This document shows, piece by piece, positions 1 through 64,000 of a stretch of DNA of 64,000 nucleotides (within the stretch, counting starts at the first letter, position 1; each line of letters opens with the position of its first letter). The notes under the pieces were generated by a model. It made no database searches, was not told the origin of the DNA, and saw only the letters and a program-made list of their open reading frames with translations. The stretch is taken from assembly GCA_018830485.1 (NCBI GenBank), contig JAHJRQ010000015.1, positions 620,001-684,000 on the forward strand. Reading direction: 5' to 3'. A program made the translations under genes and the position numbers. Source of the DNA: Pseudomonadota bacterium (GTDB lineage Bacteria > Desulfobacterota > Desulfobulbia > Desulfobulbales > Desulfurivibrionaceae).

Positions 1-13
1 GCTTCAAATCGGT

Positions 14-97
14 GCTTCGACGGGCTCAGCACGAGCGGAATATCAATCTATTAAGACCCCATCCGTTCGGCCTGAGCCTGTCGAAGGGCTGTTTTTT
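14..97. repeat. Inverted pair of a dispersed repeat, possible terminator
   Basis: Two arms face each other: 14-39 contains TTCGACGGGCTCAGCACGAG and 63-89 contains CTGAGCCTGTCGAAGGGC. They are imperfect reverse complements separated by about 23 bases and followed by six T. This is a common dispersed bacterial repeat type; a second inverted pair lies at 37156-37232. Because of the T-run at 91-96 it could end transcription coming from upstream of rph. The repeat is seen directly; the terminator role is inferred. Confidence 0.7.
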
Positions 98-150
98 CAA
101 GACTATCTAAACAAGCACCTCTTTCATTACTTTTTAGGAAATTCATCATT

Positions 151-1964
<1,814 letters not shown>

Positions 1965-2060
1965 TAAGGAACAGGCGGTTGGTGGTCTGCTTGGAATTGG
2001 GACATTACAGTCTTGCAGCGCTTATTAACGAAGGTTTAAATTGAATCGGAGGAATGAATT

Positions 2061-2435
2061 ATGGTTGATGTAGCTTTTGCAACAGACGGTGCGGCTCAAG
2101 GAGCAGCGGGTCCCGGCGGGTTGATGAGTTTTCTGCCGCTTATTTTGATCTTTATCGTGTTTTATTTTCTCCTGATCCGCCCCCAGCAGAAGAAGGCCAA
2201 GGAGCATCAGGAGTTTATCGCTAATTTGAAGAAGGGCGACGAGGTTCTCACCAGCGGCGGTCTTCAGGGAAAGATCACCGGGTTGACCGACCGGGTGGCG
2301 ACCCTTGAGATTGCGGAGAACGTGCGGGTGAAGATCGCACGGTCGTATATCCTGGGTTCGGTTGCCGGCCTGGAAGGCGGAGACGGAAAAGAGGGCGCGG
2401 CCTGCGCCATCGGCGGTGGCGGCAAAGGGGGTTGA
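2061..2435 (+). CDS. yajC: Preprotein translocase subunit YajC
   Basis: A 124-residue single-span membrane protein accessory to SecDF-SecYEG. Residues about 21-42 form the transmembrane helix (LMSFLPLILIFIVFYFLLIR), followed by the family signature RPQQKKAKEHQEF and the cytoplasmic KGDEVLTSGGLQGKITGL domain. A strong GGAGG lies before the ATG. secD and secF, which often follow yajC, are not here: a terminator comes next and the following gene is on the other strand. The C-terminal tail is glycine-rich and longer than in enterobacterial YajC. Confidence 0.95.
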   Translation: MVDVAFATDGAAQGAAGPGGLMSFLPLILIFIVFYFLLIRPQQKKAKEHQEFIANLKKGDEVLTSGGLQGKITGLTDRVATLEIAENVRVKIARSYILGSVAGLEGGDGKEGAACAIGGGGKGG

Positions 2436-2481
2436 AGCTGAGTTATCCCTTCACCGGGTGTGAAGCGAAATGACGATGTCG

Positions 2482-2514
2482 GCCTGCCCGGGTTTTCCAG
2501 GCAGGCTTTTTTTT
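2482..2514 (+). terminator. Intrinsic terminator after yajC
   Basis: GCCTGCC (2482-2488) pairs with GGCAGGC (2500-2506) across an 11-base loop and is followed by eight T. It ends the rph-tgt-yajC transcript just before the convergent exchanger gene. Confidence 0.85.
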
Positions 2515-2536
2515 GCGCGGGCTGGCAGGGTACCCC

Positions 2537-3466
2537 TTAGGCGACCTGGAGTTGAAAAAGGGCCACGAGATAGGCCACATAGAGCGCCAGCAGCAAGACA
2601 CCCCGTCTCCGTTCGATGAAGCCTGTGCGCGGAGGATAGGTGCACACCAGGGCCACGAGACCAAACACCAGCGCAATGGCGATCTCGCGCCAGGCAACGG
2701 TTATGGGGTGGATAACGGCCGCGACGGCGATGATGAAAATGCCGTTGAAGATATTGCTGCCAAGAATTGTTCCCAGGCCGACTTCGTCGTGTCCGCGCAG
2801 CTTGGCGATTATTGTTGTCGCGAGCTCGGGCACGGAGGTGCCAATCGCCACAATGGTTGCCCCGATAATGAATTCATCGACGCCAAAGGCAAGGGCGATG
2901 CCTCTTGCGCCCCCCACAATGAAATTTCCGGCTGCGACAAGAAGGGCAAAGCCGGCGAGGCACGAAAGAGCCACCAGCCATCCTCGATGTTCGCCAAGAA
3001 TTGCATCCGCAGCGCTTCGTTGCTTTCGTGCCTCGATGATCGTCGCCACAAGCCAAGCGCAAAACAGGCCCAACATCAGCAAGCCGTCGAGCCGGGACAG
3101 CTCGCCATCCAGAAACAGAACCCCCGTGATTATTGGAATCAGCACCCCCACGGGAAAATCCCGTTTTACGCTGTCGCGAGGAGCGTGGATTCCGGAAATC
3201 AGCAAGGCGAGACCGAGAATCAGGGCAACATTGGCAACATTACTACCAAGGGCGTCTCCGAGGGAGATTTGGGGATTTCCCGCCAGAGCAGAAGTTATGG
3301 CGACTGACAATTCCGGGCTGGAGGTGGCGAAAGCGGCAACGGTTGCGCCGATAATGCCCGGCCTGACTCTGGCCCAATGAGCCAGGCCGACCGTGCCGCG
3401 AACAAAAAACTCGCCGCCCAGGCCGGCGCAGGCAATACCCAAAAATAAAAGAGTATAATCGTTCAT
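2537..3466 (-). CDS. Calcium/sodium exchanger, CaCA (YrbG) family
   Basis: A 309-residue inner-membrane cation exchanger. The two inverted alpha repeats that bind the ions are easy to see: ATSSPELSV with GDALGSNVANV in the first half, and GTSVPELATT with GTILGSNIFN in the second. About ten hydrophobic segments fit the family topology, with a central charged linker (EARKQRSAADAILGEHRG). Members swap Na+ for Ca2+ and sometimes K+; the ion here cannot be read from sequence. The gene is convergent with yajC and 86 bases from the CoA-binding protein gene upstream on the same strand. Confidence 0.9.
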   Translation of the reverse strand: MNDYTLLFLGIACAGLGGEFFVRGTVGLAHWARVRPGIIGATVAAFATSSPELSVAITSALAGNPQISLGDALGSNVANVALILGLALLISGIHAPRDSVKRDFPVGVLIPIITGVLFLDGELSRLDGLLMLGLFCAWLVATIIEARKQRSAADAILGEHRGWLVALSCLAGFALLVAAGNFIVGGARGIALAFGVDEFIIGATIVAIGTSVPELATTIIAKLRGHDEVGLGTILGSNIFNGIFIIAVAAVIHPITVAWREIAIALVFGLVALVCTYPPRTGFIERRRGVLLLALYVAYLVALFQLQVA

Positions 3467-3552
3467 AGCACCCCGAGTTGATTCAGCAATCCGACAATGA
3501 AAAAATGAGTTCCATTTCCGGCCGCGTTGTCATGGTTGGGCCTGCCCCTCCC

Positions 3553-3972
3553 TCACCCCCGCTCATGGCCCAGGTCATGGTGCACCGTCTTGAGGCAGCG
3601 GTCCATGACCACGCTCAATCCGGCGTCCCGTGCCTTTGTCGCGGCCGCTTCATTGATAACACCCTCCTGCATCCATACTGCCCCGGCCTTGATGCGGATT
3701 GCCGCATCCACGATGGAGCCCACATCTTCGGAGCGGCGGAAGATATCGACAATATCGACGGGAACGGGCACTGCCTCAAGGTCACCATAGCAGGGAAGGC
3801 CCAGGATTTCTTCCTGGCCGGGATTGACCGGGATAACGGTGTAGCCCGCCGCCAGCAGATAGCGGGCTACCATGTTGCTGGGCCGCGATTCCTTTGGGGA
3901 GAGGCCGACCACGGCGATGGTTCTGGCTGTGGCCAGCAGCTTTTTTATGGCAGGGAGATCGTCAAGGAGCAT
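3553..3972 (-). CDS. CoA-binding domain protein (YccU family)
   Basis: A 139-residue single Rossmann-fold protein of the succinyl-CoA-ligase CoA-binding superfamily. The N-terminal AVVGLSPKESRPSN segment followed by YLLAAGYTVIPVNPGQEEILG and a late AVWMQEGVINEAAATKARDAGLSVVMDRC segment match the stand-alone YccU-type family. These proteins bind CoA or a related nucleotide; no reaction is known. The MITE at 4075-4180 sits about 100 bases upstream of its start and could affect its transcription, since on this strand the MITE hairpin ends in a T-run. Confidence 0.88.
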   Translation of the reverse strand: MLLDDLPAIKKLLATARTIAVVGLSPKESRPSNMVARYLLAAGYTVIPVNPGQEEILGLPCYGDLEAVPVPVDIVDIFRRSEDVGSIVDAAIRIKAGAVWMQEGVINEAAATKARDAGLSVVMDRCLKTVHHDLGHERG

Positions 3973-4066
3973 GCGGGTATCTCGCGCTAAGGTTTTAGGT
4001 CCTGGAAATCTGCATGATAAAGCCGGAAAAAGGTATTATATTGTTTTTTTTTCAGGCGTCACAGTT

Positions 4067-4188
4067 AAAAAAACGTAACTATCCAGCAGTGCCGTAGCTG
4101 CTAGGCAGAAGCCTGTGACGTGTGCTGGTGTCCATGAGCAGGCTGATAACAACGCAGATGCGGTGCTGCTGGATAGTTACAAAAAAAC
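4067..4188. mobile_element. 106-bp MITE with IS66-type ends and 8-bp target duplication
   Basis: The element spans 4075-4180. Its ends are perfect 15-bp inverted repeats, GTAACTATCCAGCAG at 4075-4089 and the reverse complement at 4166-4180. It is flanked on both sides by the direct repeat AAAAAAAC (4067-4074 and 4181-4188). IS66-family transposons are known for ends starting 5'-GTAA and for 8-bp target duplications, so this looks like a non-autonomous IS66 derivative. It has no credible ORF. The inside also folds, for example AGCCTG at about 4110 with CAGGCT at about 4139. Caution: the duplication is A-rich and so is weaker evidence than a mixed sequence. Confidence 0.75.
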
Positions 4189-4206
4189 AAAAGAAAGAGG
4201 CAGGGT

Positions 4207-4410
4207 ATGTGTCAGATGCGCGTTGTTCTTGTGCAGGATGGCAGCGAGGTGGTGGTGGCGGAAAGCGCCTCGCAGCTTGAGGTCGGTGAGGACGGCATCC
4301 GGATCAGCACCTTGTTTGAGGAGCCGCAATTCATCCCTGGCGCCGCAGTCCGGGACATTGATTTTTTAAACGGCCGGGTAACAGTGATGCACAAAGGAGA
4401 AAAGGCCTAG
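4207..4410 (+). CDS. cooT: CooT-family nickel-binding protein
   Basis: A 67-residue protein that matches the CooT family throughout: an MCQ start with the conserved Cys2, a beta-rich body with the ISTLFEEPQFIPGAAVRDIDFLNGRV segment, and the typical length of 65-70. CooT was described as a dimeric nickel-binding protein that helps activate CO dehydrogenase; Cys2 is the nickel ligand in the studied protein. No cooS, cooC or cooJ lies in this window. The stop codon directly abuts the start of the His-rich gene, so the two are coupled. The ribosome-binding region starts just after the right target duplication of the MITE. Confidence 0.85.
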   Translation: MCQMRVVLVQDGSEVVVAESASQLEVGEDGIRISTLFEEPQFIPGAAVRDIDFLNGRVTVMHKGEKA

Positions 4411-4671
4411 ATGGACCAGAAAACCACGATGGAAAAGCTGCGGATTCTTCTGCCCCACTGGATTGAGCACAACCACAACCATGAGGCCGAGTTCAAGAAA
4501 TGGGTGGAGTTGGTGCGCAGCGAAGGGCATGCGGGGCTGGCGGATCTTCTGGCTAAGGCCGTGGCCGGCATGGCTGAGACCGATACCGTTTTGAAAAAGG
4601 CGCTGGCGGAGATCGGCGGCCCAGGCGAAGGACATCACCACGGGCATCATCACCATCATCATTACGATTGA
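4411..4671 (+). CDS. Small His-rich-tailed protein, probable metal handling
   Basis: An 86-residue protein with no name I can give with certainty. Residues 1-70 are two or three amphipathic helices (LRILLPHWIEHNHNHEAEFK, then a VRSEGHAGLADLLAKAVAGM helix and a DTVLKKALAEIGGPGEG helix). The last 12 residues are almost all histidine (HHHGHHHHHHYD). The ATG directly follows the cooT TAG with no gap. His tails of this kind occur in nickel-handling proteins such as CooJ, HypB and SlyD, so nickel storage or delivery together with CooT is a reasonable inference, not a demonstrated role. Confidence 0.75.
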   Translation: MDQKTTMEKLRILLPHWIEHNHNHEAEFKKWVELVRSEGHAGLADLLAKAVAGMAETDTVLKKALAEIGGPGEGHHHGHHHHHHYD

Positions 4672-4725
4672 GCCAGAAAACCTTCCTCCCCGTCGAGGGA
4701 GGGGGAGGAATTTCTCAACGGAGCG

Positions 4726-5223
4726 TCATTTCTCAAAGGAGCGCAATCCCGCAATGGTATGGTGCGTTGGCGACTCCAGTGCGGCCACCACCGTGACCAG
4801 CCAGAATTCTTCCGGGCTTGCCTCGATCTGCTTGCGCAGGTTTTCCCCAAGCCAGTGGGAATCCTCGGGCAGGTTGTAGAATTGGCTGTCGATGCCGAAA
4901 AAGCCGTCGAGCAGATGGGCCATGGTGTGGAAGATCTTGCTTTGAAACCCCTGCGGCATGGCGGGCAGATCGTTGAACTCCTTGGTGCCGGCGGCTCGCA
5001 GCTCCCCGATCAATTGTGTCAGCACCCGTTGGTTGTCGGCCAGCCCCTGTTCAAGCCAGGGCCAGAAGCGCGGGTCCGCGCCGGAGCATGACTGGCCCGC
5101 CACGACCCGCACCGCATCGTAGTGCACCAGGGTGGTGCGGTCGAGGAAGCGCAGGACATGGCCGGAGCTTTTTTCAAGGTCCGGCTCCATGGCCAGGATT
5201 GTGTGGGTCACTTCCAGTTTCAT
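4726..5223 (-). CDS. Conserved protein of unknown function
   Basis: A 165-residue soluble, mostly helical protein that I do not recognise. It has no signal peptide or membrane span. Conserved-looking pieces are DRTTLVHYDAVRVVAGQSCSGADPRFWPWLEQGL and FHTMAHLLDGFFGIDSQFYNL, with several His, Asp and Trp residues that could bind a ligand. Its start overlaps the end of the HAD hydrolase gene by four bases (ATGA), so it is translated with that enzyme and may share a pathway with it. Confidence 0.8.
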   Translation of the reverse strand: MKLEVTHTILAMEPDLEKSSGHVLRFLDRTTLVHYDAVRVVAGQSCSGADPRFWPWLEQGLADNQRVLTQLIGELRAAGTKEFNDLPAMPQGFQSKIFHTMAHLLDGFFGIDSQFYNLPEDSHWLGENLRKQIEASPEEFWLVTVVAALESPTHHTIAGLRSFEK

Positions 5224-5864
5224 TTCTCCCCTTTTTCAACTTCGGCCAGGATCGGCAGCCGGGTGATTTCCATGAAGCTGCTCACATGGTATTCCGCGGG
5301 CAGGCCCGGGTTTTTGAAAGCGATGAGCCGCATGCCCAGGGCGGCGGTGTGCTCCCGGTCCACTTGAGAGTCGCCGATGTACACCGCCTCGTCCACATTG
5401 TAGCCGAAATGGGCGAGGATCTGTTCCAGCGCTTCCGGGTGGGGCTTGGGGTGGGCCACGTCAAAGGCGGTGACCACCTTGTCGAATTTTTCCGCCAGCT
5501 CAAAGATCCGCAGCACCGAACCCATGGTGGAGGTGCGGTTGGTGCTGATTGCGGTTTTGCAGCCGGGCCGGAGAAAATCGAGAAACTCGATGAGGTCCGG
5601 CTCCATGCGCATGTGTTGCAGGTAGGGAGTGTAATCCAGCGTCTGCCGGTACGCCTCGGCTTGTGCCAGATCCGCCGGGTAGGCGCGGAAAAGATGACGG
5701 ATGGAATCCATCACATGGTGCATGTGGACGTATTCCAGTTCCTCCTCGTCCATGGGCGGGCGGCCGAAGGTTTCGCGGATATGGTTGTAGTAGGACCGGT
5801 TGGCGTTTTTGGAGTCGAACATTACGCCATCGCAGTCGAACACGACGAGTTTTAGAGGAGCCAT
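5220..5864 (-). CDS. HAD-superfamily phosphatase (Gph-like)
   Basis: A 214-residue haloacid-dehalogenase-type hydrolase. All four motifs are visible: the nucleophile in FDCDGVMFDS, the motif II Ser/Thr in AISTNRTS, the motif III lysine in AHPKPHPEAL, and the motif IV acids in YIGDSQVDREH. A helical cap lies between motifs I and II, as in phosphoglycolate phosphatase and related sugar-phosphate phosphatases. The substrate cannot be told from sequence. It is the first gene of a two-gene minus-strand operon with the unknown protein at 4726-5223. Confidence 0.9.
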   Translation of the reverse strand: MAPLKLVVFDCDGVMFDSKNANRSYYNHIRETFGRPPMDEEELEYVHMHHVMDSIRHLFRAYPADLAQAEAYRQTLDYTPYLQHMRMEPDLIEFLDFLRPGCKTAISTNRTSTMGSVLRIFELAEKFDKVVTAFDVAHPKPHPEALEQILAHFGYNVDEAVYIGDSQVDREHTAALGMRLIAFKNPGLPAEYHVSSFMEITRLPILAEVEKGEK

Positions 5865-5990
5865 GGTGAAGAATCCTTGCCATGCTGCCTGGTCCGCGCT
5901 ATGTAAAATCCTTTACCAGGGAGCGCGGATCGGGGTGTGGGGCAGGTAGAGGTTGCATTTGGTTGCTGTGCGTTATTGATCCGGTAATTA

Positions 5991-6140
5991 AGTGTCCTTC
6001 CGGAAACAATGTTTCCTGCTGGATGCTATCAGCGGTAAGCTATCAGCGTTCAGCAAAAAACTTAATCAAGTAAGCACGTTAAGCTAAAAGCTGATAGCTT
6101 ACCGCGTTCATCTGGAAAGACGAGTTTCCGGATGAACACT
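5991..6140. repeat. Nested inverted-repeat element, MITE-like
   Basis: Outer arms at 5991-6007 and 6124-6140 match as reverse complements with two mismatches (both contain the CCGGAAAC core or its complement). Inside them lies a perfect 16-bp inverted repeat, GCGGTAAGCTATCAGC at 6032-6047 and its complement at 6090-6105, around a 42-bp centre. The size of 150 bp, symmetrical ends and lack of coding potential suggest a miniature mobile element or a recombination target. No target duplication is clear. Confidence 0.65.
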
Positions 6141-6148
6141 AATTTATA

Positions 6149-6213
6149 CGTCATGCCCGAATGCTTTAGTCGGGCATCCATCCCCATGGATTCCCGCCTT
6201 CGCGGGAATGACG
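6149..6213. repeat. Double-hairpin dispersed repeat
   Basis: Two small hairpins stand side by side: ATGCCCGA (6153-6160) with TCGGGCAT (6170-6177), and TTCCCGC (6191-6197) with GCGGGAA (6202-6208). The whole is bounded by CGTCAT and ATGACG, which are also complementary. This is the widespread bacterial repeat with a core near ATTCCCGC-loop-GCGGGAAT. It may stabilise or end transcripts; no T-run follows. Confidence 0.7.
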
Positions 6214-6304
6214 GTTTCCACTTTAATAACCGAAGCAATAAAGAGCTTCATCTTTACTGAACAATGCCGGGTGATGTCAAGCGGTTAAGCAGTCGGAGGT
6301 AGCC

Positions 6305-7951
6305 ATGAAACAGAGCACAGACTTTCTCGTGATTGGCAGCGGCATCTCCGGGCTCTCCTTTGCCATCAAGGCCGCGCGCTTGGGCTCGGTGACCATCGTC
6401 ACCAAGAAGGCCAAGGTGGACACCGCCACCAACCTGGCCCAGGGCGGCATCGCCGCCGTGCTGTCGCCGGAGGATTCCTTTGCCCTGCACATCGAGGACA
6501 CCCTGCGCTCCGGGGCCGGGCTCTGCCATGAGGACATCGTCAAGCTGGTGGTGGAAACCGGGCCGGATCGGATCGAGGAGCTGATCCGCCTCGGGGTCCG
6601 GTTCCAGAGCGAGGCCAATGACCCCAGCCATCTCGATCTGGGCAAGGAGGGCGGCCACTCCGCCCGCCGCATCGCCCATGCCATGGATCTCACCGGCCGC
6701 AAGATCGAGGAGGGGCTTTTGGCTCAGGTGGCGGCAAACCCCAGGATCACGGTGCTGGAGAACCATCTGGCCGTGGATCTCTTGGTCAGCTCCAAGACCG
6801 GCACCCTCTATCAGCCCCACGACAGCTTCAGCGACCAGTGCCTGGGCGCCTATGTCTTTGACCGGGAGACCGGGCGGATCGATACCTACCAGGCCAAGGT
6901 GACGGTGCTCTGCACCGGCGGCACCGGCAAGGTCTATCTCTATACCACCAATCCGGATATCGCCACCGGGGACGGCATTGCCATGGCCTACCGGGCCGGA
7001 GCCCGGGTCGGCAATCTGGAGTTTGTCCAGTTCCACCCCACCTGCCTCTACCACCCCCAGGTGAAGAACTTCCTGATCTCCGAAGCGGTGCGCGGCGAGG
7101 GGGGGCGGCTCATCGACCAGCACGGCCGAGCCTTCATGCACAAGTACGATGCCCGGGGGGATCTGGCCACCCGCGATACGGTGGCCCGCGCCATTGACAG
7201 CGAGATGAAGGCGAGCGGCGATGATTGCGTGTATCTGGACATCACCCATCAGCCCGCGGAGTTTCTCAAAAACCGGTTTCCCACCATCTATAATAAATGC
7301 CTCTCCCTGGGCATCGACATGACCAAGGCGCCCATCCCGGTGGTGCCCGCGGCCCATTACATGTGCGGCGGGGTGGTCACCGACCGGTGGGGCAGGACCA
7401 ATATCGAGGGGCTGTTCGCCTTTGGCGAGGCCGCCTGCACCGGGTTGCATGGCGGCAACCGGCTGGCCAGCAATTCGTTGCTCGAGGCGGTGGTCTTTGC
7501 CCACCAGGCTTATGTGGAGTGCGAGCGGGAATGGCCGGAGCTGCGCAAGGCCGCGCTGCCCGAGGTGGCGGAGTGGTTTGCCGGCGAGGCCCAGCGCATC
7601 GAGGAGAATGTTCTGGTCAGCCATAACTGGGACCAGATCAGGCGGCTGATGTGGAACTATGTCGGCATTGTCCGCACCGAAAAGCGCCTTGCCTTGGTGC
7701 GGGAACGCCTCCGGGCCATCGCCAATGAGGTGAACCAGCATTACCGCGATTACATCCTGACCCCGGACCTCATCGAGCTGCGCAACATTGCCCAGGTTGC
7801 CGAGCTTATCGTGCGTTGCGCCTGCATCCGCAAGGAGTCCCGAGGCCTGCATTATCTGGTGGATTTCCCCAAGCCCGACGATATCCATTGGAAAAAAGAC
7901 ACCATTATCCGGCGGCAGGACAACGAATCAGGGCAGGACGATTGCAACTAG
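6305..7951 (+). CDS. nadB: L-aspartate oxidase
   Basis: A 548-residue FAD enzyme that oxidises L-aspartate to iminoaspartate, the first step of de novo NAD synthesis; in anaerobes fumarate is the usual acceptor. It shows the N-terminal FAD motif VIGSGISGLSFAIKAA, the TNLAQGGIAAVL segment, the active-site region EFVQFHPTCLYHP, the PAAHYMCGGVVTD motif and the C-terminal helical domain. Length matches the family (about 530-550). nadA and nadC are not adjacent. A strong CGGAGGT site supports the start. Confidence 0.96.
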   Translation: MKQSTDFLVIGSGISGLSFAIKAARLGSVTIVTKKAKVDTATNLAQGGIAAVLSPEDSFALHIEDTLRSGAGLCHEDIVKLVVETGPDRIEELIRLGVRFQSEANDPSHLDLGKEGGHSARRIAHAMDLTGRKIEEGLLAQVAANPRITVLENHLAVDLLVSSKTGTLYQPHDSFSDQCLGAYVFDRETGRIDTYQAKVTVLCTGGTGKVYLYTTNPDIATGDGIAMAYRAGARVGNLEFVQFHPTCLYHPQVKNFLISEAVRGEGGRLIDQHGRAFMHKYDARGDLATRDTVARAIDSEMKASGDDCVYLDITHQPAEFLKNRFPTIYNKCLSLGIDMTKAPIPVVPAAHYMCGGVVTDRWGRTNIEGLFAFGEAACTGLHGGNRLASNSLLEAVVFAHQAYVECEREWPELRKAALPEVAEWFAGEAQRIEENVLVSHNWDQIRRLMWNYVGIVRTEKRLALVRERLRAIANEVNQHYRDYILTPDLIELRNIAQVAELIVRCACIRKESRGLHYLVDFPKPDDIHWKKDTIIRRQDNESGQDDCN

Positions 7952-8093
7952 CCGGATAGCCGTCGTAACGCATCCCTCCGCAGTCAAAAGCCCCGTAAGG
8001 CAAGTTTTTCGTTAAGCGCTTTCGCTTCGCATTCCCTTGATTTTCCGCGCAAAAAACCCCATCAATTTTTCTTCCTTTTCAGTCCATTTTTAC

Positions 8094-8149
8094 TTGCATG
8101 TATACTCCCTGTAGTGCGATAATGGTTCCCGAAACACAACATGTCGTGT
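8094..8149 (+). promoter_or_regulatory. nrdD promoter with a pair of NrdR boxes
   Basis: A sigma-70-like promoter is visible: TTGCAT (8094-8099), an 18-bp spacer and GATAAT (8118-8123). Two 16-bp sites resembling the NrdR box lie on it: ATACTCCCTGTAGTGC at 8102-8117 between -35 and -10 (weaker, about 10 of 16 matches), and ACACAACATGTCGTGT at 8134-8149 near the start of transcription (about 13 of 16). Their starts are 32 bp apart, the same face of the helix, which is the usual arrangement for NrdR repression of ribonucleotide reductase genes. Match counts are by eye. Confidence 0.72.
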
Positions 8150-8212
8150 CTCAAGGCAATCCCGAGGGGGAAGATTTCAACTAATTTCTTAATTATCAAG
8201 AGGAGCAAGGGT

Positions 8213-10339
8213 ATGGGAGTTGTGATGCCACTCAACGCGGAGACCGCCCAGGCCAGAACACATCAGGTAGTAAACGAGGACAGCACCGATATTGCCCTCT
8301 TTGTCCGTTCCTCGCAGGATGACATGCTCGGCTGGAACCGGCAGCGCATCGTCGATGCCCTGCTGCGTGAGACCTTTGTCGACCGCGACACCGCCGAGAA
8401 GATCAGTAAGGATATCGAGTTGACCATCCAGGCCGGCAAGGTGAAAACCATCACCGGCCCGCTGATCCGCGAAATGGTCAACGCCAAGCTCCTGGAGATG
8501 GGGCTGGAAGAGGCCCGCCGCATGCACACCCGCCTCGGGGTGCCGCTCTATGACGTGGACCAACTGCTGGTCCAGCACAACAAGGAAAACGCCAATGTGC
8601 CCCACGGCCCGGAGGCCACCAACCTCACCCTGGCCGAGGGCATCAAGAAGGAGTACGCCCTGCTCCATGTCTTTTCCCCGGATGTGGCGGACGCCCACTT
8701 AAGCGGCGATCTGCACCTGCACGACCTGGGCTTTATCGACCGGCCGTACTGCTCCGGCCAGTCGCTGGAATACATCAAGAAATTCGGCCTCAACCTGCCC
8801 CACGCTCTGTCCATGGCCAAGCCGGCCAAGCATGCCGAGGTGCTCCTCGCCCACATGGTGAAGTTCGCCGCCTCCCTGCAAAGCCATTTTGCCGGGGCCA
8901 TCGGCTGGGACGCGATCAACCTCTTCTACGCCCCCTACCTGGAAGAGTTGGATGACAACGGGGTCAAGCAGCTGGCCCAGATGATGATCTACGAATTTTC
9001 CCAGCAGGCCGTGGCCCGGGGCGGGCAGGCGATTTTTTCCGACGTCAACATCTATTGGGAGGTTCCCAAGCATTTCGAGGACGTGCCCGCCATCGGGCCT
9101 GGCGGGGAGTACACCGGCAAAACCTACCGCGAATACGAAAAGCAGGCGCAGCGGTTTGCCTGGGCGCTGTTCGAGGTCTATAAAGAGGGCGATGCTGCGG
9201 GCCGGCCCTTCTTCTTCCCTAAGCCGCTGGTGCACATCACCGAGAAGTTCTTCAAAACCGACGGCCACATGGACTTTCTGCACCATATCTGCGAGGTGGC
9301 CTCGGTCAAGGGCAACACCTACTTCGTCTTTGACCGGGGGGACACGGCCAAGATCTCCGAATGCTGCCGGTTGAGCTTTAAGCTCGAGGCCTCGGATCTT
9401 AAAGACGCCAAAAAGCCGTGGAAGATGCGCTATTCTGCTCTGCAGAACGTCACCATCAACCTGCCGCGCCTTGCCTTCAAGGCCCAGGGCGATGACACCA
9501 GGCTTTTTGCCCTGCTTACCGAAAAGATCCAGCTTGCGGCCAAGGCCCACGGCCAGAAGAAGAAATTCATCGAGCGGCTGATGAGCCTGGGCAAGGGCGG
9601 GCCCCTTTCCCTGCTGGCCATGGACCTGGACGGCGAGCCCTACCTCAAGCTGCACAAGTGCTCCTATCTCATCGGCATGGTGGGGCTCAACGAGCTGATC
9701 CGGGTGCATCTTGGCCAGGAGCTGCACGACTCGGACGAGTCCATCAAGTTCGGGCTCAAGGTCATTGCCCATATGAATATCGTCTGCAACAAGTTGGCCG
9801 AGTCCATGGGCATGAAGTTCGTCCTGGAGCAGACCCCCGCCGAGTCCACCGCCTTCCGCTTTGCCAAGCTGGATCTGGCCCATTTCAACGCGGAGGCGGA
9901 AAAGGTGGTTCAGGGCAACAGGGAAAAAGGGGAGGTCTACTACAGCAACTCCACCCTGTTCAACGTGGGCGCCACCATGAGCCCCATCGCCCGGGTGGAG
10001 AAGGAAGGGCTGTTCCATCCGCTCATCGAGGCGGGCTCCATCACCCATATCTGGTTGGGCGAGGCCCAGCCGGACAAGGAGGCCCTGGCGACCTTCGTGA
10101 TCAACGTCTTCAAGTACACCCAGAACGACCAGATCGCTTTTTCCCCGGAATTCACCGCCTGCCTTGCCTGCGGCAAGACGAGCAGGGGTTTGAGCGAGAC
10201 CTGCCCCTACTGCGAGTCGAGAAACGTGGACGGGATCACCCGGATCACCGGGTATTTCACCAAGATTTCAAGCTGGAACAAGGGCAAGCTCGGCGAGCTG
10301 CACGACCGCTACCGGAACAGTGATCGCTTCAATAATTGA
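8213..10339 (+). CDS. nrdD: Anaerobic ribonucleoside-triphosphate reductase (class III)
   Basis: Makes deoxyribonucleotides from ribonucleoside triphosphates with an oxygen-sensitive glycyl radical. I start at the ATG behind AGAGGAG, giving 708 residues; an ATG 72 bases upstream has no ribosome site and overlaps the NrdR box. An N-terminal ATP-cone (about residues 15-110) gives allosteric control. The catalytic barrel follows (HLHDLGFIDRPYCSGQSLEY). Near the C-terminus are the zinc-binding cysteines CLACG and CPYC and the glycyl-radical motif RITGYFTKI. It forms an operon with the glutaredoxin-like gene and nrdG. Confidence 0.96.
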   Translation: MGVVMPLNAETAQARTHQVVNEDSTDIALFVRSSQDDMLGWNRQRIVDALLRETFVDRDTAEKISKDIELTIQAGKVKTITGPLIREMVNAKLLEMGLEEARRMHTRLGVPLYDVDQLLVQHNKENANVPHGPEATNLTLAEGIKKEYALLHVFSPDVADAHLSGDLHLHDLGFIDRPYCSGQSLEYIKKFGLNLPHALSMAKPAKHAEVLLAHMVKFAASLQSHFAGAIGWDAINLFYAPYLEELDDNGVKQLAQMMIYEFSQQAVARGGQAIFSDVNIYWEVPKHFEDVPAIGPGGEYTGKTYREYEKQAQRFAWALFEVYKEGDAAGRPFFFPKPLVHITEKFFKTDGHMDFLHHICEVASVKGNTYFVFDRGDTAKISECCRLSFKLEASDLKDAKKPWKMRYSALQNVTINLPRLAFKAQGDDTRLFALLTEKIQLAAKAHGQKKKFIERLMSLGKGGPLSLLAMDLDGEPYLKLHKCSYLIGMVGLNELIRVHLGQELHDSDESIKFGLKVIAHMNIVCNKLAESMGMKFVLEQTPAESTAFRFAKLDLAHFNAEAEKVVQGNREKGEVYYSNSTLFNVGATMSPIARVEKEGLFHPLIEAGSITHIWLGEAQPDKEALATFVINVFKYTQNDQIAFSPEFTACLACGKTSRGLSETCPYCESRNVDGITRITGYFTKISSWNKGKLGELHDRYRNSDRFNN

Positions 10340-10462
10340 TGGTCTTGTAACAAGGGAAGGAATACCCAGGTCCGCAGCGCAAATTCAAAAAGTACAAAGC
10401 GCTAACCGTTGTAATCGCGGCCTCTTGCGATTTCAACAACAATTAAAAGGGAGGGAAACCGT

Positions 10463-10783
10463 ATGACCTTATTTACCACGGATGACTGCGTACTCTGCGA
10501 GCGGTTAAAAAAGCAATTCGATCTCTCCGCCATGGAGGTGCAGGTGGAGGTGCTTGGCAACAACGACGCCGGCGCCCTGGCCCATCTTGCCTGGCACGGG
10601 CTGGTGGAAAAGGCGAGGAAGGCGCTGCCCATTCTGGTGCTGGACGATTCTTCCGCCCTGCATGAGTTCGGCCATATCGAAAGCCACCTGCTGGACCGCG
10701 CCGCCCGCTATGGCTGCGGCGTAGCGGCCAGGCGTTCTGGCAAACAGGCAGGCTGCGAATCCGGCAGTTGTGCCTTGCAGTAG
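10463..10783 (+). CDS. Glutaredoxin-like protein, likely NrdD electron donor
   Basis: A 106-residue protein with a glutaredoxin-type redox site, CVLC, at about residues 9-12 in the loop after the first strand, and an LPILVLDD segment at the cis-Pro position. The second half has extra cysteines (CGV, CESGSC) not found in classic glutaredoxins. Its place between nrdD and nrdG suggests it supplies electrons to the reductase. A strong AGGGAGGG ribosome site precedes the ATG. Family assignment is firm at fold level; the role is inferred from position. Confidence 0.78.
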   Translation: MTLFTTDDCVLCERLKKQFDLSAMEVQVEVLGNNDAGALAHLAWHGLVEKARKALPILVLDDSSALHEFGHIESHLLDRAARYGCGVAARRSGKQAGCESGSCALQ

Positions 10784-10802
10784 TCTTGCTGTGGAAGCCG
10801 GC

Positions 10803-11477
10803 ATGCCGTTGATAAAGGGGTTTCTCGAAACCTCCTTTATAGACTGGCCGGGTAAGCTGTGCGCCATCCTCTTTGTGGGCGGCTGCAACTTCCGCTGCCC
10901 ATTCTGCCACAATCACCCGCTGGTCCTCGCCCCGGAAGGCATGGAAACCATTGCCTTTGCGGAGATACTCAGCCGTCTGGCCGCCCGGAAAAACTGGCTG
11001 GCAGGGGTCTGCATCTCCGGCGGCGAGCCGACCCTGTCCCCTGGTCTCCCCACCATGATCGCCCGGCTCAAGGCAGAGGGCTGGGCGGTCAAGCTGGACA
11101 CCAACGGCACCAGGCCCGAGGTGCTGTCCCAGCTCCTGGCTGACAACCTGCTGGACATGGTGGCCATGGATGTCAAGACGGTGCTGGAGCAGGAGAAGTA
11201 TGCGCACTGCGCCGGCGGCGCGGTGGATTTGGGCGCGATCCGGGAAAGCATCGATCTGTTGAGGGATAGCGGTGTCCCCCATGAGTTCCGTATGACCATC
11301 GTCCCCAGCCTGCATACGGAGGAAGACATCGTCGCCTGGGCGCAACAGTTTGACCGCTCCAGCTCCCGCCTCACCCTGCAGAATTTCAATCCCAGAACCA
11401 CCCTGGACGTCAGGTATGAAAATGAGGTGGTTTTCGGGCCGGAAATATTTTCCCGCCTCTCCGGTCTGGTCGCCTGA
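10803..11477 (+). CDS. nrdG: Anaerobic ribonucleotide reductase-activating protein
   Basis: A radical SAM enzyme that installs the glycyl radical on NrdD. The 4Fe-4S/SAM motif is CNFRCPFC (C-x3-C-x2-C), followed by the GGEP motif in CISGGEPTLS. I start at the ATG behind GGAAG, which yields MPLIKGFLETSFIDWPGK, the typical N-terminus of this NrdG type, and 224 residues. It lies 19 bases after the glutaredoxin-like gene. Confidence 0.93.
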   Translation: MPLIKGFLETSFIDWPGKLCAILFVGGCNFRCPFCHNHPLVLAPEGMETIAFAEILSRLAARKNWLAGVCISGGEPTLSPGLPTMIARLKAEGWAVKLDTNGTRPEVLSQLLADNLLDMVAMDVKTVLEQEKYAHCAGGAVDLGAIRESIDLLRDSGVPHEFRMTIVPSLHTEEDIVAWAQQFDRSSSRLTLQNFNPRTTLDVRYENEVVFGPEIFSRLSGLVA

Positions 11478-11565
11478 GGGAGGTGGGTGGATTGATGAAA
11501 AGCGGTGTTAAATCAGCGGGTTTTGCGCGGCGGTTGCAGGGGAGTAAAAAAATAAAACCCTCTGC

Positions 11566-11594
11566 TTGACAAAGGGGGAAGCATATAGTAATAA
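11566..11594 (+). promoter_or_regulatory. Candidate dsrC promoter
   Basis: A perfect -35 hexamer TTGACA (11566-11571) is followed after 17 bp by TAATAA (11589-11594). The -10 match is poor, but the AT-rich TATAGTAATAAAT stretch could serve. It gives a leader of about 70 bases to dsrC, whose own ribosome site is GAAGGAG. Confidence 0.5.
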
Positions 11595-11669
11595 ATGGCA
11601 TCCTGAATTAGCCAATACGTTACATTTCATAATAATTTAGTTAAAAAATTTTACTGAAGGAGAATAAAT

Positions 11670-11990
11670 ATGCCTACGATCGAGCATAATGGTTCAAGCT
11701 TCACCGTTGACGAAGACGGCTTCCTCACCAAGGGTATGGAAGAGTGGAACGAGCACTGGGTTGACTACGTAAAGAGTGTTGAAGGCATCAGTGATCTGAG
11801 CGACGAACATCGCAAGGTTATCGACACCCTCCAGGACTACTACAAGAAGAACGGTATCGCTCCCATGGTCCGTATCCTCTCCAAGACCACCGGCTTCCCG
11901 CTGAAGCGGATCTACGAGCTGTTCCCCTCCGGTCCCGGCAAGGGCGCCTGTAAGATGGCAGGTCTGCCGAAACCGACCGGTTGTGTGTAA
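11670..11990 (+). CDS. dsrC: DsrC, sulfur carrier of dissimilatory sulfite reduction
   Basis: A 106-residue protein of the DsrC/TusE/RspA family. It carries both cysteines of true DsrC: the penultimate Cys105 in the PTGCV end, and Cys94 eleven residues before it in KGACKMAG. With both present it can form the trisulfide made by DsrAB sulfite reductase and reduced by DsrMKJOP; TusE-type proteins lack one of them. The HWVDYVKSVEGISDLSDEH and VRILSKTTGFPLKRIYELFP segments are typical. It stands alone between a promoter and a strong terminator, away from dsrAB, as often seen in sulfate reducers. Confidence 0.96.
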   Translation: MPTIEHNGSSFTVDEDGFLTKGMEEWNEHWVDYVKSVEGISDLSDEHRKVIDTLQDYYKKNGIAPMVRILSKTTGFPLKRIYELFPSGPGKGACKMAGLPKPTGCV

Positions 11991-12030
11991 TCACCACACC
12001 AGTCGACTCGTTCAGGATTGAATGAAAAAA

Positions 12031-12061
12031 GGAGAAGGCAAACGCCTTCTCCTTTTTTTTT
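12031..12061 (+). terminator. Strong intrinsic terminator after dsrC
   Basis: GGAGAAGGC (12031-12039) pairs perfectly with GCCTTCTCC (12044-12052) around a short A-rich loop, followed by nine T. It makes dsrC a single-gene unit and may help its mRNA last. Confidence 0.93.
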
Positions 12062-12118
12062 GTCAAAAAATCCACAAACGTCCTGTTGCACCAAGCGAAC
12101 GGCCGAAGAGCCTTCCTT

Positions 12119-12382
12119 CTAGAAAAGCATCTCCAGGAAATGGTTGTGATACTCGGAAAGATCCTGGTTGCATTCGCCGCAGAAGAACTTGATCTCCCCC
12201 AGAACCTGGGACTCGTCGCCTTCCTGGGTAAAGCTGCCGTCGTTGTTCTGGAGATAGCGGGTGGTCAGGACAACCCCGTCGGCAATCTCAAAAAAATCGG
12301 TATCGTTGCCGCAATGCGGGCAACGGATGTGCGCTCGGCTTTTTTGCGCAACCCTGCGGGGGGTTGCCATTTCGGTTTCCAT
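12119..12382 (-). CDS. Small zinc-ribbon protein of unknown function
   Basis: An 87-residue protein with two CxxC knuckles, CPHC near residue 21 and CGEC near residue 68, which would bind one zinc ion. Between them is a short beta-rich segment (DFFEIADGVVLTTRYLQNNDGSFTQ). The start with GAGGAGCAGC just before the ATG is favoured over the internal Met at residue 5. Small zinc ribbons often bind nucleic acid or ribosomes, but nothing here fixes the role. Confidence 0.78.
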   Translation of the reverse strand: METEMATPRRVAQKSRAHIRCPHCGNDTDFFEIADGVVLTTRYLQNNDGSFTQEGDESQVLGEIKFFCGECNQDLSEYHNHFLEMLF

Positions 12383-12508
12383 GCTGCTCCTCGTTAGAAA
12401 AAAATGGGTTTCCCCCTGGGCATAAAATGCTGGATTCTACGGCAACTGGCGAGAAATGTCAATCCGGATGGTCCGGGACGATGACCACGGAAGAGTGGGC
12501 GTCCTGAC

Positions 12509-12790
12509 TCAATTGTACCGGATGGCAAAGGCGGTCTTGTCTCCCAAGGGCTGCTCCTCGGTGACCTGCACCTCCTTGACCTCGGCCTGGGGCGAGCCGG
12601 TGTGCAGCCAGGCAAGCATGCGTTCGACCTTCTCCGCCTCGCCTTCCAGCACGACCTCAACCGTGCCGTCCGGCCGGTTCCGCACCCAGCCGCTCAAATC
12701 AAGGCTTCTGGCCTCCTTCTGGGCGTAATCACGAAAATAAACGCCCTGCACCAGCCCTGCAACCCGTGTCACCACTCGTTTTCGTGCCAT
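12509..12790 (-). CDS. acyP: Acylphosphatase
   Basis: A 93-residue enzyme that hydrolyses acyl phosphates such as acetyl phosphate. The catalytic Arg lies in the VQGVYFRDYAQKEA loop, and the Asn position falls in LSGWVRNRPDGTVEVVLEG, which is the family signature. I use the ATG giving MARKRVV; a longer frame upstream would reach the end of the intergenic space after ligA without a better ribosome site. It lies 41 bases downstream of ligA and is probably co-transcribed with it. Confidence 0.9.
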   Translation of the reverse strand: MARKRVVTRVAGLVQGVYFRDYAQKEARSLDLSGWVRNRPDGTVEVVLEGEAEKVERMLAWLHTGSPQAEVKEVQVTEEQPLGDKTAFAIRYN

Positions 12791-12831
12791 ACTCCGTCTC
12801 TCTCCCGGTTTGCGCGATAATTCGTTCATGG

Positions 12832-15062
<2,231 letters not shown>

Positions 15063-15210
15063 GGCGGTCCCTCGTTCTGGTATTTGGATACGCCCCCGCA
15101 GGGGGAGCGGTTTTGCCCACTATACCGCACGCACCATGAAAAATGAAGAAGGGACAGGAGGCGAAATGGAAAATTGTTTCGCTAAGGAGAACAGAGTGGC
15201 GTGTCCCTGC

Positions 15211-16335
15211 TCAGGATGGGAGCACGGGGGCGCTGTTCTCTCCGGCCACGGTCACGGCGTGGCCGGGGATTTTCTTGGAAAGGTACATGGCTGCGTCGGC
15301 CTTTTTAACCAGCAGGTCTCCGTCCCGCAGGTCATCCCATTTTTCCGCGGCAATCCCGATGCTGAGGGCAACCTCTACCCCTGCCAGGCGAGGCTCTCGG
15401 GCAAAGGTATTGATCAGCCGTTGCGCCACCTCCTTGGCCTCGGCCGCGCCGCTGTGAGGGAGGAGAAGGCAGAATTCATCCCCGCCGTACCGGGCGGCGA
15501 TATCCTCGGCCCGCATCACCGTGCGGATCAGATCCGCCACCGCCAGCAGGATTTCGTCTCCATTGCGGTGTCCCATGGTGTCGTTGACCTTTTTGAAGCC
15601 GTCCAGGTCCAGGTAGAGCAGGGCTATTTTTCCTTCGGTCCGCAGGGTCCTGGCGGTTTCCCGCCGCAGTTCCTCATAGAAGCTGCGTTGGTTCAAGAGC
15701 CTGGTCAATCCGTCCCTGCTGGCCAGCATTGCCAGTTCCTGGGTCCGCTGGGCCACGGTTTCCTCCAACCCCTCGGCGTATTCCTCGATTTCCTTGCGGC
15801 CCCTGGTCAGGGCATCCATGAGGCTGTGGATATAGGTGTCGAAAACCAGCTCCAGATCAAAGAGCATGAGCTTTTCCAGGGCTTCAAGCCTGGGGGCGCA
15901 GGCCCCGCAGTCATTGCCTGATTCGAGGAGTACCCTGCACCGCAGCAGGGAGAAAAGATTGCGAAGCGACGGCACATACAGCTTGGGCGGCACCCCGATC
16001 CGGTTGTGCACCATGCCGATGCGCAGCCGGGAAAGCACATATTCCATGCCGTATTCCCCGTCGAAAAGGGTGAGGATGTACCGGCACATATGTTTTTTCA
16101 GGCGGGACAGGGTTTCGGAGTCGCCGATCAGTCCGGCGATTTCATCAACCTCCACCTGTCCGGCGTAGAATTCATCCACCAGCTCATCGAGATGGGGAGC
16201 GATCAGGGGCTTCATCCCCGCCATTTCCTCCTTTTCCCGCGGGGTGATGGCCAACAACTCCAGCCGGCGGCGGATCTCCCGCTCCGATATCTTCAGTTGC
16301 TCACCCAGGCTCAGGTCCGTGGCTTTCACAGGCAT
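15211..16335 (-). CDS. Globin-coupled diguanylate cyclase
   Basis: A 374-residue protein that makes cyclic di-GMP. Residues 1-170 form a protoglobin-type haem sensor; the likely proximal His is His110 in GMVHNRIGVPPKLYV. A linker coiled coil (about 175-205) leads to a GGDEF domain with an intact GGDEF active site at 284-288 and an RxxD product-inhibition site (RAED, 275-278) five residues before it. This matches DosC-type oxygen sensors. In an anaerobe it would report oxygen. Two extra cysteines (CGAC, 143-146) lie between the domains. It is 27 bases downstream of the GGDEF-EAL gene, so the two are probably one operon. Confidence 0.9.
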   Translation of the reverse strand: MPVKATDLSLGEQLKISEREIRRRLELLAITPREKEEMAGMKPLIAPHLDELVDEFYAGQVEVDEIAGLIGDSETLSRLKKHMCRYILTLFDGEYGMEYVLSRLRIGMVHNRIGVPPKLYVPSLRNLFSLLRCRVLLESGNDCGACAPRLEALEKLMLFDLELVFDTYIHSLMDALTRGRKEIEEYAEGLEETVAQRTQELAMLASRDGLTRLLNQRSFYEELRRETARTLRTEGKIALLYLDLDGFKKVNDTMGHRNGDEILLAVADLIRTVMRAEDIAARYGGDEFCLLLPHSGAAEAKEVAQRLINTFAREPRLAGVEVALSIGIAAEKWDDLRDGDLLVKKADAAMYLSKKIPGHAVTVAGENSAPVLPS

Positions 16336-16362
16336 CTCCAGAGGCGACCGGCGATTGCCGGC

Positions 16363-18993
16363 CTAAGGGGCATGGGGTTGTTCCGGCAGCAAAAAAGGCG
16401 TGTCCTTGTTCAAAAGTTCGGCAAAGGCCGGTCCGGTCACGGGCGGGCTGAACAGGTAGCCCTGGATCTCCGTGCAGTTGAGCCGGCCAAGAAAATCAAG
16501 CTGCGCGGCATTTTCCACCCCCTCCGCCACCACGTCAAGATGCAGGGCTTGGGCCAAGGCGATGATGGTGGAAGCGATGGCCGCGCTGTTCGGCTCCGCT
16601 GGCAATTCCATGATAAAGGAGCGGTCGATCTTCAGGGTGTTGAGGGGCAATTTGCGCAAAAAATGCAGCGAGGAGTAGCCCGTGCCGAAGTCGTCCAGGG
16701 CCAGGCGGATGCCGGCTTCCTTGAGTTCAAACAGTGTTGCCAGGGCTGCCTGTTCGTTGAACATGACCGCCCCTTCTGTGACCTCCAGTTCAATCCGGGA
16801 GGGGGGCAGGCCGGTTTCGCGGAGAATATTCGTGATGGTCCGGACCAGATCCTCCTGCATGAACTGGCGCGGGGAAAGATTCACCGAAACCACCAGCTCC
16901 TTGTTTTTTTCGAGCCAGGCTTTGGTGTCGCGGCATGCCTGCCGCAGCACATATTCGCCCAGGGGGATGATAAGTCCTGTTTCCTCGGCCAGGGGGATGA
17001 AATCAAGGGGGGAGATCAGGCGGCCATCCTTGCTCTGCCAGCGGACCAGGGCCTCCATTCCGACAATGCGCCCCGTGGCGGTGGCCACCTTCGGCTGGTA
17101 GTACACCAGAAATTCGTTGCGTTCCAGGGCCTTGCGCAGACTGTTTTCCAGGGAAAGGCGGTGCACCACCTTGGCGTTCATGGCCGCAGTAAAAAGCCGG
17201 TACTTGTTTTTCCCTTCCTCCTTGGCGCGGTACATGGCCAGTTCCGCGTTTTTCAGCAGGGTGTCCGCATCATTGCCGTCGGAAGGGAAAAAGGTGATGC
17301 CGATGGTCACCGTGACAAAGGTCTCGTAGATGGCCAGGTTGAAGGGTTTTGCAAACAGGCCGATCGTCTTTTCCGCCATCCGCACGGCATCCTGCTCATC
17401 CTCGCACTGTTCGACGAGGATGGCGAAATCATCCCCGCCCAGCCTCCCCACGGTGTGATCGCCGCCGAGCCCTTCCTTCAGCCGCAGGGCAACCTGTTGC
17501 AGCAGAAGATCGCCGATGTTGTGACCCAGGCTGTCGTTGATATGCTTGAAGTTGTCCAGGTCGAGCACCAGAACCGCCACCTGCTTGTGCACGCGTTGCG
17601 CTTGGGCAAGGGCCACGCTGAAACGGTCGAGCATCAGCAGCCGGTTGGGCAAGCCGGTCAAGGCATCGTGGTAGGCGTGGAAATGGAGCTGCTCCTCGTA
17701 GCTGCGGATCTCGCTCATGTCATGGAATACGGCCACATGGTGGGAAATCTGACCGTATTCGTCGGTGATCGCCGTGATGGCAAGCCTTTCCGGATATACC
17801 TCGCCGTTTTTTCTGCGGTTCCAGATCTCGCCCTCCCATTTTCCTTCGGCCAGCAGGGTGGACCACATAAGGCGGTAGAATTCCGGGTCATGGCGGTCCG
17901 ATTTGAGGATGCTCGGATTTCGGCCCACGGCCTCCTCCGGGCTGTAGCCGGTGATATGGCTGAAGGCCTTGTTCACCGTCTGGATGATTCCCTGGGCGTC
18001 GGTGATGGTGATGCCTTCGATGCTGCTGTCGAATATCTTGGCGGCCAGGGCCATCTGCTTTTCTGCTTTCTTGAGTTCGGTGATATCCTGGATGATCCCG
18101 AACATGCGCAGCGGTTCGCCGAGCGGGTCATACTCCACCTCGCCCTCTTCGTGGACCTCGCGGAGGGCGCCATCCTCACGGAGGATGCGATGGTTGAGGC
18201 TGTAGGGCGTCTTGTTGGCAAGGGAGTCCTGTACCGCCTCCTGCACCTTCCGGCGGTCATCCGGATGAACCTGGCTCAGGAACTTTTCATAGCTGGGGGG
18301 AGTCTCCTGGGGGGGCAGCCCAAAGATCCGGTACACCTCCTCCGACCAGAACAGGAGGTTTTCGCTGATGTGCCAGTCCCAGTAGCCAAGATGGGCGATC
18401 TGCTGGGCCTTGGCCAGATTGGCCTCGCTGACCAGGAGCCGGTCCGCCCCCTGCTGGCGTTCGATGAGCAGGGCCAGGGTGTTGGCCACGGTTTCCAGAA
18501 ATTTGCGCTCGTTTTCTCCGCCCGCGTATTTTGCCTCGGCATAGAGCATCAGCACCCCAAGCAGATGGTCTTCCCGGACAATGGGAACGATGTAGTGGCT
18601 CTGGTCTTCCATGCCCGCATAACGGAAAGCCTCCTGCTCGGGCAGGTGCGGCGCGAAGATGAACCGTTGTTCCTCCGCGGCCTTGCCGCACAGGCATTCG
18701 CCAAAGGCGATGCTGCCGCAGTGCTCCAGCAGGGACGGGGCCATGTTCTTGTGCACGAAGAGGGTGAGGGTTTTCGGTCTGGCTGCCTCCGCCAGGAAGA
18801 TCCCCCCCTTGGCCGGAAGCGGCAGCCAGGGGATCTCAACGATCAGGTCCAGGGCCGCGGAAAGCTGGGCGGCCAGCGAGGCATCGTTGAAGCTGATCCG
18901 GAGAAGGTTTTCGACGATCTCCTGCTGGCGGCGGAGTTGCTGGAGGTTGTCCTGGGTCAGGGTGTTGTCGGAAGGATCGGAGGAAAGCGTCAT
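16363..18993 (-). CDS. GAF-PAS-PAS-GGDEF-EAL signalling protein
   Basis: An 876-residue soluble cyclic di-GMP enzyme. Order: GAF domain (about 25-180, with GECLCGKAAEE), two PAS domains (about 190-310 and 315-435, the second with the ITGYSPEEAVGRNPS signature), GGDEF (about 440-600, active-site form GGDDF) and EAL (about 615-860). The EAL domain keeps its catalytic set: MEALVRW, NLSPRQF, ELEVTEG, LDDFGTGYSSL, KIDRSFI, AEGVE. It should break down cyclic di-GMP; the GGDDF site may be active or regulatory. It precedes the globin-coupled cyclase and may oppose it. Confidence 0.92.
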   Translation of the reverse strand: MTLSSDPSDNTLTQDNLQQLRRQQEIVENLLRISFNDASLAAQLSAALDLIVEIPWLPLPAKGGIFLAEAARPKTLTLFVHKNMAPSLLEHCGSIAFGECLCGKAAEEQRFIFAPHLPEQEAFRYAGMEDQSHYIVPIVREDHLLGVLMLYAEAKYAGGENERKFLETVANTLALLIERQQGADRLLVSEANLAKAQQIAHLGYWDWHISENLLFWSEEVYRIFGLPPQETPPSYEKFLSQVHPDDRRKVQEAVQDSLANKTPYSLNHRILREDGALREVHEEGEVEYDPLGEPLRMFGIIQDITELKKAEKQMALAAKIFDSSIEGITITDAQGIIQTVNKAFSHITGYSPEEAVGRNPSILKSDRHDPEFYRLMWSTLLAEGKWEGEIWNRRKNGEVYPERLAITAITDEYGQISHHVAVFHDMSEIRSYEEQLHFHAYHDALTGLPNRLLMLDRFSVALAQAQRVHKQVAVLVLDLDNFKHINDSLGHNIGDLLLQQVALRLKEGLGGDHTVGRLGGDDFAILVEQCEDEQDAVRMAEKTIGLFAKPFNLAIYETFVTVTIGITFFPSDGNDADTLLKNAELAMYRAKEEGKNKYRLFTAAMNAKVVHRLSLENSLRKALERNEFLVYYQPKVATATGRIVGMEALVRWQSKDGRLISPLDFIPLAEETGLIIPLGEYVLRQACRDTKAWLEKNKELVVSVNLSPRQFMQEDLVRTITNILRETGLPPSRIELEVTEGAVMFNEQAALATLFELKEAGIRLALDDFGTGYSSLHFLRKLPLNTLKIDRSFIMELPAEPNSAAIASTIIALAQALHLDVVAEGVENAAQLDFLGRLNCTEIQGYLFSPPVTGPAFAELLNKDTPFLLPEQPHAP

Positions 18994-19170
18994 CTGGCGG
19001 TCTTCATTAAAAAATCCCAGGGGGCATCTCGAATATGATTAAATAATAGCACAGGCGCGGAGGAACAAATAGATAAAAGGATGTGCTCCGGGAAAAGCCG
19101 TTGCGGAAAAGCTTCAGTATTAGTAACCTTTATTAAAATAAACCTCAACCACTTTATTTCAGGAGGAACC

Positions 19171-20361
19171 ATGGACGCACGCGAACCCTTTCTCTACACC
19201 GCCAATGAGCTGTTTGACTGGATCAGCGGCAAGCCCGACTTTATTCTGCTCGATGTCCGCAATGAAAAGGATTTCTCCAACTGGAGCGTCGAGGGGCCAA
19301 CGTTTTTCCCCTACCTCAATATTCCCTACTTCAATTTCATGGAGGATGTGCAGGGCAGCATCGACCGCATCCCCAAGGGCGAGAAGGTCCGGATCGTCTG
19401 CGCCAAGGAGGGCTCGGCCAAATACGTTGCCGATCTGCTCTGTCAGAACGGCTGTGGCGATGTGGGCTACCTCAAGCAGGGCATTGTCAGTTGGGGCAAT
19501 GTTCTGGCGCCCAAAAAGGTCACGCCGGAGGGACATCCCTATACCGTGTATCAGTTTGTCCGGCCGGGCAAGGCTTCATGCAGCTATCTGCTGATCCATA
19601 AAAACGAGGCCATGGTTTTCGATCCCTCGCGCAACATCGAGGCCTACAAAAGCATTGCCGCCCAGCACGGCAGCACGATTATCGCCAGCTTCGAGACCCA
19701 CCGCCAGGCCGACTATATCTCCGGCACCCCGCAGTTTTCGGAAGAGCCAGGCTGCACGGCCATGGTCAACAGTCTTGATTTTGAGGGGGCGGTTTTTCCC
19801 TGCAAACCCGTGACCCACGAGGAAATCTATACCCTGGGAGGAGACGGGCCGAAGGTCAAGGCGCTGCACACCCCGGGGCATACCATGGGCAGCACCTGCT
19901 ATCTCATCGATGACACCTATCTGGTGAGCGGGGACACCATTTTCATCAACACCGCCGGCCGTCCCGACCTTGGCGGCAGATGGCAGGAATGGGCCAGGGA
20001 GCTCTACATCACCCTGATGCTGCGGCTGCGGGGTCTCGACGACGGGGTGTTGGTGCTGCCCGGCCATTACACGAGCTGGGGCGAGGCCAACTGCTCCCGG
20101 ATCTTCTCGGCCCCTCTGGGACAACTCCGGGAAAGCGTCATCGCCTTCCGGCTGCCCAACGAGAAGAAATTCGCCGATTTCATCCAGGACAACATGCGGC
20201 CTCAGCCCGGAGTCTATGCCGAGATCCGCAGGGTGAACGGGGGCTGGCTCAAGGTCAGCCAGGAGGAGGCTGACACCATGGATTTGGGCAAAAACGAGTG
20301 CGGGGCCAGCAACTACGGCAAGGTGGGCGTCAGCGCGGAGGTGCAGCGCTGCGCGGTGTAG
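19171..20361 (+). CDS. Rhodanese / metallo-beta-lactamase-fold fusion
   Basis: A 396-residue protein. The N-terminal rhodanese domain (about 1-115) has an active-site Cys in RIVCAKEGSAKYV. The C-terminal half is a metallo-beta-lactamase fold of the persulfide-dioxygenase (ETHE1) kind. Its first metal motif is changed: HxHxDH reads THRQADY, so two of three His are lost. The later HTPGHTMGS and SGDTIF and LPGHYTSW motifs are intact, so the His-His-Asp set that binds the single iron in ETHE1 could survive. AGGAGG supports the start. A role in sulfane-sulfur handling is inferred; activity is uncertain. Confidence 0.83.
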   Translation: MDAREPFLYTANELFDWISGKPDFILLDVRNEKDFSNWSVEGPTFFPYLNIPYFNFMEDVQGSIDRIPKGEKVRIVCAKEGSAKYVADLLCQNGCGDVGYLKQGIVSWGNVLAPKKVTPEGHPYTVYQFVRPGKASCSYLLIHKNEAMVFDPSRNIEAYKSIAAQHGSTIIASFETHRQADYISGTPQFSEEPGCTAMVNSLDFEGAVFPCKPVTHEEIYTLGGDGPKVKALHTPGHTMGSTCYLIDDTYLVSGDTIFINTAGRPDLGGRWQEWARELYITLMLRLRGLDDGVLVLPGHYTSWGEANCSRIFSAPLGQLRESVIAFRLPNEKKFADFIQDNMRPQPGVYAEIRRVNGGWLKVSQEEADTMDLGKNECGASNYGKVGVSAEVQRCAV

Positions 20362-20391
20362 CCCGCGCGCAGGGCGGGTGTTGCCGAGGCG

Positions 20392-21579
20392 TCAGTCTGC
20401 CCGGCCCTGCGCGGTTTTCCCCCCCTGCGCCACATCGGGCAGGGGGCACTGCTTGAGAAAGGGAAGATCGTTTTCCCGGTGTATTTCCCGCAGGAGCTGG
20501 TCCGGGGTGTGAAGAAATTCCTCGGCCCGCCTGCGCGGGTCGAAAAAATCCTTGTTAAAGGGCTCGATGAGGTTCAGGTGCTCCCACCGGGTCACATAGT
20601 ACTCGATGAGCTCGGGAAGCGCGGCGAAGATCGTCGCCTCCGGGTCGGGATCGCTGAAGCTCGACTGCCGCAGTTTGGCGGCGGACAGGGTTTGGGTTTC
20701 GTAGAAATTTTTCAAAAACATCAGCTCGGCGGGCAGGCGCGCATCAATGCCGAGCCGGGTTATCAGGCGCACCAGCCGGGTCATGATCCCCAGGCCGAAT
20801 TGCGCCACGGGCAGAGGCAGGTAGATTTCCCGCGGGGTTTTCAGCTCGAGATAGTTCTTGATGGTGAGGATGAGCTGGCCCAGGGAGACCGGGCTTTTAT
20901 CGACAAAGTTGTAGGTCTGCCCGGAAAATTCGGGCCGGTTGTCCAGGACGTGCGCGATGAAATAGGGCAGCTTCCGGGCGTTGGAATAGGAGTGCAGCGC
21001 CTCGGGCCTGGTAAAGAGCACCGGCATGGACCGGTCGACAATGGCGAAGAACAACCGCTGAAAACCCTGGATCTTGTGGTCGTGGGCGCCATAGACGATG
21101 CCGAGCCTGATTGTGGTGTAATCTAGGCCCCGGAGCCTGCGCAGATGTTCCAGGCTCAGCTCGGCCATGAGTTTTGCCTTGGTGTAGTTGGGCAGATCCG
21201 GGCGCAGGTCCAGGCGGTCTTCTTCGCTGAGATTGTGGCCGGTGGGCATGACCGCGGCCGAACTCAGATGGATGTAGGGGATGTCCAGTTCCTGCGCCGC
21301 CTTGGCCAGGGAGACCGTGCCCAGATAGTTTATCTCGTAGGCAAGTTGCGGATCGCTGTCGATGGCGGCAATGGCGCAGTTGATGATAAAGGCGGGTTTG
21401 TTCTTTTCAAAATAGCGGCGGATGTCGTCCGGGTCGCGCAGGCTGAGTTTTTTGCTGTTGGGGGCGAGGACGTTGAGCCGTCCCTCGGCCTGGGTTTTGA
21501 AATAGTAGAGCAGGGTGCCGCCGATCAGGCCGGAGCCGCCGAGGAGTATTCCTGTTTTTTCCGATATGGCTGGCTGCAT
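20392..21579 (-). CDS. NAD-dependent epimerase/dehydratase, extended SDR
   Basis: A 395-residue nucleotide-sugar or dTDP-4-dehydrorhamnose-reductase-like enzyme. It shows the Rossmann motif LLGGSGLIGGTLL at the start, the HLSSAAVMP strand carrying the catalytic Ser, and the YxxxK pair in YTKAK. The C-terminal ~120 residues (EFLHTPDQLLREIHREND and before) extend past the usual RmlD length of about 300. No other sugar genes are adjacent, so the substrate is unknown. It is divergent from holA. Confidence 0.83.
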   Translation of the reverse strand: MQPAISEKTGILLGGSGLIGGTLLYYFKTQAEGRLNVLAPNSKKLSLRDPDDIRRYFEKNKPAFIINCAIAAIDSDPQLAYEINYLGTVSLAKAAQELDIPYIHLSSAAVMPTGHNLSEEDRLDLRPDLPNYTKAKLMAELSLEHLRRLRGLDYTTIRLGIVYGAHDHKIQGFQRLFFAIVDRSMPVLFTRPEALHSYSNARKLPYFIAHVLDNRPEFSGQTYNFVDKSPVSLGQLILTIKNYLELKTPREIYLPLPVAQFGLGIMTRLVRLITRLGIDARLPAELMFLKNFYETQTLSAAKLRQSSFSDPDPEATIFAALPELIEYYVTRWEHLNLIEPFNKDFFDPRRRAEEFLHTPDQLLREIHRENDLPFLKQCPLPDVAQGGKTAQGRAD

Positions 21580-21814
21580 CGAGGCTTTCCGGGGAAGGTT
21601 GGCTGAGGGTGGCCGGCGCTCTTGTCCGGCTTTTTTTCAGTGACAAGGGCAGCCAGACACAGTACTTAATTTTACGATACCTGTTCAATCCGGAGCTGTT
21701 CGGCCACGCCGCTGCTGCGGCAGGGGTATGCTTTGAGAGTAGCAAGAAGGGGTGAGTCAGTCAACAGGAAGCGCGCCGGGGCCGGCAGGCCGGCATGGCG
21801 CGAGGGGTTCAGGG

Positions 21815-23218
21815 ATGCCGGTTTATAAGCGACAGGAAGTCAATACGCTGCTCAAGTCCGTGGAGCGCGGAGAAACCGCCCCGGTCTATCTGCTTTTCGG
21901 CGAGCGCTACCTCTGTCAGGAGATCGCCAACGACCTGGTCTGTTGTTTGCTGCCCGATGAAACCTTCCGCCACAACAGCCTGAAGGTCATTGACGGCGAC
22001 CAGGAAGAGGTGGGCGCCACGGTCAACATGCTCAAAACCTACAGCCTGTTCGGCGCCAGGCAGGTGATCCGGGTAACGGACTCCCAGATTCTTTTTTCCA
22101 AGATTGTGGCCGGCGTCCTGTGGGACAAGGCGCGCAAGGCTTGGAGCGGCAAAGATGTGAAAAAATCCCTGCGGTATCTGACCCAGATGCTCGCCCTGGC
22201 CGATCTTGCCCCTTTGGATTGGGAGAAAGAGGAGATCGCCGCCTGCACGCCCGGCCGCTGGCAGGAGCTGTTCGGCTTTCCCAAGCCGGAGGAGCTGGAT
22301 TGGGCGGCGGAAGCATGCGCGGCGGGCGAGGGGGATTTTTCCGCGGCCGCGCCCAAGGCGGACGGGGCGGAGCTGCTCATGGCCGCCCTGGAGGCGGGAG
22401 TTCCTTCGGGCAATACCCTGATTCTGGTGGCCGAGGCGGCGGACAAGCGCAAGAAGCTGTTCAAGTATCTGGAAAAAAATTGCGTGGTGGTGGATCTCTC
22501 CGTGGACATCGGGGGGAGTTCCGCGGCGCGCAAGGATCAGGACGGACTGCTCAAGGAGATCGTCCGGCAGAATCTGGCCAGGTTCGGCAAGAAATTGGAA
22601 CCGCGCGCCTTGCCGGTACTCCTTGAACGGGTGGGGTTCCATCCGGTGGCCGTGGCCATGGAGGCGGAAAAGCTGGCCCTGTCCGTGGGCGAGGCGGAAA
22701 CCGTCACCATGGACGACCTCAACGCCATGGTAGGCCGGACCCGGGAAGAGGCCCTCTACGAATTGAACGAGGCATTCGGCAATCATGATCTGGACGCGTC
22801 CTTGACGATTTCCCAGCGGTTGCGGGAAAACGGGGTGCATCCGCTCATCGTGGTGGCGGGGTTGCGCAATTTCCTGCGCAAGCTGCTGCTGGTGCGCGCC
22901 GTCATCCAGCATCCTGCCTTTGCATACCCGGAAGGCATCTCCTATGCGGCTTTTCAAAAAGGTTTGCTGCCGCAACTGCAAGAATCGCTCGGCCCGCAGC
23001 AGAAGGCGCTGGCCGGCCACCCCTTTGCCGTATACAAGAGCTTTCAGCAGGCGGAGCGCTTTACCCTGGCGGCCCTGAAGCAGGCCCAAACCGGTCTGCT
23101 TACGGCGGAATACCGGCTGAAAGGGTCCGGTCTTCCGGAATACCTGGTTCTGGAGGATTTTCTTTTTTCCGTCCTGCGGGATCGGGAACGGGCCAGGCCT
23201 GCCACGGTGACCGGATAA
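21815..23218 (+). CDS. holA: DNA polymerase III delta subunit
   Basis: The clamp-loader subunit that opens the beta clamp. Family marks are the N-terminal PVYLLFGERYLCQEIANDL, the central KRKKLFKYLEKN segment, and the C-terminal collar EALYELNEAFGNHDLDASL followed by HPLIVVAGLRNFLRKLLLVRA. I use the ATG giving MPVYKRQ (467 residues). That is about 120 longer than usual: an insertion of about 100 residues, Trp- and Ala-rich, splits the AAA-like domain between about residues 100 and 205. The insertion is in frame and looks genuine. Confidence 0.88.
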   Translation: MPVYKRQEVNTLLKSVERGETAPVYLLFGERYLCQEIANDLVCCLLPDETFRHNSLKVIDGDQEEVGATVNMLKTYSLFGARQVIRVTDSQILFSKIVAGVLWDKARKAWSGKDVKKSLRYLTQMLALADLAPLDWEKEEIAACTPGRWQELFGFPKPEELDWAAEACAAGEGDFSAAAPKADGAELLMAALEAGVPSGNTLILVAEAADKRKKLFKYLEKNCVVVDLSVDIGGSSAARKDQDGLLKEIVRQNLARFGKKLEPRALPVLLERVGFHPVAVAMEAEKLALSVGEAETVTMDDLNAMVGRTREEALYELNEAFGNHDLDASLTISQRLRENGVHPLIVVAGLRNFLRKLLLVRAVIQHPAFAYPEGISYAAFQKGLLPQLQESLGPQQKALAGHPFAVYKSFQQAERFTLAALKQAQTGLLTAEYRLKGSGLPEYLVLEDFLFSVLRDRERARPATVTG

Positions 23219-23313
23219 AGAAAAGTTGGGCAACGGGTGTGCGGATCGGAAAAAAATGATTATTTTTGAACAAACGGACAGACCGGGATTGAGCGCAAGG
23301 GGGCAAAAAAGGC

Positions 23314-23628
23314 ATGGGCGGCGCGGGCAGGGAGGGTGAAGGTGCGGTGGTCACCGAAAAAAAGCAGCAAACCAAGCACCCTTCCATGTATAAGGTGCTG
23401 CTGCACAATGACGACTATACCACCATGGATTTCGTGGTGATGGTGCTGGAAAAAGTGTTTCATAAAAACGTGGCGGAAGCCAACCGGATCATGCTCAATG
23501 TCCATGAGCAGGGGGTTGGGGTGGCGGGGATATACTCGCGCGACGTGGCGGAGACCAAGGTGATTCTGGTCCATGATCTGGCCCGCAAGAATGAATACCC
23601 CTTGAAATGTTCCCTGGAAAAAGCGTAA
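23314..23628 (+). CDS. clpS: ATP-dependent Clp protease adaptor ClpS
   Basis: A 104-residue N-end-rule adaptor that hands substrates to ClpA. It has the [23 protein letters not shown] core with the Asn-Asp pair that binds the N-degron amine, and the [20 protein letters not shown] segment that contacts the ClpA N-domain. The first 20 residues are a flexible tail. It lies 24 bases ahead of clpA in the classic clpS-clpA order. Confidence 0.96.
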
Positions 23629-23652
23629 CGGGTTTCCCGTGAGGAGCGCGAG

Positions 23653-25938
23653 ATGATAAATGCAAAATTGGAAATAGCCCTGGTGCGTGCCATCCGGGAG
23701 GCAAAGATCCGCAGGCACGAACATGTCACGGTGGAGCATATCCTCTACGGCCTGCTGGACGACGAGCTGGCCGCCCGGGCCATTGCGGTGTGCGGCGGCG
23801 ATCCCGAGGGGATGAAGAAACGGCTGGAGGATTTTTTCGCCTCCAACCTGCCCATGGTCAAGGAGGGCATTGCCCACGACCCCATCCAGACCCTCGGCTT
23901 CAATAGAGTCTTGCAGCGGGCCATTGCCCATGTGCAGAGCTGCGGCAAAAAAGAGGTGGATGCAGGGGATGTGCTGGCCGCAATCTTTGCCGAGGCCGAG
24001 TCTTTTGCCGTGTATTTTCTCCATTCCGAAGGGATCAGCAAACTCGACGTGACCGAGTATCTCTCCCATGGCCTGGAACGGGAGGAAAAAACCCGGGAGG
24101 AAAAGAAGCCGGAGGAGAAGGGCGCGGAAAAAACCAAGGAAAACGAAGCCTTGGAAAAATACACCATCAACTTCAGCGAGCGGGCCGCCCAGGGCTTGAT
24201 TGATCCCCTGATCGGGAGGACCGCGGAGTTGAAGCGGGTGATGCAGACCCTGTGCCGCCGGCGCAAGAACAATCCGCTGCTGGTGGGCGAGCCGGGGGTC
24301 GGAAAAACCGCCATTGCCGAAGGCCTGGCTCTGCATGTCCATGAAGGCCGGGTGCCGGAACTGTTGCAGGGGGTGGAGATCCGCCTCCTCGACATGGGCG
24401 GGTTGCTTTCCGGCACCAAGTACCGGGGGGATTTCGAGCAGCGGCTCAAGGCGGTGATCTCCGCGGTGGAAAAAGAGCCGCATATCATCCTGTTCATCGA
24501 CGAGATCCATACCATTGTCGGGGCCGGGGCCACCAGCGGCGGCAGCATGGACGCCTCCAACCTGCTCAAGCCCGCCCTCCAGGCCGGGTCGCTGCGCTGC
24601 ATCGGCTCGACCACCTACGAGGAGTACAAGAATTACATCGAAAAGGATAGGGCGCTTTCCCGGCGTTTTCAGAAGATCGACGTCGAGGAGCCCAGCGTGG
24701 CCGAGACCTGCGCTATCCTCCAAGGGCTGCTGCCCCGCTACGAAGAGCATCACAACATCACCTATTCGGCTCCGGCGGTAAAGGCCACGGCGGAACTGGC
24801 CGGCCGGTACATCTCCGACCGGTTTTTGCCGGACAAGGCCATTGACGTGCTGGACGAGATCGGCGCCGCCTTTCGCTTGGCCGCGGTTACAGGCGACAAG
24901 CGGCGGACGGTGACGGTGCGCGATGTGGAAAAGGTGGTTTCCCGGTTGGCTCGGATCCCGGCGAGAAGCGTCAGCGGCTCCGACCTGACCCATCTTCGGG
25001 AGCTGGATGCGGTCCTGAAAAAGACCATCTTCGGCCAGGACCAGGCGATCAGCGCCCTGGTCACGGCGGTGAAACGTTCCCGGGCGGGTCTCAAGCAGAG
25101 CGAGGGGCCCACCGGCTCCTTCCTTTTTGCCGGACCCACCGGGGTTGGCAAGACCGAGGTGGCCAAACAGTTGGCTGCGGCGATGTCCGTGCATTTCGAG
25201 CGGTTCGACATGAGCGAGTACATGGAAAAGCATGCGGTTTCCCGGCTCATCGGCGCGCCTCCGGGCTATGTGGGCTTCGACCAGGGCGGGTTGCTCACCG
25301 ACGCCATCCGCAAACACCCCTACTGCGTGCTCCTGCTCGACGAGATCGAAAAAGCCCACCCGGATCTGTTCAGCATCCTGCTCCAGGTCATGGACCATTC
25401 CACCCTTACGGACAACGCCGGGCGCAAGGCGGATTTCCGCAATGTGATCCTGATCATGACCACCAACGCCGGAGCCCGGGAGCTGAGCGAACGGGCCATC
25501 GGCTTTACCGGAGACAGCCGGGGCAGAAACGACCGGGCCGTGAAGAATCTCTTCTCGCCGGAGTTTCGAAACCGGCTGGACGCGATCATCACCTTCAACC
25601 CCTTGGATGGTGTGCTCATGGAGCGGATCGTGGACAAGATGATCGCTGAGCTGCAAGGGCAACTGGCCGAGCGCAAGGTGACCATCAGCCTCACCCCTGC
25701 GGCGCGGAGCTGGCTGGCCGCCAAGGGTTATGAGCCTGAGTTCGGGGCGCGGCCGCTCAGACGCCTTATCCTGCAGGAGGTGGGGGATGCCTTGACCGAA
25801 GAGCTGCTCTTCGGCCGCTTGGCCAAGGGCGGCAGTGTGCGGATCGGGGTCAAGGCCAACACGTTGACCTATCAGTACGAGGGCAGAGGCCGGGAAGCGA
25901 AGCAGGAAAATCCCCGAAAGTCTGCGCGTTCAAAATAA
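23653..25938 (+). CDS. clpA: ATP-dependent Clp protease ATP-binding subunit ClpA
   Basis: A 761-residue AAA+ unfoldase for ClpP. Domains: Clp-N repeat (1-145), a charged Glu/Lys linker (about 145-170), the first AAA module with Walker A GEPGVGKTA and Walker B ILFIDEIH, and the second with Walker A GPTGVGKTE and Walker B LLLDEIEKAHPD, then the C-terminal D2-small domain. An IGF-type ClpP loop (ERAIGFTGDS) is present between the D2 motifs. clpP is not in the window. GAGGAG precedes the ATG. Confidence 0.97.
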   Translation: MINAKLEIALVRAIREAKIRRHEHVTVEHILYGLLDDELAARAIAVCGGDPEGMKKRLEDFFASNLPMVKEGIAHDPIQTLGFNRVLQRAIAHVQSCGKKEVDAGDVLAAIFAEAESFAVYFLHSEGISKLDVTEYLSHGLEREEKTREEKKPEEKGAEKTKENEALEKYTINFSERAAQGLIDPLIGRTAELKRVMQTLCRRRKNNPLLVGEPGVGKTAIAEGLALHVHEGRVPELLQGVEIRLLDMGGLLSGTKYRGDFEQRLKAVISAVEKEPHIILFIDEIHTIVGAGATSGGSMDASNLLKPALQAGSLRCIGSTTYEEYKNYIEKDRALSRRFQKIDVEEPSVAETCAILQGLLPRYEEHHNITYSAPAVKATAELAGRYISDRFLPDKAIDVLDEIGAAFRLAAVTGDKRRTVTVRDVEKVVSRLARIPARSVSGSDLTHLRELDAVLKKTIFGQDQAISALVTAVKRSRAGLKQSEGPTGSFLFAGPTGVGKTEVAKQLAAAMSVHFERFDMSEYMEKHAVSRLIGAPPGYVGFDQGGLLTDAIRKHPYCVLLLDEIEKAHPDLFSILLQVMDHSTLTDNAGRKADFRNVILIMTTNAGARELSERAIGFTGDSRGRNDRAVKNLFSPEFRNRLDAIITFNPLDGVLMERIVDKMIAELQGQLAERKVTISLTPAARSWLAAKGYEPEFGARPLRRLILQEVGDALTEELLFGRLAKGGSVRIGVKANTLTYQYEGRGREAKQENPRKSARSK

Positions 25939-25984
25939 GGCGAACTTTTTTGCCGGGGGAATTGTCTTTAAAAATACATGTCGG

Positions 25985-26016
25985 CGCACGGCGGAATGGC
26001 TGCCGTGCGTTTTTTC
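25985..26016 (+). terminator. Intrinsic terminator after clpA
   Basis: CGCACGGC (25985-25992) pairs with GCCGTGCG (26002-26009) around a nine-base loop and is followed by a six-T run. Confidence 0.88.
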
Positions 26017-26056
26017 TTATTTTGAAATAACGAGCGGCGGGAGGAGTATTGAGCGT

Positions 26057-26941
26057 ATGGGCGAGGCAACGAAGTGGCGGAATTTTTTTGTGAGCGGATT
26101 ATGTCTGGTGGCGTTGGTCGCCTGCAGCAGTGAAAAGCCGGAGACCCAAGCTGTGGAGCAGGCTGCGGCGGAAGACGGGACTCTGGAGGCGAAACCCGCC
26201 GGCTTGATCCAAGGCAAGGCCAAGGAGGTGCTTGCGGGCGGCGGTTTCACGTACATTCTGATTGGAACTGAAAAGGGAGATACCTGGGTGGCGGTCCCGG
26301 AAACCCAGGTTGCATTGGGTGAGGCATGCACCGTTGCCGAAGGGCAGGTCATGCTTGATTTCCCCAGCAAGAGCCTGAACCGCACCTTTGCCGAGCTTGT
26401 TTTTGCCCAAGGCCTTGAAGGCAAAACAACGGAGATGGGCAATGGCGCCCACGGCGGAGAAGCGGCAGCGCTTCCCGCCGGCCACCCGGCAATGCCTGGA
26501 GCATCCGCGGCCGGAGGTTCTTTCGCAGCAGCCATGCAGCAGGAAGCCGGCGCCGCCCCTGGAGCAGCCGGAGAAACAGCCCCGGGCAGCAGCAAGGCCG
26601 TGGTGCCTTTTGTGGAATTGAAGATTGCCAAGGCTGCCGGCGACAATGCCTTCAGCGTAGGGGATATCTTTGCCAAAGCCACGAGCCTGAACGGAAAAAA
26701 AGTGAAGATCAAGGCGCAGGTGGTCAAGTTTTCTCCCCAGATCATGGGAAAAAACTGGTTGCACTTGCAGGATGGCACCGGCGATCCCCAGAAAAACACC
26801 CATGACCTGGTGGTGACCACGGCAGGCAAGGCGGAAAAGGGCGATGTCGTCACGGTGGAAGGCGTGCTTGCCGCGGATAAGGACTTCGGCGCCGGGTACA
26901 AGTATGCGGCCATTGTTGAAGATGTGACCATCACCCGCTAA
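26057..26941 (+). CDS. Lipoprotein with two OB-like domains (NrfJ-like)
   Basis: A 294-residue exported lipoprotein. The signal peptide ends at the lipobox LVAC with Cys23. Residues about 50-110 resemble the NrfJ family (GKAKEVLAGGGFTYILIG...WVAVPETQVALGEACTV). A low-complexity Ala/Gly/Pro linker (about 125-185) leads to a second OB-type domain (KKVKIKAQVVKFSPQIMGKNWLHLQDGTGD). It probably sits in the cell envelope. Function is unknown; NrfJ-like proteins occur near cytochromes, but none are here. It lies five bases ahead of panE. Confidence 0.82.
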   Translation: MGEATKWRNFFVSGLCLVALVACSSEKPETQAVEQAAAEDGTLEAKPAGLIQGKAKEVLAGGGFTYILIGTEKGDTWVAVPETQVALGEACTVAEGQVMLDFPSKSLNRTFAELVFAQGLEGKTTEMGNGAHGGEAAALPAGHPAMPGASAAGGSFAAAMQQEAGAAPGAAGETAPGSSKAVVPFVELKIAKAAGDNAFSVGDIFAKATSLNGKKVKIKAQVVKFSPQIMGKNWLHLQDGTGDPQKNTHDLVVTTAGKAEKGDVVTVEGVLAADKDFGAGYKYAAIVEDVTITR

Positions 26942-26946
26942 TCACA

Positions 26947-27894
26947 ATGCGGGACATCCTCTCCCACAGGGTCGCCATCGTCGGTCCGGGCGCCCTGGGC
27001 TGTCTGCTCGCCGCCTCTCTCGGCCGGATCGGCGTGGAAATTCGGGTGCTGGATCATGACAGCCAACGGGCTGGACTGCTCCGGCACTCGGGCCTTACCC
27101 TTGAGCAGGGAGAGCGTCTCGAGCATTTTCCCATCCAGGCCACGGCCGATCCCTTGCGGATCGGGCCGGTGGATCTGGTTCTGCTCTGCGTGAAATCTCC
27201 GGCCCTTGGCCGAGCCCTCCTCTCGTTGCGCCCCCTGCTCACGAAAAGCACCCTGCTGCTTGCCTGGCAAAACGGCATCGGCCATCTTCCGGTTTTGCAG
27301 GAGGCGGATCTTCCCTGTTCCGTGGCCTTGGCTGTTACCTCCCTGGGCGCGAATCTGGTTGGTCCGGGGCGGGTGCGTTTCGGGGGGGAGGGTGCAACAC
27401 GTTTCGGCTTTCTGCGTATAACTCAGGAGGAAGCGAAGCCGGCCTTGCAGGAAACGGCGGCACTCTTCCGGCGGGCAGGTTTTGAGGTGCGGGTTGCGGA
27501 GGATATCCAGGCCCAGGTCTGGAATAAACTCCTTGTCAACGTGGGGATCAACGCCCTCACCGCCATCCATGGCTGTGAAAACGGCGCGCTGCTCGATAAC
27601 CCCGAGGCGCTTCGGTTGATGAGGGCGGCGGTGCTGGAGGCGGCCGAAGTCGCCCTGGCCCAGGGGATTGCCGTTGCTCCTGATCCGGTGGCCCGAACCA
27701 TCGCGGTCTGCCGGGCCACCGCAGCCAATATTTCCTCCATGCTCCAGGATGTGCGGCAGGCAAGGCAAACCGAAATAGAGGGCATCAACGGCGCCGTGCT
27801 GGAAGAGGCCAGGCGCCTGGGGATTCCGGCGCCTGTCAACGCCAAACTTTTTGCCGCGGTCCGGGGGATGGAGCAGAGCTATCCGCCGGGGTAA
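26947..27894 (+). CDS. panE: 2-dehydropantoate 2-reductase
   Basis: A 315-residue NADPH-dependent ketopantoate reductase of coenzyme A synthesis. It has the dinucleotide motif VAIVGPGALGCLLAASL, the LLCVKSPALGRAL segment, the catalytic Lys region VWNKLLVNVGINALTAI, and the substrate-binding TEIEGINGAVLEEARRLGIPAPVN segment near the end. The start is five bases after the lipoprotein stop. Confidence 0.93.
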   Translation: MRDILSHRVAIVGPGALGCLLAASLGRIGVEIRVLDHDSQRAGLLRHSGLTLEQGERLEHFPIQATADPLRIGPVDLVLLCVKSPALGRALLSLRPLLTKSTLLLAWQNGIGHLPVLQEADLPCSVALAVTSLGANLVGPGRVRFGGEGATRFGFLRITQEEAKPALQETAALFRRAGFEVRVAEDIQAQVWNKLLVNVGINALTAIHGCENGALLDNPEALRLMRAAVLEAAEVALAQGIAVAPDPVARTIAVCRATAANISSMLQDVRQARQTEIEGINGAVLEEARRLGIPAPVNAKLFAAVRGMEQSYPPG

Positions 27895-27929
27895 GGGGGT
27901 CTTTTTCGGTGTTTTTGTTATGATTCTCC

Positions 27930-27992
27930 TTGACAACTTCCTGTATTCCAATAAAAGTAAAAAGTTTGAGGCTGCGCGGCAGCCTGTTTTTT
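27930..27992 (+). promoter_or_regulatory. metK promoter followed at once by a terminator hairpin
   Basis: TTGACA (27930-27935), a 16-bp spacer and TAAAAG (27952-27957) make a good promoter. About a dozen bases after the -10 a hairpin forms, AGGCTGC (27969-27975) with GCAGCCT (27979-27985) over a 3-base loop, followed by GTTTTTT. The hairpin may end panE transcripts, attenuate metK, or both. The leader after it is only about 25 bases before metK, and I see no SAM riboswitch fold. Confidence 0.6.
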
Positions 27993-28016
27993 CATCGAAA
28001 ATCATGAGGAGTCGGA

Positions 28017-29189
28017 ATGTCAAATTATCTCTTTACCTCGGAGTCTGTTTCAGAAGGCCATCCGGACAAGGTTGCCGACCAGATCTCGGATGCGGTTCTC
28101 GACGCCATCCTTGCCCAGGACCCAAAGGCCAGGGTCGCCTGTGAAACCCTGGTAACCACCGGCATAGCCCTTATTGCCGGCGAGATCACCACCACCGCCT
28201 GGGTGGACATGCCCGCCGTGGTGCGGGAGACAGTGAAGGAGATCGGCTACAACTCTTCCGAGATGGGCTTTGACTGGCAATCCTGCGCGGTGCTCACCAG
28301 CATCGGCAAGCAGTCGCCGGATATCGCCCAGGGCGTCAACGAAGGAACCGGCCTCGACCTGGACCAGGGCGCGGGCGACCAGGGGTTGATGTTCGGCTAC
28401 GCCTGCACCGAAACCAAGGTCCTGATGCCCATGCCCATCACCTATGCCCACCGGCTCACCAAACGGCAGGCCGAGGTGCGCAAGTCCGGGCTGTTGCCCT
28501 GGCTGCGGCCCGATGCGAAAAGCCAGGTCACCATTGAATACGAAAACAAGCGGCCCAAGCGGGTCGAGGCCATTGTCCTCTCCACCCAGCACTCCCCGGA
28601 TGTTGACTACGAGGATCTCAAGGCCGGGGTCATGGAGGAGATCATCAAGCCCATCATCCCCGCGGAGATGGTGGATAAGAATACCAAGTACTTCATCAAC
28701 CCCACCGGCCGCTTTGTTATCGGCGGCCCGGTCGGCGACTGCGGCGTAACCGGCCGGAAGATCATCGTTGATACCTATGGCGGCATGGGTTCCCACGGCG
28801 GCGGCGCTTTCTCCGGCAAGGATCCCTCCAAGGTCGACCGTTCCTCTTCCTACATGGGCCGCTATGTGGCCAAGAATCTGGTGGCCGCCGGGATCGCCAG
28901 CGAGCTTGAGGTGCAGATCGCCTATGCCATCGGCATTTCCAAGCCGGTTTCCATCAACGTCAACTCGTTCGGCACCGGCAAGATCAGCGACGAGCGCATC
29001 AGGCAGCTCATCAACGAGCATTTTGACCTGCGGCCCAAGGCGATCATCCAGCATCTCGATCTTTTGCGGCCGATCTACAAAAAAACCGCAGCCTACGGCC
29101 ACTTTGGCCGGGAGCGGGAAGAGTTTACCTGGGAGCGCACCGACAAGGCCGAGGCCTTGAAGGATGCCGCCGGAATCAAATGTAAATAA
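28017..29189 (+). CDS. metK: S-adenosylmethionine synthetase
   Basis: A 390-residue enzyme that makes S-adenosylmethionine from methionine and ATP. It shows the N-terminal [19 protein letters not shown], the [12 protein letters not shown] hexapeptide region, the phosphate-binding loop [16 protein letters not shown], and the K+ and Mg2+ ligand regions. It lies 44 bases upstream of ahcY, so the product and its demethylated by-product are managed by one operon. Confidence 0.97.
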
Positions 29190-29233
29190 TCACGACCCAT
29201 CCCGCGCCCCGGCGCAGTCAGGAGGAAACACCG

Positions 29234-30697
29234 ATGAAGGCACCAGTAAAAAAAGCACCTGCCAAGACGAGTCCGGCAAAAAAAGCTCCGGCAAAAAAGC
29301 AGGGCGATTACAAGGTTGCGGATATGAGCCTGGCCGATTGGGGCCGCAAGGAAATCCGCATCGCGGAAACCGAGATGCCCGGCCTCATGGCTCTGCGCGA
29401 GGAGTTCGGCAAGAAGAAGCCCCTCAAGGGCGCACGCATCTCCGGCTCCCTGCACATGACCATCCAGACCGCGGTGCTGATCGAGACCCTGGTTGCCCTG
29501 GGAGCCCAGGTGCGTTGGGCCTCCTGCAACATCTTTTCCACCCAGGACCATGCCGCAGCCGCCATTGCCGCCGCAGGCATCCCGGTCTATGCCTGGAAAG
29601 GCGAGACCATCGAGGAGTACTGGTGGTGTACGGAAAAGGCCCTGACCTGGCCGGACGGCAACCCGCCCAACATGATTTTGGACGACGGCGGGGACGCCAC
29701 CCTGCTGGTGCATAAGGGCGCCGAGTTTGAAAAAGCTGGCAAGGTGCCTGCTGCCAAGAAGACAGACAACGAGGAGTGGCAGGCCGTGCTCGCTGTGCTC
29801 AAGCAGGACTTCGCGGCAGATAAAAAGAAATGGACCAACGCGGCCAAGGCCATCCGCGGCGTGACCGAAGAGACCACCACCGGGGTGCATCGCCTGTATC
29901 AGATGGAAAAAGCGGGCGGCCTGCTCTTCCCGGCCATGAACGTCAACGACTCGGTGACCAAGTCCAAGTTCGACAACCTCTACGGCTGCCGTGAATCGTT
30001 GATGGACGGCATCAAGCGCGCCACCGACGTGATGGTGGCCGGCAAGCTCGCCGTAATTCTCGGCTACGGCGATGTGGGCAAGGGCTGCGCCCAGGCCTTC
30101 CGCGGCTTAGGGGCTCAGGTGTGGGTAACGGAGATCGACCCGATCTGCGCGCTTCAGGCGGCCATGGAAGGCTACCGGGTGATGACCATGGAAGAGGCCG
30201 CATCCCAGGGCGATATCTTCGTCACCTGCACCGGCAACGAGAAGGTCATCAACCACGCCCACATGAAGGCGATGAAGGACGAGGCCATTGTTTGCAATAT
30301 CGGCCATTTCGATTCCGAAATCGATGTCGCCTCCCTGCGCAAGTACACATGGGAGAACATCAAGCCCCAGGTGGATCACATCGTGTTTCCCGACGGCAAG
30401 AAGATCACCCTGCTGGCCGAAGGGCGGCTGGTGAACCTGGGCTGCGCCACCGGCCACCCCAGCTTCGTGATGTCCGCCTCCTTCACCAATCAGGTGCTGG
30501 CCCAGATCGAACTGTTCGCCAACGCCAAGAATTATCAGAAAAAAGTGTATGTGTTGCCCAAGGTGCTGGATGAGAAGGTGGCTCGCCTCCATCTCAAGAA
30601 GCTCGGCGTGCATCTCACCGAGCTTTCCAAGGAGCAGGCCGCGTATATCGACGTGCCGGTGACCGGCCCCTACAAGCCGGACCATTACCGCTATTGA
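29234..30697 (+). CDS. ahcY: Adenosylhomocysteinase with a basic N-terminal tail
   Basis: A 487-residue NAD-dependent enzyme that splits S-adenosylhomocysteine into adenosine and homocysteine. Core motifs: [30 protein letters not shown], catalytic [22 protein letters not shown]-binding [11 protein letters not shown], and the C-terminal KPDHYRY that closes the cofactor site. The first 25 residues are unusual: a Lys/Ala/Pro repeat ([20 protein letters not shown]) that recalls histone H1 tails and is not part of the enzyme fold. GGAGG supports the start ahead of this tail. Confidence 0.96.
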
Positions 30698-30715
30698 TTC
30701 ATAGTTTTCCGGCAA

Positions 30716-30753
30716 CAAAAATGGCGCCTCCCGGCAGGGAAGGCGCCATTTTT
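30716..30753. terminator. Bidirectional terminator between ahcY and the radical SAM gene
   Basis: AAAAATGGCGCCT pairs with AGGCGCCATTTTT around an 11-base loop. The A- and T-runs allow it to work on both strands, ending ahcY and the convergent radical SAM gene. Confidence 0.9.
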
Positions 30754-30775
30754 GTTTGTTACGCTCTTGCCCCGC

Positions 30776-31786
30776 TTACCGGAAGCAGGCGAATTCGGGC
30801 CGGAGATTGTCCTCAAGGGCCACGCCGTCTCCGGAGCTTCTGATCTTATAGCACGGAGGATACGGGGAATTCCTCACCGTATAAGCGTCCCTGGAATTCC
30901 AGACCTCTGCAAAGGGTTTTTCCGCGATGTTGCCCATTTTGGAAAAATCTTTCGCTATATCGCATCCCAACATGTCGAATTCCGGGGTGATCTCGATTTT
31001 TGTCAGCCCGATGGAGCAGCTTTGACAGCTAAACGTGGCATTTTTATGGAACTCCCAAGACTCGTGGCTTTCTTCCTCTCCGTATGACCGGAGCATGATG
31101 CGCAAGGAAGGCAGGAAGAGATCAGGGGGAAATTTTTTCGCATGCGCATTCAGCCGCATCCAAAAATCATATGCTTGCGAATCGCTGATCAATAGCTCCG
31201 GATGTTTGAGTGACCGGTCGGTGCGTTGAATATTAAGGAAATGGAAGCGTTTTACAAGCGGATACAACTCGTCGATGATCAAATGAGCGCTGTCGATATT
31301 CGCACTGCTTAGGACGCATGATATCTGGAGCTGCAAACCGCATTTCGCGAGATGCTTGATGTTTCGCAGTACGGTTTCCCCCATCCCCCTCGTCAGATCG
31401 TTGATGCGCGGGTCTGGGGAATCGAGGGAAACCTGGAGGATCATTTTCTTCCCCTCCGCAATCCCGGCAAGTCGCGAGGCTTTCTCCTTGTCGAGGAGCA
31501 CGCCGTTCGTCAGCACCCCCATTTGCATCCCGCTGTCGAGGATTTGCTGAATAACTTGGAATATCTGCGGGTGGAGAAAAGGTTCTCCCCCGGCGATGGT
31601 TATATCAAAGACGCCCAAGTCCCGGAATTCATCCACCAGCATGAACAGCCTTGCCGGATCCATGTAGATGTTTCGTGAGGCGTCCGCGTAGCAGTATTTG
31701 CAGGCGAGATTGCATCCTCCCGTAATCCAGAGACTGGCGGTGAGCGGCGCTTTCAGTGGGGCCCGGTAGGCTATATCGTTGTCCAT
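30776..31786 (-). CDS. Radical SAM enzyme with SPASM/twitch-like C-terminus
   Basis: A 336-residue radical SAM protein of the peptide-modifying type. The first cluster motif is CNLACKYC (C-x3-C-x2-C) near residue 25, followed by ITIAGGEPFLHP. The C-terminal part has CQSC, then C about 18 residues later in FDMLGCD, a GNIAEKPFAEVWNS segment, and late cysteines in PPCYK and FACFR, which would hold one or two auxiliary Fe-S clusters. Its start lies inside the end of the PqqD-like gene (16-base overlap), so they are tightly coupled. It probably modifies a peptide or protein presented by that partner. Confidence 0.87.
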   Translation of the reverse strand: MDNDIAYRAPLKAPLTASLWITGGCNLACKYCYADASRNIYMDPARLFMLVDEFRDLGVFDITIAGGEPFLHPQIFQVIQQILDSGMQMGVLTNGVLLDKEKASRLAGIAEGKKMILQVSLDSPDPRINDLTRGMGETVLRNIKHLAKCGLQLQISCVLSSANIDSAHLIIDELYPLVKRFHFLNIQRTDRSLKHPELLISDSQAYDFWMRLNAHAKKFPPDLFLPSLRIMLRSYGEEESHESWEFHKNATFSCQSCSIGLTKIEITPEFDMLGCDIAKDFSKMGNIAEKPFAEVWNSRDAYTVRNSPYPPCYKIRSSGDGVALEDNLRPEFACFR

Positions 31787-32280
31787 AGTCCGGCGCCTTT
31801 GAGAAAACTGACAAATGATTCCATCTCGTCTGCGGCAAACTCTGCTGATTTAAATGTTTTCAATTTTGCCGCGGGAGTTTTTTTCATTTCCTCGAGCAGT
31901 TTGTATCCTGGGGCATTCACCTTGTACACCCGGTCATTGACCGGGTCGAGGACAAGGCCGCCAAACTCTTCCTTGCGCATGATGAGCTTGGCCATGACAT
32001 CTTCGCCCGGTTTAACCCTCGAAGAAAAGGAGGGGGCCTTGGTGTAGTCTTGCACCCACTGGTTGTGTATCCACTGGGCGGACCAGTCATTTGCCATCCC
32101 CGCGACTTTTTCCTTGAAGGTGTTGCTGGCCACAGCCTCCCTGGATATCAGCTTCCCGGCAATGTCCTTGCGGACTTCGGAATGGCGTTCAAGAAAGGTC
32201 ACATGCCCCTTGCCCACGGGGAATTCTTGATTCATTGAGTACAGATACAATTCAATCGTCGGTTTTTGCTGCTTAGCCAT
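31771..32280 (-). CDS. PqqD-like protein with an extra N-terminal domain
   Basis: A 169-residue protein started at the ATG behind AAGGAGGGGAGGAA. Residues about 95-169 read as a PqqD-type peptide-binding domain: GGLVLDPVNDRVYKVNAPGYKLLEEMKK, then a helix ending ESFVSFLKGAGLW. PqqD domains carry substrate peptides to radical SAM enzymes. The first ~95 residues (IELYLYSMNQEFPVGKGHVTFLERH...NQWVQDYTKAP) match nothing I know. Coupling to the radical SAM gene is strong. No separate precursor peptide gene was found beside it. Confidence 0.72.
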   Translation of the reverse strand: MAKQQKPTIELYLYSMNQEFPVGKGHVTFLERHSEVRKDIAGKLISREAVASNTFKEKVAGMANDWSAQWIHNQWVQDYTKAPSFSSRVKPGEDVMAKLIMRKEEFGGLVLDPVNDRVYKVNAPGYKLLEEMKKTPAAKLKTFKSAEFAADEMESFVSFLKGAGLWTTI

Positions 32281-32424
32281 TTCCTCCCCTCCTTGTACGA
32301 TGTTGAAATCAAAGATGCGAACCTGCGGTTTCCCGAGGCATCGCTCTCCATCCTTTTGAAAGAACAATGTTTTTCAGTGTTGCTGTTTCAGGACAACGCC
32401 GTGGATCCATGGCGGTCTGTGGAT

Positions 32425-32454
32425 ATATTACGTTAGGAAAATACGTCTTGTCAA
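32425..32454 (-). promoter_or_regulatory. Promoter for the PqqD-like/radical SAM operon
   Basis: On the minus strand a perfect TTGACA (32454-32449) is followed after 18 bp by TAATAT (32430-32425). Transcription would begin near 32418, leaving a leader of about 135 bases before the PqqD-like start. The leader has some short complementary stretches (GATGC with GCATC) but no riboswitch I can name. The rest of the 32281-32613 gap shows nothing further. Confidence 0.7.
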
Positions 32455-32613
32455 GATGCCGGAAGTTTTCCGCACCGGGGCTTGCATGATGGGGGGAGAT
32501 GGGAAGAACAGGGGTATGCATGGGCGGAACGATGTGTGCCGCATCCTGCGGGCCGGGGGAACGCGGAAGGAAAGGCCTGGCCAGGCGTTAGCCGATTTAG
32601 GTGTGGGTTCGGC

Positions 32614-33300
32614 TCATGGCCGTGAAGCCTGAAGCCACTGGGCAAAGGTCTGGCCGTTGACCGTTCTGGCGCACAATCCTTGGAGAAGCGGCTCGACAAG
32701 ACGGTGTTCCTCAGGGGCAATGAGGAAGCCGGGAATCGCTGCCGTCGGTTCGCCATATGCGTCAACCTGCCCGGTGTTCATCCCTGCCAGCAGTTCCACC
32801 ATGGTGGACCAGCGCCCGCCATTGTCCAGATGTTCGATGTATTGCAGCAGGGCAGTGGCGCCGGCGAGATATCCCGGCGGCATCTCCGCCACCCCGCTTG
32901 CGGCGCAGGGGTCAAGGGAAGCAAAGAGTCGGCAGCCAAAGGGCCGCACCGGGTAGATGCTACAGCTTTCTTCCTTGAGAAACGGGCAGGGACGCAGGTC
33001 CCAGCTTTCCGGTTCATCCGGGGGCTCGCCTCGGAGATGGGCGTCGACGAAGGTGTTGGTGGTGCACTGGGCCGTACGGTTAACGGCCGGAAAAAATGCA
33101 GCCCCGTTCAGTTCGGCGCTGCGATTCTCCTGGCTCAGAAACGCCATGATCCCATCCCCCTCGAGGCTGGTCATGGTGACACTCCGGGTGCAGCAGGTGG
33201 CGCATCCCCGGCGGCAGGCAAAAGTGAAGGAAGCGGCCCACTCGGCAAAGGCGTCATGGAGGGTGGCCAGCAGCAGATGCTGAATCGGGCGGGGAATCAT
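32614..33300 (-). CDS. YkgJ-type cysteine-cluster protein
   Basis: A 228-residue protein with the metal-chelating pattern of the YkgJ/UPF0153 family: CRRGCATCC near residue 30, then CPFLKEESCSIYPVRPFGCR near residue 105. The cysteines are expected to hold zinc or an Fe-S centre. The start is the ATG within the short gap after birA; a longer frame would overlap birA. Function is unknown for the family. Confidence 0.83.
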   Translation of the reverse strand: MIPRPIQHLLLATLHDAFAEWAASFTFACRRGCATCCTRSVTMTSLEGDGIMAFLSQENRSAELNGAAFFPAVNRTAQCTTNTFVDAHLRGEPPDEPESWDLRPCPFLKEESCSIYPVRPFGCRLFASLDPCAASGVAEMPPGYLAGATALLQYIEHLDNGGRWSTMVELLAGMNTGQVDAYGEPTAAIPGFLIAPEEHRLVEPLLQGLCARTVNGQTFAQWLQASRP

Positions 33301-33328
33301 GGCAAAATCGGCTCCTGGGGGGATATTT

Positions 33329-34126
33329 TTATTCCTGTGCCAGGGAGATATCCCCGGAAAGAACGGAATGAATTTCTCCCCGGCCATCCCGGATGCGGAG
33401 AAGACCCTCTTCATCCGGCCCCAGGGAAAGGCCGGTGATGATCCTTCCCTGGGTGTTCACCCAGGAAACCAGGTGTCCGGCGTGGATATCACGTTGTCGC
33501 CATTCGGCCAGGATGCCCTGAAAATCCCCCTGTGCCAGCCGGGCCACAACGAGGTCCATTTCGGCGAGAATGGCCGCGAGCAAGGACCCTCGGTCATAGG
33601 CGGCGCCGGTTTCAGCCCGCAGCGAGGTGGCTTTGGCGCGCAAATCGCCGGAAAATGATTCCGAAGGGGTGTTGACGTTGAGGCCGATGCCGATCACTAC
33701 TGCGGTCTGTCCGGCTCCGGCCACCGCTTGCGTCTCGGTGAGGATGCCGCCGCATTTCCTGCCGCGCAGGAACAGATCGTTGGGCCATTTCAGCCCCGGT
33801 TGGCAAGGGGTGAGGCGTTGTAGCGCCTTGCACAGGGCAAGGCCTGCGGCCAGGGTGAGCTTGGGGAAATCAGCCGGGGCAAGGTGGGGGCGCAGGATCA
33901 GCGAAAAATAGAGACCGGTTCCTGGCGGCGAATGCCAGGTTCTGCCCGCAAGGCGGCCCCTCCCTGCGCTCTGGCTGTCTGCCACGATCAGGGTGGAGTC
34001 CGGGGCGCCGGTGTTGCTCAGGGCCAAGGCGAGATCGTTGGTTGAGCCGGTGTTGGTGAAAAAGTGCACCGGGTGCCGGCCCAGCTCGCCGGTGAGGATC
34101 ATGGTTTGCCAGATATCGTCAGGCAT
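33329..34126 (-). CDS. birA: Biotin--[acetyl-CoA-carboxylase] ligase
   Basis: A 265-residue enzyme that activates biotin and attaches it to biotin carriers. It has the GSTNDLA segment, the biotinyl-AMP loop SAGRGRLAGRTW, the catalytic LKWPNDLFL region and a C-terminal SH3-like domain (HAGHLVSWVNTQGRIITGLSLGPDEEG). The N-terminal DNA-binding domain of E. coli BirA is absent, so this is a group I ligase with no repressor role. The YkgJ-type gene follows 28 bases downstream. Confidence 0.93.
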   Translation of the reverse strand: MPDDIWQTMILTGELGRHPVHFFTNTGSTNDLALALSNTGAPDSTLIVADSQSAGRGRLAGRTWHSPPGTGLYFSLILRPHLAPADFPKLTLAAGLALCKALQRLTPCQPGLKWPNDLFLRGRKCGGILTETQAVAGAGQTAVVIGIGLNVNTPSESFSGDLRAKATSLRAETGAAYDRGSLLAAILAEMDLVVARLAQGDFQGILAEWRQRDIHAGHLVSWVNTQGRIITGLSLGPDEEGLLRIRDGRGEIHSVLSGDISLAQE

Positions 34127-34461
34127 ATTGTCTTGAAAGCTTCTTTTTTAGGTTTTTAGATTGTGATTGCCAAGTAATATCAGCACCCGGATAAACTTTA
34201 TCCTTCTGTTCATTTCTTTGCTTGCCCAAAGAAACGAACCAAAGAAAGGGCCCCCGGTGTCACTTGTCCCGCCGCTGGCGTGATGCCCCTGTGCTCCTCG
34301 ATGCTGCCGGGGCTTTGCAAACTCGGCTTCGCCTCAAACAGTGCAAAGCCCTTTTTCTGCAGCCTCTCCGGTGTTCGGCTGCGGGGCAATGGGATTTTTA
34401 CCGCATATGAATAAGGACGTTATTGAGATTTCTTGGTAGGCAGATTTTAGCGTGTGTTGGC
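34127..34461. other. Repeat-bearing intergenic region with a hairpin
   Basis: No gene is supported. 34220-34255 holds a CCAAAGAAACGAACCAAAGA stretch with a repeated CAAAGAAA core, a sequence type that recurs between genes in many proteobacteria. A perfect 10-bp inverted repeat, GGGCTTTGCA (34310-34319) with TGCAAAGCCC (34342-34351), is followed by five T and may end plus-strand transcription. Confidence 0.6.
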
Positions 34462-35073
34462 TCAAGCCGCCAGTTTTTTGGCGATCGTGGCAACGTGTTC
34501 GCCCTGAAATCGTGCCCCTGCAAGCTCATTCTCGCTTGGGCTGCGGCTGCCGTCACCCCCGGCTATGGTGGAGGCGCCATAGGGGGAGCAGCCGCTGATC
34601 TCAGCCGAGGTCATCTGTCCCTGAAAGGTGTAGGGCAGGCCGACGATAATCATGCCCTGATGGAGCAGGGTGGTGTGGAAGCCCAGGATCGTGGATTCCT
34701 GGCCGCCGTGCTGGGTGTTGGAACTGGTGAACACGCTGCCCGGTTTGCCGACCAGGGCGCCCTTTACCCACAGGCCTCCGCTGGCATCGAGGAACTGCCG
34801 CATCTGCCCGCACATGTTGCCAAAACGGGTGGGGGTGCCGAAGATGATCGCATCGGCAGTACCCAGTTCGTCCACCGTGCAGACGGGCACCAGGGCTTGC
34901 TCCTTCTGCGGGGCTGTTGCGCCCATCTTTTCCAACACCGGTTCGGGGAGCGTTTCCGGGACGCGCCGCAGCACGGCCTCGGCACCCTCAACCAGGCGGA
35001 CCCCTTCCGCGACAGCCTGCGCCATTTTCTAGATGTGGCCGTGCATGGAGTAATAGACGATGAGTACCTTCAT
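34462..35073 (-). pseudogene. wrbA: NAD(P)H:quinone oxidoreductase with an in-frame amber codon
   Basis: The frame from the ATG at 35073, behind GGAGGTCACC, encodes the exact WrbA start MKVLIVYYSMHGHI, then codon 15 is TAG (35031-35029), then [17 protein letters not shown] and the complete rest of a flavodoxin-fold quinone reductase to 34462. The position is normally Tyr or Phe, so TAC or TAT to TAG is a one-base change. A product started at the Met after the stop would lack the FMN phosphate loop. Options: pseudogene, sequencing error, or suppression. Other genes here end in TAG, so general recoding is unlikely. Confidence 0.8.
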
Positions 35074-35084
35074 GGTGACCTCCT

Positions 35085-35804
35085 TCACAGCCTCCGGCTG
35101 GATTCGTTGATAATTTTATCCAGAAAAACCTCTTCTGCACTCCCCTGCTTCGCCGTCTCTTTCATCTGTTCGGCCCAGCCGGCAATTTGGCTCAGGGCAT
35201 CACGCTGTTCCAGGATGATGTTTTCCCAGGCCCGCCGCTCATGGAAAAAGGAATCGATACTCTCCTGCACCACCTGCAAAAGCGCGGCTTTGGTTTCAGG
35301 GCTGAGGCACCGGCTCACCCCTTCCTGCTCCTCGATAATATTGAGGAATTTTTCCCGGAAGCTGTTGTGGGATGAAAGGGTTTTTGCAGGGTTCAAGGTC
35401 TGCTGATAGGAAAGAATTCGTTTAAGTTTTGCCCTGATCTCTTCAGGCCGGACCGGCTTGGCCAGATAATCAAAGGCGCCAAGGCGCATGGCCTCAATGG
35501 CCGACTCCACGGTGCTGAAACCGGTTATCATGATAACGGCACAGGCAGGGTTGGACTCCTTGGCGAATTTGATGACATCGAGCCCTCCCTCCGTAGGATG
35601 CTCGGTGCCGGGCATGTTTTTGTCGGTCACCACGGCGTGGAATTGCTGCTCACCCAAAAGCGCGATGGCCGAGGCCGCATCGTGGGCGGTCACGGTTTCG
35701 CAGTGCTCTCTCTCCAGCCCCAGCCGGAGAACCTCGCGGGAAGTGGGCTCATCGTCAACGACCAACACGCGCATTGTGATACTCGTACCCACTGGCTCAG
35801 TCAT
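35085..35804 (-). CDS. Response regulator with an unknown helical C-terminus
   Basis: A 239-residue protein. Residues about 10-135 are a receiver domain: VLVVDDEPTSRE acid pair, phosphoacceptor Asp in AVVTDKNMPG, the Thr in MITGFS and the Lys in YLAKPVRPEE. An extra loop (GTEHPTEGGLDV) follows the Asp. The remaining ~100 residues are helical and match no output domain I know. The start is behind GAAGGAGAAACA. It follows cheD by 22 bases, which hints at a chemotaxis-linked role. Confidence 0.87.
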   Translation of the reverse strand: MTEPVGTSITMRVLVVDDEPTSREVLRLGLEREHCETVTAHDAASAIALLGEQQFHAVVTDKNMPGTEHPTEGGLDVIKFAKESNPACAVIMITGFSTVESAIEAMRLGAFDYLAKPVRPEEIRAKLKRILSYQQTLNPAKTLSSHNSFREKFLNIIEEQEGVSRCLSPETKAALLQVVQESIDSFFHERRAWENIILEQRDALSQIAGWAEQMKETAKQGSAEEVFLDKIINESSRRL

Positions 35805-35826
35805 TGTTTCTCCTTCGGTGCGATTG

Positions 35827-36321
35827 TTACAGGAGGATTTCCCGTGTGCCCGGGGACTTAACCGTGACATCCCCCCTCCCGACATAGAGTGATACGGTGC
35901 GGGAAACAGAGCCGCCCGTATCTTGTTTCACTACGGGGATACGGAGGCGATGCAGAGTCTGCTCTATTTCGCTCAGAATCCTTTCACCGATATGAAAGGG
36001 GTTCTTGGTTTTTATGAAAGAGGCGCCGCCTGCCAATTTGGCCACAACCCCCGAGCCCTCCGCGGAATACAGGCTTGCCACGGCGCGAACTTCGTTGAGC
36101 AGCAAAGGGACAGCCGAACCGGCATAATAGCCCTCTCCGCGGTTTTTCCCCTCATGGCCAAGCGGACTTGGCAGGGCAATATGGACAAGGCCCATGGTTT
36201 TTGTCATCGGATGGTGGAGGATCAAGGCAATGCAGGAGCCGAGGGCATAGGTGCGCAATATATCTTCAGGATTATTGGACACGGCCCAGCCGCCGATTTC
36301 CACCACCTTGAGAGTGCTCAT
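35827..36321 (-). CDS. cheD: Chemoreceptor glutamine deamidase CheD
   Basis: A 164-residue protein that deamidates receptor glutamines and can bind CheC. The catalytic Cys lies in TYALGSCIALIL and the His in GLVHIALPSP. The later AKLAGGASFIKTKNPFHIGERI and VVKQDTGGSVSRTVSLYVGRG segments complete the fold. I use the ATG giving MSTLKVVE; a TTG 30 bases upstream is possible. No other che genes lie in the window. Confidence 0.92.
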   Translation of the reverse strand: MSTLKVVEIGGWAVSNNPEDILRTYALGSCIALILHHPMTKTMGLVHIALPSPLGHEGKNRGEGYYAGSAVPLLLNEVRAVASLYSAEGSGVVAKLAGGASFIKTKNPFHIGERILSEIEQTLHRLRIPVVKQDTGGSVSRTVSLYVGRGDVTVKSPGTREILL

Positions 36322-36355
36322 GCTGTTTCCCGCATCAATGCTCCCTGCCAAATGA

Positions 36356-37885
36356 TCAGCGAAACCCGAGGAGGATCGGGCAGTGATCCGATCCCATTAT
36401 ATCATGTAAAATGCCAGCCTCGGCCACTCGTTTCTTGCTCTTTTCATCAACGCAGAAATAATCGATCCGCCACCCGATGTTCCTCTCCCTGGCGTTGAAG
36501 CGGTAGCTCCACCAGGTGTACTGGCCCGGCTCCTGATTGAACATCCGGAAGGTGTCCACGAATCCTGCTGCAATAAATTGGTCCATCCAGGCCCGTTCCT
36601 CAGGGGCATAGCCCGGATTCTTCTCGTTCTGCTTGGGGTTGGTCAGGTCGATTTCCCTGTGCGCCACGTTGAAGTCTCCGCAGATCACCACCGATTTTTG
36701 CGTGGCCAGGTTTTGGGCAAAGGCGAGCAGGTCGTTGTTGAACTGGAGCTTGTAATCCATGCGCAGCAGGCCGTGCTGGGAGTTGGGGAAGTAGGCGTTT
36801 ATGAAGAAGAAATCCCCAAACTCCAGGGTCAGCACCCTCCCCTCGTAGTCGTGATCCTTGTGGTCGATGCCGTAGAGCACCGAGAGGGGGCGCTCTTTGC
36901 TGTAGGTCGCAACCCCGGCGTAGCCTTTTTTTTGGGCGGAAAACCAGTAGGCGGTGTAGCCCGGGATATTTTTGATCGATTCCGGGAGTTGCTCCGGCAG
37001 GGCCTTGATCTCCTGGAGCGCCACCAGATCGGCGTTCAACCCGGCGATGATCTCGACAAAGCCTTTTTTCTCCACGGCCCGCAGGCCGTTGACATTCCAG
37101 GAGATGAATTTCCGCATGGCATCCTCGGTTGTTTTTTGATGGGCCCCTAGGAATGGCCCTTCGACAGGCTCAGGGCGAACGGATGATTGTCTTACTGATT
37201 GAACATTCCGTTCGTGTTGCGCCTGTCGAAGCACCTTTCTCGGTTTCACCCCGATCCGCGGGCAATATTGGGCGATGACGCAGCGGTCGCAGTGGGGGGC
37301 TACCGGCTTGCAGGTGCCCTGGCCAAAGGCCACCAGGGTGGAGTTGATGGTCAGCCAGTATTCGGGCGGCAGCTTTTTTCGTAGCGCCATCTCGGTTTCA
37401 AGCGGTGTCTTGGTTTCCACGTAGCCCCAGATGTTCATGATCCGGTGGACATGGGTGTCCACGCAGATCGCCGGTTTCCTGAAGGCCACGGCCACCACCA
37501 GGTTGGCGGTTTTTCTCCCCACCCCTGGCAATCGGGTGAGCGCCTCGACCCCGTCGGGGATTTGGTTGTTGAACTCGCTGGCCAGCACGCCGGGCAGACG
37601 GGCAAGAAACCCGGCCTTGTTCTTGTAAAAGCCCACCGGGAAGATCAGCTTGGCAATGCGCTCTTCGTTGAGTGCGGCCAGCCCGGCCAGATCGGGGGCT
37701 TCCCTGAACAATTTGGCCGCGGCCTTTGCCGTGGTTTCATCCTTGGTCCGGGCCGAGAGGATGGTGGCCACCAGCACCTTGTACGGGTCCTTGGTCTGCA
37801 CACCAATGAGATCGACAATGGGCACTGCATAGCCCGCGACCTCCGTGCTCAGTATCTGCAAGACCTTGGGCAGGGAAAATTCCAT
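36356..37885 (-). CDS. nth-exoA: Endonuclease III joined in frame to exonuclease III
   Basis: One open frame of 509 residues. The first ~213 are endonuclease III: the HhH motif RLPGVGRKTANLV, catalytic Lys and Asp (VDTHVHRI), and the Fe-S cluster cysteines in CKPVAPHCDRCVIAQYC. After RIGVKPRK, where Nth should end, comes a 40-residue bridge (LRQAQHERN ... SVRPEPVEG) encoded by a dispersed inverted repeat. Then MRKFISWNVNGLRA begins a full exonuclease III of 253 residues with LQEIKA, GDFNVAHREIDL and GSDHCPI motifs. Both act in base-excision repair. The exoA part has its own ATG at 37117 with GAGG before it, so it may also be made alone. The nth start at 37885 follows AGGAATACCCC. Confidence 0.9.
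   Translation of the reverse strand: MEFSLPKVLQILSTEVAGYAVPIVDLIGVQTKDPYKVLVATILSARTKDETTAKAAAKLFREAPDLAGLAALNEERIAKLIFPVGFYKNKAGFLARLPGVLASEFNNQIPDGVEALTRLPGVGRKTANLVVAVAFRKPAICVDTHVHRIMNIWGYVETKTPLETEMALRKKLPPEYWLTINSTLVAFGQGTCKPVAPHCDRCVIAQYCPRIGVKPRKVLRQAQHERNVQSVRQSSVRPEPVEGPFLGAHQKTTEDAMRKFISWNVNGLRAVEKKGFVEIIAGLNADLVALQEIKALPEQLPESIKNIPGYTAYWFSAQKKGYAGVATYSKERPLSVLYGIDHKDHDYEGRVLTLEFGDFFFINAYFPNSQHGLLRMDYKLQFNNDLLAFAQNLATQKSVVICGDFNVAHREIDLTNPKQNEKNPGYAPEERAWMDQFIAAGFVDTFRMFNQEPGQYTWWSYRFNARERNIGWRIDYFCVDEKSKKRVAEAGILHDIMGSDHCPILLGFR
37115..37128 (-). promoter_or_regulatory. Internal start and ribosome site for exoA
   Basis: CCGAGGATGCC precedes an in-frame ATG at 37117. GAGG at the right distance suggests that exonuclease III was and may still be translated independently of the joined frame. 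Confidence 0.6.
37156..37232. repeat. Inverted pair of the dispersed repeat inside the nth-exoA frame
   Basis: Arm 37156-37182 (CCCTTCGACAGGCTCAGGGC plus GAACGG) and arm 37208-37232 (CCGTTCG...GCCTGTCGAAGC) are imperfect reverse complements around 25 bases. It is the same family as 14-89. Read on the minus strand without stops, it supplies the bridge between the two enzymes. Confidence 0.85.
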
Positions 37886-38295
37886 GGGGTATTCCTGGGG
37901 AAATGTTGCACCGTGCAATGCATGGGTACGATTACGCATCATTTTTCAGGGATGATGCGTAATGCAACGTTCGTGTTTCAAGGGGGAACAGTTTTTCCTT
38001 GACAGCGCATTTTCAGAGCAGTAAGCATACCGAAAATTTTTAGAAATAGCCACGGTCATGGAGCAGGGCAAGGTATCTGCCAGCTCCATTCGACGAAGGC
38101 TATCCCCGGTTGCACGCACGCGTCAGAGTGTTGGTTCTTTTTTAGGGGCCGTTAAAAAATACACAGTGTTTTTCAAGTCATTTTATTACGGCCCCTTATG
38201 CCGTCCTATCTATAAAAAGTTGCAGTTATTTTTCAAACAACGGCTTTATACATATTCTTTTATTTTGCTTTAGGAAAACTCGGGAGGAAACAAGA
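37886..38295 (+). promoter_or_regulatory. Long leader of the TauE/SafE gene with promoter and hairpin
   Basis: No gene is supported in this 410-bp gap. TTGACA (37999-38004) with a 17-bp spacer and a weak -10 (TAAGCA, 38022-38027) could drive the tauE gene, giving a leader of about 260 bases. Within it AGGGGCCGT (38144-38152) pairs perfectly with ACGGCCCCT (38188-38196). The final 100 bases are AT-rich and end in a GGGAGGAAACA ribosome site. The long leader may be regulatory; no known riboswitch was recognised. Confidence 0.45.
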
Positions 38296-39282
38296 ATGCT
38301 AGGAAACATCAAGGGAAAGGCGGGGATACTGTTTGTCGCCCTCATGTGCGCCATCATGCTGAGCCCGGTCTGGGCTCTGGCAAGCGAAGTGGTTACCATG
38401 GATCAGATTCCGGCGGCCGGCGATCCGGGCTGGTGGAAATGGCCGGTGATTCTGCTGTTCGTCACCTTTGTCATGGGCATCATCGCGGTGCTTGGCGGGG
38501 TTGGCGGCGGGGTATTGTTCGTGCCCATCATCGGCGGGTTTTTCCCGTTCCACCTTGATTTTGTCCGCGGTGCCGGTCTGCTCGTCGCCCTGTGCGGCGC
38601 CCTGGCAGCGGGTCCCGGCCTGCTGAAGGCCAACCTCGCCAGCCTGCGTCTGGCCATGCCGGTGGCGCTCATCGCCTCCACCATGGCCATTGTCGGCGCC
38701 ATGGTCGGTCTGGCCCTGCCCACCCACATTGTCCAGCTCGCCCTGGGCGGCACCATCCTCGGCATCGTGGCCATCATGCTCTCCGCCAAGAAGTCAACGG
38801 TTCCCCATGTTCCCCAGGCGGATGCGCTGTCCACCGCCTTGCGCATCACCGGTGTTTTCTATGAGCCGACCACCAAGGAAGAGATCAACTGGAAGATCCA
38901 TCGCACCATCCCCGGCCTGCTGAGCTTCATCATCATCGGCTTCATGGCCGGTATGTTCGGTCTGGGCGCCGGGTGGGCCAACGTGCCGGTCTTGAATCTC
39001 ATGATGGGCGCGCCGCTCAAGATCAGCGTGGCCACCTCCAAGTTCCTGCTCTCCATCACCGACACCTCCGCCGCCTGGATTTACCTGAATAATGGCGCTA
39101 TGATCCCCATGATGGTTGTGCCGTCGCTCATCGGCATCATGCTGGGTTCCTTTGTCGGCGTCCGCTTGCTCAAGGTTGCCAAGCCGACCTTTATCCGCTG
39201 GATGGTTATCGCCATCCTCCTCTTCGCCGGCCTGAAGGCGGTGCAGAAGGGGTTGAGCACCATGGGCATCAACCTGTTTTAA
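38296..39282 (+). CDS. TauE/SafE-family anion exporter
   Basis: A 328-residue inner-membrane protein with about eight or nine hydrophobic spans after a signal-like first segment (LFVALMCAIMLSPVWALAS). The family repeat GVGGGVLFVPIIGGFFP and its second copy GLGAGWANVPVLNLMMG are clear. The family exports sulfite, sulfoacetate or related organic anions. In a sulfur-metabolising cell sulfite or thiosulfate are natural guesses. It is followed 40 bases later by a DUF1634 protein, a frequent partner. Confidence 0.9.
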   Translation: MLGNIKGKAGILFVALMCAIMLSPVWALASEVVTMDQIPAAGDPGWWKWPVILLFVTFVMGIIAVLGGVGGGVLFVPIIGGFFPFHLDFVRGAGLLVALCGALAAGPGLLKANLASLRLAMPVALIASTMAIVGAMVGLALPTHIVQLALGGTILGIVAIMLSAKKSTVPHVPQADALSTALRITGVFYEPTTKEEINWKIHRTIPGLLSFIIIGFMAGMFGLGAGWANVPVLNLMMGAPLKISVATSKFLLSITDTSAAWIYLNNGAMIPMMVVPSLIGIMLGSFVGVRLLKVAKPTFIRWMVIAILLFAGLKAVQKGLSTMGINLF

Positions 39283-39322
39283 CAGAACGATCTAATTAGT
39301 CTATTTTACGGAGGATTGTCTC

Positions 39323-39763
39323 ATGTCACAGAATACCCAAGCAACCGAAGAGCAGGTGCTGTACGCCGATATTCTTGAAAAAGGCATGTACGCAGGCCTG
39401 GGCCTCATGATCATCACCTTTGCCCTGTATGTGCTGGGCATCATGCCGTCCATCGTGCCGGTGGACGAGATCTCCATCTACTGGAGTCAGCCGGTGCACG
39501 ATTATCTGGTGGCCATCAACACCAATTTTCTGCACTGGGAAACCCTGCCCACCGGCTGGTCCTGGATGAAGCTCCTCGGCTATGGCGATTTTCTCAACTT
39601 CCTGCCGGTGGCCATCCTCTCCGGTATCACCATTGTCTGCTATATTGTCATCACCCCCGGGCTCTTCGCTCGTAAGGATAAGGCCATGGCGATCATGGCC
39701 ATCGCCGAGGCGGTTATTCTGACCCTGGCAGCCAGCGGTATACTTTCCGCCGGCGGGCATTGA
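39323..39763 (+). CDS. DUF1634-type membrane protein, TauE partner
   Basis: A 146-residue protein with three membrane spans (about 20-42, 95-112 and 120-142) and a soluble loop between the first two. The EKGMYAGLGLMIITFALYV start and the last-helix pattern match the small DUF1634 family that usually sits beside TauE/SafE genes. It probably forms part of the exporter. A terminator follows. Confidence 0.78.
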   Translation: MSQNTQATEEQVLYADILEKGMYAGLGLMIITFALYVLGIMPSIVPVDEISIYWSQPVHDYLVAINTNFLHWETLPTGWSWMKLLGYGDFLNFLPVAILSGITIVCYIVITPGLFARKDKAMAIMAIAEAVILTLAASGILSAGGH

Positions 39764-39793
39764 TCGAGTAGATTCTCGAATTCGAGGTAAAAA

Positions 39794-39826
39794 GCCATCC
39801 TGCCATGCGACGGGATGGCTTTTTTT
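39794..39826. terminator. Shared bidirectional terminator
   Basis: GCCATCC (39794-39800) pairs with GGATGGC (39813-39819), with an A-run before and seven T after. It ends both the plus-strand tauE-DUF1634 pair and the long convergent minus-strand signalling block. Confidence 0.9.
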
Positions 39827-40211
39827 ATGACCGAGGCGCCCGGCTCTCCCGATGGGCGATGGCGATCTTCTCCACCAGGGTTTCCAGGTCGATGGGTTTG
39901 AGGCAGTAGTCGCTCGCCCCGGATTCCAGGCCGTGCAATCCTGTTTCCATGGAGGCGTGGCCGGTTAGGAGGATGACCGGCAGGGTCGGCCATTTTTCCT
40001 TGATCTCCCGCAGGCAGTCCATGCCGTCGCGGTCCGGGAGCATCACATCCAGCACCACCACCTCGGGCCAGCCCGTGGCAATGATCGCCATGCCTTCGGC
40101 GCAGGTGAGGGCGGTCTTTGCCGAATAGCCCCTGCGCGCCAGTCTTTTTCCGGTGGTTTCCACGAAATCGATTTCATCGTCTATGAGCAGGATATTGAGC
40201 GGTTGGGTCAT
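39825..40211 (-). CDS. Single-domain response regulator
   Basis: A 128-residue receiver with all key residues: LLIDDEIDFVE, phosphoacceptor in VVVLDVMLPDRDG, Thr in LLTGHA and Lys in CLKPIDLE. No output domain. It is the last gene of the minus-strand block, one base after the PEP-synthase-like gene, so it may act on or with that protein. Confidence 0.92.
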   Translation of the reverse strand: MTQPLNILLIDDEIDFVETTGKRLARRGYSAKTALTCAEGMAIIATGWPEVVVLDVMLPDRDGMDCLREIKEKWPTLPVILLTGHASMETGLHGLESGASDYCLKPIDLETLVEKIAIAHRESRAPRS

Positions 40212-40212
40212 G

Positions 40213-42813
40213 TCATCTCTCCGTTGGGGTATCCATCAGGGTGTGCAGGTCGGCCATGATTTTTTGCTGGTAGCTGGCGGCCATGCCTTCGTCCGCCATG
40301 ATCATGTCGATCTGGCGGGTGTGGATCAAAAGATAGCCGAGAATCGTCAACCGCTCCAGCAGATAGGGGGCCGGTTTTTTTTCGATTCGGGCAGTCATGG
40401 CGTCCACCTTCTGTTCCACCCGGAAGTCGAATTCGCCTAATATCTTGCTGATCAGCCGGATGCGCAGCAACCGGCGGTTTTCGTCCGCCGCCCCCCCCTT
40501 GAACTGGAAGCTCACATAGTTTTCCGTGAGATACTCCCCCAGGTTGGCCTCCACCAGGGCGAAATGGTAGCCGAGCCGGACGCTGAGGTTGCAGAAGTTC
40601 CTGGAGATGAGAAAGTAGTTCTTGGCGGCCATGGCGGAGCGCACCGCCGGGTCGAGATTGGGGTTTCTCGTGGACTGAAAGATGATGGAGCCGAACCCTC
40701 CCAGGCTGACCGGCGGCGGCCCTGCCCAGGGAAAAGCCAGCATTCCCTGCCAGATGGCCTGCATGGGCGCGGAGGTGATGTGGTTGAGGTCGATATAGCG
40801 GCTTTCCGGGTCGAAATCCGGGGTAAAGCCGTCGTCGAGGTCGATGACCCACCACTGGGCCGGCGAATTTTCCACCACCAGTTGCTTGGCCGCCTTGTCG
40901 TCAAAGCCGTAGCGCTCGCCAAAGGTGAACATCTCCACCACCGCCTTTTCGTGGCAGAAGCGGGTGAGATCGTGCAGGGTCTGGCAACCGTCGGGCCGGA
41001 AAAAAGGGGAGGCGGGGTCGGTCAGGTTGAGCGGGGTGATGTGGGCCAGGGCCTGGGTGAGGATCTTGTACACCGGGCTTCCGGCCATGAGATTGGGTTT
41101 GGGCGCGGCCAGGGCCAGCAGCGGCTCCACCCGGCCGGCGTAGACCTTGCCTGCGGTGGCGTCCACCGTGATCAGGCTGCTGTTTTCAAGGGTTGCCAGG
41201 GCCCGGTGCATGCCGAAGATCGCGGGAATCCCGAACTCGCGGGCCACGGTGGCAAGGTGGGCTGCAGGCTGGCCGGTTTCGCTGACCACGGCCACCGCCC
41301 GGTTGAGGAGGCTGGCCCAGTCCGGATACGGCGTTTCGATCACCAGCACCGCGCCCCTGGGAAAGCGCAGCAGGTCAAGGCTTGAGCGCACTGTGAACAC
41401 GGGGCCGCAGCCGACCCCCTGGCTGGCGCACACCCCTCCGGCAAGCAGAGGGCCGGGCAGATCATTTGTTGTGGCGCGGTGTTTGCCGGATTCCTGCGCC
41501 TCTTCCGAAACGGAGTGGCCAAGGGGACGGCTTTGCAGAATATAGAGCAGGCCTGCGCGGTCGATGGACCATTCGATATCCTGGGGAGCGCCGAAATGTT
41601 CTTCCAGGAGCACCCCGACTGTCGCCAGCTCGGCAGCCTGGGGTTCGGTGAGGCTCCGGCCCTGCTCCATGCCGGACGCTCTGTGCACAATAGGGTGGGG
41701 CGGGGTCCGGCTGACCCGGAGCTGCTCGCTGGACGCGCTGCCATCCACCACCGAGGCGGCAAGGCCGGGCGCTGCCTGGATAATGACAAACGGGCTGCGC
41801 GGATCATCCGGGGCGCGGGAATAGAGCACCCCGCTTATGGTCGCCTCCACCATGCGCAGGCAGCCGACGCACATGTGCACGTCCTGGTGGCGAAATCCCC
41901 GCTGCTGGCGGTAGACAATGGCCTGGCTTTTGTATTTGCCGGCCACGATCTCCTTGTAGGCCTGGGGGACAAATTCGCGGCTGACATTGAGCTGGGTCCG
42001 GTACTGGCCGGCAAAGGAGACATTGGAGCTGTCCTCGCCCAGGGCGCTGGAGCGCAGGGCTACCAGCAATTCGGCTTCAGGGTTGGTATCGAGCTGTTGA
42101 TGGTGGGCAAGAATCGCTTCTGCCAGTGCCGCAGGCAGCGGCGCATTGCTGATCAGGCTTTGAATCCCCGCGCTGACGGTGTAGAGCTCTTCCAGGTTAT
42201 CGAGATCCAGACCTTTCAGGCGGCGGTTGATCTCCACCTGCAAAGCATTGGCCTCGATGAAATGCCGGGCCGCAGTTGCAGTAATGACAAAACCATCCGG
42301 GGTTCTGAGGCCGACCCGGTTTCTGACCTCGCCCAGATTGGCCATTTTTTCCCCAACCTGGTCCACCATGCCGGCGTCCACCTCCGCCATGGAGAGGATG
42401 GCAGCGCCCTCGGTGTTGGCGGAACGGCTGGCGATGACCTGTTCGAGCTGTCTGGTGATGGCCCGGAATGGCTGATCCAGCTCGGTATACCGGCCATCGG
42501 CCAGTCTGGTCAGGTGGTGGATCATTTTATAGATATTGACGGAAAGCGCGGTGCAATTGCCCCGGACAAAGGCCATTCCGAAGGACCGGCCCGCGGTGAG
42601 GGCTTGCTCCATCTCGGCCATCAGTTCCAGGGCGTTGTTGTTGGCGGTGAGCAAGGCGCGGAAGTCTTTGTAATGGGCGCGGAAGGCAGCCTGCAGCTCG
42701 GTGGGCTTCAGCCTGGGCTTGGTGCGGAATAGCGAGGTCAGTCGGTCAAGAAAAAAGGTCATGTTCTGGTCGCCTGCGTTGGGCTGCTCTGAGAGGTCGT
42801 TGCCTTTCAGCAT
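40213..42813 (-). CDS. PEP-synthase-like protein lacking the C-terminal barrel
   Basis: An 866-residue protein (ATG at 42813; 42762 is another option). Residues about 20-110 are an N-terminal helical region. A pyruvate,phosphate-dikinase-type ATP-grasp domain follows (KMANLGEVRNRVGLRTPDGFVIT, ALRSSALGEDSSNVSFAGQY, WSIDRAGLLYILQSRPL). The swivelling His domain is intact: ETGQPAAHLATVAREFGIPAIF. After it the PEP-binding TIM barrel expected in PEP synthase is not recognisable; instead there are ~330 residues of unknown type (YVSFQFKGGAADENRRLLRIR). It may transfer phosphate from ATP via His to something other than pyruvate. It lies between a receiver gene and transporter genes. Confidence 0.8.
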   Translation of the reverse strand: MLKGNDLSEQPNAGDQNMTFFLDRLTSLFRTKPRLKPTELQAAFRAHYKDFRALLTANNNALELMAEMEQALTAGRSFGMAFVRGNCTALSVNIYKMIHHLTRLADGRYTELDQPFRAITRQLEQVIASRSANTEGAAILSMAEVDAGMVDQVGEKMANLGEVRNRVGLRTPDGFVITATAARHFIEANALQVEINRRLKGLDLDNLEELYTVSAGIQSLISNAPLPAALAEAILAHHQQLDTNPEAELLVALRSSALGEDSSNVSFAGQYRTQLNVSREFVPQAYKEIVAGKYKSQAIVYRQQRGFRHQDVHMCVGCLRMVEATISGVLYSRAPDDPRSPFVIIQAAPGLAASVVDGSASSEQLRVSRTPPHPIVHRASGMEQGRSLTEPQAAELATVGVLLEEHFGAPQDIEWSIDRAGLLYILQSRPLGHSVSEEAQESGKHRATTNDLPGPLLAGGVCASQGVGCGPVFTVRSSLDLLRFPRGAVLVIETPYPDWASLLNRAVAVVSETGQPAAHLATVAREFGIPAIFGMHRALATLENSSLITVDATAGKVYAGRVEPLLALAAPKPNLMAGSPVYKILTQALAHITPLNLTDPASPFFRPDGCQTLHDLTRFCHEKAVVEMFTFGERYGFDDKAAKQLVVENSPAQWWVIDLDDGFTPDFDPESRYIDLNHITSAPMQAIWQGMLAFPWAGPPPVSLGGFGSIIFQSTRNPNLDPAVRSAMAAKNYFLISRNFCNLSVRLGYHFALVEANLGEYLTENYVSFQFKGGAADENRRLLRIRLISKILGEFDFRVEQKVDAMTARIEKKPAPYLLERLTILGYLLIHTRQIDMIMADEGMAASYQQKIMADLHTLMDTPTER

Positions 42814-42929
42814 AACGGAAGCAGGCCCATCGAGGGAATAAAAAAGAAAAGCGGTGAAAAAGGAAAAACGATACCGCACATGCGCGGAGGCGCAGGAGCG
42901 GGTGAATTCCACACGGATGCTTTTTTTGC

Positions 42930-42988
42930 GCCTGGGCGGGGTCTCCTTCCAGACCCGCGCGTCCCGGGAGGCGAACCTCCCGGGACGC
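42930..42988 (-). other. Tandem strong hairpins within the minus-strand operon
   Basis: In the 200-bp gap before the PEP-synthase-like gene, GCGTCCCGGGAGG (42959-42971) pairs perfectly over a 4-base loop with 42976-42988. Next to it GCGGGTCT pairs with AGACCCCGC (about 42936-42958, minus strand). No T-run follows on the minus strand, so a terminator is unlikely. Such hairpins can block RNA decay and set unequal expression within an operon. Confidence 0.65.
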
Positions 42989-43013
42989 ACGGACAAATCA
43001 ACAGAGGTTTGTT

Positions 43014-43712
43014 TTAATGTTCAAGCTTGAGCCCCCATCCTTCAAACATGAAGAGGATGGCAAAGCCGAACCACATGGTGTAGATCACGTAGCCAACCAG
43101 GGAAAAGATCACCAGCACCGCTTTGTCCTTGATGCTTTGCGCTTCGATTCCGTAGTAGTTGTAAGCGGGTTCAACGGTTTTGGTTCGCACCTGGTAGAGC
43201 ATTTTTGATTCCTTGAATTTTTCCTGTTTGGTCAGGCTTTTCTCCATGGATTTCAGTGCGTTGTACCAATCAAACATCACCTGCTTTTCGTTTGCCCCGT
43301 ATTTGGCGCTCACCGCCTGACCGTCATTGGCGAACATGGCGTCCGCATCCGCGAGCACCGCGGTGAGGATACCGCCGAGATCGCCGTTGACCGTGATCTC
43401 TTGGTCGCCGGCCTGCACCGTTGCTCCGGCGTGCTGCAAGACGGTGGTCAGCCGCTGGGCGGAAAGACCTTCGTCGGTTTTAATGTTCAGGGTAATAATC
43501 TCCCCCTTGAAGGCCTCGGCATTTTCCCTGGCTGCGGGGATATAGTACGATGATTTCTTGGAAATGGAGTTGTACATGCTGTCCATGTAATCCAACATGT
43601 TCACCTTCTTGCCTTCCCCGGGGTAGAGCGGTGAAAGCAGAAGCGCGAAAACGATCCAGAAACCGACCATCATCACCAGGCCGCCGCCGAATTCTTTTTT
43701 ATTGGCAATCAT
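43014..43712 (-). CDS. Membrane protein of unknown function, TauE-linked
   Basis: A 232-residue protein with a membrane span at each end (about 10-30 and 200-225) and a soluble, probably periplasmic, domain between them. The middle shows a beta-alpha pattern (EIITLNIKTDEGLSAQRLTTVLQHAGATVQAGDQEITVNGDL). I do not recognise the family. It overlaps the end of the TauE/SafE gene by four bases, so it is likely a subunit or regulator of that exporter. Confidence 0.78.
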   Translation of the reverse strand: MIANKKEFGGGLVMMVGFWIVFALLLSPLYPGEGKKVNMLDYMDSMYNSISKKSSYYIPAARENAEAFKGEIITLNIKTDEGLSAQRLTTVLQHAGATVQAGDQEITVNGDLGGILTAVLADADAMFANDGQAVSAKYGANEKQVMFDWYNALKSMEKSLTKQEKFKESKMLYQVRTKTVEPAYNYYGIEAQSIKDKAVLVIFSLVGYVIYTMWFGFAILFMFEGWGLKLEH

Positions 43713-45022
43713 ACGTGAGCCTCCTTGCTGGCATGTGCGTCACCCTCTCCCTTGAGGGTTTTGATATTGGTGAAAAAGATGTAGAAAACCCAGAGGGCGA
43801 AAGCGCCCAGCACCACAAAGAATATGTAGGTGCCCACGGTTTCCAGGAGCTTGCCGGTTGCCGTGGACATGGGGATCATCTCCATGCTGGCCAGCTTCGA
43901 GGGCAGGGCAAAGGCCCGGTTGACAAAGCCGGCAGAGGTGGCCACGGCGTAAAGCCCGCAGATGGTGGCGCCGCTGACCACCTTGGTGATGAGGGAGCCG
44001 ACCTGGATGCCGATCAGGGAGCCCAGGAGCATGCCCATGGCCAGGGTATAGAAGATGAAGCCGTAGACCGCATACTGGCTCAAGCCCGCATAGCCCGCGG
44101 TGAAAATGATCTGGAAGATGTCGGTGCCCACGGTGGTGGCTGAGGAAACGCCCAGCACGTAGACGAAGATCGGGAAGGTCAAAAAGCCGCCGCCCACGCC
44201 CATGATGGCCGCGGCCAGACCGACGATGAAGCCGCTGATCACCAGAAAGAGCCAGGAGATTTTGCGGCCGCCCGGGGTAACGCCCTCGTCGAACTGGATC
44301 ATGGGAGGCAGGTTGACCCCCTGGAGTTTTTGCGCCAGATTGGTCATGCCCGATGCGCTTGCCGCAGTGGAGGCGGAATCCGTCTTGGCGGGTTTTGTCT
44401 TGCGGGTCTGGCGGAAAAAATCCATCAGCGCGTAGGAGCAGAGAAAGCCCAGCATCAGGACATAGATGGTGGTGATGAAGGCGTCGCTCAGCACAGGGTT
44501 CATTTCATACAGGGTGCGGTTGACCCAGCCGCCCAGGGTGGCGCCGCCGATGGAGCCGATCAGAAACACCACGGCCAGGGCCACGGAGACATTGCCCAGC
44601 TTGCGGTGCAGAACGCTGCCCATGATGGCCTTGGCAAAGATGTGGAACAGGTCGGTGCCCACGGCGAGGATGCCCTTAACCCCGGCGCTCATCAGGGCCG
44701 GGGCGATGATGAAGCCGCCGCCCGCGCCGATGCAGCCGGTGATCAGGCCGGCGACGATGCCGACTCCGATGGAGGCGAAGAAGATGGTGGGGGTGTAAAA
44801 GGCCGGGGCGTAGGCGGTTTTGCCGCCGATCATGCCGGGCAGCGAGCCCACTACCTCGTCGGCAAAGGCTATGCCGCCGATGAGAATGGGGATGAGCAGC
44901 AGGCCGAGGATGATCAGCCGCCTGCGGTCTCGCAGGATGGTGTTTGAGATGTCCATTTCCCATTTCGCGTGGGCGCGGGCGCCCGTCATCATGAAATGGT
45001 GCAATTGCCTGAAGAACTTCAT
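43709..45022 (-). CDS. TauE/SafE-family anion exporter, large form
   Basis: A 437-residue membrane protein, longer than the usual 250-330. It starts with a cytoplasmic amphipathic segment (MKFFRQLHHFMMTGARAHAK), then about eight to ten spans. The two family repeats are GCIGAGGGFIIAPALMSAGV and MGVGGGFLTFPIFVYVLGV. A central loop (TRKTKPAKTDSASTAASASG) separates the halves. GGAGG supports this start over a frame that runs upstream. It is coupled to the unknown membrane protein downstream. Confidence 0.9.
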   Translation of the reverse strand: MKFFRQLHHFMMTGARAHAKWEMDISNTILRDRRRLIILGLLLIPILIGGIAFADEVVGSLPGMIGGKTAYAPAFYTPTIFFASIGVGIVAGLITGCIGAGGGFIIAPALMSAGVKGILAVGTDLFHIFAKAIMGSVLHRKLGNVSVALAVVFLIGSIGGATLGGWVNRTLYEMNPVLSDAFITTIYVLMLGFLCSYALMDFFRQTRKTKPAKTDSASTAASASGMTNLAQKLQGVNLPPMIQFDEGVTPGGRKISWLFLVISGFIVGLAAAIMGVGGGFLTFPIFVYVLGVSSATTVGTDIFQIIFTAGYAGLSQYAVYGFIFYTLAMGMLLGSLIGIQVGSLITKVVSGATICGLYAVATSAGFVNRAFALPSKLASMEMIPMSTATGKLLETVGTYIFFVVLGAFALWVFYIFFTNIKTLKGEGDAHASKEAHV

Positions 45023-45098
45023 AATTGTACTCCTCCTTCCTCGTTGAATAATAAAAATACCTCGGTTCCCCTTGGTTGTGCAGTGTTCGTGAATGTTC

Positions 45099-45470
45099 CT
45101 ACGGGACGCGCTCCCTGGCCGCCTCAAGTTTTTCCAGCAGGGTTTCAAATTCCACCGGCTTGAGCAGGTAGTCAAAGGCCCCGTTTTTGATGCCCTCTTC
45201 TCCTTCGCTGGCCGAGGCGTGGCCGGTGAGGATGACCACCCGGCTTCCAGGGCGGATCTTCTTGATCTCCCTAAGAACCTGGCCGCCGTCCATGTCCGGG
45301 AGGCGCATATCCAGCAGGATCACGGCAAAGTCGCTGGCCGCAACCCTGGCGATGGCCGCGCTGCCGCTGAGCACTCCTTCTCCGGCAAAACCCCGCTTGC
45401 GCAACCGCTGCACCAGGGTGGAGACGAATTCCTCTTCATCGTCAACGACCAGAATGGGAAATTCGGACAT
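45099..45470 (-). CDS. Single-domain response regulator
   Basis: A 123-residue receiver: LVVDDEEEFVS, phosphoacceptor in VILLDMRLPDMDG, Thr in ILTGHAS and Lys in LLKPVEFE are all present. It lies 15 bases after the dCache histidine kinase gene and is the obvious partner. It resembles the receivers at 39825-40211 and 47489-47941 and probably arose with them by duplication. Confidence 0.92.
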   Translation of the reverse strand: MSEFPILVVDDEEEFVSTLVQRLRKRGFAGEGVLSGSAAIARVAASDFAVILLDMRLPDMDGGQVLREIKKIRPGSRVVILTGHASASEGEEGIKNGAFDYLLKPVEFETLLEKLEAARERVP

Positions 45471-45485
45471 TTCTGTTCTCCTGTT

Positions 45486-47168
45486 TTACTGGGCCGTGAT
45501 TGGCAGATTGACCCGGAAGATGCAGCCGCCCTGCCTGCCGTTTCGCACTTCGATATCCCCGCCGAGCCGTTCGACGATGCTGTACGAAATGGCCAGCCCT
45601 ATGCCGGTGCCGCTTCCCGCCTTTTTGGTGGTAAAGAACGGCTCGAACACCTTTTTCAACCCCTCTTCCGACAAGCCCGGCCCGTTGTCGGCAAACTCCA
45701 CCGCAAGCTGCCCGTTGCCGCGGCTTGTGCTGATGGTGACCGCTCCGTCATTGCCGATGGCGTCGAGGGCGTTGTTTAAAATATTGAGAAACACCTGCTG
45801 CAACTGGGCGCTGTCCGTGGTGATCGCAGGCAGGGCGGGGTCGAGGTTGCGCCGGATGGCGATTCGGTGATTGGCCGCCTCTTTTTCCAGGAAAGAGACG
45901 GTTTCCTCCACCAGGGTGTTGATGTTGGCCGGCGCTTTCAGCCCTTCGGTGGAGCGGGAAAAACCCAGGAGCCGATGGGTGATGGTGCTGGCCCGCTTGA
46001 CCTGGGCCTTGATCTTGGCAAAGGCGGTCCGGTATTCCTCGCTGTTTTTCAGATTCGCCGGATCTTCCTCGTCCAGCAGCTCGTCCAGCCAGCCGGCCTG
46101 ATCGCCGATGATCTGCAGGGGGTTGTTGATTTCATGGGCCACATTGGCCGCCATCCTGCCGACCAGGGCCATTTTCTCCGAATTGCGGATGCGGTCGTAG
46201 AGCACCATCCGCTGCTGGTCCGCGTCCTCCACCTTGTTCATCATGGAGCGGACCAGGAATGTGGCAACACCGAGGATGAGCAGGGCGGCGCAGGCGATGA
46301 TCAGGTGATCGCGCTGCCGGGCCCGGTAAAAATCGGCGAGGGAAGTTTTGATATCCGTTTTCAGCACCAGGGTCCAGGCGTTGTTTTTCATGCCGGTGGT
46401 GGCGTACAGAGCCCCCTGGGAGTGGTGGATGGTCAGATCGCCTCCCGTGGCAAGCAACCCTTTTTCCACAGAGGGAAGGGCGGTGAGCCCCAAGCGGCTC
46501 GGAGTCTGCAGTTCGCCCTGGTGGTTGAGGATAAAGGCGTCCCCGCCCGGGCCTACCTCGGCGCTGGCCAGCAGGGCGTTGAACAGCTCGGAATTGATCG
46601 TGGACCGCAAAGCCCAGGAGCGGGAAGGGTCGGTCACCGCCACGATGAAATGCGGCACCCCCCGGTAGCCGGTGAACACGTCGCTGATGTATCTGCCGCT
46701 CTGCATGACTTCGGCGAACCAGCGCGCTTCGGCGTAATTTTTGTCCTTGAGATCCTCGGCGAAGGGACCGACGTAGTTGCAATGGCTGCCGTCCCGGGCG
46801 ATGAGGCCGAGATCGACGATGACTCCCTGGCGGTTCATGGCTTTAAAAAGTTTTTCCAGATTGCCTGGGGTGCTGAGCCAGTCAAGGTCATAGAGTTCCG
46901 CGTAGCCGGCCAGGATGTTTTCCTGGCTGTCGAGGAAGAGGTCGATGATCTCCCTGCGGCTGTCAGCCAGGCTGGTCAGCTCCACGGTGGTCTTGTTCAG
47001 CCATGACTTCTGGTAAAAATGGGAGGCGGTCCAACTGATGAACAGGAGGGGGATAATGGCCACCAGAATGACCACCACGACAAAAAGCTGCTTCTGCCGA
47101 GCGTAGTACGACTCGCGCGAGCGAACCTTGAGGGCGCTGCCGGGGATGGTGGCGGTGTACATCTTCAT
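45486..47168 (-). CDS. dCache-domain sensor histidine kinase
   Basis: A 560-residue kinase. A first membrane span (about 28-49), a periplasmic double-Cache domain (about 50-290, with VGPFAEDLKDKNYAEARWF and SDVFTGYRGVPHFIVAV), a second span (about 290-310), then HisKA with phosphoacceptor His in VAHEINNPLQIIG (about residue 345) and an ATPase domain (NILNNALDAIG, DNGPGLSEEG, GTGIGLAIS). Its start overlaps the Fis-type gene by four bases. It is paralogous to the kinase at 51023-52777. The ligand is unknown; dCache domains often bind small organic acids or amino acids. Confidence 0.93.
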   Translation of the reverse strand: MKMYTATIPGSALKVRSRESYYARQKQLFVVVVILVAIIPLLFISWTASHFYQKSWLNKTTVELTSLADSRREIIDLFLDSQENILAGYAELYDLDWLSTPGNLEKLFKAMNRQGVIVDLGLIARDGSHCNYVGPFAEDLKDKNYAEARWFAEVMQSGRYISDVFTGYRGVPHFIVAVTDPSRSWALRSTINSELFNALLASAEVGPGGDAFILNHQGELQTPSRLGLTALPSVEKGLLATGGDLTIHHSQGALYATTGMKNNAWTLVLKTDIKTSLADFYRARQRDHLIIACAALLILGVATFLVRSMMNKVEDADQQRMVLYDRIRNSEKMALVGRMAANVAHEINNPLQIIGDQAGWLDELLDEEDPANLKNSEEYRTAFAKIKAQVKRASTITHRLLGFSRSTEGLKAPANINTLVEETVSFLEKEAANHRIAIRRNLDPALPAITTDSAQLQQVFLNILNNALDAIGNDGAVTISTSRGNGQLAVEFADNGPGLSEEGLKKVFEPFFTTKKAGSGTGIGLAISYSIVERLGGDIEVRNGRQGGCIFRVNLPITAQ

Positions 47169-47464
47169 GGCTGGTCGGCATATTCCTGAAGCGGGGCGGC
47201 AGGGGCGAGGCTTTCCAGTCTTTTCAGCTTCCGCCAGAGGGAAACCCGGTCTATGCCCAGAACCTGGGCAGCCCGGGACTTGTTGCCCGCCACATGGGCC
47301 AGCACCCGTTGCACATATTCCTGCTCCAGTTCCAACAGGGTGGGGAATCTTCCTTCCGGCGGATACCCCTCGAGCACCCGGGAGGCGGCGGCCAGGGGGC
47401 GGATCTCGATGCCTTCGCCGCTGACGATGAAGTGGCGGTTTATGGGGGAGGGTTGTTTGTGCAT
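47165..47464 (-). CDS. Fis-type HTH protein, like a detached NtrC C-terminus
   Basis: A 99-residue protein whose last 50 residues are a Fis-type helix-turn-helix: LELEQEYVQRVLAHVAGNKSRAAQVLGIDRVSLWRKLKRL. The preceding EGIEIRPLAAASRVLEG resembles the linker before the HTH in NtrC-type activators. The AAA+ and receiver parts are missing from this gene. It could bind DNA as a dimer and compete with or assist the sigma-54 activator at 49272-50666. Confidence 0.82.
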   Translation of the reverse strand: MHKQPSPINRHFIVSGEGIEIRPLAAASRVLEGYPPEGRFPTLLELEQEYVQRVLAHVAGNKSRAAQVLGIDRVSLWRKLKRLESLAPAAPLQEYADQP

Positions 47465-47488
47465 TTCTGTCGGCCTTGGCTGGGATGA

Positions 47489-47941
47489 TTACTGATTCAG
47501 CAGGGTTTTGGCGGTTTCATATTCCCCCGCTTCGGCAAAGGCGGCGGCGGTGGCGGAGCTGTCCAGCAGGTTCTTTTTTGCCTGATGGGCCGCCTTGATC
47601 CGTTCCACCAGGATCTCGATGTCAACGGGTTTTTTCAGATAGTCAAACACGCCGAGCCGTCTCGCTTCGGCCTCGTCCAGATCGTTGCCGTGTCCGGTCT
47701 GGATGATGACCTGGATGTTGGGGTAGATCTGCCGTACCCGCCGCAACACCTCCATGCCGTCGATGCCCGGCATTTTCAGGTCGAGAACCATGACGTCGGG
47801 CTCCTTCTCGCCCACATAGCCCAGGGCTTGTTCGCCGTTGAGCGCGGTCTTGCTGCCAAGATCCCGCAGGTCAAGACGCTCCGACAGGGTTCTGATGAAA
47901 TCTTCTTCGTCGTCTACCAGCAGAATTTTGATGTCGTCCAT
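47489..47941 (-). CDS. Response regulator with FAEAGE-motif tail
   Basis: A 150-residue protein. Residues 1-125 are a complete receiver (LLVDDEEDFIR, VMVLDLKMPGIDG, IIQTGHGND, YLKKPVDIE). The tail, residues 132-148, is AAFAEAGEYETAKTLL, a motif shared with the two genes upstream in the operon. The motif looks like half of a TPR repeat. It may dock the receiver onto a common partner. Confidence 0.9.
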   Translation of the reverse strand: MDDIKILLVDDEEDFIRTLSERLDLRDLGSKTALNGEQALGYVGEKEPDVMVLDLKMPGIDGMEVLRRVRQIYPNIQVIIQTGHGNDLDEAEARRLGVFDYLKKPVDIEILVERIKAAHQAKKNLLDSSATAAAFAEAGEYETAKTLLNQ

Positions 47942-47983
47942 GATGTCCTCAAGGTCGGTTGGCGGACAGCAGTGGCGGCTGTC

Positions 47984-48487
47984 CTATGGTTTTTTCCGGT
48001 GGGAGGGGCGTTGTGCCTCCGCGTCGCCTTCCAGCAGGGAGAGGGCGGTGTCAAATTCTCCGGCCTGGGCGAAGGTCGCGGCGGCCATCGCGTCCCCGAA
48101 GCGCCTGAACAGGGATTTTTTCCCCTGCCGTTTTTTCCTCCGGCCAAGGGCGGCGGAAATGGATTTTTTCAGGACGGAGGTGTCAAAGGGGGCGATGAGT
48201 TCATCGGCTGCTCCGGCCTGCATCCCGGCGATGGACAGCGGGATGTTGTCCGGCCGGTTGATGAGGATCACCTCGACCTCGGGTATGTTCTCTCGAATGG
48301 CGAGCAAGGGGTGCAGCGCCTCGCTGCCTGCCTGCCGGATATCGAGCAGGACAATCTCCGTCCCGAGGGGGGGCAGGGGCGGTGACTCTCCGGACAATGC
48401 CACCGTTATTCCCCAGCCCTGCAGCAGCCCCTGCATTGTTTCGGCAAAGCCTGCGTCGCTTGAAACAATGAACGCGGTCGCCTGCAT
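47984..48487 (-). CDS. Degenerate receiver with FAQAGE-motif tail
   Basis: A 167-residue protein. The first 115 residues keep the receiver fold (AFIVSSDAGFAETMQ, EIVLLDIRQAG, EVILINRPD) and the central Asp, but the acid pair is only Ser-Asp, the Thr is Asn and the conserved Lys is lost (LIAPFD). It is probably not phosphorylated in the usual way. Residues 135-152 hold AAATFAQAGEFDTALSLL, matching the neighbours. A basic stretch (GRRKKRQGKKS) joins the two parts. Confidence 0.8.
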   Translation of the reverse strand: MQATAFIVSSDAGFAETMQGLLQGWGITVALSGESPPLPPLGTEIVLLDIRQAGSEALHPLLAIRENIPEVEVILINRPDNIPLSIAGMQAGAADELIAPFDTSVLKKSISAALGRRKKRQGKKSLFRRFGDAMAAATFAQAGEFDTALSLLEGDAEAQRPSHRKKP

Positions 48488-48510
48488 GGTCGCCTGTCCG
48501 GCTCCGGTTC

Positions 48511-48804
48511 TTATCGCGCCGAATCCGTGGCGAAAACGCCGTAGGTCATGCGGATGCCGCCCAGCCCCAGCGATTGCAGAAAGTCTTCACCGCCCGGCGG
48601 GAGGTTGGGGCTTTTTGCCAGGAGAGCGGCCTCGGCATGAAGCCCTTCTTCGGCAAAGGCGGCGGCCATGAAGATCTTTTGGAATTGGTTGATCGCCCTG
48701 TTCCGGATGGGGACCGGCGCCATGTTTTTGGCGGTTTCCCATTCTCCTGCTTCGGCAAAGGTGATGGCCGTCATCCATTTCTGAAAGGTGTCGAGTGTTT
48801 TCAT
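48511..48804 (-). CDS. Small FAEAGE-motif protein
   Basis: A 97-residue protein of unknown function and the first gene of the minus-strand block. It carries the motif twice: TAITFAEAGEWETAK (12-26) and AAAFAEEGLHAEAALL (47-62), spaced by about 35 residues as in helical repeats. No membrane span or catalytic motif is seen. It probably forms a small helical scaffold that the two motif-tailed receivers may copy or bind. Confidence 0.78.
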   Translation of the reverse strand: MKTLDTFQKWMTAITFAEAGEWETAKNMAPVPIRNRAINQFQKIFMAAAFAEEGLHAEAALLAKSPNLPPGGEDFLQSLGLGGIRMTYGVFATDSAR

Positions 48805-48873
48805 GGCAACCTCCGCAAATGTTGAGCTGTTTTCAGCGCCGCGGAACAGATGGGCGCTGTTGCTGTGTGATAT

Positions 48874-48889
48874 TACAAGGATCGTGCCA
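48874..48889 (-). promoter_or_regulatory. Sigma-54-like promoter of the minus-strand block
   Basis: On the minus strand the sequence reads TGGCAC, five bases, TTGTA (48889 to 48874), against the consensus TGGCAC-N5-TTGCA. The -24 GG is intact; the -12 element has GT in place of GC, a change at a conserved base. It sits 70 bases ahead of the first gene, with a sigma-54 activator gene divergent, which supports it. Confidence 0.55.
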
Positions 48890-49158
48890 TGGTTTTATTA
48901 TGTGTGAAAACAGCAAGTTGTAAAAATAGAGCCCCCAGTGAAACAGGCGGGCAGAACATTATGAAACGAAGGGAAACGAATTGGGCCGGGTTTGCAGGTG
49001 GGGTGTATCGTGCCGGGCATGCTGCGCCGCTCGTTATAATTGCTGACAATGGAGAGGGTGTGCGACTTCTCACCTGTAGTGTGGGGCGCGGTCTGCTGTT
49101 GGGAGCGAAAAAAAGAATTGCTTTCTGGTGCACGATGAGGTACTTGAAACATATGGGG

Positions 49159-49175
49159 ACAATGTGAAACATTGT
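49159..49175. promoter_or_regulatory. Candidate activator-binding palindrome
   Basis: ACAATGT (49159-49165) and ACATTGT (49169-49175) form a perfect inverted repeat around GAA. It lies about 270 bp upstream of the sigma-54-like promoter and about 100 bp before the activator gene, a fitting place for an enhancer or autoregulatory site. Confidence 0.45.
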
Positions 49176-49271
49176 TGCGGGTTGCACGGTGTTCCCTCTC
49201 CCCAACCTCCTCCGCCAGTTCAACCCAGGCTCCGGGGGGGATTTTGCAAGAGGATCAATGGTCCGAGGCCA

Positions 49272-50666
49272 ATGGTGGAAAACCGAGGAAACGAGAATTT
49301 TTGCCCCGATCTCATCGAGATTCTCAATGGGGTGCCGCACGGCATCGCCCTTGTCGATCAGGATCTCCGAATCATCATGATGAACCGCTTTCTCGAAGCG
49401 CTTACCGGCTATTCGGGCGAGGAGGTTCGCGGCATATACTGCGACCATGTGCTGCGCACCGGTTTCGGCAGAAACGTGCAGGTGTTTCGTCAGTCCCTGG
49501 ACTCCGGGGTTGCGTGCAGCATCGAGGGTGATATCCTCGGCCTGAACCGCGAGAAGATCCCCATGCGTTTCACCGCCACCCCGGTTGTGGAGCGCACCGG
49601 AGGGCGGCAGGCGCTGGTTCTGGTCCTTGAAGACATCGCCGACTGTCAGAAGACAGGAGGCAAGAAGGAGGCGGGGACGGCCAAGGGGTTGCTGGGGCAC
49701 AGCCCCAAGATGCAGGAGATCTTTGAACTCCTGCCGGTTCTCGCCCATACCGATTCCTCGGTGCTGATCACCGGCGAAACCGGCACCGGCAAGGACATTC
49801 TGGCCGAAGCCGTCCATCTGGCTTCCCGCCGGAGCAAGTATCCCTTCATTAAGGTGAATTGCGGGGCGCTGCCGGAAAGTCTGCTCGAATCGGAGCTATT
49901 CGGCCATGTGCGGGGGGCGTTTACCGGAGCGCACGCCGACAAGCACGGCATGTTTCAGCTTGCCCAGGGCGGCACCATCTTCCTTACCGAAATAGGCGAT
50001 TTGCCCCTGCCCCTCCAGGTAAAACTGCTCACCGTGCTGGACGACCGGGAATTCTTCCCCCTGGGCAGCCAGAAGAAGGTCCGGGTCGATGTGCGGCTGA
50101 TCACCGGCACCCACCGCGATTTGAAGCAGTTGGTTGAGGTGGGCAGGTTCAGGGAAGATCTTTTTTTCCGCCTCAATGTCCTGCGGGTACACCTGCCGCC
50201 CCTGCGCGAGCGGGATGGGGATGTGCGGCTGCTCATAGACTATTTCCTCCAGATGTTTGCCGCCAGCTTCAAGAAAAACGTGAAAAAGCTCTCCTCCCGG
50301 GCCTTGCGGCTGCTGGGCGGCTATCGCTATCCGGGCAATGTCCGCGAGCTGCGCAATATCATTGAGTACGGGGTCAATATCTGCCGGGGCGAGGTTATCG
50401 ATATCGAGCACCTTCCTCCCTATGTGCTTGCCGACGCGGGCACCCCGCCCAGAACGGCGGCCGAGGCCGTTGCGCCCGGTTCCCCCTTATCCGGAGGTCC
50501 GGATGAGGAGCTTCCTGACAACGCTGTAAGCTGGAGCTCCATTGAAAAAAGGAAGATCCTCACCGCGCTCATGCAGACCGGCGGCAGCCGCACCGGCGCG
50601 GCCAAGGCGCTTGGCTGGGGCCGCACCACCCTGTGGCGGAAGATGCGGGAATACGACCTTGGGTAA
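49272..50666 (+). CDS. Sigma-54-dependent activator with PAS sensor
   Basis: A 464-residue regulator. A PAS domain (about 10-115, GIALVDQDLRIIMMNRFLEALTGYS) replaces the usual receiver. The AAA+ domain follows: Walker A GETGTGKD, the sigma-54 contact loop GAFTGA, and the sensor and arginine regions (RLNVLRVHLPPLRER). The Walker B motif is altered: GGTIFLTEIGD has Thr239 where nearly all relatives have Asp. A Fis-type HTH ends the protein (GSRTGAAKALGWGRTTLWRKM). GAGG precedes the ATG. It probably controls the block behind 48874-48889. Confidence 0.93.
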   Translation: MVENRGNENFCPDLIEILNGVPHGIALVDQDLRIIMMNRFLEALTGYSGEEVRGIYCDHVLRTGFGRNVQVFRQSLDSGVACSIEGDILGLNREKIPMRFTATPVVERTGGRQALVLVLEDIADCQKTGGKKEAGTAKGLLGHSPKMQEIFELLPVLAHTDSSVLITGETGTGKDILAEAVHLASRRSKYPFIKVNCGALPESLLESELFGHVRGAFTGAHADKHGMFQLAQGGTIFLTEIGDLPLPLQVKLLTVLDDREFFPLGSQKKVRVDVRLITGTHRDLKQLVEVGRFREDLFFRLNVLRVHLPPLRERDGDVRLLIDYFLQMFAASFKKNVKKLSSRALRLLGGYRYPGNVRELRNIIEYGVNICRGEVIDIEHLPPYVLADAGTPPRTAAEAVAPGSPLSGGPDEELPDNAVSWSSIEKRKILTALMQTGGSRTGAAKALGWGRTTLWRKMREYDLG

Positions 50667-50672
50667 GACAGC

Positions 50673-51026
50673 ATGAAGATTCTGGCAACCTTGCAGAATA
50701 ACGATATCGCCCCGCGTTTCGACCTGGCCACTGAAATTCTCATCGCCAGCATCGTCCGGGGAAAGATTTCCGGGGAGCCGCGCACGGTGTTGCTGCCCGG
50801 GCCGGGAAGCGATGCGCTGTGCAGCCTGATCATCAAGGAAGAGGTCTCCCTGGTGATCTGCGGCGGCATCGAGGAGTCGCATTTCCAGTATCTGGTCTGG
50901 AAAAAAATAGAGGTGATCGACAGGGTGATCGGTCCCGCGCCACGGGCCATCGAGCTGGCCATTGCCAAGCAACTGCGGCCCGGGGGTATTGTCCGGACGG
51001 AAAGCACAAGGAGTGCCCGGTTATGA
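50673..51026 (+). CDS. NifX/NafY-type (dinitrogenase cofactor-like) protein
   Basis: A 117-residue protein with the RNase H-like fold of the FeMo-cofactor-binding family: MKILATLQNNDIAPRFDLATEILIA at the start, then VSLVICGGIEESHFQYLVWKKIEVIDRVIG. No nif genes are present, so it more likely binds another metal cluster or acts in signalling, as other stand-alone members may. It starts six bases after the activator and overlaps the next kinase by four bases. Confidence 0.85.
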   Translation: MKILATLQNNDIAPRFDLATEILIASIVRGKISGEPRTVLLPGPGSDALCSLIIKEEVSLVICGGIEESHFQYLVWKKIEVIDRVIGPAPRAIELAIAKQLRPGGIVRTESTRSARL

Positions 51027-52777
51027 GCGAAAATCGTTCAATCAAGCGCAATTGCCCCATATTCTGCGGCCTGTACGGCAAGGATCTTTCTCCCCAGGCC
51101 CGGTACCGGTGCATGTGCAACAGCCTTTTCATCGTGATGCTGGCCATCACCCTGATTCCCCTGTCGATCACCTCGGGGCTCAATTTTTTCCAGTATCAGC
51201 AGCTCGTGCGGGAGGATTCCCGGGCCAATGCCCGCTGGAACGCGGAAAGCGCCAGGGCGACCATCAACGCTTACCTGGAAAAACTGCAGGCGGCGATCAC
51301 CGTGGTTATCGACAGCCACAGCTTCGAAGATCTCTCCGATTCCCAAAAACTCGAGCAGATTTTCCGGCAGCTCAAGAAGGAGCATCAGGGGCTGGTCGAT
51401 CTGAGCGTTGTCGGCGCGGACGGCATCCAGACCGCCTATGTCGGCCCCTACCGGCTGGCGGGCAAGGATTACAGCGACAGTCTCTGGCTGCATAAGGCCC
51501 TGGCCCGGCGGATGTATGTCAGCGAGGTTTTCACCGGGTTTCGCAATGTTCCCCATTTCGTGGTGGCAGCCAGCAAGAAGGATCCCTCTTTGGATCGGTA
51601 CTGGGTGATCCGGGCGAGCATCGACACAGAAACCCTGGATCGTTTTCTGGCCCTGGCCGACACCGAGGTTCTGGAGGATATCTTTCTTGTCAATGACAGC
51701 GGAATTCTGCAGAGCGGTTCCCGCTTCCATGGCGACGTTCTGGAGAGTTTCCAGCTCACCCGCAAACCCAAGCAGAGCGACATCATTATTTTCGAGGAGA
51801 TGCGCGGCAGCAGCAGCTTCTACCGGGCCGTGAGCCGGATTCCGAACACGCCCTGGCTGTTGGTTCTTGACCAGCAGGGAGCCGAGTCCAGGAAGATCTG
51901 GCACATCTTCAAGGGGCGGCTGCAGCTCACCCTCGGTCTTTGTTTTCTTGCCTCGGGCGGGATGGTTTTCTGGCTTTCCCGCTTTTTGGCGGGCAAGTTT
52001 CGCGAGGCCGATGAAGCGCGGGATTCGATTTTGAGCGAAACGGAACATTCCAACAAGCTGGCCTCCATCGGGAGGCTGGCCGCGGGCGTTGCCCATGAGA
52101 TCAACAACCCCCTGGCTATCATCGGGGAGAAAGCGGGTTTGATGCAGGATCTGGTCGGGCTGGAACAGGACTTCCGCCACCGGGAAAAGTTTCTCGATCA
52201 ACTGGCTTCCCTGCAAAACGCGGTGGTACGGGCGAGAACCATCACCCATCGGCTGCTCGGCTTTGCCCGGCGGATGGAAACGTCCCTGACCCTGGTGCAG
52301 CTCAACGGGATCATCACGGAGGTCTTGAGCTTTCTTGAAAAAGATGCGGCCTACCGCAACATCCATATCATTCTGCAACTCCAGGAAAACCTGCCGGTCA
52401 TCCGGGCGGACCACGGTCAGTTGCAGCAGGTGTTCTTGAACGTGATCAACAACGCCATCGACGCGATCCGCAGCGACGGCGAGATCCATATCACCTCCCG
52501 CCGCGAAAACCAGAAAACGGTGATGGTGGCAATCTCCGATACCGGGCCGGGGATTGCCCAGGATGTGCTCAGGCACATCTTTGATCCATTTTTCACCACC
52601 AAGGGCAACGAGGAGAAAAAGGGCACCGGCCTGGGGCTGTCCATCACCTACGGAATCGTGCAGAAAATGGGGGGAAAAATCGAGGTGAGCAGCGAGGTCG
52701 GAGTGGGCACCACCTTTATCATCACTTTTCCGGTTTACAAAGAAGGCAGCGAGGAAGAAAGCAATGACCGCGCGTAG
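51023..52777 (+). CDS. dCache-domain sensor histidine kinase with N-terminal cysteines
   Basis: A 584-residue kinase paralogous to 45486-47168. Before the first span (about 33-55) it has four cysteines, C11, C15, C30 and C32 (CPIFC and CMC), which could bind a metal or respond to redox. The periplasmic dCache part has YVGPYRLAGKDYSDSLW and SEVFTGFRNVPHFVVAA. After the second span come HisKA (VAHEINNPLAIIG) and the ATPase domain (NVINNAIDAI, DTGPGIAQD, GTGLGLSIT). AAGGAG supports the start. It is coupled to the NifX-like gene and overlaps the next receiver by 14 bases. Confidence 0.92.
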   Translation: MSENRSIKRNCPIFCGLYGKDLSPQARYRCMCNSLFIVMLAITLIPLSITSGLNFFQYQQLVREDSRANARWNAESARATINAYLEKLQAAITVVIDSHSFEDLSDSQKLEQIFRQLKKEHQGLVDLSVVGADGIQTAYVGPYRLAGKDYSDSLWLHKALARRMYVSEVFTGFRNVPHFVVAASKKDPSLDRYWVIRASIDTETLDRFLALADTEVLEDIFLVNDSGILQSGSRFHGDVLESFQLTRKPKQSDIIIFEEMRGSSSFYRAVSRIPNTPWLLVLDQQGAESRKIWHIFKGRLQLTLGLCFLASGGMVFWLSRFLAGKFREADEARDSILSETEHSNKLASIGRLAAGVAHEINNPLAIIGEKAGLMQDLVGLEQDFRHREKFLDQLASLQNAVVRARTITHRLLGFARRMETSLTLVQLNGIITEVLSFLEKDAAYRNIHIILQLQENLPVIRADHGQLQQVFLNVINNAIDAIRSDGEIHITSRRENQKTVMVAISDTGPGIAQDVLRHIFDPFFTTKGNEEKKGTGLGLSITYGIVQKMGGKIEVSSEVGVGTTFIITFPVYKEGSEEESNDRA

Positions 52778-53132
52778 GATTTTGATTGTTGACGACGAGG
52801 TTGATTTCGGGACAACCCTGGCTGAGCGATTGGAACTGCGGGGCTATGCCGCCAAAGCGGTGAGCGGCGCCCAGGAGGCGATGGGGGTGCTCGCTGACAA
52901 TTGGCGGCCGGACGTGGTCCTCCTCGATCTGATGATGCCGGGCGTGGACGGCCTCGCCACCCTGGACCTTATCAAGCAGCACGACCCCAAGATCCAGGTG
53001 ATCATCCTCACCGGGCACGGCTCCACCGAGAGCGGCATCCTCGGCATGCAGCGCGGCCTGTTCGATTACATCATGAAGCCGGTGGACATCGGCGATCTGA
53101 TCGTCCGGATCAACGAGGCCGGCGCCCAATAA
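52764..53132 (+). CDS. Single-domain response regulator
   Basis: A 122-residue complete receiver (LIVDDEVDFGT, VVLLDLMMPGVDG, ILTGHGS, IMKPVDIG). It overlaps the kinase gene by 14 bases and is almost certainly its partner. It is close in sequence to the receivers on the minus-strand arm, so cross-talk between arms is possible. Confidence 0.93.
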   Translation: MTARRILIVDDEVDFGTTLAERLELRGYAAKAVSGAQEAMGVLADNWRPDVVLLDLMMPGVDGLATLDLIKQHDPKIQVIILTGHGSTESGILGMQRGLFDYIMKPVDIGDLIVRINEAGAQ

Positions 53133-53262
53133 AGGGTGATTGTCCTTGACCGCCAATTTTTTTTTGGTATGGTTCGGCGTGGGCGGGACTGCCCGGTGAA
53201 ATCCGCGGCGAACTGCCGTACGGGTTATTTTTTCTTCATTCATCACAGCCATCCTCTTCAAC

Positions 53263-54720
53263 ATGAGAAAGTCGATCATGCGTACATCAGAGACCATCAT
53301 TACAGCCTTCACCGCTGCTCTGGCGAGCCTGGCCTTGCCCGCGGCTGCTTGTGCCGCGGGGGGCGGCGGGCATGCCGACATGGGGGTGTCCCTTCCTCTC
53401 TACAGTGTTCTGCCCTTTGCGGGCATGCTCCTTTCCATCGCGCTTTTCCCGCTGCTGGCGCCGAAGTTCTGGCATCATCATTTCGGCAAGGTTTCCGCCT
53501 TCTGGGCCGTGGTTCTGGTGGTTCCCCTTGTGCTTGGATACCAGGGGGCGGCAGTGTATGAAATCCTCCATATCGTGCTGGCCGACTATGTTCCGTTCAT
53601 CATTCTGCTCGGCTCTTTGTATACGGTGTCAGGCGGGATTCTGCTCAAGGGCACGCTCCGGGGCACTCCGGCGCTCAACACCGGAATCCTCGCCATCGGC
53701 ACCATCCTGGCCTCCTGGATGGGAACCACCGGCGCGGCCATGCTCCTGATCCGTCCGCTTTTGAGGGCAAATGCGCACAGGCAGAACCGGACATTCATGG
53801 TCGTCTTTTTTATCTTCCTGGTCGCCAATGTGGGCGGTTCGCTCACCCCGCTCGGCGACCCTCCCTTGTTCCTGGGATTTCTGCGGGGCGTGCCTTTTTT
53901 CTGGACCTTCCATCTTCTTCCCCACATGCTGGTGGCGGCAGGCATCCTGCTGACCCTCTATTATCTGCTGGACAGGCATTACTACCGCCGGGAAGGGATC
54001 ACCGCCGCGCCTGACGACGGCGCCCAAGAGCCGATCCGCATCGAAGGTTCATACAATTTCATCTTTCTTGCAGGCATTGTCGGGGCGGTCCTGATGAGCG
54101 GCATGGCCAAATGGGGCGACATCTCGATACTCGGCATCCACCGCGGCGTGCAGGATGTGGTCAGGGACGGCTTGCTGGTCCTGATGGCTATTCTTTCCCT
54201 GGCGGTTACCCCCAGGACCCTGCGGGAGGCGAACGCCTTCACCTGGTTTCCGATTCAGGAGGTCGCCATACTCTTTATCGGGATTTTCCTGACGATGATC
54301 CCGTGCCTCAAGATCCTCCAGGCAGGATCGCAGGGCGAACTGGGTTTTCTCATCGCGGCGGTGCGAGAACCGCTCCATTACTTCTGGATTACCGGCATAC
54401 TCTCGGCCTTTCTCGATAATGCCCCTACTTATCTGACCTTTTTGAGCACGGCCATGGGTGGCTTCTATCCCGGGGTCGCCGAAAGCGAGGCGGTCATGCT
54501 CCTGATCGAGGAAAACCCCCTCTATCTCCTGGCCATTTCCGCAGGTGCGGTATTTTTCGGGGCGCTTACCTATATCGGCAATGCGCCGAACTTTATGGTG
54601 CGATCCATAGCAGAGGAGGCGGGGACGCCCATGCCCACTTTTTTCGGATATCTGTTCAAATATTCGGCGCCCATTCTGGGAAGCGTTTTCGTCGTAATAT
54701 CAATTATTTTCTTTATCTGA
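53263..54720 (+). CDS. NhaD/CitMHS-like sodium:proton antiporter
   Basis: A 485-residue membrane protein with about twelve spans after a signal-like start (TAALASLALPAAACAAG). The ion-transporter-superfamily mark is the GGSLTPLGDPPLFLGFLRGVPF segment, and a second half carries FLDNAPTYLTFL and YIGNAPNFMVRSIAEE. These Asn-Ala-Pro and Asp-Pro motifs match the NhaD group, which exchanges Na+ for H+. An alternative start is the ATG at 53278. It is preceded by a 130-bp gap with no strong promoter and followed by the Usp gene. Confidence 0.87.
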   Translation: MRKSIMRTSETIITAFTAALASLALPAAACAAGGGGHADMGVSLPLYSVLPFAGMLLSIALFPLLAPKFWHHHFGKVSAFWAVVLVVPLVLGYQGAAVYEILHIVLADYVPFIILLGSLYTVSGGILLKGTLRGTPALNTGILAIGTILASWMGTTGAAMLLIRPLLRANAHRQNRTFMVVFFIFLVANVGGSLTPLGDPPLFLGFLRGVPFFWTFHLLPHMLVAAGILLTLYYLLDRHYYRREGITAAPDDGAQEPIRIEGSYNFIFLAGIVGAVLMSGMAKWGDISILGIHRGVQDVVRDGLLVLMAILSLAVTPRTLREANAFTWFPIQEVAILFIGIFLTMIPCLKILQAGSQGELGFLIAAVREPLHYFWITGILSAFLDNAPTYLTFLSTAMGGFYPGVAESEAVMLLIEENPLYLLAISAGAVFFGALTYIGNAPNFMVRSIAEEAGTPMPTFFGYLFKYSAPILGSVFVVISIIFFI

Positions 54721-54734
54721 CATAAGGGGGCCCC

Positions 54735-55622
54735 ATGAAAATAGAGAAGATCCTGTTCCCGACCAAATTCAGGGAGTTCGCCTTCGAGGCTCTGGAGTCC
54801 TTGCTTGTACTCAAGGATGTCGGTCTTCGGGAGGTCGTGCTGCATTATGTCATCCCGCGGGAAGAGGTGGGTTTTGTTCCGTACGGCGGTTATTTGAAGG
54901 ATGAGGAGGAGCGGTTGCGCGAAGAGACCCGGATCCGCTTTCAGGATTGGCAGCAATCTCTTTCCGCGCACGGGATAGGGAGCAAGATCGTCATCGAGGT
55001 GGGAGACCCGGTTCCCAACGTCCTGGCCCTTGCGGAAAAAGAAAAAGTCGATTTGCTCGTTGTCGGGAAAAAGAAAAAGACAGGCCCGGAGTTGTCGTTT
55101 GTGGGTTCCCACACCCTGCAGTTGATCACCCGCAGCACCGTGCCGACTCTGGTGAGCAAGCACATGGTGGAGTATGAATCATCCGGGCAAATGGTGACGC
55201 GTCTCAATGATACGATCTTCCAGCGGCCTCTTTTGGCCACGGATTGGTCGGAGCCATCAGGCCGGGCTCTCGAACTGCTTTTATCCATGAAAAATGTTGT
55301 TGGCTCGGTGTCCGTGTGCCATGTCATCGGGGTCAAGATTGCCAAGAACCTCGACAAATCCGGGTTGCATCTCCTGGAAAAAGAGAGCCGGAAGAGGCTG
55401 GACCGCTATTGCGAAAGATTGACCGCCGCGGGCATTCCTGCCGCGCCGCATCTTGGCGCAGGGAGGAGTGTCCTCGAAATAATTCGCATTGCCCGGGAAA
55501 CCCATGCCACCATGATCATGATGGGGACCACGGGAAAAGACCGGCTCCATGAATTTTTTCTGGGGAGCAATTCGCACCGGGTGGCCGAGGCCTCGGAACT
55601 GCCTACGCTTTTGGTGCCGTAG
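54735..55622 (+). CDS. Tandem universal stress protein
   Basis: A 295-residue protein with two Usp domains (1-145 and 160-295). The second has a near-complete nucleotide motif, MMGTTGKDRLHEFFLGSNSHRV; the first has VVGKKKKTGPELSFVGSHTLQL, a looser version. It starts 14 bases after the antiporter gene and closes the plus-strand arm. Usp proteins paired with transporters often regulate them. Confidence 0.9.
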   Translation: MKIEKILFPTKFREFAFEALESLLVLKDVGLREVVLHYVIPREEVGFVPYGGYLKDEEERLREETRIRFQDWQQSLSAHGIGSKIVIEVGDPVPNVLALAEKEKVDLLVVGKKKKTGPELSFVGSHTLQLITRSTVPTLVSKHMVEYESSGQMVTRLNDTIFQRPLLATDWSEPSGRALELLLSMKNVVGSVSVCHVIGVKIAKNLDKSGLHLLEKESRKRLDRYCERLTAAGIPAAPHLGAGRSVLEIIRIARETHATMIMMGTTGKDRLHEFFLGSNSHRVAEASELPTLLVP

Positions 55623-55789
55623 CCTGGAGGGGCTCGCAGAAATTGCGGCCTGCGGGTGCTCCCCTTTTTTCTTGACACCCGTGCTCCAGCCATTGTAACC
55701 ACAATGGAGTTTTTTCCCGATGTGCTGTCGTGTTGCGGGCCGAAGCGCAACGGGACAAGGCTAACCTTCGCCAGGCAGAAAATACTCGT
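55623..55789 (+). other. Gap with terminator-like hairpin and weak promoter
   Basis: A GGAGGGGC / GCTCCCC hairpin (about 55626-55663) is followed by a T-rich run and may end the signalling arm. TTGACA follows at once (about 55671), and the palindrome CCATTG-N6-CAATGG lies at 55690-55707 with a T-run after it. Together they could regulate gspG. Confidence 0.45.
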
Positions 55790-56239
55790 ATGAAACAACG
55801 CATCCGGAAACAACAGCGCGGTTTTTCGGTGCTGGAACTGTTGATCGTCATGATCATTCTCTTGCTGCTTGGCTCCCTGTTCGGACCAAAACTCTTGGGC
55901 ACAGAGGGGAAGGCTCACCAGAAGACGGCCAAGACCCAGATCGAAATGCTCATGGCGGCCATGGAGGCTTTTCGCCAAGATGTGGGCCGCTATCCGACCC
56001 AACAGGAAGGGTTGGCTGCTTTGGCCGCCGACCCGGGGGTGAAGAACTGGGACGGCGCCTACCTGAAAAGGGCCGTGCCCAACGACCCATGGGGAAACCC
56101 CTATCGCTACAGGAATCCCGGAGAGCATGGCGCGGTGGATATCTTTTCCTACGGGCGCGACAATGAGCCGGGCGGGGAAAAAGAAAACGCCGACCTCGGC
56201 AGTTGGGAATGGGTAAGGCCCAAGGCGACAGCAATGTGA
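55790..56239 (+). CDS. gspG: Orphan type II secretion major pseudopilin (GspG-like)
   Basis: A 149-residue prepilin-like protein. The type III signal is clear: short basic leader ending QQRG, cleavage before Phe, then Glu at position 5 of the mature form (FSVLELLIVMIILLLLGSL). The GspG C-terminal marks follow: DVGRYPTQQEGLAAL, WDGAYLKRAVPNDPWGNPYRY and a calcium-loop-like DIFSYGRDNEPGG. No other gsp genes are near. It stands alone before a terminator and may serve a system encoded elsewhere. Confidence 0.92.
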   Translation: MKQRIRKQQRGFSVLELLIVMIILLLLGSLFGPKLLGTEGKAHQKTAKTQIEMLMAAMEAFRQDVGRYPTQQEGLAALAADPGVKNWDGAYLKRAVPNDPWGNPYRYRNPGEHGAVDIFSYGRDNEPGGEKENADLGSWEWVRPKATAM

Positions 56240-56334
56240 CCTGCGCCGTTCACCTTGGGGCCGCGCATGTGTTTTTTTGACTTTGGGAGCAGAAAAAGAA
56301 GGGGATGTTGATTCGTCGGCCAGCGTATGCTTTC

Positions 56335-56375
56335 GAGGCGGTTGGAAGAAGATTCTTCAACCGCCTCTTTCTTTT
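56335..56375 (+). terminator. Terminator after gspG
   Basis: GAGGCGGTTG (56335-56344) pairs perfectly with CAACCGCCTC (56358-56367), with AGAA/TTCT pairing inside, followed by TTTCTTTTC on the plus strand. Confidence 0.8.
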
Positions 56376-56385
56376 CACCGTGCGA

Positions 56386-58272
56386 CTATTTCCCCACCAG
56401 CCGCTCCAAAATCCTGTAGCTCCGCGCCACCATGTTCCTCGGCTCCACCATGAGTCCGGCCTGGATCATGGCGTTGTCGAAGATCTGCTCCACCACGCTT
56501 GCAGCCACCTCACCATCCTTCTCCTTCAGCCCGGCCAGCCCCTTGATCAAGGGGTGGCTGGTGTTGATTTCGAGATTCTTGCCGCCGAACTGCTGGAGCC
56601 CCTGGCCCGAGGCGCGCATGATCCGCTCCATGCTGCTGGTGACAAAGCCGTCGGGGTTGACCACCATGGCCGGGCTGTCGGTAAGGCGTTTGGAGGCGAT
56701 GACCTCCTTCACCTGTTCGCCCAGCACCTCTTTCATCCAACCGGTCAGGGTCTCGGACTCCTTGGCGTCCATGGCCTCGGACTGGGCTTTTTCCTTGTCC
56801 GCCTCGGTTTCCGTGGGGGCCTCGGGAAGATCGAGATTGCCGCGGTCTGCGGAGACCAGCTTCTTCTCGTCAAACGAGCCCAGGTGGCTCATGGCGAAAT
56901 CGTCGATGGGCTCCAGGGTGTAGATCACCTCGATGTTGCGTTTTTTGAAGGCCTCGATGTAGGGGCCGTTTTCAATGGCCTCGCGGCTGGGGCCGTTGAT
57001 GTAGAAGATTTCCTTCTGCCCTTCGGGCATGCGCTCCACATACTCGGCCAGGGAGGTGAAGACCCCGTCTTCGGTCTTGGAGGACTCAAAGCGCAGGAGC
57101 TTGGCTGTTTCCTCGCGGTAGGCAAAGTCCGAGATCACCCCTTCCTTGAGGAACATGCCGAAGTTCTTCCAGAATTCGATGTACTTCTCCGGCTCGCTCT
57201 TGGCCATTTCCTCCAGGAACTTGAGGACCCGCTTGGTCACCACCTTGTTGATCTTGGCGACCAGGGCGCTGTCCTGCAAGGCCTGGCGGGAGATGTTGAG
57301 GGGCAGGTCTTCGCTGTCGATGACTCCGCGTAGAAAGCGCAGCCATTCCGGGAGGATGGTCTTGCTGTGCTGCTCGATCAATACCCGCTGGCAGTAGAGG
57401 TTGACCCCAGGCTCCATGCGACCGAAACCCATGGTCTCGAAATTCTCCTTGGGGATGAAGAGCAGGGTTTTGATGGCCAGGGGCGCGTCCGCGGAAAAAT
57501 GGAGCCGGGTCAGGGGCTCGTCATAGGCATTGGCGATGAATTTGTAAAATTCGGCGTAGGCCTCTTCGCTGATCTCGCTCTTGCCCAGGGTCCAGATGGC
57601 CTGCACCGTGTTGATTGCTTCGCCCTTGAGCTTGATGGGAAAGGGAACAAAGCTGGAATACTGCTTGATGATCCGGCGGATGGTAGCCTCGTTGGCATAC
57701 TCCTTGGCCTCGTCGGTGAGTTCCAGGGTGATGCTGGTGCCGCGCCGGATGCCGGGGCACATGGCGATGGTGAAGGTGCCGTTGCCGTCGGAAAGCCACT
57801 CGTGGCCCATGTCGTCCATGCGGAAGGAGCGCGATTTGACGCTGACCTTTTTGGCCACCATGAAGGCGGCGTAAAATCCCACGCCGAACTGGCCGATGAG
57901 ATTGACCTCCTTGCGGTCGGCCTCGGAGAGCTTGCTGAAAAAGGTCTTGGAGCCGGAATGGGCGATGGTGCCCAGGTTGGCCTCCAGTTCGCCCCGGTCC
58001 ATGCCGATGCCGGAATCGCTGATGGTGAGGGTGTTTGCCTTCTCGTCAAATTCGATGGTGATTTCCAGAGGCACATGGCTGTCGAAAACCTCCTGCTCCA
58101 TCACGCTCTGGTGCCTGAATTTTTCCAGGGCGTCCGCGGCGTTGGAGATCAATTCGCGCAGGAAGATCTCTTTTTCCGTGTAGAGCGAATGGATCACGAT
58201 ATCGAGCATCTTTTTTACTTCGGCCTGAAACTCCTTGGTCTCTGTCTGGGGGGTGGTCTTCTCGGAACTCAT
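56386..58272 (-). CDS. htpG: Molecular chaperone HtpG (Hsp90)
   Basis: A 628-residue ATP-dependent chaperone. The N-terminal GHKL ATPase shows ELISNAADALEKFR, DSGIGMDRGELEANLGTIAHSG and GQFGVGFYAAFMVA. The middle domain has RGVIDSEDLPLNISRQALQD with the conserved Arg. The C-terminal dimerisation domain is complete. Start at the ATG giving MSSEKTTPQTETKEF, behind GAGAGAAAC; an upstream frame is not supported. It is the only gene on this strand between two plus-strand units. Confidence 0.97.
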   Translation of the reverse strand: MSSEKTTPQTETKEFQAEVKKMLDIVIHSLYTEKEIFLRELISNAADALEKFRHQSVMEQEVFDSHVPLEITIEFDEKANTLTISDSGIGMDRGELEANLGTIAHSGSKTFFSKLSEADRKEVNLIGQFGVGFYAAFMVAKKVSVKSRSFRMDDMGHEWLSDGNGTFTIAMCPGIRRGTSITLELTDEAKEYANEATIRRIIKQYSSFVPFPIKLKGEAINTVQAIWTLGKSEISEEAYAEFYKFIANAYDEPLTRLHFSADAPLAIKTLLFIPKENFETMGFGRMEPGVNLYCQRVLIEQHSKTILPEWLRFLRGVIDSEDLPLNISRQALQDSALVAKINKVVTKRVLKFLEEMAKSEPEKYIEFWKNFGMFLKEGVISDFAYREETAKLLRFESSKTEDGVFTSLAEYVERMPEGQKEIFYINGPSREAIENGPYIEAFKKRNIEVIYTLEPIDDFAMSHLGSFDEKKLVSADRGNLDLPEAPTETEADKEKAQSEAMDAKESETLTGWMKEVLGEQVKEVIASKRLTDSPAMVVNPDGFVTSSMERIMRASGQGLQQFGGKNLEINTSHPLIKGLAGLKEKDGEVAASVVEQIFDNAMIQAGLMVEPRNMVARSYRILERLVGK

Positions 58273-58531
58273 TGTTTCTCTCTTTAAAAATTGATTCTTT
58301 GGGGCAACGCAGGCGTTTTTTTCCGCGGCCCGGAAATGGCAATGTGGGTCAAAAATAATCATCCCCAAGGCTCTGTCAAGCCGTGGCTTGCCGGGATTTG
58401 GAAATAGCGGGGGTGTTTTTGTAAGGACTCCTAATTATTTACAACCGCGCCAGGATATGTGATAATCGCACCGTTGGTATTGTTTTCATGGCCCCTTGGG
58501 CAGCCCCAGACCCTTTGAAACGGGAAGCGCG

Positions 58532-59392
58532 ATGATCGATGTAGCTGCAGAGTATGTCAGGGATGTGGAAAAGATTGCCCCGTGTCCGGAGGTGGCCTTG
58601 GATGTGCTGTCCATGGCCCACGCGCCGGATTGTTCCATTCCCAAGCTGTCGGAAAAGATAGAGCAGGACCCGGGCCTCACCGCCAACATGCTGCACATGG
58701 CCAATTCCGCCTATTTCGGCCACATGAAAAAGATCACCTCGGTCAAGGACATCATCGTCCGCATGGGGGTGGACGCGGTCAAGATCATCTCCATCACCAG
58801 CGCTTCTGTGGGGCTGCTCCGTTCGCCCCAGGCCGCCTATGCCCTGGGGAGGGGCGAACTCTGGCGCCATTCCTTCGCCGTCGCCATCCTGGCAAACATC
58901 ATTGCCCGTTACGCCAAGGCCAGGGATACCGCAGCCATCTACACCGCAGGACTGCTGCATGATGTGGGCAAGGTGATCCTCGATCGGCCCTTGCAGGTGG
59001 AAAGCTACAACCGGGATGAACACGACGCGCAGACCGACCTGCTGAGCCTGGAGCGGAACCTGCTCCACACGGATCATGCCGAGGTGGGCATGGCCTTGCT
59101 GGAGAAATGGGGCTTGCCCGAGGCGGTTGCCGTTCCGGTCGGCCTGCATCATGACATGGACCAACCCCAGTCAAAAAGGATGGGCTCCAAGATCATCTAT
59201 CTGGCCGACCAACTGGTACATCTCACCGAGTACGACGCAGGCAGTTCCGGGGATTTTTTCTTTGACGTGCTGGCCTACGAGAGCATGAAAGGGGATCTGC
59301 CCGAGGTGCCGAACTTCGAAAGCAACATGCGGTTGATCATCGAAGAATTTGTCGACAAGTATCACGATGCCGCCGGGGTGTTCAGCCTGTAG
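58532..59392 (+). CDS. HDOD-domain signalling protein
   Basis: A 286-residue protein with a HDOD domain, a relative of HD phosphohydrolases. Marks are IAPCPEVALDVLSMAHAPDCSIPKLSEKIEQDPGL, NSAYFGHMKKITSVKDIIVRMG and the HD-type GLLHDVGKVILD with DHAEVGMALLEKWGLPEAV. It keeps a His-Asp pair and could be catalytic, though most HDOD proteins act as adaptors in motility or cyclic di-GMP signalling. GGAAG precedes the chosen ATG. Confidence 0.9.
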   Translation: MIDVAAEYVRDVEKIAPCPEVALDVLSMAHAPDCSIPKLSEKIEQDPGLTANMLHMANSAYFGHMKKITSVKDIIVRMGVDAVKIISITSASVGLLRSPQAAYALGRGELWRHSFAVAILANIIARYAKARDTAAIYTAGLLHDVGKVILDRPLQVESYNRDEHDAQTDLLSLERNLLHTDHAEVGMALLEKWGLPEAVAVPVGLHHDMDQPQSKRMGSKIIYLADQLVHLTEYDAGSSGDFFFDVLAYESMKGDLPEVPNFESNMRLIIEEFVDKYHDAAGVFSL

Positions 59393-59708
59393 CGAAACGT
59401 CCCGGTAAAACATCCGCACCGCAGGCCTCTATACGTCGGAGGCCGTTCCGCCGTCCTCTCACGCCAGGCTGCTTCCCCGATCAGCACCTCCTTCTGGGTA
59501 TGCTGAAACATCGATGTCCAAAGGGATGGCCTCGCTGTCGGCCAGTTTGGTCATGCCTGTCAGTCACTTGGTTTCGAGGCTGCCGCCGAAATGGAGCAGC
59601 GTTTCCTTTTCCTGTTTCCTGCCGGTGGTTCCCCGTAAAAAAACAACAAAATGCTATGGGGGATGACTGCCGATATGCTATAGTTATGGGTATGATCTTC
59701 TTGTTTCA
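59393..59708. other. 316-bp gap with no convincing gene
   Basis: A small GGCCTC/GAGGCC hairpin lies near 59431-59453 after the HDOD gene. A 31-codon minus-strand frame (59459-59554) lacks a good ribosome site. The last 60 bases before 59709 are AT-rich and could hold a promoter (ATGCTATAGTTATGG near 59670-59690), but no clear -35 is seen. Confidence 0.5.
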
Positions 59709-60533
59709 ATGGTGACCCGGATGCGTCGGCGTTGCAAGCATATAGCAACCCTGCTGTTGCTTTTATTGCTGGTTTACGTGCCGTCTTCTCGAGGGGCGTC
59801 ATCTCAGCTTCCCGTTTTTCTGTATTTCAATCCCGACTCCATCCAGAACAACCTTTCCGGCCTCAAGGAAACCGTGGACGCCTTTTTGTCTTCCTCGGGC
59901 TTTGCTCTTTCCTTTCAGCCTTTTGCCCGGTTCCACGATTTTGACCGCGAAGCGCGGAGCGATAGTTCGGCTTTTCTTTTTATGCCGGAATGGTATCTTC
60001 GTCAGGACGGCAATGATAAACGCTTCAAGCCGTTTCTGGTTCCGGTCCGTCAAGGGAAGACATCCTACCGCAAGGTGCTGCTCGTCGGTGCTGATTCGGC
60101 GTTGACAACGGAAAATCTGGCCGGGACTACCATTGCCATGACGCCGGTGGGGCAGGCCGGACTTACCGTGCTGGATGAGGCTCTCTTCAAGCGCATAGGC
60201 ATCCGTGGTAAAGAACTCAATTTCATCACCACCGCCAAGGATTCCGACGCCATCTTTGCCCTGACCCTGCGGCAGGTGAAGGCGGCACTCGTTTCCCAGG
60301 ACAACCTGGATCATATCGGCAACATCAACCCCCGTCTTCTCAAGACGGTCAAAACCCTTGCCGTTTCGGACCCACTCCCTCTGCCGGTACTCTGTTATGT
60401 TAACGGCGCGGTTCCGGCCAAAGAGGTCGAAAGGATGCGAAAGGTTCTTCTTGCAGGCAAAGACGGCGGAAAAGCAGCACGCGTTATGGAAATGCTGCAC
60501 ATCGATGCGTGGCGGGTTCCCAATGCTGAATAA
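59709..60533 (+). CDS. PhnD-like periplasmic substrate-binding protein
   Basis: A 274-residue exported protein. The signal peptide is RMRRRCKHIATLLLLLLLVYVPSSRGASS. The mature part follows the phosphonate/phosphite-binding-like type II fold: QPFARFHDFDREA, a KVLLVGADSALTTENLAGTTIAM hinge, and a VKAALVSQDNLDHIG segment. Key ligand residues cannot be assigned. No ABC permease or ATPase follows; instead a second binding protein and a TonB receptor do, so it may act in sensing or as part of outer-membrane uptake. Confidence 0.75.
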   Translation: MVTRMRRRCKHIATLLLLLLLVYVPSSRGASSQLPVFLYFNPDSIQNNLSGLKETVDAFLSSSGFALSFQPFARFHDFDREARSDSSAFLFMPEWYLRQDGNDKRFKPFLVPVRQGKTSYRKVLLVGADSALTTENLAGTTIAMTPVGQAGLTVLDEALFKRIGIRGKELNFITTAKDSDAIFALTLRQVKAALVSQDNLDHIGNINPRLLKTVKTLAVSDPLPLPVLCYVNGAVPAKEVERMRKVLLAGKDGGKAARVMEMLHIDAWRVPNAE

Positions 60534-60537
60534 CTCG

Positions 60538-61473
60538 ATGCATAAAAGAGTACTCCTCATATTCCTGGTGTTTGGACTTTGGGTCGGTGTCCCGGCGCCG
60601 GCTGCAGCCTCCGACGGTCCGATTGCCGTCCTGCTCTCGGACAGCGAAGCGGCCTATGGGCAGCAGGTTTCCATTTTCAGCGAAGAGATAGGGATGCCGG
60701 TGCAGGTTTTCAATCTGCATGGCGACCTTGCCCATGATCCCGGCTTGAAGGAAAAGCTTTTCGCTGTCAAGCCGGCTCTGATTTTCGCCCTGGGCGCCAA
60801 AGCCGCCTATGCGGCAAAGCTTTGGACCCATGATCGTCAGGATATTCCGGTTCTTTTCGCCATGGTGTTGAACTGGCAGCGTTATAAATTGCTGGACGGC
60901 AGCAGCAATATTGCCGGGATCGCCGCCGAAATCTCGCCCGGCGCCCAGTTTGTCAATATGACCATGTTCCTGCCGTCCATGCGGCGTATCGGGCTGATCT
61001 ACAGTCCTCTTTCGGAAACAATTCTCTCCCAGGCCAGGGAGGCGGCCTCCCTGCTCGGCCTGGAACTGGTAGCCGAGCCCATTGACCGTTCGAATGATTT
61101 TCAGCGAGCCTTCAAGCTGCTGGCGGGCAGGATTGATGCCTTCTGGCTGCTGAACGACCCTGTTGTTTACACCCTGGAAAATATGGATTGGCTTGAGAAC
61201 CGTTGCCTGAAGGAGAAACTTTTCTGCGTCGGGCAGACTCAGAATCTGGCCAAGATGGGCATGGCGTTTACGGTCAACCCGGATTTCGCCCAGATCGGCG
61301 GTCAGGTTGCGGCCATGGCCCGCAACATTCTGCTGCACGGTCAGAAGCCCGGAGAGATCGGGGTGATGGGGCCCATCGGCACCCAGCTATTCGTCAATAT
61401 CAAAACCGCAGAACAGATTGGGCTGTCTGTCTCGCCCCAGGTGCTGGATATGGCCACCTCTGTTATCCCTTGA
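60538..61473 (+). CDS. ABC-type substrate-binding protein (TrpX-like fold)
   Basis: A 311-residue exported protein of the ABC_sub_bind group. Signal peptide: MHKRVLLIFLVFGLWVGVPAPAAAS. The body has KPALIFALGAKAAYAAKLW, VPVLFAMVLNW, MRRIGLIYSPLSETILSQAREAA and KAFWLL-type DAFWLLNDPVVY segments typical of the type I periplasmic fold. The previous gene ends five bases before this start; an ATG at 60523 that overlaps it is the alternative. No permease is adjacent. Confidence 0.82.
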   Translation: MHKRVLLIFLVFGLWVGVPAPAAASDGPIAVLLSDSEAAYGQQVSIFSEEIGMPVQVFNLHGDLAHDPGLKEKLFAVKPALIFALGAKAAYAAKLWTHDRQDIPVLFAMVLNWQRYKLLDGSSNIAGIAAEISPGAQFVNMTMFLPSMRRIGLIYSPLSETILSQAREAASLLGLELVAEPIDRSNDFQRAFKLLAGRIDAFWLLNDPVVYTLENMDWLENRCLKEKLFCVGQTQNLAKMGMAFTVNPDFAQIGGQVAAMARNILLHGQKPGEIGVMGPIGTQLFVNIKTAEQIGLSVSPQVLDMATSVIP

Positions 61474-61673
61474 GCCGAAATCGGCAATGCCGGATATTCC
61501 TTCCCCTGCTAACCCGATGAAGTTAAAAGATTTCTCCCTTTTTCCCGGGCGAATGTTTTCTTGATTTTTTATGCCTCGCCCCATAAACTGGAAAGAGTCA
61601 GCAGGGTTTTTACGGAGGGAAATTTCTTCACACCCCTGTTCGACGTTTTTCAACTGAGCAAGGGAGAGGGGAG

Positions 61674-63791
61674 ATGCGCAAAAACCGGGTTATGACAACA
61701 GCGGTTTTATTGTGTTTGTCCTGTGCCACCGTGACGCTGGCACAGGATTCTCCACCTGTTTCCACCGGCAAGGCCGAAATTGAGGCCTTTGATAAAATGT
61801 TCGGTCAGGGACCGCAGGAGGAGGATGTCTATCGCACCGACCGGCTGCTGCTCACCGCCACCGGCTCGCTCAAGCCGGTGCATCTGGCCCCCTCGGTGGC
61901 TTCGGTCATCACCGCCGAGGATATCAAGGGCATGGGCGCCACCACCCTGGACGAGGTGCTGGAGACGGTGCCGGGGCTGCATGTGGAGCCGTCGGGAGTC
62001 CAGTGGTTCAGCTCGATTTGGTCGATCCGCGGGGTGCACACCAGCCTCAATCCCCAGGTGCTGCTGCTGATCAATGGCGTCCCCTTCACCTCCAGCTACC
62101 AGGGCAGCCGCTTCTCTAGCTTCCAGATGCCGGTGGCCATGATCTCCAGAGTGGAGGTGGTGCGAGGGCCGGGCTCAGCTCTGCACGGGGCGGACGCTTT
62201 TGCCGGCACGGTCAACGTCATCACCAAGGACAACTTCGAGATAGACGGCACTCAGGCAGGAGCGCGTTACGGTTCCTTCGACACCTCCGGCATCTGGGCT
62301 CAGCATGGGGGCCAGTACCATGGCTTTGACGTGGCCTTCGGCGTGGAACGGCGCAAGAGCGGCGGTGACACGGGCAGGATTATCGAACGGGACTATCTCC
62401 ACGCTGTCGGCGCTAGCGCCCTCTCCAACGCTCCGGGCTATATCAACACCGCTAATGAGCAGCTTGACAGCCATCTCATGCTGCGCAAGGAGAACTGGAC
62501 CCTGCGTCTTTACGGCTCTATGCAGGAAGCCGCCGCTGGGCCCGGCGGCTTCCAGGCAATCACCTACGGCAATGATGTTGATACAAAATCATTGCTTGCC
62601 GATCTTGCCTGGCACAACGACACGCTGGCAGAGAACTGGGAGCTGGAGAGCCGCATCTATTATTCCTATATCTACCAAGATAGCTTTATTCAATATTTTC
62701 CCGCCGCCTTTCTCAACATGCTGGGCAATCCCATCTATACCTCTAGGGACGGCGGAGCGGAGGCGGGCGGCTTGTACAAGGGTTTCCGCGACCACCGGCT
62801 TCGCATCGGCGTCGGCGCCAAGTCATATGATTTTGGCAGGGATCAGTACAAAAACTTCGGGGCTGCCGCCGTTGCCGACCCGTTCGGAGCCATGGTGCAT
62901 GTGACCGATCCGGCCCATATCTATATTGACGAGGCGAGCCGGACCCTGTGGTACGGCTTGATTCAGGACGAATGGCAATTTGCCCGGCACTGGACCCTTA
63001 CCGTCGGTCTGCGTCATGACGAGTACTCCGACTTCGGCTCTACCGTCAATCCCAGAGCGGCCCTGGTCTGGGAGACCCGCTACGATCTGACCACCAAGTT
63101 GATGTACGGTCAGGCCTTCCGCGCCCCCTCCTTCGGTGAACAGTACGTCAAGAACAATCCGGTGGTCATCGGCAACCAAAATCTTATGCCGGAGGAGATC
63201 GAAACCATCGAACTGGCCTTTGACTACCAGCCCACCAAGAATCTTCGTCTGATCCTCAGCCTGTTCAACTATGAGGCCACGGAGCTTATCGAGGCTGTCG
63301 GCCCTAGTCTGCCCCAAGCTTATACCAACAACGGTGAGCAGGAGGGCCGGGGCTTTGAGGTGGAGCTGGACTGGTTGCTGCATCGTGATTTCCGGCTGCG
63401 GGCTAACTTTGCCTGTCAGCGTTCGACAAACAAAAAGCTTGACGACGCAGTGGTGCCGGATGCTCCCGGGCAACAATTCTATCTCAATCCCATTTGGACC
63501 TTCCTGCCGGACTGGTCCCTGAATGGTCAGTTTTATTGGATCGGCGACCGCCATCGGGCCCAGGGGGATCCGCGCGGTGATATTGCCGATTACGAGGTGG
63601 TTAACCTGATAGTGCGACGCAAGAACATCGCCAACAACTGGGAAGCGGCGGCGGGAATTCAGAACCTTTTTGACGAGGTGGGCCGGATTTCCAGCCCCCA
63701 TGCGGCGGCAGCCCCGGACGGCGCCTATATCCCCTACGATTACCCCATAGAAGGCCGGGCGGTCTGGGCGGAGTTGAAATATTATTTCTAG
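61674..63791 (+). CDS. TonB-dependent outer-membrane receptor
   Basis: A 705-residue receptor. Signal peptide: RKNRVMTTAVLLCLSCATVTLAQ. The plug domain (about 50-185) has SVASVITAEDIKGMGATTLDEVL, a SIWSIRGVH segment and RVEVVRGPGSALHGADAFAG. The barrel fills the rest and ends in an aromatic Phe (AELKYYF), the usual assembly signal. AGGGAGAGGGGAG precedes the ATG. It comes after two periplasmic binding proteins, 200 bases away, which suggests uptake of one shared ligand. The ligand is unknown. Confidence 0.93.
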   Translation: MRKNRVMTTAVLLCLSCATVTLAQDSPPVSTGKAEIEAFDKMFGQGPQEEDVYRTDRLLLTATGSLKPVHLAPSVASVITAEDIKGMGATTLDEVLETVPGLHVEPSGVQWFSSIWSIRGVHTSLNPQVLLLINGVPFTSSYQGSRFSSFQMPVAMISRVEVVRGPGSALHGADAFAGTVNVITKDNFEIDGTQAGARYGSFDTSGIWAQHGGQYHGFDVAFGVERRKSGGDTGRIIERDYLHAVGASALSNAPGYINTANEQLDSHLMLRKENWTLRLYGSMQEAAAGPGGFQAITYGNDVDTKSLLADLAWHNDTLAENWELESRIYYSYIYQDSFIQYFPAAFLNMLGNPIYTSRDGGAEAGGLYKGFRDHRLRIGVGAKSYDFGRDQYKNFGAAAVADPFGAMVHVTDPAHIYIDEASRTLWYGLIQDEWQFARHWTLTVGLRHDEYSDFGSTVNPRAALVWETRYDLTTKLMYGQAFRAPSFGEQYVKNNPVVIGNQNLMPEEIETIELAFDYQPTKNLRLILSLFNYEATELIEAVGPSLPQAYTNNGEQEGRGFEVELDWLLHRDFRLRANFACQRSTNKKLDDAVVPDAPGQQFYLNPIWTFLPDWSLNGQFYWIGDRHRAQGDPRGDIADYEVVNLIVRRKNIANNWEAAAGIQNLFDEVGRISSPHAAAAPDGAYIPYDYPIEGRAVWAELKYYF

Positions 63792-63815
63792 GTGTTTGTT
63801 GGTCCGGCAAGGCAT

Positions 63816-63852
63816 AAGGCTTTGGTTGCCGAAAGGCGGGCAAAGCCTTTTT
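63816..63852 (+). terminator. Terminator after the TonB receptor gene
   Basis: AAGGCTTTG (63816-63824) pairs with CAAAGCCTT (63841-63849), running into five T. Confidence 0.85.
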
Positions 63853-63878
63853 GCATATAAACGAAGCGTAGGCGGCAT

Positions 63879-64000
63879 ATGACAACTCGGAAAAATCAGG
63901 TTAGAAAGCGGGACATGTCCTTTGCCAACCGGACCATGACGAAGATTTGGCAGGAGATCCCATCCGAGCAGAATCCCTATTTGGCGGAAGCGTGCCGCTG
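63879..64000 (+). CDS. Start of a gene cut by the window end
   Basis: An open frame of 40 codons runs off the end: it begins MTTRKNQVRKRDMSFANRTM and continues TKIWQEIPSEQNPYLAEACR. The WQEIPSEQNPYLAEA stretch recalls the N-terminus of citrate-synthase/citryl-CoA-lyase-like proteins, but this is too short to be sure. Other internal Met codons could be the true start, and no strong ribosome site is seen. Confidence 0.5.
   Translation, partial: MTTRKNQVRKRDMSFANRTMTKIWQEIPSEQNPYLAEACR

Follow-up and report, generated by a model that had tools for sequence, protein, structure and literature searches.

The gene pair analyzed here lies on the reverse strand of the window (the whole 64,000-nucleotide stretch of DNA) and comprises a partner protein of 169 residues (31771-32280; ATG at 32280, stop at 31771), with GGAGG just 5' of its ATG, and a radical SAM enzyme of 336 residues (30776-31786; ATG at 31786, stop at 30776). 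As anticipated in the original prediction, these are a radical SAM gene and a PqqD-like gene overlapping by 16 bases (31771-31786), and the two frames also overlap in the related loci L005 to L008; since the partner frame runs 16 bases into the radical SAM gene, translational coupling of the two is likely. Comparison with relatives confirms both reading frames as real, because a distant relative (L008) encodes intact overlapping frames with about 55-59% protein identity to the window pair and the dN/dS of the pair vs. an 85% relative (L006) is low, at about 0.09-0.11. Between ahcY and the pair is a GGCGCC hairpin with A and T runs on either side (30720-30765), bidirectional-looking and probably a terminator shared by ahcY on the forward strand and the pair on the reverse strand. 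The promoter of its own that had been ascribed to the pair is weakly indicated by one candidate sigma-70 site, TTGACA-18-TAATAT (32454-32425, reverse strand; 10/12 match), with 2 promoter-like sites found in the region vs. 1.0 expected by chance.

The C-terminal half of the partner (residues ~94-169; 31774-31995, reverse strand) harbors the motif RKEEFGGLVLDPVNDRVYKVN and was modeled with AlphaFold2 from five sequences, yielding a C-terminal unit of three strands and three helices with a block pLDDT of 70-90 from residue 91. Structural comparison of this unit with VIA-align returned TbiB1 (Z 6.9), ThcOx (6.7), MccB (6.1) and lasso B1 (5.9) as top rows, followed by CteB (5.4), a RiPP heterocyclase (5.2), PbtF (5.1) and SuiB (4.4). 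Every named structure at Z >= 4 (4.0-6.9) is a RiPP protein with an RRE, CteB and SuiB among them being radical SAM enzymes, and the first row that is not an RRE has a Z of 3.0. The Z scores are modest and the RREs agree consistently, and the model therefore points to an RRE/PqqD fold in this half, so that the PqqD-like assignment came through the fold test set for it beforehand. At the sequence level, hhalign pairs RKEEFGGLVLDPVNDRVYKVN with VREEEFGLLFY...GPRLYFL of MftB and with other PqqD-like proteins at low probability, and the RRE motif RKEEFGG..DP..DRVY is retained with conservative changes in both lineages that carry the pair. The cut-off of PF05402 was not reached (best E 0.2, in 1/5 members), no Pfam or NCBIfam model matched the window partner at E up to 1, and no other PqqD homologue in the genome was over the cut-off. 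The sole PDB sequence match of the partner (E 0.59), to a sulfur oxygenase reductase, was taken as chance.

Residues 1-95 of the partner (31996-32280, reverse strand) make up the N-terminal domain, which matches no known family, with no match in Pfam, NCBIfam or PDB sequences and, up to E 10, no second copy in the genome; the homologue search proposed earlier for this fused domain accordingly came back empty in all of these, and the domain itself proved real and highly conserved. Its conserved blocks are IELYLYSMNQEFPV (residues 9-22) and ANDWSAQWIxNxWxQDYTKxPSxS (residues 63-86). Across five copies, 56/95 of its residues are invariant vs. 34/74 in the RRE half, with 27 of these falling in the first 36 residues and 20 in residues 61-86, and dN/dS vs. 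L006 is 0.064 for residues 1-95, compared to 0.128 in the RRE half and 0.111 in the radical SAM enzyme. These substitution patterns argue for strong purifying selection on the N-terminal domain as the best conserved part of the partner, a protein that contains no cysteine at all. The full-length model is poor over residues 11-90 (pLDDT 31-57) and displays a strand at residues 9-13, with a mean pLDDT of 73 for residues 1-10. Folded alone, the N-terminal domain reached a pLDDT of 47, with a low-confidence helix (pLDDT 40) in the region of residues 9-13; this pLDDT of 47 is too poor for a fold search, and hence we do not call the fold of the domain new. Given that the strand at residues 9-13 appears only when the RRE is included in the model, we take it as a hint that this strand packs on the RRE. 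Leader peptides bound to an RRE are known to form a fourth beta strand (PMC11002830).

The enzyme matches the radical SAM model PF04055 with 73 bits (cut-off 29.5, 4e-20), lies above the cut-off of PF13353 and carries a CNLACKYC motif with invariant C25, C29 and C32 as well as GGEP. Its match to the SPASM model PF13186 amounts to 26.6 bits vs. a cut-off of 21.5, and in an alignment to MftC the invariant residues C254, C257, C275 and C312 correspond to one auxiliary-cluster set, with the second SPASM cysteine set (CxxCx5CxxxC...C) absent and no counterpart in this chain of the segment after C312. We read the C-terminus of the enzyme as a truncated, twitch-like SPASM domain with one predicted auxiliary cluster, twitch domains being truncated SPASM domains (PMC11002830). 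The best NCBIfam model is that of mycofactocin MftC (TIGR03962), with 84.9 bits for the window copy and 98.3 for L008 against a cut-off of 265, and the enzyme reached the cut-off of none of the NCBIfam models listed. By these matches, it is a genuine radical SAM enzyme, nearest to the peptide maturases. When 28 radical SAM proteins were placed in a tree, the MftC group and the family of the window enzyme came out apart with full support (100/100), the latter forming its own clade outside MftC. The pair shares with GeoRSP the combination of a radical SAM protein with a PqqD-like partner, but it is without the adjacent second SPASM protein, and at 74-76 bits the GeoRSP model TIGR04303 falls far below its cut-off of 400, which places the pair outside GeoRSP; the likeness to GeoRSP noted in the original prediction is no closer than that to several other families.

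Grouping of the enzyme with tRNA or cofactor enzymes had been named beforehand as a result that would speak against a peptide-modifying pair. The best score went to a peptide maturase, although the AhbD, NirJ and archaeal MoaA models lie ~8-30 bits under it for the window copy, AhbD and MoaA being not far behind. These scores bear on an explanation in which a vestigial or structural RRE accompanies an enzyme for small molecules, like AhbD, NirJ or MoaA, and a single auxiliary cluster is also found in small-molecule enzymes. Weighing these points against the top score, the preservation of the RRE motif in both lineages and an N-terminal domain that would be left unexplained, we consider a small-molecule substrate improbable, and the least probable of the explanations discussed here.

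Peptide-modifying systems of this make-up lead one to expect a precursor gene, and its absence nearby, as predicted, was borne out in the related loci: among small ORFs (20-150 aa) in the window, L005-L007 and the 8.2 kb of L008, none outside the pair is common to both contexts, and all L008 matches are shadow frames inside the pair. Beyond about 46 bp, the 330 bp upstream is conserved solely with a 98% relative. The small-ORF comparison together with the poor upstream conservation ruled out an adjacent separate precursor. Judged by sequence, the pair would thus not have the precursor beside its maturase that marks a RiPP locus, and a fused precursor would be compatible with this arrangement. 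No MftA was found near the pair, and the MftA C-terminus IDGICGVY, sought as that exact pattern only and leaving out variants such as VDGICGIY, is absent from the genome.

The pair nevertheless resembles mycofactocin loci in several respects: 1) as with MftB/MftC, a separate RRE protein is positioned directly 5' of a radical SAM maturase; 2) MftC is the nearest curated model and accounts for most of the nearest phylum matches listed, and of the 19 other matches listed from 297 phylum genomes, 13 are at loci where an MftA-like ORF ending in DGICG(V/I)Y is visible; 3) MftC and the window enzyme have in common the L(K/R)AP start, CNLxCxxC, GGEPF and QVSLD. Unlike mycofactocin, however, the window pair is without MftA and its RRE carries a fused N-terminal domain, and unlike MftC, the window enzyme is without the second auxiliary cluster and sits in its own clade; with TIGR03962 below 265 bits, the MftA pattern absent and a position outside the MftC clade, the pair is not a mycofactocin system. 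A classical RiPP-type pair served by a small precursor gene elsewhere in the genome would agree with the usual RiPP make-up of an RRE plus a SPASM-type radical SAM enzyme and with MftB/MftC as nearest sequence relatives. We nonetheless find it unlikely, marginally less so than a small-molecule substrate, as the 13 mycofactocin-type loci read have their precursor close to the radical SAM gene, no small ORF beyond the two genes recurs across contexts and the exact MftA C-terminus is missing from the genome.

Scanning 84,980 species genomes with the window peptides uncovered four relatives, and no other lineage came from searches of 97, 395 and 258 genomes; plasmid and viral collections held no relatives. 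The pair was found in only five genomes, namely 4 of the 17 searched in the genus plus L008 (about 55-59% identical), where it adjoins an unrelated RND-type gene in flanks unlike those of the genus copies, and the two genes alone are common to genus and L008 in the sequence seen. Within the genus, an accessory module (30753-32616) is missing as a block from nine genus-mates that keep the ahcY and YkgJ-like flanks in order, some of these pair-less sites having a gap of tens of bases and others a dispersed repeat. In one of the nine, G001 (L060 2632-4124), a kinase-like and UspA-like pair is found between ahcY and the YkgJ-like gene, making the site an apparent cargo hot spot. The YkgJ-like gene adjoining the pair (32614-33414, reverse strand) encodes a cysteine-cluster protein (CRRGCATCC) and is not part of the pair because it is also found in pair-less genomes. 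A functional link to metK/ahcY was likewise rejected, as ahcY and its downstream neighbor hold the same places in pair-less genus-mates. Carriers are ungrouped in an ahcY tree of 15 rows, with G004 next to the non-carrier G008 and with G000 and G007 together. The GC content of the pair is 52.1% vs. 58.7% for the window, below 99.6% of same-size stretches, and the other copies are 5-8 points under their flanks. The GC, site and ahcY-tree data therefore suggest a horizontally acquired, dispensable, low-GC two-gene module. As a separate observation, a ~195-bp dispersed repeat in the window (34204-34398) has 17 genome matches, 16 of them covering most of the repeat at 78-100%, and copies also occur in the ahcY-YkgJ gap of G011, G014 and G005.

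The original prediction had left the substrate as remote, as the fused domain itself or as a protein, and our analysis supports this suggestion in that the target is most likely either the fused N-terminal domain or a remote protein that this domain binds. Our leading reading, held tentatively, is that the pair forms a minimal, undescribed two-protein radical SAM-RRE modification unit whose target is fused in residues 1-95 of the partner. Somewhat less probable, yet a real possibility, is that a remote host protein is modified, with the N-terminal domain as an adaptor, the RRE presenting a peptide of that protein and the radical SAM enzyme acting on it; such an adaptor would account for a near-invariant domain resembling a binding surface, would make an adjacent precursor unnecessary and would join the RREs with uncharacterized fusions, or away from RiPP genes, that have been reported (PMC12710340). 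On the other hand, two lineages with different flanks and no other common gene in the sequence seen suggest no target, and most genus-mates are without the unit, implying that a host target, if there is one, can do without it. We slightly favor the fused target over the adaptor since there is no shared precursor and since the N-terminal domain is fused, without known relatives and the most conserved part of the partner.

With the fused target as the preferred reading, we surmise that the C-terminal RRE of the partner would hold a peptide strand and dock with the radical SAM enzyme, which would cleave SAM at its CxxxCxxC cluster, assisted by one auxiliary Fe-S cluster, and modify an aromatic-rich segment by radical chemistry. 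Residues 9-13, as an internal leader-like strand, may sit in the RRE cleft, residues 63-86 (W66, W70, W75, Y79) may be the target segment, and the product would be a modified protein, with no released peptide. A thioether within the partner is excluded because the partner has no cysteine, and a C-C or C-N crosslink, or oxidation, would be the likelier chemistry there. In favor of the fused target, residues 9-13 form a strand with the RRE and a helix without it, as expected if packed there. Against it, the Trp/Tyr segment is nearly invariant, whereas RiPP cores usually vary; this near-invariance suits a protein-borne cofactor and, equally, a plain binding domain. Also against it, the pair has no protease or transporter gene beside it, and the N-terminal domain model is poor. 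The alignment of the pair is shallow, with two distinct lineages known. We put forward more doubtfully still a self-contained system in which a single protein is both precursor and RRE and the enzyme installs a crosslinked or oxidized Trp/Tyr in its own partner, giving rise to a protein-borne cofactor or a modified protein with no separate peptide involved.

Among known systems, CteB and SuiB likewise combine radical SAM chemistry with an RRE, and the partner fold matches their RRE (Z 5.4 and 4.4). CteB and SuiB carry this RRE on the enzyme itself and have a separate precursor, whereas the window RRE is fused to an N-terminal domain of no known family. Borosins, in which the precursor is fused to its methyltransferase, offer a precedent for a substrate joined to its maturation machinery, but they belong to a different enzyme class and serve as an analogy alone. 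RREs fused to uncharacterized domains or located away from known RiPP genes have already been reported in bulk (PMC12710340). Because such RREs and twitch domains were reported earlier, the kind of system is already known; neither the window family nor its N-terminal domain has a match in the libraries searched. Should target and recognition domain prove to be one protein, systems of this type would escape pipelines that hunt for small-ORF precursors, and testing two genes would be enough to find new radical SAM chemistry; even with a remote protein target, the pair would be a compact, testable RRE-guided enzyme without a RiPP precursor.

Two other radical SAM loci came to our attention. The genome that harbors the pair also contains, at L011 389-2559 (G000 contig C8, near 105 kb), a 244-residue protein with a Cys-rich C-terminal repeat directly 5' of a radical SAM protein of 477 residues with an N-terminal extension, a locus that looks like the ranthipeptide/sactipeptide type. 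In another genome of the phylum, a small Cys-rich ORF with Gly/Ala repeats (L034 2619-2936) adjoins a radical SAM/SPASM gene and is possibly its precursor.
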